Source of the DNA: Pseudobdellovibrionaceae bacterium
GTDB lineage: Bacteria; Bdellovibrionota; Bdellovibrionia; Bdellovibrionales; Bdellovibrionaceae
DNA length: 34,749 nucleotides
Direction of reading: 5' to 3'
Assembly (NCBI GenBank): GCA_019637955.1
Contig: JAHBUS010000006.1
Coordinates: 1-34,749 of the forward strand
This document shows, one piece after another, positions 1-34,749 of the stretch. The notes under the pieces are model-generated. The model searched no databases. It was not told the DNA's origin and worked only from the letters and a program-made list of their open reading frames with translations. Numbering within the stretch: the stretch's first letter is position 1; each line of letters begins with the position of its first letter. The position numbers and the translations under genes are program-made.

Positions 1-50
1 CGGAGGAAGAAACTCACCACCGCTACGGAAGAAGAAACTCACCACCGCTA
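1..50. repeat. Tandem 25-bp direct repeat, two copies
   Basis: Positions 1-25 and 26-50 are two adjacent copies of a 25-base unit that differ at one base (fifth position, G versus A). Each copy contains the core GAAACTCACCACCGCTA. Because 25 is not a multiple of three, the two copies are read in different frames. The repeat starts at the window edge, so more copies may lie upstream. Confidence 0.8.
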
Positions 51-121
51 ACGCGGACAGTCTCCGATTCGGAAGTGAACCAGCCGACGACTCTGGCGCG
101 TCCGCCGACCGCCCAAAATAA
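2..121 (+). CDS. Possible 3' end of an upstream plus-strand gene (partial)
   Basis: The frame starting at base 2 is open to a TAA at 119-121, immediately before the terminator hairpin. That is the arrangement expected for the tail of a plus-strand gene convergent with the subtilase. The predicted tail of about 39 residues is basic and then polar and disordered-looking, with no recognisable domain. The frame starting at base 3 is also open through this stretch, so the reading frame is not certain. The 25-bp duplication at 1-50 may have shifted the end of the gene. I would not assign a function. Confidence 0.22.
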   Translation, partial: GGRNSPPLRKKKLTTANADSLRFGSEPADDSGASADRPK

Positions 122-149
122 AAAAACCCCGCTCGAGAGCGGGGTTTTT
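118..149. terminator. Bidirectional intrinsic terminator
   Basis: A perfect 7-bp GC-rich stem CCCCGCT/AGCGGGG closes a CGAG tetraloop. A run of A precedes it and a run of T follows it, so transcripts from either strand end in a hairpin plus U-tract. It lies 24 bp past the stop codon of the minus-strand subtilase and just after a possible plus-strand stop at 121. Confidence 0.9.
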
Positions 150-172
150 CGATTCAAGCCGAAGTGCCGAGC

Positions 173-1711
173 TTAGTTGCCCGAGCAGAACGGGAGATCA
201 GGCTGGATTTGGCAGATGATCTGACAGATCGCCGGATCGCCGAGCGGGCAATCGCCGGGATTTCCAGGCTGGCCGGGTTGACCGGGCTCGCCGGGAGGCG
301 GGTTGCTCGAAGGTTTGCCAACGTAGATTTTGTAGCTGGTCGCGGTCGCGCCGGCAGCATCTGTCACGGTGACTGTGGTTTCACCCTCGCTCACGCCTGT
401 CAGTTCGCCGTTGGCATCGATCGAAGCCACCGCCGCATTTGACGACGCGAATTTATACGGAGCGGTTCCGTAAACACCGGTGAACTTCACTTTGTCCGAA
501 GTGCCCATTGTCGCGGCATTGGGAGACACGAACAGTTTTTTGGACATGATCGTCTCAACAGCAGCCAAAGCATCAACGCGGCAATCACAAGCCGTTTGGA
601 TTCCGACTTTCACGCCTGTCGACTGAAGCAAAGCTTTCATGTTCTCAGGCGTGATGGTGGGATCTTGCGAGAGCAAGAAGCCGACCAATCCCGACACGAG
701 AGGAGTCGCCATCGAAGTTCCCGACAGGTTGCCGTATTTATCGCCAGGCAATGTCGACATGATCGCATCACCGGGAGACGACAAGCTGACTTTCGCGCGG
801 CCGTAGTTCGACCAGCTAGGTTTCGAGTCGCTCGAGTTCGAAGCTGCAACCGTGATCACGTTCGAGAGTCCCGCATTGGCAGGATAAACTTCGTACGAGT
901 CATTGTTTTTGCCATCATTGGCCGCTGCCGCGATGAAGATGATACCGGCTTTTTCAGCACGGCCAATCGCCTCGAGGATGGGACCTGCTTGGCTGCGAGG
1001 AATCGCCGCGCCCCAAGACGCCGAGATCACTTGCACTTTTTTCTCGATCGCGAAATCGATCGCTTTCACGCCGTTGTTCAGATCGCCCGAACCATTTTCA
1101 TCCAAGAAGCGGATGGGCATGATCGAAACGCCGGGAGCCAAACCAACGATACCGCCATCAACCAAACCGGTCGCGCCGACGATCCCTGCACAGTGAGTTC
1201 CGTGACCAGGATTTTGGCTGCTGGTTTGATCCATGGGATCGTTGTCGTTGCGCGCAAAGTCGTAACCGGGCACCATGTTCGGAGCCAAGTTTTTGTGACG
1301 GTAGTCAACACCGGTGTCGATCACCGCAACGGTGATGTTTTTCGAACCTTTGTTGCCCGCTTTGGTCCAAGCTTCTTCAGCTTTCACCTTTTTGATCGCG
1401 TACTGATCTTTCAACGCTTGCGCGTCGAAGGGTGCATCAAACGTGTGCAGGCGCGCATTCGGAACAACGTATTCGATGTTCGAATCAGCGAGCAGGCGCA
1501 CGAGAGTCGCGACCTTCTGATGGCTCGGGATGTCCACCTTGAACAATTGGCCGGCGGGATGGTTGTCCATCACGTTCAGACCATTGAAGTTCATGGATTG
1601 CAGAGCCCAAGGGCTGCGATATTTAACAAGATACTCAGCGGCCCATGCGGGCGATGAGTTGACAAGAATCGCGCTTACGAAAAAGAGCGATTTTACGATG
1701 ATTCCGTTCAT
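173..1711 (-). CDS. Secreted subtilisin-like serine protease (S8) with Ig-like and Cys-rich tail
   Basis: A 512-aa exported serine endopeptidase. A signal peptide of about 24 residues ends PAWA|AEY and is followed by an inhibitor-I9-like propeptide (to about residue 100). The S8 catalytic domain has Asp in VIDTGVD (about 130), His in GHGTHCAG (about 169), the oxyanion Asn in AAANDG and the Ser nucleophile in GTSMATP (about 335). After the protease comes a BIG2-like Ig domain (about residues 390-465), a short Gly-Pro-rich collagen-like stretch, and a tail of about 25 residues with five cysteines. The start is supported by a strong Shine-Dalgarno GGAGGGGG just upstream of the ATG. It stands alone, divergent from uppP, and ends before a bidirectional terminator. 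The fold and activity are safe. The role of the tail is unknown; it could be a surface-attachment or sorting element. Confidence 0.95.
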   Translation of the reverse strand: MNGIIVKSLFFVSAILVNSSPAWAAEYLVKYRSPWALQSMNFNGLNVMDNHPAGQLFKVDIPSHQKVATLVRLLADSNIEYVVPNARLHTFDAPFDAQALKDQYAIKKVKAEEAWTKAGNKGSKNITVAVIDTGVDYRHKNLAPNMVPGYDFARNDNDPMDQTSSQNPGHGTHCAGIVGATGLVDGGIVGLAPGVSIMPIRFLDENGSGDLNNGVKAIDFAIEKKVQVISASWGAAIPRSQAGPILEAIGRAEKAGIIFIAAAANDGKNNDSYEVYPANAGLSNVITVAASNSSDSKPSWSNYGRAKVSLSSPGDAIMSTLPGDKYGNLSGTSMATPLVSGLVGFLLSQDPTITPENMKALLQSTGVKVGIQTACDCRVDALAAVETIMSKKLFVSPNAATMGTSDKVKFTGVYGTAPYKFASSNAAVASIDANGELTGVSEGETTVTVTDAAGATATSYKIYVGKPSSNPPPGEPGQPGQPGNPGDCPLGDPAICQIICQIQPDLPFCSGN

Positions 1712-1848
1712 AGTACCCCCTCCGTGGTGGAAAAATCATAGGCAGAGGTGGTTCCAAACTGAAACTAAATAATGACGAATGACGATGCAGGTCGAAAGAA
1801 AGTTTTGAGCCGTTTGATCTATATATAGAGAGGTGTGACCATCGCTGC

Positions 1849-2628
1849 ATGAGTTGGTTCGTTCTGATTTTGCTGAGCTTCGTCGAAGGTTTGACCGAAT
1901 TTCTCCCCATTTCCTCCACGGGACATTTGATTTTGGTGTCCGCTTGGCTGGGCATCAACGAAGATCAATTCGTTCAGAGCTTTAACATCATCATTCAATT
2001 CGGTGCGATCCTCTCGGTGCTCGCGCTGTACTGGCGCCGCTTCTTTCCGATCAAAATTGAATTCTACAAAAAGATCTTCGTCGCTTTTTTGCCCGCCGCC
2101 ATCTTGGGTTTTTTGCTGAAGTCCGTTTTTGAAAACCTGCTCGGGAGCGTGATCGTCGTCGGCGTCTCGCTCTTCATCGGCGGCATCGTGCTTATCATTA
2201 TGGACCGTCAGGCGGCGCGGCAAAACCCGTCGCTCACCATTCAAGAGATGACGCTCAAGCAAGCCCTGATCTTGGGCTTTATCCAATGTTTGGCGTTGAT
2301 CCCCGGCGTGTCGCGCGCGGGCGCCACCATTTTGGGCGGTATGGGGCTTAAACTTTCGCGCGAGGAAGCCACCGAGTTTTCATTTTTCTTGGCCGTTCCC
2401 ACTTTGACGGCGGCCGCCGCTTATAAGACTCTCAAAATCCTGCCGACCATCGAAGCGTCGCAAATCGACGAGCTTCTGATCGGCACCGCGCTTTCATTCG
2501 TTTTCGCGGCGCTCGCCATCCGTTTCTTTATCGGCTTGGTCAAACGCTTCGGTCTGCAGCATTTTGGCTGGTACCGCATCGTTTTGGGCGCTTTGATTTT
2601 CCTGGCTGTCGCCAAGGGGTGGCTATGA
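1849..2628 (+). CDS. uppP: Undecaprenyl-diphosphatase UppP (BacA family)
   Basis: A 259-aa multi-spanning inner-membrane phosphatase that converts undecaprenyl diphosphate to undecaprenyl phosphate, recycling the lipid carrier for peptidoglycan and other surface polymers. Both family signatures are present: EGLTEFLPISSTGHL near the N-terminus (residues 14-28, with the acidic pair) and PGVSRAGAT around residue 155 (the PGxSRxxxT motif with the catalytic Arg). The length is normal for the family. A purine-rich AGAGAGG lies about 14 bases before the ATG, a rather long spacing. Its stop overlaps the start of the mechanosensitive channel gene by ATGA, so the two are probably co-transcribed and translationally coupled. 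Confidence 0.96.
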   Translation: MSWFVLILLSFVEGLTEFLPISSTGHLILVSAWLGINEDQFVQSFNIIIQFGAILSVLALYWRRFFPIKIEFYKKIFVAFLPAAILGFLLKSVFENLLGSVIVVGVSLFIGGIVLIIMDRQAARQNPSLTIQEMTLKQALILGFIQCLALIPGVSRAGATILGGMGLKLSREEATEFSFFLAVPTLTAAAAYKTLKILPTIEASQIDELLIGTALSFVFAALAIRFFIGLVKRFGLQHFGWYRIVLGALIFLAVAKGWL

Positions 2629-3776
2629 ACAACATCACCGACACAATTCTCGCCGATACCAACGCCGCTTTTCGCGAAACTTGGTTTCTGATGCCCAACT
2701 GGAAATGGATCGGCCTCGCGGCGGCGCTCTTTCTCGGCTTTTTCCTGCTCGCGCTTTTAAGCCCTTTGCTTTCGGGTCTGCGCAAAGCGCTCCAAAGCCG
2801 CGCTCAATCTCCCGGTTTTCCGTTTTTTGTGTTTGATCAACCGATCCACCGTCCCCTGTCTTGGTTGATCGTGGCGGCCCTTTGGATCGTGGCCTGGAAC
2901 GCCTTGGGTCTTCCCGAAACGATGGAGTCCATCTTGCGCGTGTGCTCGCAGTTGATCCTCGCGATCGCGATCATCCGGCTTCTTTACATGATGGTCGAAG
3001 CCGGGGGGCGCAAACTCAGCGTGTACGTGCAAAAGACACCGAACACCCTGGATGATCAACTCGTTCCCTTCGCGACCAAATCGCTCAAAATCTTGATCAT
3101 CGTTTTGGGCGTTCTCATCATGTTGCAAAACTTTGGCGTCAACGTCACCTCGCTGCTGGCGGGTCTGGGGATCGGCGGCTTGGCCATCGCCTTCGCGGCT
3201 CAAGAAACCGTGGCCAATCTTTTTGGATCGATCACCATCATCACCGACCGCCCCTTTCAAGTGGGCGATCAGATCAAAGTCACCGACACCGAAGGCACCG
3301 TCGAAGAGGTGGGGTTCCGCTCGACCCGTATCCGCACGGCCTACCAATCGGTGGTCTCGGTTCCCAATTCGATCATGGCCAAAGAAAAGGTCGACAACTT
3401 GGGCGTGCGTCCCCGCCGCCGCATCCGTCACCTGATCGGTCTTACGTACGACGCGACCCCGGATCAAATCAAAGCCTTCACCGAAAAGGTCCGCTACATG
3501 CTGTCGCAGCATCGAATGGTTTATAAGGACGACATGCTGGTCGTGCTGAACGGCTTTGGAGAGTCGTCTTTGAATATTCTGGTGAACTGCTTTGTCGTGG
3601 CCAAAACTTTTCGTGATGAGAACGAAGTTCAGCAAGAAATTTTATTTGAGATCATGCAAATCGCCAAAGAGGTGGGCGTCGACTTTGCCTTCCCCACGCG
3701 GACACTGCAGATCCCACAAAATCAATGGTCACCGAACTTGGCGCTGCGCTCGACGCCGCCGCCCCCACAAGCCTAA
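2625..3776 (+). CDS. MscS-family small-conductance mechanosensitive ion channel
   Basis: A 383-aa membrane channel of the MscS superfamily, which opens under membrane tension to release solutes on hypo-osmotic shock. There are about four hydrophobic segments, three in the N-terminal half. The pore helix region (about residues 165-205) has the Gly/Ala-rich face GLGIGGLAIAFAAQE, followed by NLFGSI and the beta domain with DRPFQVGD. A vestibule domain closes the protein, and a proline-rich tail ends it. I chose the ATG at 2625 because it overlaps the uppP stop (ATGA) and has AAGGGG six bases upstream. A GTG at 2619 would add only two residues. It ends tail to tail with the antiporter gene, with overlapping stop codons. 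Confidence 0.94.
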   Translation: MNNITDTILADTNAAFRETWFLMPNWKWIGLAAALFLGFFLLALLSPLLSGLRKALQSRAQSPGFPFFVFDQPIHRPLSWLIVAALWIVAWNALGLPETMESILRVCSQLILAIAIIRLLYMMVEAGGRKLSVYVQKTPNTLDDQLVPFATKSLKILIIVLGVLIMLQNFGVNVTSLLAGLGIGGLAIAFAAQETVANLFGSITIITDRPFQVGDQIKVTDTEGTVEEVGFRSTRIRTAYQSVVSVPNSIMAKEKVDNLGVRPRRRIRHLIGLTYDATPDQIKAFTEKVRYMLSQHRMVYKDDMLVVLNGFGESSLNILVNCFVVAKTFRDENEVQQEILFEIMQIAKEVGVDFAFPTRTLQIPQNQWSPNLALRSTPPPPQA

Positions 3777-4876
3777 GGAATAAAAGACAGGGTCAGGAAC
3801 GCGATCAACAAGATCAAGTGAAGCACGCCCTGAAGGGCGGTGGTTTTTCCCGTTCCGAGGGTCATTCCGCCCACGATAAAAGTCAGCACCAAAAAGAAAA
3901 TGCCCTTTTCATCCAAGCCTAAGGTGAGCTTTCGTTCGGTCAAAATCGAGAACACGCTCACCACCGGAATCGTGAGCGCGATGCTCGCCGCTCCCGATCC
4001 GAGAGCGAGATTCAAACTGGTTTGCAATTGATTCGCCCGCGCCGCGGAGATGGCCGCCCACGTCTCGGGCAAAAGCACCAACAGGGCGATCACGATCCCC
4101 ACCACCGCTCGCGGAGCCCCCAAAGCATTGACCCCGGCCTCGATCGAGGGGCTCAGGGCTTTGGCAAGACCGATCACCGCCGTGAGGCTCACCATCAACG
4201 CGACGAAGCTGATTCCCGCTTGGCGGCGCGAAGGCAAAACGGTCTCGGCGGCCGAAATCGTCTCGGCCTCGGGTTCATAAAAATCTTTGTGCGACCGGGT
4301 TTGCGCGTACACCAGGGTCGCATACACGAAGAGCGAGGCCACCGACGCAAAGATCAACTGTGAGGTGCTGTAGGTCGGGCCCAGCGTCGACGTGGTGTAA
4401 TTCGGAAGAACCAGCGTGAGCCCCGCCAAAACCGCGAGCACCGCCAGCAAGGAGTTCGCGCCCAGAACGTGAAAACCGAGTTCCTTGTAGCGGATGCCGC
4501 CCAAAAGAAGACACACGCCCACGATCCCATTGGTGACGATGATCACCGCCGAAAACACCGTGTCGCGCGCTACGACCGCCGAATCGGGCGTGTCGTTGGT
4601 CATCAGCGACACGATCAAACCCACCTCGATCACGGTCACCGAGAGCGCAAGGATCAAAGCTCCCAACGACGGTCCCACCTTCAGCGCGATCACTTCGGCA
4701 TGGTGGACCGCGGTCATCACGGCCACGCCGAGAAAAATCAGAGCCACGGCCGCGATCAAAGGATTCGCGGGGCCGAGCGCGAGCACGGCGGCCAGCGCGA
4801 TGAGGCAGAAAATCGACGACATTTGACTGAGATCGAGGGGGCTACGGTTCATGAACGAAGATGTTTTGACTGTCAT
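3773..4876 (-). CDS. ChaA/y4hA-type calcium (sodium)/proton antiporter
   Basis: A 367-aa inner-membrane cation exchanger of the CaCA superfamily with about ten to eleven hydrophobic segments. It has two inverted alpha-repeats. The first holds HHAEVIALKVG followed by a segment with VTVIEVGL, and the second holds PETWAAISAARANQLQ followed by NLALGSG. The acidic residues in these repeats are the expected cation ligands. The family exports Ca2+ or Na+/K+ in exchange for protons, and the substrate cannot be read from sequence. The start is uncertain: ATG at 4876 is taken, while a TTG at 4891 or an ATG at 4852 are alternatives, and none has a good ribosome-binding site. It lies downstream of the PilZ gene with a weak terminator between, so it may be a separate unit. 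Its TAG stop overlaps the TAA of the MscS gene. Confidence 0.88.
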   Translation of the reverse strand: MTVKTSSFMNRSPLDLSQMSSIFCLIALAAVLALGPANPLIAAVALIFLGVAVMTAVHHAEVIALKVGPSLGALILALSVTVIEVGLIVSLMTNDTPDSAVVARDTVFSAVIIVTNGIVGVCLLLGGIRYKELGFHVLGANSLLAVLAVLAGLTLVLPNYTTSTLGPTYSTSQLIFASVASLFVYATLVYAQTRSHKDFYEPEAETISAAETVLPSRRQAGISFVALMVSLTAVIGLAKALSPSIEAGVNALGAPRAVVGIVIALLVLLPETWAAISAARANQLQTSLNLALGSGAASIALTIPVVSVFSILTERKLTLGLDEKGIFFLVLTFIVGGMTLGTGKTTALQGVLHLILLIAFLTLSFIP

Positions 4877-4896
4877 CGCCCGGTTGTACAAAAGAC

Positions 4897-4912
4897 GGCG
4901 CCCGATGGCACC
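4897..4912 (-). terminator. Weak intrinsic terminator after the PilZ gene
   Basis: On the minus strand GGTGCC-ATCG-GGCGCC forms a 6-bp stem with one G-U pair, followed by GTCTTTTG. It lies just past the PilZ stop (4928) and before the antiporter start. The plus-strand copy would have a C-A mismatch, so the signal favours minus-strand transcripts. Confidence 0.4.
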
Positions 4913-4927
4913 TCTTTTTACCGGCGA

Positions 4928-5554
4928 TCAGGATTTAAACTGCGGATGAGAGCGGAACCACGCCAAGAAATCGGACTGCTTGTCCGAGGGCGCAATTTCA
5001 AGACGCGTTTTGGCGTGCTTCTGATCTTCGGCGAGTGAACACATGAGCTCGAGTTGCCGCCCGTTTTCAACCGTCATCACCAGCGTCGTGTAGCCCGCCA
5101 CCCAATCCGGAACGGGGTCCTTGATGCGCAGGCCCCCTTCGCTGAGATCCAGCACGCGCGTGTCAAACTCCTGCGTGCCCGAAATGAGCTTGGCCGGATA
5201 GTCGACATCGAAGCGGTTGAACTTACGGGTCACGAATGGCGTCTCGGCTTTGACCGGACGGACCGCGGTGATCTCGGAATCGTAATCTTGGATGGAGGCG
5301 ATCACGGGCGCTTTGATTTTAACCACGCGCGTGTGCAGAAGCTCTTCGCATTCGGCATCACGCAAAGGCTTCCAGACGGCCCAGCCCGGCTTCCAGACAA
5401 GAACCGTCGCTTTTTCGGAGTCGCGCAAGGTCTCAAGAATCACCCGGGCTTCGTTGGTCGAAAGGTCATGGACGGTCCAATTGTGAAAATCACAATTCAG
5501 GGACCAGGATCCGTCCTTGCCGTTCAAAAGCTGCTTCACCCAGGCTGCAAACAT
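4928..5554 (-). CDS. PilZ-domain protein with N-terminal GYF_2-like domain
   Basis: A 208-aa cytoplasmic protein, probably a cyclic-di-GMP effector. The C-terminal half is a PilZ domain with both ligand motifs intact: RKFNR (RxxxR, about residue 108) and DLSEGG (DxSxxG, about residue 137). The N-terminal part (about residues 27-75) looks like a GYF_2/DUF4339 module. Its hallmark is LVWKPGWAVWKPL, close to the usual VWxxGMxxWxP pattern; these modules are thought to bind peptides or partner proteins. There is no signal peptide or membrane segment. The start lies 6 bp after the stop of the upstream coiled-coil gene, so the two are co-transcribed. What the protein controls is not visible here. 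Confidence is high for PilZ and moderate for the GYF_2-like call. Confidence 0.88.
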   Translation of the reverse strand: MFAAWVKQLLNGKDGSWSLNCDFHNWTVHDLSTNEARVILETLRDSEKATVLVWKPGWAVWKPLRDAECEELLHTRVVKIKAPVIASIQDYDSEITAVRPVKAETPFVTRKFNRFDVDYPAKLISGTQEFDTRVLDLSEGGLRIKDPVPDWVAGYTTLVMTVENGRQLELMCSLAEDQKHAKTRLEIAPSDKQSDFLAWFRSHPQFKS

Positions 5555-5560
5555 CTTGGA

Positions 5561-6853
5561 TTACTTTTTCTTTTTGTCGGACTTTTTCTTGGTCGTTTCT
5601 TTTTTGGCGCTCGCCGGTGCCTTCGAAGACGCGGTGGGTTTGGTGTCAACCACGTCGGCTTCGGCCTTCGACGATTTCATCAGGGCGCGGGTCTCGGCCT
5701 TGATTTTCTCGGTTTCGATGCGCATGCGTTCGGCATCGAGTTCGGCCTTGAGCGTCTCGCCCTTGAGTTTCGACGATTCGAGATTCTGCGCGCCTTTTTC
5801 AACGCCGTCTTTCAAACGCTCACGCTCGGCTTTCGCCTTTTCGATTTCGGCTTTGAGCTTGTCGCTCTCGGCGTTCACGCGTTGCATTTCGTTTTGCTGT
5901 TCGCCCATCTGTTTATTCAGGCGCGCGATTTCGTTCTGCATGGTCGCCAGGTCTTTGGCGTTGGCGGCCCGCGACTTCTCGGCTTCGTTTTTTGCTTTCA
6001 GCAAAGCCTGACGGGATTTGTCTTCTTCTTTTTTCAGAGCCTCGAGTTTTTTGCGCTCAACCTCGAGTTGGCCGCGGACTTTTTCGAGTTCGCTTTGAGT
6101 GGCCTTCATCTCTTCGCCGCTCTTCTTGGTCTCGAGCTCCGATTTTTCGGCCTGAGCCTTGAGCTTGGCGATTTCGCCTTCGGCACGTGCCTTTTCGGCC
6201 TCGGCCTTGCTCTGCTCGGCTTTCGCTTTCGCCGCATTGGCTTGCGCCAGGGTCACGGCTTTTTGCGTGTTCAATTTTACTTTTTCGTGATCGCGCGCGA
6301 CTTCGGCTTCTTTTTGTTTGGCCAGCGCCGCGGCTTTCAACGCGGTTTCGGCTTCTTCTTGCGCGGCTTTGGCTTTTTTCTCTTCTTCAACCGAAAGCGC
6401 ACGGACCTTTTCGGCTTCCGCTTCCGCCGTTTTGCGGCGGGCTTCGGCCTCATCGCGGAGTTTACGCGATTTTTCGCGTTTGTCCTGCAGAGCCGAGATC
6501 TGCTTGTTCAACAGGTTCTGCTTTTCTTCAGCCAATTTCTTTTGTTTGTCGAACTCGTCGCTCTCGTTTTTATGACGGGCCATTTCTTTTTCGGCCTGAG
6601 CGTGTTCTTGCTTTGATTTTTCTTCTTCGTTTTTCGCTTTGGCGATGGCCGACTCGGCCTGCGCTTTGGCGAGTTCACGCCGGCGCTTTTCGTCTTCGGC
6701 ACGGCGTTTGGCATCTTTGGCCTCGGCTTGGGCCGCTTCGGAATCGGCGATGGCCTCTTCGGCCTCGATCGATTTGTCTTGGGCCTGAGCCACGTAAGGC
6801 GTTGCGGAAACAGAGAGCAGAAGTACGAATGCCATCAAGATGTGCCGGCGCAT
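5561..6853 (-). CDS. Secreted long coiled-coil protein (TolA-like composition)
   Basis: A 430-aa exported protein of unknown function. A signal peptide covers residues 1-24 (cleavage after AQA). A nearly uninterrupted, highly charged Ala/Lys/Glu coiled coil follows from about 25 to 385. The tail of about 45 residues is Ser/Ala/Lys-rich and ends in runs of lysine (KKKSDKKKK). The composition resembles the helical domain of TolA and other periplasmic rods, but no globular domain is visible. A strong Shine-Dalgarno GGGAGGA sits six bases before the ATG. It heads an operon with the PilZ gene 6 bp downstream, which hints at a structural role under cyclic-di-GMP control; that link is inference. The basic tail could bind an acidic surface or polymer. 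Confidence 0.85.
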   Translation of the reverse strand: MRRHILMAFVLLLSVSATPYVAQAQDKSIEAEEAIADSEAAQAEAKDAKRRAEDEKRRRELAKAQAESAIAKAKNEEEKSKQEHAQAEKEMARHKNESDEFDKQKKLAEEKQNLLNKQISALQDKREKSRKLRDEAEARRKTAEAEAEKVRALSVEEEKKAKAAQEEAETALKAAALAKQKEAEVARDHEKVKLNTQKAVTLAQANAAKAKAEQSKAEAEKARAEGEIAKLKAQAEKSELETKKSGEEMKATQSELEKVRGQLEVERKKLEALKKEEDKSRQALLKAKNEAEKSRAANAKDLATMQNEIARLNKQMGEQQNEMQRVNAESDKLKAEIEKAKAERERLKDGVEKGAQNLESSKLKGETLKAELDAERMRIETEKIKAETRALMKSSKAEADVVDTKPTASSKAPASAKKETTKKKSDKKKK

Positions 6854-7035
6854 GAAGTCCTCCCAGAAGTCTTTTTATTCATTTGACCATATCTCATCGG
6901 CGCTTTCCACGAACACAGGACCCCCCTGGGCGCACTTTTGGCGGCCCTGTTTAAAACTTCGTCGCTGCGTCTCCACTTCCGGCGCGGTTCCGGGGGAACT
7001 GATTCGATATTGAACCCAATTCGACAAACTTCCGG

Positions 7036-7052
7036 CTGGCCTCGACCTTGCT
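7036..7052 (+). promoter_or_regulatory. Sigma-54-type -24/-12 promoter
   Basis: CTGGC-N7-TTGCT matches the RpoN core consensus (YTGGC-N7-TTGCW), with the invariant GG (7038-7039) and GC (7050-7051) separated by exactly ten bases. The central ACG of the full consensus is not matched. Transcription would start near 7063, only about 12 bases before the terminator hairpin. The match is from reading the sequence, and no activator site was identified. Confidence 0.5.
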
Positions 7053-7062
7053 CTAGTGAATG

Positions 7063-7114
7063 GTACCCCCCCATAGCGGTCTGGTATCCCCCCCCACCAG
7101 GCCGCTTTTTTTTT
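7063..7114 (+). ncRNA. Candidate ~52-nt C-rich small RNA (or attenuated leader)
   Basis: The stretch between the sigma-54-like start point and the end of the T-tract would be a very short transcript. It has an unpaired 5' part containing seven Cs, then an 11-bp hairpin whose 10-nt loop carries eight Cs, then a U-tract. C-rich loops are the targeting element of several known bacterial regulatory RNAs that pair with G-rich Shine-Dalgarno sites. Several genes in this window have such sites (GGAGGGGG at the subtilase, GGGGGAG at the upstream trypsin, AAGGGGG at glpK). The alternative is a transcription attenuator for the downstream amidase operon. Seen: promoter motif, hairpin and C-runs. Inferred: that it is an RNA gene and how it acts. 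Confidence 0.45.
7075..7114 (+). terminator. Strong plus-strand intrinsic terminator with no gene in front
   Basis: An 11-bp stem (7075-7085 with 7096-7106; one G-U pair) encloses the 10-nt loop ATCCCCCCCC and is followed by T9. This is a textbook rho-independent terminator, directional on the plus strand. The nearest upstream plus-strand gene ends more than 3 kb away, so the terminator must serve an unannotated transcript or regulate read-through into the amidase operon. Confidence 0.85.
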
Positions 7115-7193
7115 GCCCTCCGAAGGTCTCCCTCTCGCAGTTCTGGTCTGATCAACAAAAGCCCACTGAGTTTATTCTTGAAGAATGCACCCG

Positions 7194-7958
7194 ATGAAAG
7201 CCATTTCACTCACCCTCCTGTGGGGCTTGCTCGCCGCCATCCCGGCCGAAGGCGCTTTGCGCGTGATGATCGATGCCGGTCATGGCGGAACCGACTCCGG
7301 AGCCGTCGTCGGGCCGGCGCGCGAGTCCGAAATCGCTTTGAAAGTCGCCAAAGCTCTCGAGCGCCGTTTGAAAAGTGACAACCGCTTCGCCCCGCTCATG
7401 ACCCGGCAAGGTGATCAGATGCTCTCGCTCAGCGAACGCGTGCGCCGGGCGGAAGACGCCGATTCGGATCTGTTCCTGAGCATCCACGCCAACAGCTCCC
7501 CCGACAAACGGGCCCGCGGGGTTGAGTTTTATTTTCAGAATCAATTGCCTCCCGATGAGGAGAGCCTCTTTCTCGCCGCCAGCGAAAACAAAATGGAAAA
7601 GGTCGTCGAGGCCACGCACGCCGAGGGCGATCTCAAAAAAGAAAGCGACGTTCGATCGATCGTCGAAGATCTCAAACGCCAAGTGCGCTTGCAAAAATCT
7701 TTCATCCTGAGCCGCACGCTGGCCCGCACCTGGCAGAAATCCGAAAAAATCGACGCCAGCTCGATCCGCCAAGCGCCGTTCTACGTGATCGCCAAATCCA
7801 GCCGCCCGGCCGTTTTGGTGGAGCTGGGGTTCCTCACCAACCCCGTTGAAGCCGCCAAACTCATGAAATCCGAGACTCAGGAGCAAATCGCGGCGCGCAT
7901 TCACCAAGGCTTGGTGGAATATCTGGGTAGACACCAAACGAAATTCCCCCTAAATTGA
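7194..7958 (+). CDS. N-acetylmuramoyl-L-alanine amidase (Amidase_3)
   Basis: A 254-aa secreted zinc amidase that cleaves the bond between MurNAc and the stem peptide in peptidoglycan. The zinc and catalytic residues are visible: His in MIDAGHGGTDSG, Glu in ESEIAL, His in LSIHANSS and the catalytic Glu in VLVELGFLTN. The domain fills almost the whole protein after a signal peptide (about 18 residues), with no extra binding domain. I take the ATG at 7194 because the purine run GAAGAA lies at a workable distance before it and the signal peptide begins there. ATG at 7185 would add three residues. It leads an operon with rph 25 bp downstream and rdgB. The terminator at 7075-7114 lies upstream and may influence its expression. 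Confidence 0.94.
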   Translation: MKAISLTLLWGLLAAIPAEGALRVMIDAGHGGTDSGAVVGPARESEIALKVAKALERRLKSDNRFAPLMTRQGDQMLSLSERVRRAEDADSDLFLSIHANSSPDKRARGVEFYFQNQLPPDEESLFLAASENKMEKVVEATHAEGDLKKESDVRSIVEDLKRQVRLQKSFILSRTLARTWQKSEKIDASSIRQAPFYVIAKSSRPAVLVELGFLTNPVEAAKLMKSETQEQIAARIHQGLVEYLGRHQTKFPLN

Positions 7959-7983
7959 CGGCTTCCCAAACCGAGGAGCCCCC

Positions 7984-8715
7984 ATGCGTCACGATGGCCG
8001 CCAATTCAGCGACTTGCGCCCGATTAAAATCACCCCTCACGTGTCGGAGTTCGCCGAAGGCAGCGCCATCGTCGAGTTCGGAAAAACCAAAGTCCTTTGC
8101 ACCGCCAGCTACGAAGACATGCCGCCCAAGTGGCTGCAAGGCACGAATTCGGGTTGGGTGACCGCCGAGTACGGCATGCTCCCGAGATCCACGCAGACCC
8201 GCCTTCGCCGTGACAAATCGATGTCGAGCGGACGCACGCAAGAAATCTCACGCCTGATCGGCCGGTCGCTCCGGGCGGCGGTAAATCTTAAAAAATTGGG
8301 TGAATGCCAAATCACCGTCGACTGCGACGTCTTGCACGCCGACGGCGGCACGCGCACGGCCTCGGTGACCGGCGGCTTCGTCGCGCTGGCGCTGGCCCTG
8401 CAAAAACTCAAAGGCCTCTCCGAAATCAAAGAGAATCCCCTCACCCATTACATCGCCGCCATCAGCGTCGGCATGAAAGAGGGACAACCCTACTTGGATC
8501 TGAACTACGACGAAGATTCTTCGATTCACACCGACATGAATTTCGTGATGACCCACGCGGGCTCGTTCGTCGAGATTCAAGGCACGGCCGAGCAGCAAGC
8601 CTTCTCGCGACAGGAGCTCGACAAGATGCTCGACATGGCGACCAGTGGCTGCCGCGAACTCTTCCGCCACCAGGCCGCGATCCTCGGTGACTTTTTTCCG
8701 CTTCAATTGAGCTAA
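7984..8715 (+). CDS. rph: Ribonuclease PH
   Basis: A 243-aa phosphorolytic 3'-5' exoribonuclease that trims the 3' ends of tRNA precursors and other RNAs, normally a hexameric ring. The N-terminal MRHDGRQ, the substrate-binding GWVTAEYGMLPRST, the phosphate-binding Arg in GRTQEISRLIGRSLR and DCDVLHADGGTRTAS are all intact, so the enzyme is likely active. The length is typical. The Shine-Dalgarno GAGGAG precedes the ATG. It is followed after 9 bp by rdgB, a pairing seen in many bacteria. Confidence 0.97.
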   Translation: MRHDGRQFSDLRPIKITPHVSEFAEGSAIVEFGKTKVLCTASYEDMPPKWLQGTNSGWVTAEYGMLPRSTQTRLRRDKSMSSGRTQEISRLIGRSLRAAVNLKKLGECQITVDCDVLHADGGTRTASVTGGFVALALALQKLKGLSEIKENPLTHYIAAISVGMKEGQPYLDLNYDEDSSIHTDMNFVMTHAGSFVEIQGTAEQQAFSRQELDKMLDMATSGCRELFRHQAAILGDFFPLQLS

Positions 8716-8724
8716 GGACTTTTC

Positions 8725-9321
8725 ATGCATCTTTGGATCGGGACGACCAACAAAGGTAAACTCTCCGAACTCAAACTTCTTTTTGAAAAAGAAGTGCCGG
8801 GCGTCGTGATCCACTCGCTGGCCGAGCTTCCGTCGTACGTGGCGCCGCCCGAAAACGGACAGACTTTTTTGGACAACGCCCGCATCAAGGCGCGCAGTCT
8901 GAAAGCCATGAAACCCGGCGAGTGGGTGCTGGCCGAAGACTCGGGCCTTGAGGTCAAAGGGCTCGGCAATCTTCCGGGCATCCATTCCGCTCGTTACGCG
9001 GGCCCGAAAGCCTCGGACTCTGAAAATGTCGCCAAACTCTTGAAGATGATGCAAATCCGCGCGGTCGCCGACCGCACGGCGCAGTTCACCTGCCAAATGG
9101 TGATCTTCTCGCCCACCGGCGAAGAGATGGTTTTTCAAGGCGAGATGAAGGGTTCGATCTCCAAGACCGTCGCGGGTCAATTGGGCTTCGGCTACGACCC
9201 CGTGTTCGTGCCCGAGGGCGAAACGCAGACCCTGGCGCAGCTGGGGCCGGGCTACAAAAATCAAAAGTCGCACCGTTCGGCGGCCGCGCGCCAGTTCATC
9301 GCAAAATTGAAATCGATCTAA
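8725..9321 (+). CDS. rdgB: dITP/XTP pyrophosphatase (RdgB/HAM1 family)
   Basis: A 198-aa house-cleaning enzyme that hydrolyses non-canonical purine nucleotides (XTP, dITP, ITP) to the monophosphate and pyrophosphate, keeping them out of DNA and RNA. Family motifs in order are IGTTNKGKL, AEDSGLEV, PGIHSARYAG, the FGYDPVF substrate-specificity loop and a C-terminal SHRSAA. AAGGA precedes the ATG. It is the last gene of the amidase-rph-rdgB unit and ends one base from the convergent trypsin gene, leaving no room for a terminator. Confidence 0.97.
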   Translation: MHLWIGTTNKGKLSELKLLFEKEVPGVVIHSLAELPSYVAPPENGQTFLDNARIKARSLKAMKPGEWVLAEDSGLEVKGLGNLPGIHSARYAGPKASDSENVAKLLKMMQIRAVADRTAQFTCQMVIFSPTGEEMVFQGEMKGSISKTVAGQLGFGYDPVFVPEGETQTLAQLGPGYKNQKSHRSAAARQFIAKLKSI

Positions 9322-9322
9322 G

Positions 9323-10276
9323 TCAACGCGCGCCCGGGACCGGGCGCCGCGAAAGATTGGCAGGCCCCGTGCCCCGCACGTCATCGTCGTTGGGGGTTTG
9401 GCCATTCGCGAGCGTCTCGATCAGGTGCTGGCGGCCCGTCAGGTGCACCCCAAACGTGTACGGACTCTCTGCTTTTTTACAGCGCTCGATCCCCGACACT
9501 TCGGCGCGGTTCACGGTGCTCGCACGGTGAACGCCGCGCAGGCACGCCTTGGAGCCATCGTAATGAATGATGCCGCCCCCCGAATCGCCGCCGCAAGGAC
9601 GGTTGACGTTGTCGGGCCTCGCCGAGAGCGTCCGGCCGTTATTGTCGACGGTGTAACCCAAATCCAAATACCGCAAGGGACTGTTGTCGCCCGAAGGATC
9701 TTCGTTCGAGATGCCCGAGCCCACCATCACGGTCCGGCCATTTTCGTAGTTGCCGCCCGGATCGCAAACCGGAATGGGCCGCACGGCTCCCGCCGGGCGC
9801 GAAAGCACGCCCACGGCCACATCGCACGAGTTGTCGTAGCTCGGAACGTCGCGGCCGCAAGCCGTGGTCACCCTCGAAAGGGGAATTGTTGTTTTCTGGC
9901 CCGTGCGCGGGTCGGTGATTTCAACCAAGTACTCGCCCGCCTCATCGCCCGTCAGGCGCTGCTTGTCGAAGCAGTGACCCGAGGTCACCACGCGTGAAGT
10001 GGAGGTCAAGGTACCGCTGCAAACAAATTCGGGAGCGGCACTCATGCCGCCGACTTTGCGCGCCTGAAGAATGCGAACCGAGGCGCTGCGGAGAAGATTG
10101 TCGAGTTGGCGGTCGCGTCCCGGGCCCGGCTGAACGGGCTGCCCGCCGAGAACCACGGGGTGCGCAAGATTCGGCGTCGAGCTGCGAATCGCGCTCGCCC
10201 CCGCCGTGGCTCCGGGCAGCGCCATCACCCGCGTCGCCGCCAGCAGTCCGATCAGGAAAATCGTCGTTCGAATCAT
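9323..10276 (-). CDS. Secreted trypsin-like serine protease, downstream paralogue
   Basis: A 317-aa exported S1-family protease. A signal peptide (about 19 residues) is followed by a low-complexity linker and the protease domain. The triad is visible as His in TSGHCFD (about 100), Asp in SCDVAVGV (about 151) and Ser in GGDSGGG (about 232). The motif reads GDSGGG rather than the usual GDSGGP. Paired cysteines suggest disulfides formed outside the cytoplasm. Its ATG overlaps the stop of the upstream paralogue by four bases, so the two are translated together. The two proteins align along their length, including the SNED, TLSA and CLRGVH stretches, and share a short Arg-rich C-terminal tail, which points to a tandem duplication. 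The substrate is unknown. Confidence 0.92.
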   Translation of the reverse strand: MIRTTIFLIGLLAATRVMALPGATAGASAIRSSTPNLAHPVVLGGQPVQPGPGRDRQLDNLLRSASVRILQARKVGGMSAAPEFVCSGTLTSTSRVVTSGHCFDKQRLTGDEAGEYLVEITDPRTGQKTTIPLSRVTTACGRDVPSYDNSCDVAVGVLSRPAGAVRPIPVCDPGGNYENGRTVMVGSGISNEDPSGDNSPLRYLDLGYTVDNNGRTLSARPDNVNRPCGGDSGGGIIHYDGSKACLRGVHRASTVNRAEVSGIERCKKAESPYTFGVHLTGRQHLIETLANGQTPNDDDVRGTGPANLSRRPVPGAR

Positions 10277-11220
10277 CGAGCCCCCGCCGAAGTGCGAGGG
10301 GTGTTTGCCTGGGGAACCACCCGTCCCGTTTCTTCATCGCTCGGGGTCTCACCCGAGGCGAGTTTGGACACGAGGTGGGCGCGTCCCGCCAGATTCACCG
10401 CGTACGTCACGGGGTTCTTGGCTTGACGGCAAGATTCCGCCGCGCTTAAGCCCGGCCGGTCGTTGACTTGACTTCCGCTATGAACGCCGCGAAGGCAGGC
10501 ACGCCCCTTCTCGATGTACAAGACGCCGCCGCCCGAGTCTCCCGAGCAGGGCCGCTGCGTCCCGCTCACCGGCGCAGAGAGCGTCCGCGGGTTTCCCAGG
10601 GTTTCTCGGTACTCGAGTTCCAAAAATTTGAGAGGGCTGTTCTGCGCGGACTCGTCTTCGTTCGAGAGGCCCGATCCCACAATGAACGAACGCCCCTTCG
10701 TGAAATCGATTCTTTCGCAGACGGCCACCGCGCGGCCCTCGGGCACCGACTTGGTGAGTGTCGCCACCGCGACATCGCAAGTGTTTGCCGCGAATTCCAA
10801 GGCAGGAGGACAGGCGCCCGTCACGCTCGCGAACGGAATCAAAGTGATCTTGCCGGTTTGCGGGTCGACGACTTCGGCAAGGTACTTGGCGGCCCCCGCT
10901 CCCGATATCTTTTGCTCATCAAAGCAGTGCGCGGCGGTGACGAGCTGGTTGGCCTTGGCCAGGGTCGCGCTGCAAGCGAACGACGTGCGGCCCGTGACGG
11001 GGTTTTTCATCAAAATGCGAACCGAGGCGCCGCGAATCAAACGTTCGATGTTTTGATCGCCTCCGGGCTTGGCCTCGGCGCCGCCGATCACGTTCACAGC
11101 GCCGTCAAAACCGGGAGTCCCGGTGGCCGGCAGGGTCACCGCCACGAGCGCGAGCAGGCCCAAGAAGAAAAACACCTTGCGAACCGTGCGTTTGAATTTT
11201 GTCTTAAAATGGGACGGCAC
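10273..11220 (-). CDS. Secreted trypsin-like serine protease, upstream paralogue
   Basis: A 315-aa exported S1-family protease and first gene of a two-gene operon. A basic N-terminus (FKTKFKRTVRK) and hydrophobic stretch form a signal peptide or signal anchor. His in TAAHCFD (about 98), Asp in TCDVAVAT (about 149) and Ser in SGDSGGG (about 228) make the triad. Like its neighbour it has Gly where most trypsins have Pro after GDSGG. The start is a GTG, supported by a strong Shine-Dalgarno GGGGGAG seven bases upstream. It is divergent from the nuclease gene, sharing a 127-bp promoter region. The pair differ clearly, so the duplication is not recent. Confidence 0.92.
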   Translation of the reverse strand: MPSHFKTKFKRTVRKVFFFLGLLALVAVTLPATGTPGFDGAVNVIGGAEAKPGGDQNIERLIRGASVRILMKNPVTGRTSFACSATLAKANQLVTAAHCFDEQKISGAGAAKYLAEVVDPQTGKITLIPFASVTGACPPALEFAANTCDVAVATLTKSVPEGRAVAVCERIDFTKGRSFIVGSGLSNEDESAQNSPLKFLELEYRETLGNPRTLSAPVSGTQRPCSGDSGGGVLYIEKGRACLRGVHSGSQVNDRPGLSAAESCRQAKNPVTYAVNLAGRAHLVSKLASGETPSDEETGRVVPQANTPRTSAGAR

Positions 11221-11261
11221 TCGAGAACTCCCCCGTCCCTATCGGCACGAAAGACCAGGAC

Positions 11262-11300
11262 TTGAGAGCGGGGGCCTCACTCTTTTACAAGCCCGCTTGT
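11262..11300 (+). promoter_or_regulatory. Sigma-70-like promoter for the nuclease, with overlapping inverted repeat
   Basis: TTGAGA (11262-11267), a 17-base spacer and TTACAA (11285-11290) give a reasonable -35/-10 pair. The -10 overlaps an inverted repeat ACAAGC-CC-GCTTGT (11287-11300), which could be an operator or the start of a hairpin. The nuclease ATG is at 11348. Confidence 0.4.
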
Positions 11301-11347
11301 CGCCGTGATCCCGGGCGGGTACGACCGTGGACATCTCGGAGGTTTCC

Positions 11348-12013
11348 ATGCGTCGACTGCCCAATGCGATCCTAGCGTTCTTGGTATTGGTGTCCCCGGC
11401 GGCCGTTTGGGCGGGCCGGATCCAAGGCACCGTGGTCGCCATCCACGACGGTGACACCATCCAGATCGACATCGGGGGGCCCCGCCCCGCGCGCGTGCGC
11501 CTAGCTGGCACCGACAGCCCCGAAATCGAGGTGAATAACAAATCTCAAGGGCGCGTGGCTTACGCGGCCCGCGATTATTTGCGCTCGAGGCTCCCGATCG
11601 GCGCCACCATCACCGTGCAAACTCTGGACGGCGCGGGAGAGAGCGACAAACACAACCGCCTCCTCGGACGCCTTTTCTACGGGAACGTCGATCTGAACTT
11701 GGAGATGCTCAAAGCCGGTTGGTCGGTTCTTTACGTCATCGCGCCTTACGACAAAACGATGGTTCGCGATTACGCGATCGCGGCGCGCGAGGGCTTTGAA
11801 TCCAGACGCGGAATGTTTTCGGATGAGTACAAAGACACCGAGATGCCCTACCAGTTTCGCCTGCGCGTGATGCGCCAGCGCGGCCGCAATCTTTTGGGCG
11901 ACCTGGACACGCGCAAACTGCACCGCCAAGCCGACATGGAACATGTCCCCGTTTACTCGCGGATCTTCTTTCCGAGCATCGAGTCCGCGCGTGAGCGCGG
12001 CTTCGACTACTAA
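11348..12013 (+). CDS. Secreted thermonuclease-like nuclease (SNase fold)
   Basis: A 221-aa exported nuclease of the staphylococcal-nuclease family. A signal peptide (MRRLPNAILAFLVLVSPAAVWA) is followed by the OB-fold nuclease domain. Catalytic positions can be matched to the family: Asp in HDGDTIQI, Arg in RVRLAGTDSPE together with its Asp and Glu, and the second Arg in LLGRLF. This suggests an active Ca2+-dependent DNase/RNase. After the domain (about residue 150) a C-terminal region of about 70 residues has no recognised motif. I take the ATG at 11348 because CGGAGG sits six bases before it and the signal peptide starts there; the ATG at 11327 has neither. It ends one base from the convergent gene. 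Confidence 0.92.
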   Translation: MRRLPNAILAFLVLVSPAAVWAGRIQGTVVAIHDGDTIQIDIGGPRPARVRLAGTDSPEIEVNNKSQGRVAYAARDYLRSRLPIGATITVQTLDGAGESDKHNRLLGRLFYGNVDLNLEMLKAGWSVLYVIAPYDKTMVRDYAIAAREGFESRRGMFSDEYKDTEMPYQFRLRVMRQRGRNLLGDLDTRKLHRQADMEHVPVYSRIFFPSIESARERGFDY

Positions 12014-12014
12014 A

Positions 12015-13199
12015 CTATTGGGTGAGGAGAACGCGTGAGCACTGAGGTTTTTGCGAGCGCCCGAACAAGCGCCGGATCACGCTAAAATCGAGGCTCTCAC
12101 GGCGTGGACCGCCATTGCGGTAGCTGGCATCGTCGCCGCCCCCGCCGCCAAACCAAACAAAGTCGACGCCGCGGTTGTAACGCCCGTGATTTTGCCACTC
12201 GCCATCGCGGGCCTGCCCGGAAGCATCGAGATACAAGGTGTACTTGATATTCACTTGCTTGGCGATCTCACCCGCAGCCACGCGCTCGCGCGTTTCCAAG
12301 TTGCTCTCGACGATATCGATTTCTCCGAGAGTTTCGAGGTATCCCTTCACGGTCACTTTTGATTTTGCCCAGGGACGGCCGCGGCGCTCCTCCGGCGTCA
12401 ACTCTTCGGGAGCCGACACCTCGCGTTTGTAGCCGATCACGCTCTCATTCCAAATTTCGCTTCCCAGATGCGAGTCGATGACGAACGCCTTGCGCTTTTC
12501 ACCGACGAAGAAACGTAAAATCAAGTCGAAGGCGGCGGCGTTGGGCTGGCTTTCGTGACGGCCCTCACGGCTCGGAGCTCCCATCTGCGCGTACTTCTCG
12601 ACGTAAAAATAGGAGGCGCCACTGAGCGCCTTTAAGTCGGCGGGCTCGAACAAAATGCGAATGCCGTCAGGGTTCGTCATCACCACCGGGTATTTGGGCT
12701 CGCGCAAGTTGATCCCCGCGCAGCGCACGCCATTGCAAAAACCTTCCCAACTTTCGGGTTTCATGTCGCGGCGGGGGCCTCGGTTTTGGAGTTCGTACTT
12801 GGTCGCCGGAAAATCATAACGGCCGCGCAAGAGGTCGTATTTTTCGACGGGCGAGAGTTGGGCGATCAGGCTGGGGGACATGTTTTGAAAATGCTCGCGG
12901 GTGTCGCCGACTTTATCGCCACTCCGAATTTGTGTCGACGGCGTTTGCCAACGGTGCGCGATCCCGCCATCGGCCATGGGAAAGTAGTTTCCGGCCCAAG
13001 GGGCGCGATCGGGACCCAAGCGGTACTCTTGGCGGCCGCGCGTGGGATCCTGGAACTTTTCCAGGTCGCGGTCCGAGAAGCGCGAGAACTGCAGGGCGTA
13101 GCGCAGACTCTTCAGATCGGTTTCAAAATCCCCGGCGGCCGAAAGGGCCGGCAAGAAAAGACAAATGGCCGCGAAGAAAAGTCTGCTTTGAATTCCCAT
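12015..13199 (-). CDS. Secreted protein resembling the transglutaminase-elicitor (GP42-type) family
   Basis: A 394-aa exported protein. A signal peptide (MGIQSRLFFAAICLFLPALSAAG) leads a single long domain. Features that recall the TGase_elicitor family are APWAGNYFPMADGGIAHRW near the start, then WEGFCNGVRCAGI with a candidate catalytic Cys (about residue 153) and a downstream EP. Further on, VIDSHLGSEIWNESVIGY offers a candidate Asp and His (about residue 240). Members are secreted cross-linking enzymes first known from Phytophthora. The assignment is by motif memory, not a search. I start at the ATG at 13199 because the signal peptide begins there. A GTG at 13304 would add 35 residues and block signal-peptide function. 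It is divergent from the next secreted protein. Confidence 0.6.
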   Translation of the reverse strand: MGIQSRLFFAAICLFLPALSAAGDFETDLKSLRYALQFSRFSDRDLEKFQDPTRGRQEYRLGPDRAPWAGNYFPMADGGIAHRWQTPSTQIRSGDKVGDTREHFQNMSPSLIAQLSPVEKYDLLRGRYDFPATKYELQNRGPRRDMKPESWEGFCNGVRCAGINLREPKYPVVMTNPDGIRILFEPADLKALSGASYFYVEKYAQMGAPSREGRHESQPNAAAFDLILRFFVGEKRKAFVIDSHLGSEIWNESVIGYKREVSAPEELTPEERRGRPWAKSKVTVKGYLETLGEIDIVESNLETRERVAAGEIAKQVNIKYTLYLDASGQARDGEWQNHGRYNRGVDFVWFGGGGGDDASYRNGGPRRESLDFSVIRRLFGRSQKPQCSRVLLTQ

Positions 13200-13407
13200 A
13201 GAAAGAGGTCTTTCCAATTTCGGGGCCGCCGGTCCCGCCGCCGGAAACATCACACTGTTGGAAAACCCGGCTCTGATCCGGGAGGTGACGCTCGTGTTTG
13301 GCACCCGTCAAAAACTTCGACGGCCGAAATGGTCCTGGGCGGCGGCGGTCCGGGTGCGAATCTTGATGGAGGCCTCTCGTCCACGGCATTCACCTTGGGA
13401 GGATGAA

Positions 13408-14712
13408 ATGCAATTCCGCTCGGCGCTCGTCGCCTTCGGCCTGCTTTTGACGGCCGCTTTGCCAACTCATGCCTTGAGCGAAGCGGCTCGAAAGCTCGTG
13501 GAGTTTGAAACTCAATCCAATGCCGTTTCCAAGCGTTCGAAGGACGCGATCTTGATCGAACATTTCGAGATCCCGCTCGACCGCGTCGAAATGCTCTGGT
13601 CGGTGTTCTCCGACCGCGAGGCCGCCCAATCGCTGACTTTTAATAAGAACGGCAAACCGCACGTGCGCTGGTTGATCAATCCCGAGGATACGAAGTGGCA
13701 TCTGGAGGTCGCGAAACATTTGGCGGCCCAGGGTCTGGACACCACGCGCTACCAATACTACCGCGCTTACCAAAGCGCTTCGCGCAGCTACCTGATCGAA
13801 GACCCCGTGACCGGTCACGAATTTTTCGCCAAGGTTTCGACCGACAAGACCGGCGGGAACTGGCGCGATAAACGCCAAGAGTGGAAAGACGCGGCCGACG
13901 TTCACAATTCGGCCGTTCACGTTCAGCAGGCCATCGCGCGCTACCGTCCCCGTCATTTCAAATATCTCGACGAGTCTCTCGTTTTCGGATTGAAGGAGAT
14001 CGATCAAGGCATGGTCGTGCGCTCGCTCGAAGGGCTTGGCAAGAGCGGACACTATTACCTCCCCGGTTTTTCGGCGCTTCATGACCGGACGGGCCGCATG
14101 ATCGCTTTGAAAAACGGAGCCGTCAGCCCCGCGAAGTTTTGGGAAACCCACTACGTTCGACCGCTGGCGCGCGCGCTGGCCGAATTTTTCGTGATGACCG
14201 GCCTCGCCTACGATTCGCCGCACTCTCAGAATTTCTTGGTCGAACTCGACCCCGAACTTCGTCCCACGGGCAAAATCATTCTGCGCGACACGGGCGACGT
14301 TTACGTGACGAAACCCTACACCGAAGCCATGGGTTCAAAATTCGCGGAGATTTTTCCGAAAGAGCAATCCAAGTCCAACATTCCCGCCTCGGTCGGCCTG
14401 CTCCATGGCAATACCAAACCGCGCTGGGTGAGCGAAAACACCTATAACAAGTGGGGCTCGAGCTTTTTCGATGAGTACCAAAAGACCTTGGCCCGCCTGA
14501 CCGGCATTCCGCAGGCGACGCTGATCAAGCACTCGGCTCTTTACGGAACCGTGATCGACGCCAACCTGAACGTCGGCCGAAGCGGCGACTACATCGGGCA
14601 GAATCTCAACATTCGATCCGAGAAGTGGAGCGCCTTTCTCCACCGCCTGACGCAGGATCAGGGCTTTCGCCGTCCCGTCATTCTTTTGTGCCGCGAATTG
14701 ATGATGTATTAA
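13408..14712 (+). CDS. Secreted protein of unknown function with kinase-like motifs
   Basis: A 434-aa exported protein whose signal peptide (MQFRSALVAFGLLLTAALPTHA) starts at an ATG with GGGAGGA just upstream. I cannot name the family. In the mature part, FFAKVST (about residue 140) could be a nucleotide-binding Lys strand. Around residue 271, SPHSQNFLVELD followed about 15 residues later by ILRDTGD is arranged like the HxxN...DxG catalytic loop of kinase-fold enzymes, and also like the EAHxQN...RD region of IucA/IucC siderophore synthetases. A secreted or periplasmic enzyme of that fold would be unusual. It is divergent from the transglutaminase-like gene and ends with its stop overlapping the amidotransferase stop (TTAA). 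Confidence 0.7.
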   Translation: MQFRSALVAFGLLLTAALPTHALSEAARKLVEFETQSNAVSKRSKDAILIEHFEIPLDRVEMLWSVFSDREAAQSLTFNKNGKPHVRWLINPEDTKWHLEVAKHLAAQGLDTTRYQYYRAYQSASRSYLIEDPVTGHEFFAKVSTDKTGGNWRDKRQEWKDAADVHNSAVHVQQAIARYRPRHFKYLDESLVFGLKEIDQGMVVRSLEGLGKSGHYYLPGFSALHDRTGRMIALKNGAVSPAKFWETHYVRPLARALAEFFVMTGLAYDSPHSQNFLVELDPELRPTGKIILRDTGDVYVTKPYTEAMGSKFAEIFPKEQSKSNIPASVGLLHGNTKPRWVSENTYNKWGSSFFDEYQKTLARLTGIPQATLIKHSALYGTVIDANLNVGRSGDYIGQNLNIRSEKWSAFLHRLTQDQGFRRPVILLCRELMMY

Positions 14713-15377
14713 GAGCGGTCCCACTGATCGAGCTTCGCGAAGAACCAATCCCGCAAGGCCGGTTGGTGAAGCTCGTGACCGTGAAGCATCTCGGGCGCAC
14801 TTTGCACGAAACCCTCGAGGCCCTCGGTTCCGGTCGGCCCCAGTGAGGCTTCGATCCACGCACGGTCCACTTCCGGATGAAACTGAAAGCAGAGCTGGCG
14901 CGGACTGGCTTTATAAATCTGCACCTCGCACGCTTTGGACGACGCCAAAACCTCGGCGCCCCTGGGAAGCACGCACTCGTAACGGTGCCAGTGAAACGCC
15001 GGCACGGCGCCGCTCTGGCCGTGCTCTTGAACCGGCCACCAACCGACCTCCCAGTGAGGCATGCGGCGGACCTTGCCGCCCAGAGCTTCGCAAAAAAGCT
15101 GCGCGCCCAAACAAATGCCGAGGTAGGCGATCCCGCGTGTGGCCGCGTCTTGAATCAGGGCCTTTTCGGCCGTCATCCACGGATACAAAGACTCTTCATC
15201 GGTGTTCATCGAACCGCCGAGGACGAGCAGCTTATCGCCGGCTTCGAGGCGCGGCAGATCGCCGCGCGTGTCCGGAAGATAAAGCGCGCGAACGTTTTTA
15301 CCGCGCTCGTTGAGCCATTCGGTCAAGGTGCCCGGAGGCGTTTCAATTTCATGTTGCAACAGCCAGTACGTGCTCAC
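14709..15377 (-). CDS. Class I glutamine amidotransferase (GMP-synthase-like)
   Basis: A 222-aa cytoplasmic protein with a complete class I glutaminase domain: the nucleophile Cys in GICLGAQL (about residue 87) and the His-Glu pair in FQFHPEVD (about residue 169). It has no fused synthetase domain, like the GuaA-related stand-alone amidotransferases that handle gamma-glutamyl or amide transfer. The acceptor is unknown. The start is taken as GTG at 15377, overlapping the TGA of the STAS gene by four bases (GTGA) and beginning right at the first beta strand. A longer open frame reaching 15770 exists only because it is the shadow frame of the STAS gene. It is translationally coupled to the STAS gene. 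Confidence 0.85.
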   Translation of the reverse strand: MSTYWLLQHEIETPPGTLTEWLNERGKNVRALYLPDTRGDLPRLEAGDKLLVLGGSMNTDEESLYPWMTAEKALIQDAATRGIAYLGICLGAQLFCEALGGKVRRMPHWEVGWWPVQEHGQSGAVPAFHWHRYECVLPRGAEVLASSKACEVQIYKASPRQLCFQFHPEVDRAWIEASLGPTGTEGLEGFVQSAPEMLHGHELHQPALRDWFFAKLDQWDRS

Positions 15378-15826
15378 GGAGACAGATCCGCTGCCAGGTT
15401 GGCCTCGTTCTCGAGACGGCGCTTTGCCTGGTCTTTCTGGATCAGATAGAAGGTGTCGATCTCGAGCGTCGCCCAATCGGGATAAATCACCAGGCCTTGG
15501 CCGACAAAAACGTCGAGCTGACGCCGGATGGCTTGATTGGGACTCAGCACGACGAGGCGCCCGCCCGCGCGTCTTTGATCTTGCGCCCATTGCGCAATTT
15601 CTTTCAGGGCCCAGATGCTCATAAAGTCGCACTGAGAAAGATCCAGAGCCGTCCAGGCAGGAGGCCCCTCGGGGCCCTGCGGACTGAGCGGCGCGGCCAT
15701 TTTCAGACCCGCCACGGTGCGCTTGTCGGCGAACGCGTCCACGCGTCCCGCAAGCGTGACAATGCGCCACGAGTACGAGGAATTTTCGCCAACTTTTTGA
15801 TCAAGCGTCCGAATCGAAACTGACAT
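15374..15826 (-). CDS. STAS-domain protein (anti-sigma antagonist-like, degenerate)
   Basis: A 150-aa cytoplasmic protein with a STAS-like alpha/beta domain: [10 protein letters not shown] for the first strands, then [17 protein letters not shown]. In SpoIIAA-type proteins the last motif is DxSxxxFMDSSGLG with a phosphorylated Ser. Here the residues after FM are S-I-W-A-L, so the usual phosphoserine is missing and switch-type regulation seems unlikely. A tail of about 40 residues follows the domain. The ATG at 15826 is taken; a TTG at 15868 would add 14 residues. It is divergent from prs with only 68 bp between starts and is coupled to the amidotransferase. Its partner is unknown. Confidence 0.72.
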
Positions 15827-15894
15827 CGGAAAAGAGGATTTCCATTCAACTTGTGTCTTGTCAAACAACTCTTCAGCCGATAAGGTCCGAGGCC

Positions 15895-16839
15895 ATGGCG
15901 GGTCTCAAAATTTTCAGTGGAAATTCGAACCCGGGGCTGGCGAAAAAAGTCGCCGAGGCCGCGGGTGTGCAACTCGGTTTTTGTCAGATGAACTCGTTCG
16001 CTGACGGCGAGATTCAAGTCGAAATTCACGAATCGGTCCGCGGTAAAAACGTCTTCATCGTCCAAAGCACCTGCCCCCCCGCCAATCAAAATTACATGGA
16101 GCTGTTCATCCTCATGGATGCCCTTCGCCGGGCCTCCGCCTCCTCCATTACCGCCGTGATCCCTTATTACGGCTACGCCCGCCAGGACCGCAAAGTCGCG
16201 CCTCGGGCCCCGATCAGCGCCAAATTGATGGCCGATTTGATCACCACCGCCGGTGCCGACCGCGTGGTTTCGGTGGATTTGCATGCCGCCCAGATTCAGG
16301 GCTTCTTTAACGTTCCCGTGGACCACCTGTTCGCCATCCCCACCCTGGCCCGCGCTTGGCGCGAATCCCTTGGATTTGGTGACGATTTTGTTGCGGTGAG
16401 TCCCGATGCTGGTGGCGTTGAACGGACCCGCGCCTTCGCCAAACGGGTCGAATGCCCGATGGCCATCATCGATAAAAGGCGTTCTGGGCCCAATGAGGCC
16501 AAAGCGCTGCACCTGATCGGGGATGTTCGCGACAAAACGGCGGTCATTATTGATGACATGATCGACACCGCCGGAACGCTCACACAAGCTGTTGACAGTC
16601 TTTACAAGAATGGTGCAAAACGTGTGTTCGCTGTTGCGACGCACCCTGTTCTCTCCGGCCCGGCCATCAGCCGTATCGTCGAGAGCAAGCTTGAAAAGAT
16701 CTGGGTCACGGACACCATTCCGCTCTCAGAGGCTGCGAAAAACAGCGGTAAGATCGAAGTGATTTCGGTCGCTCCCCTTCTGGCTGAGGCCATCAAGCGG
16801 ATCGACGGCAACGACTCGGTCAGCTCGTTGTTCGATTGA
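15895..16839 (+). CDS. prs: Ribose-phosphate pyrophosphokinase (PRPP synthetase)
   Basis: A 314-aa enzyme that makes phosphoribosyl pyrophosphate from ribose 5-phosphate and ATP for nucleotide, His and Trp synthesis. Visible are the N-terminal [12 protein letters not shown], the flexible loop [41 protein letters not shown] and the PRPP-binding [12 protein letters not shown] (about residue 216). Length matches the class I enzyme of other bacteria. The ATG at 15895 is chosen for its AAGG upstream and family-like N-terminus; a GTG at 15853 would add 14 unlike residues. It leads the prs-L25-pth-ychF run, an order common in bacteria. Confidence 0.97.
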
Positions 16840-16900
16840 CCCATCGATCCCGAGCGCGAAACTAAAATTGGCTATTATTGAATTCGTAAAGAGGTAGAAG

Positions 16901-17596
16901 ATGAGCACGCAACGTTTTGAATTGACTGTTGAACCCCGCGAAACTGGCAAAGCCAACAGCCGCGAACTGCGCAGCACGCGCAAAGTTCCCGCTGTCATTT
17001 ACGGCGCCTTGAAACAAAACCACAACGTCTTCCTCGAAGTCGGCGCGGTGAACAAGTTCAACACCCGTGCGTACGAGAATGCTCTCTTCAATTTGAAATC
17101 TTCGGATGGCAAATTGAACAACGTCGTCGTTCTGATGAAAGAAGTCGTTGTTCACCCCTTGTCGCGTGTTCCTGAGCACGTTGATCTCTTCGCTCTGGAT
17201 CTGACCAAAACTGTTCGCCTCTCGATCGAAATCAAAGTCGAAGGTAAAGCGGCCGGTATCGCGGATGGCGGTTTGCTCAACGTGGTCAACCGCACCATCG
17301 AGATCGAGTGTCTTCCCACGCAGATTCCCGAAGGAATCGTTGTCGACGTGTCTTCGCTCGGCGTTGGTGACTCGATCCACGTGTCGGATTTGAAATTGCC
17401 TGACGGCGTGAAACTGATCTCGTCGCCCGACACCACCATCGCGGTTGTGAACTTGGCCGAAGAAGAGAACCTCACTCCCACACCGGCGGCAGATGCAGCG
17501 GCAGCACCGGCGGCGGGCGCAGCAGCACCGGCGGCGGGTGCAGCAGCTCCGGCGGCGGCGGCGAAAGCCGATGCCAAAGCTCCGGCCAAGAAGTAA
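16901..17596 (+). CDS. rplY: Ribosomal protein bL25 (Ctc/TL5 long form)
   Basis: A 231-aa 50S subunit protein that binds 5S rRNA. It has the N-terminal L25 domain (RELRSTRKVPAVIYG) and the second beta domain of the Ctc/TL5 type (QIPEGIVVDVSSLGVGDSIHVSDL). A low-complexity Ala/Pro tail of about 35 residues ends in lysines. The tail is encoded by three imperfect 21-bp repeats (17498-17560), each giving roughly AAAPAAG. GAGG precedes the ATG. TAAAAT (16863-16868) and TATTAT (16873-16878) just upstream are possible -10 boxes without a good -35. The gene is followed by a strong terminator, so it can be expressed apart from pth. Confidence 0.96.
   Translation: MSTQRFELTVEPRETGKANSRELRSTRKVPAVIYGALKQNHNVFLEVGAVNKFNTRAYENALFNLKSSDGKLNNVVVLMKEVVVHPLSRVPEHVDLFALDLTKTVRLSIEIKVEGKAAGIADGGLLNVVNRTIEIECLPTQIPEGIVVDVSSLGVGDSIHVSDLKLPDGVKLISSPDTTIAVVNLAEEENLTPTPAADAAAAPAAGAAAPAAGAAAPAAAAKADAKAPAKK
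17498..17560 (+). repeat. Three 21-bp tandem repeats in the bL25 tail
   Basis: Units 17498-17518, 17519-17539 and 17540-17560 are near-identical GC-rich copies in frame (Ala-Ala-Ala-Pro-Ala-Ala-Gly; the last ends in Ala). In-frame slippage could change tail length without breaking the gene. Confidence 0.85.
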
Positions 17597-17623
17597 TCTT
17601 GGTCCGGCCGCTGAGGCTGTAAG

Positions 17624-17674
17624 GGCCCTCAGGAGCTTGTCTCGATTTCGAGATCAGATCCTGAGGGCCTTTTT
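17624..17674 (+). terminator. Intrinsic terminator between bL25 and pth
   Basis: An 11-bp perfect stem GGCCCTCAGGA/TCCTGAGGGCC (17624-17634 with 17659-17669) carries a second small hairpin TCTCGA...TCGAGA inside its loop and is followed by TTTTT. It probably gives partial termination after the ribosomal protein gene, lowering pth and ychF expression, unless pth has its own promoter. Confidence 0.9.
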
Positions 17675-17705
17675 CGTTTTGTGCCCTTGTCTTGTAAGGA
17701 TGAGT

Positions 17706-18275
17706 ATGAACAGCTACTTAATCGTGGGCCTCGGAAATCCCGGTCCCAACTACGCCTTCACCCGTCACAACATTGGTTTCTTGGCGCTCGACATCCTGGC
17801 TCGCAGCTATGGGGCGGGTGACTGGGGCACCGAGCACAAAGCTTGGGTCCTCAAATTCAAAACCGACCACGGCAGCGTGATCTTGGCCAAGCCGCAAACC
17901 TTCATGAACCGCTCGGGCGAATCGGTGCAGCCGCTCTTGGCGTATTACAAAATCCCGATCGAGAACATGCTCGTGCTTCACGATGAGCTGGACATCGGTT
18001 TTGGCCAACTGCGCTTTCACAAAAACCGCGGTGCCGGTGGGCACAACGGGATCAAGAGCATCACCGAACAACTCGGAACCATGGACTATGCCCGTCTCAA
18101 GCTGGGGATCGGCCGTCCGCCCAAGCCGGGTCCTGACGTAGCGGACTGGGTCTTGTCCAAATTTCCGAAAGAAGATGAGTCCGCTTTGAGTGACTTTTTG
18201 AACAAAGCGGGGGATGCTGTCGAGTCTTGGATGAGCGACGGTTTGTCGGCCGCATCGACCAAGTTTAACGGTTAA
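17706..18275 (+). CDS. pth: Peptidyl-tRNA hydrolase
   Basis: A 189-aa cytosolic esterase that frees tRNA from prematurely released peptidyl-tRNA. Key residues are Asn in VGLGNPGP, catalytic His in TRHNIGF (residue 21), KPQTFMNRSG, Asp in LHDELDI (about 93) and GAGGHNGIKS. Length is normal. The start is ATG at 17706 with AAGGA six bases before it; an in-frame ATG at 17700 overlaps that site and is less likely. It is followed after 15 bp by ychF. Confidence 0.97.
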   Translation: MNSYLIVGLGNPGPNYAFTRHNIGFLALDILARSYGAGDWGTEHKAWVLKFKTDHGSVILAKPQTFMNRSGESVQPLLAYYKIPIENMLVLHDELDIGFGQLRFHKNRGAGGHNGIKSITEQLGTMDYARLKLGIGRPPKPGPDVADWVLSKFPKEDESALSDFLNKAGDAVESWMSDGLSAASTKFNG

Positions 18276-18290
18276 GAAAAGAGGTCCGTC

Positions 18291-19391
18291 ATGGCATTGC
18301 AAGTGGGAATCGTGGGTCTACCGAACGTCGGGAAAAGCACCCTCTTCAACGCGCTCACCTCGGCCAAGGCCGAAGCCGCCAACTACCCGTTCTGCACGAT
18401 CGACCCCAACGTCGGCGTCGTGACCGTTCCGGATTTGCGTCTCGAAAAAATCACCCAGTTCATCAAACCCCAAACGGTGATCCCGACGACGGTTGAGTTT
18501 GTCGACATCGCGGGGATCGTGAAGGGCGCCTCGCAAGGTGAGGGGCTCGGCAATCAGTTCTTGTCGCACATCCGTCAGACCGACGCGATCGTTCAAGTCG
18601 TGCGCTGTTTCGATGACCCGAACATCATTCACGTGTCGGGTTCGGTCGACCCCATTCGCGACGTCGAGATCATCAACACCGAGTTGATGCTCGCGGATTT
18701 CGAATCGGTCGACAAAAAACTCAAGACCGTCGAGAAGCAGGCCAAGAACACGCAAGATAAAAAACTCAAGGCTCAATACGAAGTCATCAAACGTGTTCAC
18801 GAGTACTTGGCGCAAGGTAAGCCCGCGCGCATCGTTCCCGTGGACGAGAATGAAGAGCCGCTTAAAAAAGAACTGCACCTCTTGACCAGCAAACCCATGC
18901 TCTACGCTTGCAACGTCAACGAAGAGGATTTCCAAAAGGGCGGCAACGCCTGGGTGGAGTCGGTCAAAAAACACGCGGCCACCGAAGGCAACGGCGTCGT
19001 GCTGATCTGCTCGGCGATGGAAGCCGAGATCGCCCAACTCCCCAAAGCCGAGCAAAAAGAGTTTTTGCAATCGCTCGGCGTTGAAGAGCCCGGCATGAAC
19101 CGCCTGATCAACGAAGCGTACAAACTCTTGGGCCTGTACACCTTCTTCACCGCCGGTGAAAAAGAAGTGCGCGCGTGGACCATCCGCAAGGGCATGAAAG
19201 CCCCGCAGGCGGCCGGCGTGATCCACACCGACTTCGAAAAAGGCTTTATCCGCGCCGAGACTTATCACTGCGAGGATCTGTTCGCGCTCAAGACCGAAGC
19301 CGCTTTGAAAGAGGCCGGTAAGTACCGTCTCGAGGGCAAAGAGTACTTGGTGAAAGACGGCGACGTTCTCTTTTTCCGCTTCAACGTGTAA
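18291..19391 (+). CDS. ychF: Ribosome-binding ATPase YchF (OBG family)
   Basis: A 366-aa P-loop protein of the OLA1/YchF group, which binds ribosomes and takes part in translation and stress control. G1 is GLPNVGKST (residues 9-17), the G3 region is VDIAGIVKGAS, and the G4 position reads NVNE instead of NKxD, the change that makes this group prefer ATP to GTP. A coiled-coil arm and a C-terminal TGS domain follow. GAGG precedes the ATG. It sits 15 bp after pth and 15 bp before the amidase gene, so the three are likely co-transcribed. Confidence 0.97.
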   Translation: MALQVGIVGLPNVGKSTLFNALTSAKAEAANYPFCTIDPNVGVVTVPDLRLEKITQFIKPQTVIPTTVEFVDIAGIVKGASQGEGLGNQFLSHIRQTDAIVQVVRCFDDPNIIHVSGSVDPIRDVEIINTELMLADFESVDKKLKTVEKQAKNTQDKKLKAQYEVIKRVHEYLAQGKPARIVPVDENEEPLKKELHLLTSKPMLYACNVNEEDFQKGGNAWVESVKKHAATEGNGVVLICSAMEAEIAQLPKAEQKEFLQSLGVEEPGMNRLINEAYKLLGLYTFFTAGEKEVRAWTIRKGMKAPQAAGVIHTDFEKGFIRAETYHCEDLFALKTEAALKEAGKYRLEGKEYLVKDGDVLFFRFNV

Positions 19392-19406
19392 CTGAAGAGG
19401 GGCGCC

Positions 19407-20903
19407 ATGAAACCCATCCTGGAATCCGGCGCTTTCGAACTGGCCGCGCAAATCAAGAGCGGTCAGCGCACCTCGCTCGAAATCGTCGAGGCGCACATCC
19501 AATCCATCAAAATTTGGAACCCGGTGATCAACGCCGTCGTCGAAGACTGCTTCAGCGCGGCCTTTCGCGAGGCCCGCGCGGCCGATGCGCGCCTGCGTGA
19601 AGCCAAAGAGAAAAACCTGGTGCTGGATCTGCCCCCTCTCTTTGGTGTGCCGTTCACCATCAAAGAGATGGTCAGCGTTCAAGGATTGAAGCACACCCTG
19701 GGTTCGGTGCACCGCCGAGCAGTGGTTTCGCAGCACGATGCCACCGTCACCAAGCGTCTCAAAGACGCGGGTGCGATTTTGCTCGGAACGACCAACGTTC
19801 CCGAGCTTGGGTTTTGGTTCGAGTGCGCGAACGAAATCTACGGGCGCACCAACAACCCTTTTGATCCTTCACGCACCTCGGGCGGCAGCACCGGCGGTGA
19901 GGCCGCGCTGATCGGTGCGGGCGCTTCGCCCTTCGGGATCGGCTCCGACATCGGCGGCTCGATCCGCATGCCCGCGGCTTTTTGCGGGATCTTCGGTCAC
20001 AAACCCAGCGGCCGCTTGGTGCCGATGACCGGCCACTACCCGCTCTATCAGGGCGACGCCGAACGCTGGCGCGGCGAGAAGTACCCGCTCACCGTTTTGG
20101 GACCGCTCGCGCGCAAAGCGGCGGACCTTTACCCGTTGATGCAAATCTTGATGGGACCTGATGGCGTCGATCAAGAGATCCGTGCGAACTTCAAACTCAA
20201 ACCCCGCGTGACGGACTGGTCGGGTCAAACCGTTTGGGTGATGCCCTCGCCGCGCCTGCAAGGCGTTTCGCGCGTGAGCACCGAACTCAGCGAAAGCGCG
20301 CGCAATGCGGCCCGCTACTTTGAGGCGATGGGCGCGACTTTAAAGGAGATGCGCGCCGACGTTTTTGAAGACGCGGTGGCGATCTGGTTCGCATCGATCG
20401 CCAAAAATAAAGACCGCAGTTTCACCGACGTTCTGGGCGACGGAAGCCCCATCGATTACAAACGCGAGATGCTCAAACTCGCGCTGTTCAAAGGCGATTA
20501 CACGCTCCCCGCCTTGGGCGCGAGCCTGCTCGAGACGGTCTCGCGCCGCTTTGAGAAAAATTTGAAAGACTCGCACGAAGCTTCGCTCGAAAAAGCAAAG
20601 GATCTCAAGCAACGCATGAACAATCTTTTGGGTGAAAACGCGGTTCTCGTTCTGCCCGTACACCCGCGCGTGGCCCCCAAGCACAACACACCGATCTTGC
20701 GTCCATTCGACTTTGCGCTGACCGGGATTTTCAATGCGTTGGAACTTCCGGGCACGAGCGTCCCGATGGGTCTGAACGATCAAGGTCTGCCTTTGGCGGT
20801 GCAAGTCATCGGCGCCGACGGCCAAGATCATTTGACGATCTCGGCCGCTGAAGTCCTGGAATCCGCGTTCGGCGGATGGCAAAAACCCGAGCTGAAATCC
20901 TAG
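19407..20903 (+). CDS. Amidase-signature enzyme
   Basis: A 498-aa cytoplasmic hydrolase of the amidase-signature family. The catalytic Lys is in VPFTIKEM (about residue 85), the cis-Ser in SGGSTGGE (about 159) and the nucleophile Ser in SDIGGSIR (about 183), followed by FCGIFGHKPS. The second Ser of the usual GGSSGG is Thr here, which leaves the triad intact. Overall layout is closer to fatty-acid-amide-hydrolase-like enzymes than to GatA, and there is no gatB or gatC nearby, so a role in Gln-tRNA formation is not supported. The substrate is unknown. It is the last gene of the prs-to-amidase run. Confidence 0.9.
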   Translation: MKPILESGAFELAAQIKSGQRTSLEIVEAHIQSIKIWNPVINAVVEDCFSAAFREARAADARLREAKEKNLVLDLPPLFGVPFTIKEMVSVQGLKHTLGSVHRRAVVSQHDATVTKRLKDAGAILLGTTNVPELGFWFECANEIYGRTNNPFDPSRTSGGSTGGEAALIGAGASPFGIGSDIGGSIRMPAAFCGIFGHKPSGRLVPMTGHYPLYQGDAERWRGEKYPLTVLGPLARKAADLYPLMQILMGPDGVDQEIRANFKLKPRVTDWSGQTVWVMPSPRLQGVSRVSTELSESARNAARYFEAMGATLKEMRADVFEDAVAIWFASIAKNKDRSFTDVLGDGSPIDYKREMLKLALFKGDYTLPALGASLLETVSRRFEKNLKDSHEASLEKAKDLKQRMNNLLGENAVLVLPVHPRVAPKHNTPILRPFDFALTGIFNALELPGTSVPMGLNDQGLPLAVQVIGADGQDHLTISAAEVLESAFGGWQKPELKS

Positions 20904-21193
20904 TCACGACAGGCTCCGTGCCGTTATCGAACTCAAGGGCTCGAGACGTTCCTCGGCCGGGTTCGGATCCATCATGACGGCTTGGTCTCCGAGCAGCTCT
21001 TTGAGAAGAAGCTCTTTGAGAAGGATCTTTTCGGAGGGAATCTCTTCGCTAGACGGAACGAAGAGGTTATTCCAAATTCCGCGGCGCCCAGAAAACGGTG
21101 CGTCAAATTTTATGAAGATCGTGCCGAAGAGAGATGTCGCCTCTCATCTCTCGAAAATCAAATCCTCGCGGATAAAGACGTCCGACGGGCGGC
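20904..21193. other. Convergent intergenic region, no gene seen
   Basis: This 290-bp stretch separates the amidase (+) from the ABC exporter (-). It holds two adjacent 15-base repeats (20995-21009 and 21010-21024, AGCTCTTTGAGAAG plus A or G). It also has an 8-bp inverted repeat GAGAGATG/CATCTCTC (21129-21136 with 21145-21152) without a T-tract. No convincing open frame or terminator was found. It is much longer than any other convergent junction in the window. Confidence 0.6.
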
Positions 21194-23011
21194 CTAAATT
21201 CGGTCAGCTTCTTGATAGGCCTCGCGGCCCTCGTGCGTTTGCAGGTTCCAGAGCTGCGCGTACAGTCCGCGCTTGGCGAGCAGGTCCTCGTGCGAGCCGC
21301 GCTCTTTGAGTTGGCCTTGATCCAAGACCAAAATGTCGTCGGCGCCCACGATGGTCGACAAACGGTGCGCGATGATGATCATCGTGCGGCCTTTGCGGAT
21401 TTGCTCGAGAGATTTCTGAATCAAGGTTTCGGTTTCGTTGTCCACGGCCGAGGTCGCCTCATCCAAGATCAACACGGGCGGGTCTTTTAAGATCGCGCGG
21501 GCAATCGAAACGCGCTGGCGCTGGCCGCCCGAGAGTTTTTGGCCGCGCTCGCCGATGATGGTGTCGTAGCCCTCCGGAAGTCCCAAGATAAATTCGTGCG
21601 CGTGCGCGAGCTTCGCCGCCTGGATGACCGCCTCTCGCGACAGTTTGCGGTTCAGACCGTAAGCGATGTTGTCGGCGATCGTTCCCGAAAACAGGTACAC
21701 GTCCTGGCCCACATAGCCGATGCCTTGGCGCAGGCTCTTGAGCTGAATGTCGCGAATGTCGGTGCCGCCAATCGAAATAGCGCCCGATCCCACCTCGTAA
21801 AAACGCAAGAGCAGTTTCACGAGCGTGGATTTGCCCGAACCTGTCGGCCCCACCAGGGCCACGGTACGGCCGAACGGAATCTCGTAGCTAAAATCGCGAA
21901 TCGTTTGATCGCGGCCTTGGTACGAAAAACTCACGTGGTCGAATGTCAGCGGCTGATTGAACGGCGCGCTCGCAAGCGCCTCGGGCTTGTCGACGATGCG
22001 CAAAGGCGTTTCGATGATGTTGAGCACCCGGTTGGTCGAAGCCATCGCGCGCTCAAACAGATCCACCGTCTCGGCAAAACCCGTCATGGGCCAGAGCAGG
22101 CGCTGGGTTAAAAAGACCAAGACGCCGTACAAACCGATGTTGAGTTCCCCGCGCAGGGCCATCAGCCCACCGATGATGAACGTGCACAAAAAGCCGAACA
22201 GGATGGCCATACGGATCAGCGGAATGAACGCGCTCGACACGCGGATCGCGCTGGCATTGGCCACCTGGTAATCGTGCGAGTCGCTCTCGAGCGCCTGGGC
22301 CTCGCGCTCTTCCATCGTGAAGCTTTGGATCGTCGCGATGCCGGTGATGTTGTTCGAAAGACGCGAAGACAAGGTCCCCGCCTTTTCGCGGACTGACTTG
22401 TACAATGGAGCGGCCCGCCGCTGGAAGTAAAATGCGCCCCACAGAATAATGGGAATCGGCACGAAACTCACCACCGCGATCAGCGGCGAGATCGCGAAGA
22501 ACACCCCGCCCACCAAAATCAACGTCGAGAAGACTTGGATGATCGAGTTCGCGCCCACGTTCAAGAAACGCTCGAGCTGATTGACGTCGTCGTTGAGAAT
22601 CGAAACCAGCTGTCCCGAGGTTTGGTTTTCGAAGTACCCCATATCGAGCTTTTGCAAGTGCGTGTAGCCCGCTTGCCGGAGTTCGTGCTGAATCGATTGC
22701 GCGAGATCCCGCCACGTCACCAGAAGCAGATACTCAAACAAGGATTCGCACACCCAAATCACCAGCGTGAGCCCCGCCAAGAAGAACAGCTGCTCTTGCG
22801 GCGTTTCGAAACCCAGCCGCGCGACGAAGCTGGTTTTTTGGCTGACCACGACGTCGATCGCGATCCCGATCAGGATTTCGGGCGCGACGTCGAAGAGCTT
22901 ATTCAGAAACGAGTACAGGCTCCCCAACCAGTACTGGCGTCGGTGACGGCTCGAGTACGAGAGAAGGCGTTTTAAGCTGTGGAAGCTTTCGTTTTTGGAC
23001 AGTGCGCTCAT
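21194..23011 (-). CDS. ABC exporter (fused transmembrane and ATPase domains)
   Basis: A 605-aa inner-membrane half-transporter of the lipid/drug exporter type (MsbA/MdlB-like). Six transmembrane segments fill residues 25-320. The ATPase domain has Walker A GPTGSGKST (about 389), signature LSGGQRQRVS (about 494) and Walker B LILDEATSAVD (about 512), followed by the H-loop His in IIAHRLST, so it should be active as a homodimer. The substrate is unknown. Its ATG overlaps the stop of the upstream DppC-like gene by four bases. It is the last gene of the four-gene operon. Confidence 0.94.
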   Translation of the reverse strand: MSALSKNESFHSLKRLLSYSSRHRRQYWLGSLYSFLNKLFDVAPEILIGIAIDVVVSQKTSFVARLGFETPQEQLFFLAGLTLVIWVCESLFEYLLLVTWRDLAQSIQHELRQAGYTHLQKLDMGYFENQTSGQLVSILNDDVNQLERFLNVGANSIIQVFSTLILVGGVFFAISPLIAVVSFVPIPIILWGAFYFQRRAAPLYKSVREKAGTLSSRLSNNITGIATIQSFTMEEREAQALESDSHDYQVANASAIRVSSAFIPLIRMAILFGFLCTFIIGGLMALRGELNIGLYGVLVFLTQRLLWPMTGFAETVDLFERAMASTNRVLNIIETPLRIVDKPEALASAPFNQPLTFDHVSFSYQGRDQTIRDFSYEIPFGRTVALVGPTGSGKSTLVKLLLRFYEVGSGAISIGGTDIRDIQLKSLRQGIGYVGQDVYLFSGTIADNIAYGLNRKLSREAVIQAAKLAHAHEFILGLPEGYDTIIGERGQKLSGGQRQRVSIARAILKDPPVLILDEATSAVDNETETLIQKSLEQIRKGRTMIIIAHRLSTIVGADDILVLDQGQLKERGSHEDLLAKRGLYAQLWNLQTHEGREAYQEADRI

Positions 23012-23853
23012 GCCAGATCCTCGCGCCGTCCCCGATTGACGCCAAGACGGCCTTGGGTCTCCTCATTGGGGGCGAACGCGAGCTGAAAGTAGAACAGAGT
23101 CGCAAAAAGAACAAGGCCCGGAGCCAAAAGCAAATGAGGTGCGACCGAGAAGCTCTTCCAGCCCTCTTGCAGCAACGTTCCCAGCGAGACATCGGGAGGC
23201 TGCAGGCCGAAACCCAAAAAGCTCAAAAAGCCCTCGAACAGCAAAAACGAGGGCAAATTCGCGAAAAAGCCCTGACGCAGCAAGGGCCAGACATGGGGAC
23301 GCACGTGCGTCCAAAAGATTCGCAAAGGCGTCGCGCCGATCGCGAGCGCCCCTTCAATGAACGGCTCATTCGACACTTGCAGCACGAGCGTGCGCGTGAG
23401 GCGCGCAAACGTCATCCAATGCACGAGCGCGATCGCGAGCGCCAAGAAGAGCACGCGGCTCAAAGAGTTGACCTCGGCCCAAGGACGGAAGAACAAAACC
23501 AAGAGCGTGACGAACACGAGCTGCGGCACCGAACTCATGATCTCCATCAAACGCATCAAGGTCGAATCCACGGCGCCCTTCACGTAGCCCGCCCAAAATC
23601 CCAAGACCGTTCCGATCGCAAGCGAAACCACCGCCGCCGTCAGTCCGACAGCCCAAGATAAAAACAGCCCTTGCAGCACCCGCACCAAGAGATCACGCCC
23701 CAAGCTGTCGGTGCCAAACGGGTGCGCCCATGAGGGCGCGGCCAAAACCAGATCAAGACGGGTCATGGGCGTCATCCCGGCCCAGAGCGCGAAGCTTGCA
23801 AGCCCCAGCAAAAGAATCATGGCGGTGTAAATTTTCAAGACAAGCGGCCTCAT
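23008..23853 (-). CDS. DppC/OppC-like peptide ABC transporter permease
   Basis: A 281-aa inner-membrane permease subunit of a peptide/nickel-type importer. About six hydrophobic segments are visible, and AHPFGTDSLGRDLLVRVL is a hallmark of OppC/DppC N-terminal regions. The EAA loop reads EGALAIGATPLRIFWTHVRP. FLGFGLQPPDVSLGTLL near the C-terminus is also typical. The start is ATG at 23853, overlapping the DppB stop (ATGA); an upstream start at 23961 would run through the DppB gene. No periplasmic binding protein or ATPase subunit of this importer is encoded nearby. Confidence 0.92.
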   Translation of the reverse strand: MRPLVLKIYTAMILLLGLASFALWAGMTPMTRLDLVLAAPSWAHPFGTDSLGRDLLVRVLQGLFLSWAVGLTAAVVSLAIGTVLGFWAGYVKGAVDSTLMRLMEIMSSVPQLVFVTLLVLFFRPWAEVNSLSRVLFLALAIALVHWMTFARLTRTLVLQVSNEPFIEGALAIGATPLRIFWTHVRPHVWPLLRQGFFANLPSFLLFEGFLSFLGFGLQPPDVSLGTLLQEGWKSFSVAPHLLLAPGLVLFATLFYFQLAFAPNEETQGRLGVNRGRREDLA

Positions 23854-24761
23854 TGAATTTTCACCCTCGGATCGAGCCACATCAAAACGGCGTCCGCCAC
23901 GATTTGAAATCCGATCAAAAGCACGCCGAAAAACAGCGTGAGCCCGAGCGCGAGCGTCCAATCACGGTTGAGCAAACTCTGCGTGAACTGAAAACCGAGT
24001 CCCTGAATCGAGAACAGCGTCTCGACCAAAAGGCTTCCCGACAGAAGCCCCGCCGCGAGCCCCGGGACCGAACCCACGTACACCGGGAGCGCATTCTTCA
24101 GGCTCCAACGCCAAATCAAGCGGCGCGGATGACTCCCGAGGGCTTCGAGCGTACGGATGTAATCCTCGCGGCGGATGTGCCTGAGGCGCACATCCAAGAG
24201 CCGCCCGAGCGTCATGCTGGGGCGAAAGGCGATCAAGAACACCGGCAGCACGTACGAGAAGACCGATCCATCCACCCGGATGGGAAACACTTCAAAACGA
24301 AAACACAAAAGCCAGAGCAGCAAGGGGCCTAAGAACAGGGTCGGTAAAGACAGTCCCAACTGGCTGAACGCACGCGCGGGCCGCGACCACAGATAAGACA
24401 GGTGCGGCAGCGTGCCCCACAAAAGCCCAAACACCAACGCCGCGATCAGCCCCGACAGACTCAGCGCCAGCGTGGCCTGAAAGCCCGAGGCGATCACGCG
24501 CGAAACGCTCTGCTCGGCATAATGCAACGAGGTGCCGAAATCGCCCTGAAGAACTTGGCTCCAGTAACGAAGATAGGCCTGAAAACCGGCCTCGTGAATG
24601 TGGTACTTCTCTTCGAGCAAGGCCCGGATCTCGGGACGGAGCGCGACCTCGTCATCGAAAGGTCCGCCGGGAAAGTAGCGCAACAAAACAAAGAGGACTG
24701 TTCCCAGTCCCCAGAGTGTGAAAAGACCTGTTAAAAGGCGGCGGATTAAATATCTTCCCAT
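23850..24761 (-). CDS. DppB/OppB-like peptide ABC transporter permease
   Basis: A 303-aa inner-membrane permease that would form the channel with the DppC-like partner. The N-terminus (MGRYLIRRLLTGLFTLWG) and GDFGTSLHY are family hallmarks, and the EAA loop is RTLEALGSHPRRLIWRWSLKNALP. The C-terminal DPRVKI is also typical. It starts inside the end of the lytic transglycosylase gene (16-bp overlap), with AAAGAG upstream, so translation is probably coupled. This suggests that the transported peptides come from peptidoglycan breakdown, but that is inference. Confidence 0.92.
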   Translation of the reverse strand: MGRYLIRRLLTGLFTLWGLGTVLFVLLRYFPGGPFDDEVALRPEIRALLEEKYHIHEAGFQAYLRYWSQVLQGDFGTSLHYAEQSVSRVIASGFQATLALSLSGLIAALVFGLLWGTLPHLSYLWSRPARAFSQLGLSLPTLFLGPLLLWLLCFRFEVFPIRVDGSVFSYVLPVFLIAFRPSMTLGRLLDVRLRHIRREDYIRTLEALGSHPRRLIWRWSLKNALPVYVGSVPGLAAGLLSGSLLVETLFSIQGLGFQFTQSLLNRDWTLALGLTLFFGVLLIGFQIVADAVLMWLDPRVKIQ

Positions 24762-27268
24762 GTCTCTTTGTTCGCCGACGCGCTCTGAAAGCGAATTTTC
24801 AGAGGTTCGGTGAGCAAAGAATAGAACTCTTTCGAGCCGCCGTAAAGCTGCGTGTACACGTACGAGTTCGACAAGACGCGCTTGACGTAATTGCGGGTCT
24901 CCAAGAATGGAATGTGCTCAACAAACTCATCCAGATCCAACTGGCCGAAGCTGGCGAGCCACCCACGCACGCGGTGCGGCCCGGCGTTGTAGCCGGCCGC
25001 CGTGAGCGCGAAGTTTTGGTCGAACTGCTTCATCAAACGCTGCAGGTACTTCGTCCCCAAACGGATCGACACCTCGGGTTGGTACAAGTTCTGCGGCGTG
25101 AAGCTCTTGTCGCGCAATAGTCCGGCCAGCTTATTGCCGGTGTTGGGCATGATCTGCATCAGACCGATCGCCCCCACGGGCGACACCACGTCGCGCTTGT
25201 ACGCGCTCTCGGCCTTCATGATCCCCCATACCAAATGCGAAGCCACGCCAAACTCGGTTGAGGATTTACTCACTTCGTTTTTGTAAGCCTGGGGATACGC
25301 GTGCTGCCACAAGTAACGAACCCCATCAATGCCGTACTGCGAGCGCTGACCCGCGAACGCGTTCTGCGCGATCGAAGCGGAGCGGTGGTACTGCCCGATG
25401 GTTTCGTACTCACTCATCAGATTTTTAAGATACTCTTTGTTGCTGGTGCGGCGCTCGATGTCGTAGAGATCCCACTTGGCCCAGTCGTTCAAACCCAAAA
25501 TCATCAGATCGCGCGCGCGCTCGAAGCGCTTGACCAACGTGGGATTCGAGAATGAGCTGCGGGTGTCGCCGTCGCCCGAACTTTCTTCGGCGATGTCGAG
25601 GCGCGTGCTTTCGGCATTGGCGGTCTCTTCTTCGGCGGGCGCCGATTCGTCGGCGGTCGTGCCCGAGAGCTCGGCTCCCGACGAGAGCGGACTCAGCACC
25701 ATGGTCTCTTCGCTTTCGGACTCCTCGGGAAGGGCCGAGGCCACCCATCGGCGGCCGTCAAAATCATCGGCCGGCACCATCAGCTCGGTGTTCGAAAAAC
25801 GCGACAGACGCGTCGACTGTTCGGTGAGCACGGGCCTGACGGGTTTCGGGATGAGATTTTCAATTTTGCGCAGCCGCTGGATCGACGCCAAAGCGTAGTA
25901 GCTCTGCCCGCCCACGCGCGCGATGTTCTCGAACTGCGATTTGGCTTCGGCGTACTTCGCCTGGCGGAAGAGCGACATGGCCGTCCAGTACTGCAAGCGG
26001 TCTTCACCCGTGATCAAGTTTTTGCGGCGGCCCTTGCTGTTGAGCCCGCGCAGCTCCGTGAAAGCCTTGTAAGCGCCTTCGTAATCGCCGCGCAAATAGC
26101 GGATCCACGCCAAGTGCCAACGCGCATCGCGCGCCAGGCCCGAATTGGGATAGGTCTTCATCACCTCTTGAAAGCGGCGGGAAGCGCCGTCGTAATCTTG
26201 GAACTGGTAACTGAGAAAGGCCGCTTGGTAAAGCGCCTGACGGCCCAAAGCCGACTTGGGCGAAAGCTTCGAGGCCGTGTAGTAGGAACCCACCGCCAGC
26301 TGGGTTTCGCCCGAGCGGGCCGCGGCGGTTGCCAGCGTGGTTAAGAACGTGAAGTTGTTTTTCTTGGTTTCGTAGTGCGGGAGCAGAAGCTTCATCGCCT
26401 CGCTCACTTCGCCTTCGTGCAGGTGGTACAAGGCTTCGAGCATCACCACGTCGAAGGGATCTTCGCCTTTCACATTGCGAAGCTGCTCGATTTCGACCCA
26501 AGCACGCTCCGACAGTCCGCCCCACTGCAGGTTTTTAATGCGGCGGCGGCGCTCTTCCAGCGTCAGCGCGCAGCCCGTGGGCTTGTCATCAACCTTGGCG
26601 GCCGACAAGTCCGAGGTCCAACCCACGACGCGGCGATCGCCCGGGTACGCCACGAAGAGCTTTTTCATCCATTTGCAGAAGGCCGGCTGATTGTTGCTGG
26701 CGCGTTCGGCGCGTGCGAGCTCCCACAACATGTCGGGATAGACGGCCTCGCTGCGGTTGCGTTTTTCGAGCCCCAGTAAAACCTTACGGGCCTCAAGAGG
26801 TTTGCCTTCGTGCAATTCGATTTTGGCCAGTTCGAACTTGGCTTCGTTTTGCAATTGAAGGTTGGGCGAAAGCTCCAAGAGTTTTTCGAAATTGAGCTTG
26901 GCTTTTTCAAGCTGCTTTTCTTGCAACGCCAAACGCGCCGAGAACAGGTAGGCGTATTCGACCATCGAGCTCGATGTCTTGATGACATCCTGGTAGGCGC
27001 CCGCCGCTTCGACAAATTTACCTTGGGATTCGAGCGCCAGCCCCTTTTCCATCAGCAACAAAGGACGTTCGCTTTCCGGAGCGGAGCCGAGGCCCTTTTC
27101 GAGCCATTCCAGGCGCGCCGATGGCGACTTGGAGCGCATCGATTGGATCTTCGAGAGCCACTCGCTTTGCGCAAACGCCGTCGTGGGAACGAAACTCGAA
27201 CCCACGAGAGAAAGAGAGAGAAGAATGCGGCCGGTAAGACCGCTCGAGGCTTTATTCATTTGTCGCAT
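24746..27268 (-). CDS. Soluble lytic murein transglycosylase (Slt-like, TPR plus SLT domain)
   Basis: An 840-aa secreted enzyme that cleaves peptidoglycan glycan strands, forming 1,6-anhydro-MurNAc ends. After a signal peptide comes a long region of TPR-like helical repeats (about residues 50-490). An acidic Ser/Glu/Ala-rich, probably disordered stretch follows (about 505-570), then more helix, then the C-terminal SLT domain. The catalytic Glu is in IMKAESAY (about 686), followed by GAIGLMQIMP and AAGYNAGPHRV. It is longer than E. coli Slt (about 645 aa), mainly in the repeats and linker. The start is ATG at 27268, eight bases after AAGGA; ATGs at 27277 and 27259 fit worse. It is the first gene of the operon and is divergent from radA. 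Confidence 0.94.
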   Translation of the reverse strand: MRQMNKASSGLTGRILLSLSLVGSSFVPTTAFAQSEWLSKIQSMRSKSPSARLEWLEKGLGSAPESERPLLLMEKGLALESQGKFVEAAGAYQDVIKTSSSMVEYAYLFSARLALQEKQLEKAKLNFEKLLELSPNLQLQNEAKFELAKIELHEGKPLEARKVLLGLEKRNRSEAVYPDMLWELARAERASNNQPAFCKWMKKLFVAYPGDRRVVGWTSDLSAAKVDDKPTGCALTLEERRRRIKNLQWGGLSERAWVEIEQLRNVKGEDPFDVVMLEALYHLHEGEVSEAMKLLLPHYETKKNNFTFLTTLATAAARSGETQLAVGSYYTASKLSPKSALGRQALYQAAFLSYQFQDYDGASRRFQEVMKTYPNSGLARDARWHLAWIRYLRGDYEGAYKAFTELRGLNSKGRRKNLITGEDRLQYWTAMSLFRQAKYAEAKSQFENIARVGGQSYYALASIQRLRKIENLIPKPVRPVLTEQSTRLSRFSNTELMVPADDFDGRRWVASALPEESESEETMVLSPLSSGAELSGTTADESAPAEEETANAESTRLDIAEESSGDGDTRSSFSNPTLVKRFERARDLMILGLNDWAKWDLYDIERRTSNKEYLKNLMSEYETIGQYHRSASIAQNAFAGQRSQYGIDGVRYLWQHAYPQAYKNEVSKSSTEFGVASHLVWGIMKAESAYKRDVVSPVGAIGLMQIMPNTGNKLAGLLRDKSFTPQNLYQPEVSIRLGTKYLQRLMKQFDQNFALTAAGYNAGPHRVRGWLASFGQLDLDEFVEHIPFLETRNYVKRVLSNSYVYTQLYGGSKEFYSLLTEPLKIRFQSASANKETWEDI

Positions 27269-27327
27269 GGTTTTCATCCTTGAAACACGCTAGGAGTCCC
27301 TCCATGATGGTAGCAAAAAGGCCCTCT

Positions 27328-28815
27328 ATGGCGAAGTCCAAAACGAAAACAATCTACACTTGTCAAAAGTGCGCCGCACAACGCCCCCGCTGGGAAGGTA
27401 AATGCACGGATTGTGGCGCCTGGAACTCCTTCGTCGAGGAGCTCGTGACCAGCGAGCCCAAGGGCGGGTCCACGCGCGGCTGGGCGCTTGGGGCTTCGGC
27501 ACCGACGACCTCTGCCAACGCGCAAGGAAGCGTCCGCCTCGACCAGTCGATTCAAGAGCTTCAATTCGAGCGCCGTGATACCGGCATCGGCGAACTCAAC
27601 CGCGTTTTGGGGGGCGGGCTGGTCCGGGGTTCTTTCGTCCTGCTGGGCGGCGCCCCCGGCATCGGCAAAAGCACGTTGCTGCTGCAAATGGCCGGTGGCC
27701 TGGCCAAAGAAGGTTCGAATCTGCTCTACATTTCGGGCGAAGAAAGCGTGGCGCAAACGGGTTCGCGCGCCCAGCGCCTGGGCATTCGCGAAGCCCGCGT
27801 CGAGCTGCTGGCCGAAAGCAATCTGCAAGTCGTTTTGGATTTTGCGCGCAAGAAACGGCCCGATGTTTTGATCGTCGATTCGATTCAGTCGATTTTTTTG
27901 CCGGAACTTGAGGCCGCGCCCGGCTCGGTCTCGCAGGTGCGCGAATGCGCGGGCCATCTGATGGGCCTCGCGAAAAACGAAGGTATCAGCGTCGTGTTGA
28001 TCGGCCACGTCACCAAAGAGGGAAACCTCGCCGGCCCCAAAGTTCTCGAACACATGGTCGACTGCGTGCTGTCTTTTGAAGGCGATCTGTCGCACCATTT
28101 CCGCCTGCTCCGCTCGCTGAAAAATCGCTTCGGAGCCACCTTTGAGCTCGGCGTCTTTCAAATGAACGCCGAGGGTCTCGAAGAGGTCGCCAATCCGTCG
28201 GAGCTTTTTCTCGAGCAGCGCGGAGAGAACCTGATCGGCTCGGCGGTCTTCGCTTCGGTCGAAGGCAGCCGCCCTTTGCTCTGCGAAATTCAAGCTCTGA
28301 CCAGTCCCTCCCCGATGGCCATGCCCCGGCGAAACGCGCTCGGGCTGGAGGTGGGACGCCTGCACATGCTGACCGCCGTCTTAGACCGCCACCTGGGCTT
28401 GTCGCTTTCTCATTCGGATCTTTACATCAACGTGGTGGGCGGCCTGAGGCTTGAAGAGCCTTCGGTCGACCTTGCGGTGGCGGCGGCAATTCTGTCCACC
28501 GAGACCGAGCAACCTCTGGATGCCAAGACCGTCTTTTTCGGCGAGCTGGGCCTGACCGGAGAAGTCCGCGCGGTCACCTTTGTCGAACAGCGCCTGCGCG
28601 AAGCCGACAAACTCGGATTTACGCAGTTTGTCCTGCCCGCGAGCAACCGCAAGCATCTGAAAGACTTTGACTTGGGACCCGGAAAGACGATGCACTGGAT
28701 GAAACACGTTCAGGATTTGGGCCGGTTCCTCGGAGCCGGCAAACCGAAACGGCCGACGACGGCCCGCCCGGCTCCTCAAAAATCGAACGAGCGCAGCCAC
28801 CGAGGTGAAATGTGA
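27328..28815 (+). CDS. radA: DNA repair protein RadA (Sms)
   Basis: A 495-aa ATP-dependent DNA repair and branch-migration protein. The N-terminal C4 zinc finger has Cys at 12, 15, 26 and 29 (CQKC and CTDC). Walker A is GGAPGIGKST (about 109), the RadA-specific KNRFG motif is at about 263, and a Lon-protease-like domain forms the C-terminus without an obvious peptidase dyad. The tail is basic and disordered. ATG at 27328 is chosen for AAGG seven bases upstream and the family-typical MAKSKTKT start; an open frame from 27280 has an unlike N-terminus. Its TGA overlaps the GTG of the next gene. Confidence 0.96.
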   Translation: MAKSKTKTIYTCQKCAAQRPRWEGKCTDCGAWNSFVEELVTSEPKGGSTRGWALGASAPTTSANAQGSVRLDQSIQELQFERRDTGIGELNRVLGGGLVRGSFVLLGGAPGIGKSTLLLQMAGGLAKEGSNLLYISGEESVAQTGSRAQRLGIREARVELLAESNLQVVLDFARKKRPDVLIVDSIQSIFLPELEAAPGSVSQVRECAGHLMGLAKNEGISVVLIGHVTKEGNLAGPKVLEHMVDCVLSFEGDLSHHFRLLRSLKNRFGATFELGVFQMNAEGLEEVANPSELFLEQRGENLIGSAVFASVEGSRPLLCEIQALTSPSPMAMPRRNALGLEVGRLHMLTAVLDRHLGLSLSHSDLYINVVGGLRLEEPSVDLAVAAAILSTETEQPLDAKTVFFGELGLTGEVRAVTFVEQRLREADKLGFTQFVLPASNRKHLKDFDLGPGKTMHWMKHVQDLGRFLGAGKPKRPTTARPAPQKSNERSHRGEM

Positions 28816-29207
28816 TTGCAACAACCGCTGAGATTACCCGCGAAGTCTATAAACCTGGCGATTTCATTTTCTTCGAGGGCGATCTCGACTTTCATTTCTA
28901 CATCATCGAATTCGGCGAAGTTCAGATCTTCACTAAAAATGCGCAAGGCACGCGCATCAATATCGCCACCATCGAACCCGGCGAATCTTTCGGCGAGTTC
29001 GCGCTTCTCGACAAGGCTCCCCGCTCCGCTTCGGCGCAGGCCTTGACCGAGGTCAGCTTGTTCAAGGTGTCGCAAGTGGGATTCGAAGATCTGCTGAACG
29101 AACTTCCGGTTTGGTCGAGCAGCATGCTGCGCAACTTCGCGGTCCGCCTCAAGAACATGAATCAAGTTCTGAAGACGGTCCCGCAATTCGTCAAAAAAGG
29201 TCAGTAA
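28812..29207 (+). CDS. Single-domain cyclic-nucleotide-binding protein
   Basis: A 131-aa cytoplasmic protein that is a lone cNMP-binding (CRP-like) beta-barrel without a DNA-binding domain. It has the conserved phosphate-binding cassette PGESFGEFALLDKAPRSAS, with the Glu and Arg that bind cyclic nucleotide in family members. It starts with GTG overlapping the radA stop by four bases, with GAGGTG upstream, so it is co-translated with RadA. A link between a cyclic-nucleotide sensor and DNA repair is suggested only by position. Its last seven bases overlap the end of the convergent 823-aa gene. Confidence 0.9.
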   Translation: MIATTAEITREVYKPGDFIFFEGDLDFHFYIIEFGEVQIFTKNAQGTRINIATIEPGESFGEFALLDKAPRSASAQALTEVSLFKVSQVGFEDLLNELPVWSSSMLRNFAVRLKNMNQVLKTVPQFVKKGQ

Positions 29208-31672
29208 GTTTCGACTTCGGCGATGTAGGCGCGCGAGAGCGCCTCGAGTTCGTCTTTCATGGCCTCATTTTTCTGGATGAGTTTCAACAGTTCGCGGCCG
29301 TTTTCAAGACGGCGCTGCTTTTGTCCCATCCAATTGCAGAGGTAAAGACCCCATTCTTTTTGAAAGGCCCAAAGATCAAAGGGCGATTTGTCCAAATCCA
29401 CCGCGTTTGCGCGGCGCGGACGCATCCAAAAATCTTGGCCCGCGGCCGACACCACTTGAAAGTCCGACGACATCTTCTCGCCGTAAACCATGCGGATCTC
29501 GTCGATACGCCCGGCGGCGTCCAGCTGATCTTGGTAAAACTCCACTGCCGGCTTGGTCATCTTTTTAAACTCGATCACCTGATCGAGTTTTCCATTCACC
29601 TCAACCAAAACCCAATAGCGTTCAAGGCCCATACTGCTGCCGCTGTCGTTCACGCGCAAGGCGTAGTCGACGGCTTTCCAGCCCTTGGATTGAAAGATCC
29701 CGGCGCTCTGAGCGAGAACCGCTTGAAGTTCGGACTTTTGCGCCGCGGTCATTTTCGAGACCGGCTTCGACTCGAGGCGCTCGTGGTTGAATTTACCGTT
29801 CGTCGTATTTTTTTCGATGTACTTGAGGCGCGCCTCTTTCATTTCGGTCTTGGTCGTGGCCAGCGCCTCTTGAACGTCCTCGGGAATCTCGTGCGCTTTG
29901 CCTTGAAGGCCTTCGACGTACGCCTCGAACATGGGGCGGTATTTAAAGTCGAGATCCGCCACTTTAAAGATGGTCATCATGCGCACGAAATCCAAAATCA
30001 ACGGGGCGCGCCCGCCATCATCAACGTCGGCCACCATCAACTGGCGCCGGCCGCTTTCGGTTTCGCCATCGAGGATGTTTTTTAAATGAGGATCGCCGAT
30101 CACGACGCCTTCAACCAGCGTCTGTTTGTCGACATGGTCGGTGGCGTTCTCTTTCATCCAGGCCCAGTAGTGCGACACGTTGCTCGAGAGAAGCTTACGG
30201 GGGTTGCGCCCCGTGCTGCGCCAAAGACGGCGGATGCTCGCCTCCGAGGCCGGACCGCGAGCGGAGGTGATCTCGCAGGGCGTGGCCGAGCGGTCTTGGC
30301 GGAGGCGCTTCTGCACATCGAGATCAAATCTCAGCTGGCCCGAATCGCATTTTGTTTTGAGCACGTCGTAAGCGCGCTGCAAGTTGCCCATGAAGCTGAT
30401 CCGCGAGCCCTTAAAGTCCGCGTTCGTATAAAGAAGGTCTTTGGTGAAGTACTCCTGCGCCTGAGCCTCATTGCTCTTCACGGCCTGAGCGAAACGCATG
30501 AAGCGGGAGTAGGTCTCGTAGCTCATGTGCCGGACGTTCTCGATGCCGTCCACGCTGCGCATGTTGTTCGAACGCATGTTCACGTTCACGCCGCAGTCGT
30601 TGTCTTTCAAAACCATCTCTTTGACCAAAAAGGCTTGCTTGCCCTTGGCGGCGGCGAGCTCGGACTCAGGAACAACCGCCTGCACGATTCCGACATTGTA
30701 GTTCTGGCGGGATTGATTCTGACGCGTGACTTTTTGGGCCTCGGACTTCTCGGTTTTGAGAACGCCGTTCTCGAGCCAATACCAACGGAACTTATAGTGG
30801 ATGTTGCCGATGCGATCGTCCTGCGACATGAGAGTGTCGAGCAGGACCATGTCCGAAACGTCCTTCATTTGCACCATCATCGGAACGACGACGGACAGCT
30901 GATTGGAGCCCGCGAGTTGCTCAAGACTTTGCGGGCTGGTGACTCGCAAGTAAGGAGCTTGCTGCACGAAACGCTGGTAGCGGGTGTCGTAACCGCCGAC
31001 GCCGCTGACCTCGGTGTAGATGAATTCGTTTTTCACGTTGTCGGTCAAGAAACCGTAAAGCATGCCGTCCCGGGTGAAGAGCGTCGACGGTCGCTCTTGA
31101 TGGGCCTCGAGAATTTTATTCCAAGACCGGCCGATCATCTCGCCCGCCGGAATCAAATCCAAGGCCCGCTCGGCGATACGCTGGTGCTCGCGCGGGTCCA
31201 TCGTGCGCAGCACGGTCACGGGAATGCGGCCCACGCCGCCCAAGATGCGCGACACGTGGTAGGTCGCGATGCCCGAAGGCGTGTACGAGCAGGTGATGCT
31301 CTGTTTGAATTTGGCTTCGACCTTGCGGAGCTTCGAGTCTTCGGTGCAATGACCTTGCATGATCTCGGCGCGGGTTTTTCCTTCGGGGATTTTGCAGATC
31401 AAGGTGCCCGGATTGGTGGAATTGAGTTTCGGGCAGAGAGCGACGTTCGCATAAAAATCATAGCCGCAGAGTTGAGATTCTTTTTTCAAGTCATCGGCCG
31501 AGAAAATCGAGGCGTCGGCGAAGCCGCCCACCCACTTGCGCGGCGACCAGCAGGTCTCACGCGCGCCCGAGGGCGACTGAAAACCCTTGGATTGAGCGGG
31601 AAGAAAGCCCGCAGTTTGCGCCTGGACCGACAGGGCGGAGAGCGAAATCAGGGACAAAATCCAGCGCTTCAT
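29201..31672 (-). CDS. Large secreted protein with DUF2252/APH-like kinase motif
   Basis: An 823-aa exported protein with a signal peptide of about 18 residues (VQA cleavage) and an N-terminal Cys-containing region of unknown kind. Around residues 523-556, VIGDPHLKNIL followed by ADVDDGGRAPLILDFVRM matches the layout of DUF2252 and aminoglycoside-phosphotransferase-type catalytic loops (GDxHxxN ... DxDD). This predicts a kinase fold acting outside the cytoplasm. The rest is largely helical with no recognised domain. GAGGTG six bases before the ATG supports the start. A GC-rich hairpin lies directly upstream of that site. The function is not known. Confidence 0.72.
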   Translation of the reverse strand: MKRWILSLISLSALSVQAQTAGFLPAQSKGFQSPSGARETCWSPRKWVGGFADASIFSADDLKKESQLCGYDFYANVALCPKLNSTNPGTLICKIPEGKTRAEIMQGHCTEDSKLRKVEAKFKQSITCSYTPSGIATYHVSRILGGVGRIPVTVLRTMDPREHQRIAERALDLIPAGEMIGRSWNKILEAHQERPSTLFTRDGMLYGFLTDNVKNEFIYTEVSGVGGYDTRYQRFVQQAPYLRVTSPQSLEQLAGSNQLSVVVPMMVQMKDVSDMVLLDTLMSQDDRIGNIHYKFRWYWLENGVLKTEKSEAQKVTRQNQSRQNYNVGIVQAVVPESELAAAKGKQAFLVKEMVLKDNDCGVNVNMRSNNMRSVDGIENVRHMSYETYSRFMRFAQAVKSNEAQAQEYFTKDLLYTNADFKGSRISFMGNLQRAYDVLKTKCDSGQLRFDLDVQKRLRQDRSATPCEITSARGPASEASIRRLWRSTGRNPRKLLSSNVSHYWAWMKENATDHVDKQTLVEGVVIGDPHLKNILDGETESGRRQLMVADVDDGGRAPLILDFVRMMTIFKVADLDFKYRPMFEAYVEGLQGKAHEIPEDVQEALATTKTEMKEARLKYIEKNTTNGKFNHERLESKPVSKMTAAQKSELQAVLAQSAGIFQSKGWKAVDYALRVNDSGSSMGLERYWVLVEVNGKLDQVIEFKKMTKPAVEFYQDQLDAAGRIDEIRMVYGEKMSSDFQVVSAAGQDFWMRPRRANAVDLDKSPFDLWAFQKEWGLYLCNWMGQKQRRLENGRELLKLIQKNEAMKDELEALSRAYIAEVETY

Positions 31673-31811
31673 GGTGACACCTCATCGGGCCCACCTTGGG
31701 CCCGGGGTGCTTAGTTCAATCCCCAGGCCAAGTGAAGACTGATCTAATCCCAACCGAATCCTGATAATTGTCGAAAAATCTGACAGGACGACTTTCTTCG
31801 CCGCCCAAGCC
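31673..31811 (-). promoter_or_regulatory. Leader/intergenic region with GC hairpin upstream of the 823-aa gene
   Basis: A 7-bp perfect stem CGGGCCC/GGGCCCG with a 5-base loop lies at 31686-31704, right before the Shine-Dalgarno of the minus-strand gene. It has no U-tract, so it is more likely a leader structure than a terminator. An AT-rich inverted repeat TCCTG...CAGGA (31759-31788) just after glpK could be a weak terminator. No clear promoter was found. Confidence 0.4.
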
Positions 31812-33299
31812 TTAAAAGGAACGGCGAACGGCCGCCTGCCAATGCTCCAAGCGCTGCTTTCGCGCTTTGGCCGTCATGTCGGGCGCGAAGCTTTGGTCCT
31901 TCTGCCAAACTTTCTTGATGTCTTCGAGCGACTTCCAGAAACCAACGCCAAGACCCGCCAAATACGCAGCTCCCATTGAGGTCGTCTCGATCGAGCGCGG
32001 ACGCACGACCGTGGTCCCCATGTAGTCGGCCTGCATCTGCATCAAAAGATTGTTGGCCGAAGCGCCGCCATCGACCTTGAGGCTCTTGAGTTTTTTGCCC
32101 AGGTCTTTTTGCATCGCGATCAGAATCTCGCAGTTCTGCAGCGCCATCGCTTCGAGCGTGGCGCGCGCGATGTGCGCCCGGCCCGTCCCGCGCGTGAGGC
32201 CCGTGATCACCCCGCGCGCCTCCGGTTTCCAGTAGGGAGCCCCGAGCCCGGTCAAAGCCGGCACGAATTCAACGCCATCGGCGGTCGCCACTTCGCGCGC
32301 GAGCGCTTCGATCTCCCCGCTTCCCTTGATGATGCCGAGACCATCACGCAGCCACTGCACGGCCGCCCCGCAAACGAAGGCCCCGCCTTCCAGGGCGTAC
32401 TGAGTTTTTTGTTTGGGAAGGCGCCAAGCGACCGTCGTCAAAAGACCGCTCTTCGACGCCACGATTTTGGCGCCGGTGTTCATCAGCAAGAAACTGCCGG
32501 TGCCATAAGTGCATTTGGATTCGCCCGCCTGCCAGCACGTCTGTCCAAAAAGCGCGGACTGCTGATCGCCCGCGACGCCCGCGATCGGGATGCCATCCGG
32601 CAGAACGCCGAGGCCTTTGGTGAACCCCAAAATGCCGCTCGAATCGGTGATCGTCGGCAGCATCTCGCGCGGAACTCCCAGAATTTTGAGAAGCTGGGGG
32701 TCCCAATCCGTCGACGCCAAATCCATGAGCAGCGTGCGCGAGGCGTTGCTGACATCGGTGACGTGCGATTCGCCCTTCGAGAGGCGCCAAATCAGAAAAG
32801 AATCGATCGTCCCCGCCCGCAAGTCGCCGCGGCCTAAAATTTCGCGGCACGAAGGCACGTTTTTCAGGATCCAGTGGATCTTCGTCCCCGAAAAATAGGG
32901 ATCGAGAACGAGGCCGGTCTTTTTCTTAAAGAGGCGCTCGTGACCCGCTTTCTTCAGTTTGGCGCAAATGTCGTGGGTTCGGCGGCATTGCCAGACGACC
33001 GCGTTCATCACCGGACGGTGATTGCGGGCATCCCAAACGACCACGGTCTCGCGCTGATTCGTGATTCCGATGCCGGCGACTTGGCGACCTTGCACCTGCG
33101 CCTTCATCAAAACTTGGGGGATCAGCTTGGCCACCGTGCCCCAAATGTCTTCGGGATCGTGTTCCACCCAGCCGGGTTTGGGAAAAATTTGCTTGAAATC
33201 CTCGTCGGCGGACGCCACCAGACTTCCGGTGAGGTCCATCAAACTCACGGTTGTTCCCGTTGTTCCTTGATCGATCGCCATGATATATCTGGAATGCAT
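31812..33299 (-). CDS. glpK: Glycerol kinase
   Basis: A 495-aa cytosolic enzyme that phosphorylates glycerol to sn-glycerol 3-phosphate. Visible motifs are MAIDQGTTGTT (phosphate 1), PGWVEHDPEDIW, GITNQRET, AVVWQCRRT, GVAGDQQSALFGQ and the C-terminal VDGGASANN. Length is normal for the family. The start at 33299 is supported by AAGGGGG six bases upstream. There is no glpF or glpD beside it. It is divergent, with 23 bp between starts, from a PlsC-type acyltransferase, and its product is the substrate at the head of phospholipid synthesis. Confidence 0.97.
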   Translation of the reverse strand: MHSRYIMAIDQGTTGTTVSLMDLTGSLVASADEDFKQIFPKPGWVEHDPEDIWGTVAKLIPQVLMKAQVQGRQVAGIGITNQRETVVVWDARNHRPVMNAVVWQCRRTHDICAKLKKAGHERLFKKKTGLVLDPYFSGTKIHWILKNVPSCREILGRGDLRAGTIDSFLIWRLSKGESHVTDVSNASRTLLMDLASTDWDPQLLKILGVPREMLPTITDSSGILGFTKGLGVLPDGIPIAGVAGDQQSALFGQTCWQAGESKCTYGTGSFLLMNTGAKIVASKSGLLTTVAWRLPKQKTQYALEGGAFVCGAAVQWLRDGLGIIKGSGEIEALAREVATADGVEFVPALTGLGAPYWKPEARGVITGLTRGTGRAHIARATLEAMALQNCEILIAMQKDLGKKLKSLKVDGGASANNLLMQMQADYMGTTVVRPRSIETTSMGAAYLAGLGVGFWKSLEDIKKVWQKDQSFAPDMTAKARKQRLEHWQAAVRRSF

Positions 33300-33322
33300 C
33301 GACGCCCCCTTACCGAGGAATC

Positions 33323-34096
33323 ATGATCAATTTTTTCCAGAAACCCAAGGGCAAAATCTTCGGACTCGAACGGCTGGATCGAGAGACCTTGATCTACCGC
33401 GTTCTACCGCACTTGCTCATGGAGATCATGCGCAAGTACTTCCGCCTGGAAATCGAAGGCCTCGAAAATGTTCCCAAACGCGGCGCCGCCTTGATCTGCC
33501 CGAACCACTCCGGCTACTCGGGATTTGACGCCCTCTTGCTCGCGCATTTGCTCAATAAGGACCTCAAACGCATTCCGCGCGTCTTGACCCATCACTTCTG
33601 GTTTTTGACGAAGACGACCGCGATCCCCGCGCAGAAGATGGGCTTCACCGAGGCCACCTTCGAAAACGGCGTGGCGGCGCTGCAAAAGAACAATCTGGTG
33701 GTGGTCTTCCCCGAAGGGGAAAAGGGCAATTTCAAGCCGACCTCAAAGGCCTACGAGCTGCAGGAGTTCCGCCGTGGGTTCGTGCGCATGGCGCTCGAGA
33801 CGCAGGCGCCGATCATCCCCACGCTGATCATCGGGGCCGAAGAAACGCACATCAACCTCAGTCAATTGAAATTCACGAAGTACCTGCGCGGAACGGTTCT
33901 GCCCCTGCCGCTGAACGTGCTCCCGCTGCCGGTCAAATGGAAGATTAAGTTCTTACCGCCGATTTATTTGCCTTACAAAAAATCCGCCGTCGATGACCGC
34001 GATCTCGTTCTCGAGATCGCCTCTGAAGTCCAAGAGCAGATGCAAGATGCCTTGAATGAAGAGATTCAAAAGCGCGGCGGCGTCTTTTTTTCCTGA
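33323..34096 (+). CDS. 1-acyl-sn-glycerol-3-phosphate acyltransferase-like protein (PlsC family)
   Basis: A 257-aa membrane-associated acyltransferase. The HX4D catalytic motif is NHSGYSGFDA (His about 62, Asp about 67) and the glycerophosphate-binding block is FPEGEKGNF (about 130), followed by EFRRGFVRMA. It would acylate lysophosphatidic acid or a related lysolipid. Members vary in acceptor, so the exact substrate is open. GAGG lies just before the ATG. It is divergent from glpK, which makes a precursor of the same pathway, and its stop is three bases from the convergent protease gene. Confidence 0.9.
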   Translation: MINFFQKPKGKIFGLERLDRETLIYRVLPHLLMEIMRKYFRLEIEGLENVPKRGAALICPNHSGYSGFDALLLAHLLNKDLKRIPRVLTHHFWFLTKTTAIPAQKMGFTEATFENGVAALQKNNLVVVFPEGEKGNFKPTSKAYELQEFRRGFVRMALETQAPIIPTLIIGAEETHINLSQLKFTKYLRGTVLPLPLNVLPLPVKWKIKFLPPIYLPYKKSAVDDRDLVLEIASEVQEQMQDALNEEIQKRGGVFFS

Positions 34097-34099
34097 AGC

Positions 34100-34749
34100 T
34101 TAGCGATACGTCTGCATCATTTCAAAAGCTTGTTGATGGATCCAAGAGCGGTAATGCGAAACGCTGATGTACGTCGCCTGGCTCACGCAAAGATCGTTGC
34201 TGTTGGGATTGTAAACGGTGGACGCGACTCCCATAACGATGAAGCCGTCGGCGTTTTCAACGAGCATGGGACCGCCCGAATCGCCCACGCACACGCCGGT
34301 GCCTTTTGATTGATCGAGAACCAGAATCTCGGGACGGTCGGTTTCAAGTCGCGGGACGATCGCGTTTTTCAGCGTGCGCTCGCCGGTGGCGACGCGGGTT
34401 TTTGAATCGAAGGTCGTCATCCCGAAGCCGATCGCGTAAACGGTGGGAATTTGCGACACCGAAAAGAAGGACGCCGCCAGCTGCGCGTGGCGGACGTGCG
34501 GGGGAGCCGCGGATTCCAATTTCAAGACCGCGAGATCGTACACGTTCGTGAACACGCGGTCGTCTTCGGCTTTCTGGTAACCCTGATGAACCCGCGCGCT
34601 GACCACGCGGCGCTTGAGACTTGCCGAAACGGCGTCGGTGTTCTCGAGAGACGTCGCGAAAATCACGCGCATCGTATTGAGCTTTTTAGAAACGCAGTGA
34701 GCGGCGGTCAGAACCATTTGGGGACCGATCATCGACCCGGTGCAGATTT
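34100..34749 (-). CDS. Trypsin-like serine protease (partial, 5' end outside the window)
   Basis: The C-terminal 216 or so residues of an S1-family protease. The reading frame is open to the window edge, with CTGSMIGPQMVLTAAHC giving the catalytic His, so the Met at 34732 is internal, not the start. Asp is in VYDLAVLKL and Ser in CVGDSGGPML, the usual GDSGGP form. It therefore differs from the tandem pair at 9323-11220. The N-terminus, including any signal peptide, lies beyond base 34749. It ends three bases from the convergent acyltransferase gene. Confidence 0.93.
   Translation of the reverse strand, partial: ICTGSMIGPQMVLTAAHCVSKKLNTMRVIFATSLENTDAVSASLKRRVVSARVHQGYQKAEDDRVFTNVYDLAVLKLESAAPPHVRHAQLAASFFSVSQIPTVYAIGFGMTTFDSKTRVATGERTLKNAIVPRLETDRPEILVLDQSKGTGVCVGDSGGPMLVENADGFIVMGVASTVYNPNSNDLCVSQATYISVSHYRSWIHQQAFEMMQTYR

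Follow-up and report, generated by a model that had tools for sequence, protein, structure and literature searches.

The locus examined here raises the question of whether a sigma-54-type promoter that runs almost directly into an intrinsic terminator marks a small RNA (sRNA) gene in its own right or belongs to the genes that surround it. The window, i.e., the whole stretch of DNA that was analysed, comprises 34,749 nucleotides of a Pseudobdellovibrionaceae bacterium genome. We consider it probable that the locus is a stand-alone sigma-54-driven sRNA gene, the C-runs of which block G-rich Shine-Dalgarno (SD) sites. Its features are as follows.

6948–6964, plus strand: weak activator-site-like dyad TGTTTAAAACTTCGTCG with 3 mismatches, 89 nt before the -24 box
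7037–7040, plus strand: -24 element TGGC of a sigma-54-type promoter, read directly and kept jointly with the -12 element in 48/56 loci
7048–7051, plus strand: -12 element TTGC of the same promoter, read directly and conserved across loci
7063–7113, plus strand: predicted RNA of ~51 nt, with the start placed by the spacing from the -12 element and the end inside the T-run; matched by the covariance model
7066–7072, plus strand: C7 run, located in the unpaired 5' tail and the first of two candidate seeds (C-run of at least 5 in 53/56 loci)
7075–7085, plus strand: 5' strand AGCGGTCTGGT of an 11-bp stem, from folding and covariation
7086–7095, plus strand: C-rich loop ATCCCCCCCC, second candidate seed (loop C-run of at least 5 in 51/56 loci)
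7096–7106, plus strand: 3' strand ACCAGGCCGCT of the 11-bp stem, from folding and covariation
7106–7114, plus strand: T9 run closing the intrinsic terminator, read directly and conserved in alignments

The promoter is read directly as CTGGC (7036–7040) and TTGCT (7048–7052) separated by seven bases, with GG at 7038–7039 and GC at 7050–7051, and thus has the exact GG-N10-GC spacing to which the earlier note had drawn attention; the predicted +1 in the window is G7063. The coordinates also bear out its description of an 11-bp hairpin with T9, a C7 in the 5' part and a C8 in the loop. The C8 occupies 7088–7095 within the 10-base loop, and the first T of T9 (7106) pairs with A7075. Folding gave a minimum free energy of -21.3 kcal/mol versus -11.1 ± 2.1 for shuffled sequences (z = -4.85). 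Our terminator scan, which allows loops of up to 8, did not report this hairpin with its 10-base loop. In the ORF listing, no credible plus-strand gene was found between 3776 and 7185, in agreement with the claim that none precedes the element for 3 kb; the nearest upstream gene (5561–6853) lies on the minus strand.

In a blastn search with positions 7000–7184, 57 of 100 relatives were matched, each at a single place, and the aligned stretch contains both the promoter and the RNA and stops at about the T-run. A covariance model was built from the RNA part alone (7062–7113, 29 sequences, promoter excluded); the window RNA scores 71.6 bits with it over the same positions. The model, which implements the search in relatives proposed by the earlier note, matches 112 of the 144 genomes of class Bdellovibrionia, representing 53 of 69 genera, while it found nothing in 17 of the 106 class genomes of good quality. 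Beyond the class, it found only one marginal match (E 1e-4) in 225 genomes of the phylum, and this one is devoid of the promoter. An exact pattern scan of the genomes of 84,980 species (257 Gb) yielded 50 stretches; nearly all have Bdellovibrionales, Bdellovibrionia, Pseudobdellovibrionaceae or Bdellovibrio in their titles, among them Bdellovibrio bacteriovorus strain kdesi. A match in Salinisphaera UBA6602 (L153) is GC-rich, lacks the anatomy of the RNA family and was judged to be due to chance.

Alignment of 56 loci revealed that 94% of the cells are paired and that 8 of the 11 pairs are altered on both sides; none of 500 shuffles performed as well, and slid controls were far worse. This alignment was fitted to the covariance model, and an independent MAFFT alignment of 29 sequences agrees with it. 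C-runs of 5–10 are kept in both unpaired parts while the remaining tail and loop drift, and across genera the RNA lengths fill the range of 48 to 65 nt almost without gaps. The promoter, the hairpin and the C-runs, the loss of which in relatives had been named as grounds for giving up the idea, are retained (promoter in 48/56 loci, C-runs in 53/56 and 51/56).

As for the promoter, a match in a single sequence proves nothing, since TGGC-N7-TTGC occurs three times within the window alone versus 1.8 expected. Conservation lifts it far above chance: TGG[C/T]-N7-TTGC is present within 45 nt upstream in 48/56 loci versus 2 of 1984 control windows drawn from the same loci as the RNA. The looser GG-N10-GC is found upstream in 52/56 loci (it is missing from the other four) versus 191/1984 controls. 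Since the model excludes the promoter, its presence upstream tests the model matches independently, at any rate in those genera that blastn did not find. The position 12 bases beyond the C of the -12 element, i.e., the predicted +1, is a G in 31 of the 48 loci with the strict promoter. RpoN is encoded by 130 of the 144 class genomes, including the window's own (G000:C3:57345-57824); as it is nearly universal in the class, its co-occurrence with the RNA is uninformative. By comparison across loci, the RNA gene together with its promoter is well supported. The proposal that a short RNA is encoded here, under a sigma-54-type promoter of its own and closed by an intrinsic terminator, is supported by this conservation and by the covariation of the stem.

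In the window's family (f1), we found a dyad, TGTCnAAAnnYTnnACA (TGTCnAAAn5nACA), upstream of the RNA. It shows on average 2.05 mismatches versus 4.4 in control stretches, and 0–2 in most family relatives, a contrast which is partly circular because the pattern was derived from the same sequences. Measured from the -24 box, the dyad lies at a distance of 57–58, 68–70, 78 or 89 bases, and these spacings are helically phased (R 0.91 at 10.5 bp; equalled by 0 of 20,000 random sets). Spacing was not used in finding the dyad, and the genomes are related rather than independent, yet four distinct spacings are represented. Because they differ by helical turns, the sites lie on one face of the helix, a placement that would be as expected for an enhancer-binding activator. 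The degenerate copy in the window itself is the weakest part of the activator-site claim, and the dyad was not seen upstream of the RNA in another family of the same order (f4).

These features suggest the following course of events. The RpoN (sigma-54) holoenzyme would occupy the -24/-12 promoter of the RNA gene, and a putative enhancer-binding activator, bound 58–89 bp upstream in the window's family, would fire it on a signal. The RNA would start near 7063 and stop ~50 nt later at its own terminator hairpin, which would double as a regulatory domain. Each of the two exposed C-runs, in the 5' tail and in the loop, could pair with G-rich SD sites (G4 or more), and such pairing would block ribosome loading without Hfq. 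We infer the transcription and accumulation of the RNA, the activator and its signal, the repression and the identity of the target. Hfq (PF17209), the hallmark of Hfq-dependent sRNAs, was found in none of 21 class genomes, in a search in which positive controls were matched in 5 of 14 control genomes; pairing would therefore need to be chaperone-free or to use another protein.

The window's own genome has 74 occurrences of G6-N3-9-ATG versus 15 for the reversed control, a ~5-fold excess in a count in which overlapping registers are scored more than once. An excess of G7 runs was likewise observed in the majority of ten further genomes. Many of the family f4 loops (L093, L103, L104, L107 and L110) contain CCUCCUUA, the anti-SD sequence of the 16S rRNA 3' end, which hints at SD sites as the partners. 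The RNA thus possesses what is typical for an anti-SD sRNA, namely unpaired seeds that are conserved and can base-pair with G-rich SD sites. The G6 excess, the family f4 loops and one conserved G-run site lend indirect support to the anti-SD idea.

Candidate targets were chosen by a G-run pattern search. Two ortholog pairs recur in the resulting lists: an AIG2-like gamma-glutamyl-cyclotransferase (PF06094) and an ECF sigma factor. The ribosome-binding site (RBS) of the AIG2-like gene has a G-run of 4–7 in all 18 family f1 sequences read; 16 of these were not used for picking the gene, and 13 of the 16 have a run of at least 5. Beyond family f1, the run is retained in 2 of 5 cases. For genes around the RNA, RBS G-runs of at least 5 occur in only 4 of 236 cases. 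The mean duplex energy with each genome's own tail or loop is -15.5 kcal/mol for the AIG2-like gene versus -6.8 for surA. The AIG2-like gene is the best candidate target, which the RNA would be predicted to repress, although its conserved G-run could instead reflect strong translation alone. Two other candidates were rejected: surA, which has a G6 site in the window's own genome but mostly runs of 2–3 elsewhere, and the ECF sigma factor, the CAGGGG of which is retained in about half of the family's genera and absent in Bdellovibrio. The regions upstream of the ECF sigma gene (L390–L416) share a conserved TTAACCGAAA...CGACAggggnGAGTC block, which has the appearance of a separate conserved promoter with its dyad.

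The C-rich sRNA might act through something other than RBS pairing, for instance as a ligand of a KH- or cold-shock-type protein or as a sponge for another G-rich RNA. The persistence of C-runs in both unpaired parts, despite drift elsewhere, would suit such a role, as a protein sponge would likewise carry two C-runs. We regard it as unlikely given the many G-run RBSs, the agreement of the family f4 loops with the 16S anti-SD and the gene with a conserved complementary site in family f1.

The neighbour genes form an amidase (PF01520)-rph-rdgB operon. According to tblastn synteny, it directly follows the RNA on the same strand in the window and in 42 of 55 relatives' loci, as would suit the competing reading put forward in the earlier note, an attenuator of this operon. 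In such a leader, transcription of the operon would begin at the sigma-54 promoter, and the hairpin would halt it until a signal permits read-through. This reading fails on the same synteny: a cis-acting leader would always lie 5' of the operon and be co-oriented with it, whereas the RNA is divergent from it in Bdellovibrio (L064, L065) and in L085. At L068, L080, L083, L084 and L113, amidase, rph and rdgB are all absent within ~5 kb, and at L072 and L110 another gene intervenes between the RNA and the operon. Of the remaining loci, L105 lacks the amidase, and L087 and L092 end at contig ends. Promoter, hairpin and C-runs persist in most loci separated from the operon, and it is not apparent why an attenuator would require conserved C-runs in both the tail and the loop. 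Since it is divergent from, separated from or found without the operon at these loci, the RNA is not part of it. Attenuation as a general function appears largely refuted and is, in our estimate, quite improbable; read-through could still feed the operon where it is adjacent. At the level of sequence comparison, an RNA gene under selection is shown, as are its stem, its C-runs, its sigma-54-type promoter and its independence from neighbours.

The perfect intrinsic-terminator anatomy would also be accounted for if the locus were only a strong, conserved terminator or an insulator separating divergent genes, the sigma-54-like site being fortuitous. We find this very improbable, because the upstream gene is often directed away, leaving nothing to stop, the promoter is kept far more often than in the control windows (48/56 versus 2/1984) and the tail C-run, superfluous for termination, is conserved. 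A short coding gene, for which open stretches on both strands and nothing further can be cited, may practically be dismissed, as the lengths of 48 to 65 nt are not in multiples of three and a conserved start codon is absent.

Across 17 genomes, the combination dyad-N35-65-sigma-54 box was found at 23 places and its reversed control at one; nine of the 23 are the RNA gene itself, and most others are located shortly before a gene, often one encoding a signal peptide or lipoprotein signal. Signal-peptide enrichment among the G-run-SD genes or at the activator's other promoters (P 0.15, 0.03 and 0.06, with a crude predictor and a background of 33%) is suggestive only. It is conceivable, if rather doubtful, that the RNA is a core riboregulator of a sigma-54/activator regulon shaping the envelope and secretome, in which the activator of secreted proteins would also make a chaperone-free RNA with two interchangeable C-runs that dims mRNAs with G-run RBSs.

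The dyad was noted before two kinds of gene. It directly precedes, with a sigma-54 box, a small secreted-protein gene conserved in Bdellovibrio (G006:C1:3358598, G033:C1:641060 and G036:C1:3156856; L442, L423 and L435), a promoter which probably belongs to the same regulon. In the window's own genome, a perfect dyad TGTCGAAAACTTCGACA and a sigma-54-like box (G000:C8:400503-400584, L429) lie immediately upstream of a gene whose secreted product resembles a trypsin-type protease.

With regard to known RNAs, an Rfam search gave nothing at gathering level, only weak matches to 6C, P31, ar14, ncS54 and others, and a literature search found no other report of this C-rich RNA. Several small regulatory RNAs, namely GlmY/GlmZ, Qrr, CrcZ and NrsZ, are driven by an RpoN promoter with an upstream activator site. 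The window RNA shares with sigma-54-dependent sRNAs a conserved -24/-12 promoter and RpoN in the genome; those RNAs are longer, several act with Hfq, Crc or RapZ, and no sequence relation to them was found in Rfam. The alphaproteobacterial ar14 resembles the window RNA in its C-rich seeds of the anti-SD type but is longer and comes from another class, and the score for ar14 (RF02344) was 16.7 bits versus 58.8 required. In RepG of Helicobacter pylori, the loop of the terminator hairpin serves as a C/U-rich seed that targets a G-repeat within a 5' UTR; compared by description, RepG is similar in this respect and differs in lineage, size and promoter.

What the window RNA has in common with 6C/B11 is that C-runs of at least six are exposed and free to pair. 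Mycobacterial B11 represses a reporter with a six-G tract in its 5' UTR, and either C-rich loop suffices (PMC10470900). The title of the 6C report of Mai et al. (2019), cited in PMC10470900, declares independence from RNA chaperones, which is what the window RNA would need without Hfq. Yet 6C/B11 RNAs occur in Actinobacteria and have two stem-loops with C-rich loops, whereas the window RNA, ~51 nt long with a sigma-54-type promoter, consists of one such stem-loop and a free C-rich tail; it scores 23.2 bits (E 0.27) with 6C (RF01066) versus 47 required. It represents a new class-wide sRNA family that, by analogy, most likely works like 6C/B11 or ar14 and is a member of neither.

Within the same bacterial class, the attack-phase sRNAs of B. 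bacteriovorus HD100 (APsRNA1-7 and merRNA) are also intergenic but differ in size (98–655 nt) and conservation: they were reported to be without homologues in other genomes. Some have FliA promoters. The hit-locus sRNA of B. bacteriovorus is 261 nt long, and the published set derives from attack-phase or host-independent cells. The published HD100 lists, compared by size and conservation rather than by coordinates, contain no species of ~50 nt; the attack-phase list was restricted to intergenic regions upregulated more than 4-fold in that phase, and short RNAs are prone to being missed.

Hunting alternates with growth in Bdellovibrio predators, whose RNA regulation is poorly understood. The locus would provide an RNA gene that is class-wide and has a predictable switch, sigma-54 together with an activator site, as well as a defined size and position and a list of candidate targets, and it offers a concrete, conserved promoter for RpoN in these bacteria. 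It may also represent a natural minimal sRNA design that functions without Hfq, in parallel to mycobacterial 6C.

Other C-rich hairpins were noted along the way. Second, distinct ones, with a C-run tail, a C-rich loop and a TTTTTCTTT tail, lie at ~5000 in L117 (G013), L118 (G039) and L119 (G030), from Bdellovibrio (genus g7) and one relative. In L118 and L119, the hairpin appears to lie downstream of a coding region, as in a 3' UTR, and L117 has TGGC-N7-CTGC upstream; possibly, the three represent a paralogous C-rich RNA. At L120 (G115), ~4950–5045, clustered C5–C7 runs accompany a C-loop hairpin, and the same genome has an ordinary copy (L121). Elsewhere in the window, 12015–13304 on the minus strand encodes a protein that contains a transglutaminase-elicitor domain (PF16683); two trypsin-like proteases are encoded nearby (9323–11220, minus strand).

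What the first reader, a model, noticed from the sequence alone, without database searches (positions are those of the whole stretch)
29201..31672. Second exported kinase-fold candidate, 823 aa, DUF2252-like
GDPHLKN ... ADVDDGG ... LDFVRM closely follows the DUF2252/APH loop, but inside a large secreted protein. Together with the 434-aa protein it suggests a set of extracytoplasmic kinase-like enzymes, possibly a secreted effector class.
Basis: partly seen in the sequence, partly recalled or inferred. Interest (0 to 1): 0.65.

Follow-up and report, generated by a model that had tools for sequence, protein, structure and literature searches.

The report
Exported two-kinase-domain bacterial envelope protein
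A predatory-bacterium relative makes one exported protein that joins two kinase-shaped halves, one folded like the animal Golgi kinase Fam20C, and its relatives elsewhere sit beside exported phosphatase-like genes, hinting at phosphorylation outside the cytoplasm.

Summary
The ORF is real: 29201-31672 (-), 823 aa, with a signal peptide and the motifs as reported. DUF2252 is matched above Pfam's cut-off (E 1.3e-8), but it covers only the C-terminal half. The protein is a fusion of two modules that relatives encode as separate exported proteins, in some genomes as adjacent genes. The N-terminal module (~1-466) has no convincing Pfam match in any of 38 relatives. Its AlphaFold model (pTM 0.89) matches Fam20 secretory-pathway kinases best (5yh0 Foldseek E 4.3e-5; Z 18.4; the top seven rows are all Fam20), with candidate catalytic residues kept. 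The C-terminal module is a DUF2252-type kinase-like domain in which the catalytic motifs precede the N-lobe. N-module genes often lie beside exported phosphatase-like genes: a PTP-like family whose Cx5R loop lacks the Arg (32 of 33 carrier genomes in the order also carry N), or a calcineurin-like phosphoesterase. Best reading: an exported Fam20-fold/DUF2252 phosphotransferase pair of the cell envelope, here fused. The effector reading is not supported. Activity, substrate and ATP source are unproven.

The parts
29201..31672 (-). whole ORF, 823 aa, exported fusion of two kinase-like modules
   Evidence: single copy in the genome
31616..31672 (-). signal peptide (res 1-19)
   Evidence: sequence; hydrophobic segment by script; low pLDDT there
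30275..31615 (-). N-module (res 20-466), Fam20-fold kinase-like domain
   Evidence: AF2 pLDDT 89.1/pTM 0.89; Foldseek and VIA-align to Fam20
31304..31312 (-). K121-F-K123, strand with two near-invariant lysines, candidate ATP-binding Lys
   Evidence: conservation; strand in the model; role inferred
30803..30838 (-). D279..DRIGN290, candidate catalytic loop of the N-module
   Evidence: D279, Q284, D286, R287, N290 invariant in 42 of 42 rows; same D-x6-DR spacing as Fam20
30590..30604 (-). D357-N-D-C-G361, candidate DFG-like metal-binding loop of the N-module
   Evidence: D357, N358, D359 invariant in 42 of 42 rows
30248..30274 (-). junction (res 467-475): the C-module's own signal peptide is missing here
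   Evidence: alignment A2, separate relatives, sequence of the junction
29204..30247 (-). C-module (res 476-823), DUF2252 kinase-like domain
   Evidence: Pfam; AF2 pLDDT 72.6/pTM 0.73
30077..30097 (-). GDPHLKN (526-532), catalytic loop of the C-module
   Evidence: D527 and H529 in 30 of 30 rows, N532 in 29 of 30
30011..30028 (-). DVDDGG (549-554), DFG-like metal loop of the C-module
   Evidence: D549 and D551 in 30 of 30 rows
29627..29641 (-). GSSMG (678-682), Gly/Ser-rich loop that comes AFTER the catalytic loop
   Evidence: G678 30 of 30; strand-loop-strand in the model
29564..29572 (-). E701-F-K703, candidate beta3 lysine of the C-module
   Evidence: K703 29 of 30, E701 28 of 30

Best explanation
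The protein is an exported enzyme of the cell envelope made of two kinase-like domains in tandem. The N-module has the fold of the Fam20 secretory-pathway kinases and keeps a full set of candidate catalytic residues. The C-module is a DUF2252-type kinase-like domain with its lobes in swapped order. In relatives they are mostly two separate exported proteins; here they share one signal peptide. Most likely (inferred) the N-module transfers phosphate to an envelope substrate, a protein or a glycan/lipid, outside the cytoplasm. Exported phosphatase-like partners, a PTP-like lipoprotein (in this genome at L108:5702-6493) or a calcineurin-like phosphoesterase, would read or reverse the mark. The C-module, when present, would act on the same substrate or on the product. 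Shown: anatomy, fold of the N-module (predicted), conservation, fusion/adjacency, genomic association. Inferred: catalysis, substrate, ATP source, place beyond export.
For: N-module: AF2 pLDDT 89.1, pTM 0.89. The only PDB match at E<=0.001 is DrFam20C1 5yh0 (E 4.3e-5, prob 1.00). VIA Z 18.4 over 293 residues, top seven rows all Fam20. Invariant D279, Q284, D286, R287, N290, D357-N358-D359, H382, D450 in 42 of 42 rows, and eight conserved Cys (34-41 of 42 rows) as expected of an oxidising compartment. PDB Fam20 sequences share the D-x6-DR...DN...TYxR pattern. C-module: DUF2252 in 28 of 29 rows. Separate N and C genes are adjacent in several genomes and fused here. Phosphatase-like partners: PTP-like within 2 kb of N at 21 of 41 places, calcineurin-like at 12 of 14. 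32 of 33 PTP genomes in the order carry N (Fisher 1.6e-20; genus level 1.1e-11; within two genera 0.002 and 0.03).
Against: No sequence-profile method links N to Fam20: Pfam, hmmsearch against PDB and hhalign against a 64-column Fam20 fragment all found nothing. PI4KII scores nearly as high as Fam20 (Z 16.2), so a lipid or glycan substrate is as possible as a protein. The C-module model is middling and has no whole-chain PDB match. The PTP-like partner lacks the Arg of Cx5R in 13 of 13 rows, so it may not be a phosphatase. Outside the order only 2 of 8 PTP genomes carry N. 7 of 44 N genomes in the order have neither phosphatase family. The window locus itself has no phosphatase-like neighbour of these families. 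ATP supply outside the cytoplasm is unexplained. No activity data.
Confidence: 0.55

Rival explanations
1. Small-molecule, glycan or lipid kinase(s) of the envelope rather than a protein kinase: the N-module works like PI4KII or the xylose kinase Fam20B, the C-module like an APH-type small-molecule kinase.
For: PI4KII rows at Z 15-16 directly below Fam20, and hydra Fam20, a glycosaminoglycan xylosylkinase, at Z 18.2. APH matched by 6 of 29 C-module rows. C-X-N genes lie between murD and ftsW-murG in two MAG loci of one genus; murJ beside N in L049; SH3_3 on an N relative and a porin on a C relative. PTPMT1, by recall a lipid phosphatase, is the best PDB match of the PTP-like partner (E 0.0025).
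Against: The cell-wall synteny was seen in one genus plus one locus only. A fold does not decide the substrate.
Confidence: 0.3
2. The kinase-like domains have moved to another chemistry (AMPylation, glutamylation, ligand binding) or are scaffolds.
For: Other kinase-like bacterial proteins do this: an AMPylating pseudokinase and a polyglutamylating Legionella pseudokinase (titles seen in a reference list). ATP is not expected outside the cytoplasm. One Methylococcales locus (L086) has two N copies, one of which lacks the two lysines in the alignment.
Against: Asp/Asn/Lys candidates are near-invariant across 42 N and 30 C rows; exported phosphatase-like neighbours fit phosphate chemistry.
Confidence: 0.2
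3. Secreted effector that acts on prey.
For: Most named genomes that carry the family are Bdellovibrionota, many of them predators (recalled); signal peptide.
Against: Also in Bradyrhizobium, Thiotrichaceae, Methylococcales and Ca. Electronema; low copy number; conserved partner genes rather than a varied arsenal.
Confidence: 0.12
4. The fusion is an assembly slip (a lost stop or frameshift) between two neighbouring genes.
For: No other single open frame with both modules was seen in the 140 genomes of the order. In L017 and in L090 only an in-frame TAA separates the two.
Against: The C-module's signal peptide is absent at the junction, which one lost stop would not explain.
Confidence: 0.06

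Closest known systems
Fam20 secretory-pathway kinases (Fam20A/B/C; PDB 5yh0, 5yh3, 5xom, 4kqb)
   Same: Whole-domain fold of the N-module (Z up to 18.4 over 293 residues); exported; several conserved Cys; D-x6-DR, DN and TYxR pattern.
   Different: No sequence-profile link; 12-15% identity; bacterial; N290 follows DR where Fam20 has HHYE; DND in place of DNG.
CotH spore-coat kinase
   Same: Bacterial atypical kinase distantly related to Fam20C (passages in PMC7821199 and PMC12189002).
   Different: CotH lacks a DFG-like metal motif (passage) whereas this family keeps an invariant DND. CotH was not among the rows shown, which excludes nothing.
DUF2252 (PF10009)
   Same: C-module: above the gathering score, motifs and their order. 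[quoted passage not shown]
   Different: Exported here and apparently in most of 29 relatives (crude score), and linked or fused to a Fam20-fold domain.
PTP/DSP phosphatases (partner family A8)
   Same: HC-x-x-G loop and an upstream YRGG segment; PTPMT1 E 0.0025.
   Different: The Arg of Cx5R is replaced by Ala or Ser in all 13 rows.

Membership tests
Fam20 kinases | Fam20 fold over the whole kinase domain | tested here: met
   only Foldseek match at E<=0.001, top seven VIA rows (predicted model)
Fam20 kinases | sequence recognised as Fam20 (Pfam Fam20C model) | tested here: not met
   no Fam20C row at E<=1 in 38 of 38 members; not filed as a Fam20 member
Fam20 kinases | catalytic loop Asp and metal-binding Asp at equivalent places | tested here: inconclusive
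   same spacing by eye against PDB lines; hhalign gives no support; no residue-level structural alignment available
Fam20 kinases | exported | tested here: met
   signal peptide; crude hydrophobic-segment score 58 of 70 N rows against 319 of 631 other neighbour ORFs
Fam20 kinases | four disulphides (PMC5865150 passage) | not testable with these tools
   eight conserved Cys, pairing unknown
Fam20 kinases | phosphorylates secreted proteins or xylose | not testable with these tools
   needs an assay
DUF2252 (PF10009) | score above the curated cut-off | tested here: met
   34.7 bits against 22.3; 28 of 29 rows match at E<=1
DUF2252 (PF10009) | GDxHxxN and D-x-DD before the Gly-rich loop and Lys | tested here: met
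   order in sequence and alignment; that this order defines the family is partly recalled, partly PMC9758233
DUF2252 (PF10009) | kinase lobes in swapped order in three dimensions | tested here: inconclusive
   model res 182-299 align to kinase N-lobes at Z 5.4-6.1 only; model pTM 0.73
APH (PF01636) | Pfam match | tested here: not met
   no match for the window protein at E<=1; 6 of 29 C-module rows match
CotH | fold match | tested here: inconclusive
   not among the rows listed
PTP phosphatases (partner) | Cx5R signature | tested here: not met
   C kept, R absent in 13 of 13 rows

The most novel reading that the evidence does not exclude
Bacteria have a self-contained phosphorylation system outside the cytoplasm: an exported kinase of the Fam20 fold, a partner kinase of the lobe-swapped DUF2252 type, and dedicated exported phosphatases, one of them a PTP-like lipoprotein without the catalytic Arg that reads or removes the mark by an unknown chemistry. 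The system acts on the cell envelope, possibly on the cell wall or a glycan, and the window protein shows two of its enzymes as one chain.
Probability: 0.25. Interest if true: 0.85.

Novelty: new variant of a known kind. Interest (0 to 1): 0.68.

Why it matters
Kinases that work outside the cytoplasm are well known in animals (Fam20) and, in bacteria, mainly from spore coats (CotH; recalled and passages). A Pfam-blank family of exported Fam20-fold proteins in Gram-negative bacteria, tied in the genome to exported phosphatase-like partners, would make reversible phosphorylation of the Gram-negative envelope, and the source of ATP for it, directly testable. The fused protein is a natural hint that the two enzymes work together, and DUF2252, for which the library search found only three papers that name it, gains a partner and a place.

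Tried and rejected
Profile links N to Fam20: hmmsearch with the whole N alignment and with its C-lobe found no Fam20 chain; hhalign against a 64-column Fam20 fragment failed. The fragment is short and the window protein has about 40 more residues than Fam20 between the two motifs, so this neither supports nor excludes homology.

N and C modules as copies of each other: hhalign gave probability 0.3 percent; no support.

Viral or defence origin: PHROGs, PADLOC and BFVD gave nothing convincing; C-module scans of viral contigs found no relatives.

One full-length fold: MAFFT put the C-only rows on the N-half, so the modules were folded apart; how the two halves sit together is untested.

C-module whole-fold match: Foldseek has no hit at E<=0.001; in the list only N-lobe pieces of kinases and unrelated folds appear, which excludes nothing.

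Rows dropped before counts: one search used 58 of the 65 N rows (seven second pieces of the same genes left out) and 55 of the 59 C rows (four left out: a second piece and three weak or partial rows). The PTP neighbour cluster counts 15 loci, of which L066 and L081 carry identical proteins, so 14 distinct. A8 used 13 of those 15 proteins. The N rows overlap between two sources. Alignment A1 (38 rows) and the script alignment (42 rows) overlap but are not the same set.

Full report
OBSERVATION. The ORF at 29201-31672 on the minus strand is present as described: 823 aa, ATG, signal peptide, GDPHLKN, DVDDGG, LDFVRM. The ATG follows GAGGTG. Upstream on the same strand lies a glycerol kinase-like FGGY gene (31812-33299); the convergent ORF on the other side is 28812-29207. 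Pfam DUF2252 scores 34.7 bits against a cut-off of 22.3. NCBIfam, PADLOC and PHROGs give nothing useful. DUF2252 occurs once in this genome.

TWO MODULES. Searching 66 genomes of the family and 140 of the order with the whole protein (49 of 66 and 69 of 140 with a match) showed that relatives match either residues 1-470 or residues 470-820. These are separate proteins of about 450-540 and 360-460 aa in most genomes. In five genomes of the order N and C are separate neighbours in the order N then C on one strand with 16-108 bases between the matched stretches. In three genomes of one genus the order is C-X-N, with a third exported protein X. In one genome the two are divergent with a phosphoesterase gene between them. 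With the window this makes 10 of 58 N places with C within 6 kb. In the window the two are one frame and the C-module's own signal peptide is gone. The fused protein thus suggests by itself that the two modules work in one compartment. By genome, N and C co-occur only loosely (23 genomes with both, 44 with N, 49 with C, of 140; Fisher 0.0045).

N-MODULE. None of 38 members has a convincing Pfam match. Invariant in all 42 aligned rows: W184, D279, Q284, D286, R287, N290, D357, N358, D359, H382, D450. K121 and K123 hold in 40 and 41 of 42 rows, and eight Cys in 34-41 of 42. With 30 rows from the window and named loci, AlphaFold gave pLDDT 89.1 and pTM 0.89. Foldseek against the PDB has one hit at E<=0.001: zebrafish Fam20C (5yh0, E 4.3e-5, probability 1.00). 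VIA-align: 5yh0 Z 18.4, rmsd 4.1, 293 aligned; the first seven rows are all Fam20 (16.3-18.4); then PI4KII (16.2), CtkA 11.5, HipT 11.2, HipA 9.6, PI4KIII beta 8.2. PDB lines for Fam20 read DFLMGNMDRHHYE...IIHLDNGRGFG...CCRIRKSTYLRL. The window reads DTLMSQDDRIGN...LKDNDCGV...NVRHMSYETYSRF. The spacing D-x6-DR is equal, and DN and TYxR recur. Profile methods do not support the link, so I file this as 'Fam20 fold', not as a Fam20 member. In Fam20C, K271 binds the ATP phosphates and D478 is the DFG Asp (PMC5413348 passage); the matching residues here are inferred.

C-MODULE. Pfam DUF2252 is matched by 28 of 29 rows and APH by 6 of 29. D527, H529, D549, D551, Y585, G588, G678, R685 and G783 hold in 30 of 30 rows, K703 in 29 of 30. 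The catalytic and metal motifs come before the Gly/Ser loop and the candidate lysine. The model (pLDDT 72.6, pTM 0.73, seven rows) has no whole-chain match, but its residues 182-299 align with N-lobes of kinases (macrolide phosphotransferase Z 6.1, CDC7 5.9), while GDPHLKN sits at model residues 70-76. That is weak but agrees with the published remark that DUF2252 has flipped lobes (PMC9758233 passage).

PARTNERS. Clustering 819 ORFs around 70 loci and in the window gave, after the N/C cluster itself, an exported 200-300 aa family present at 15 loci (14 distinct), including Bradyrhizobium L092 and a Methylococcales MAG L086, and a calcineurin-like phosphoesterase at six loci. The first family has invariant H196-C197-W198-x-G200-x-H202 followed by Ser/Ala (13 of 13 rows), a PTP loop without its Arg. 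PDB best hit is PTPMT1, E 0.0025; the Pfam hits that make sense are all weak PTP families (Tc-R-P 4e-4, DSPc 0.0013, Y_phosphatase2 in 5 of 13). In the order, 33 of 140 genomes have it, and 32 of the 33 have N. By genus all 14 carrier genera are among the 17 N genera; within two genera the association also holds (p 0.002 and 0.03). It lies within 2 kb of N at 21 of 41 places; the phosphoesterase at 12 of 14. In a phylum-wide draw of 290 genomes, 26 of 32 PTP genomes have N, but outside the order only 2 of 8 do; six of the nine N genomes outside the order have the phosphoesterase. Genomes are not independent, so the p-values are only a guide. The window's genome has one PTP-like gene, unlinked (L108:5702-6493, 263 aa, lipobox, HCWNGWHASG; no Pfam match of its own), and no match to the phosphoesterase profile at E<=1e-15.

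PLACE. Two MAG loci have murD - C - X - N - ftsW - murG (L084 by Pfam; L069 by sequence similarity). L049 has murJ next to N. L103 carries a bacterial SH3 domain behind N, and L056 a porin domain behind C. These point to the periplasm or envelope.

MECHANISM. Most likely N is an active phosphotransferase outside the cytoplasm and the PTP-like or calcineurin-like protein opposes or reads it; C adds a second phosphotransfer step. Steps shown: export signal, predicted folds (N strong, C weak), conserved residues, fusion, partner genes. Steps inferred: ATP use, substrate, reversibility. ATP outside the cytoplasm remains the main difficulty.

LITERATURE. DUF2252 appears in three papers of the held library; the only one opened, PMC9758233, mentions it once. 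Searches listed no paper whose title or shown abstract describes an exported bacterial Fam20-fold family outside CotH; only the top rows of each list were seen, and subscription journals and preprints are missing, so this is no proof of absence. PMC9758233 does report four Legionella families that cluster with FAM20/CotH (passage); I did not compare them with the N-module. Papers opened, passages only: PMC9758233, PMC7948968, PMC5865150, PMC5413348, PMC12189002, PMC7821199.

Noticed in passing
   Followed up: partly
window 12015-13304 (-): Transglutaminase-elicitor domain protein (PF16683, E 5.7e-13).
   Followed up: no
window 9323-10276, 10273-11220 and 34100-34732 (-): Three trypsin-family genes, two of them overlapping in tandem.
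   Followed up: no
L086:1434-4269 (+): Two N-family copies in tandem behind a PTP-like gene in a Methylococcales MAG; one copy lacks the two lysines in the alignment, recalling the Fam20A/Fam20C pseudokinase-kinase pair.
   Followed up: no
L090:7842-10346 (+): Bradyrhizobium erythrophlei: N ends in TAA and C follows in the same frame without a visible signal peptide.
   Followed up: no
L084:333-8450 (+) and L069: C-X-N genes lie between murD and ftsW-murG in the cell-wall cluster; X is an exported protein with no Pfam match.
   Followed up: partly
L103:7725-9785 (+) and L056:2620-4815 (+): N with a C-terminal bacterial SH3 domain, and C with a C-terminal porin domain.
   Followed up: no
G003, G006, G009, G010, G011, G014, G023: A second, diverged N-like gene of 554-583 aa next to the calcineurin-like gene.
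   Followed up: no
L066:3780-4805 (+), L071:3241-4770 (-), L069:3576-4763 (+): Exported proteins with a central hydrophobic segment next to N in several lineages; no Pfam match for the three X proteins tested, of which L069's is one.
   Followed up: no
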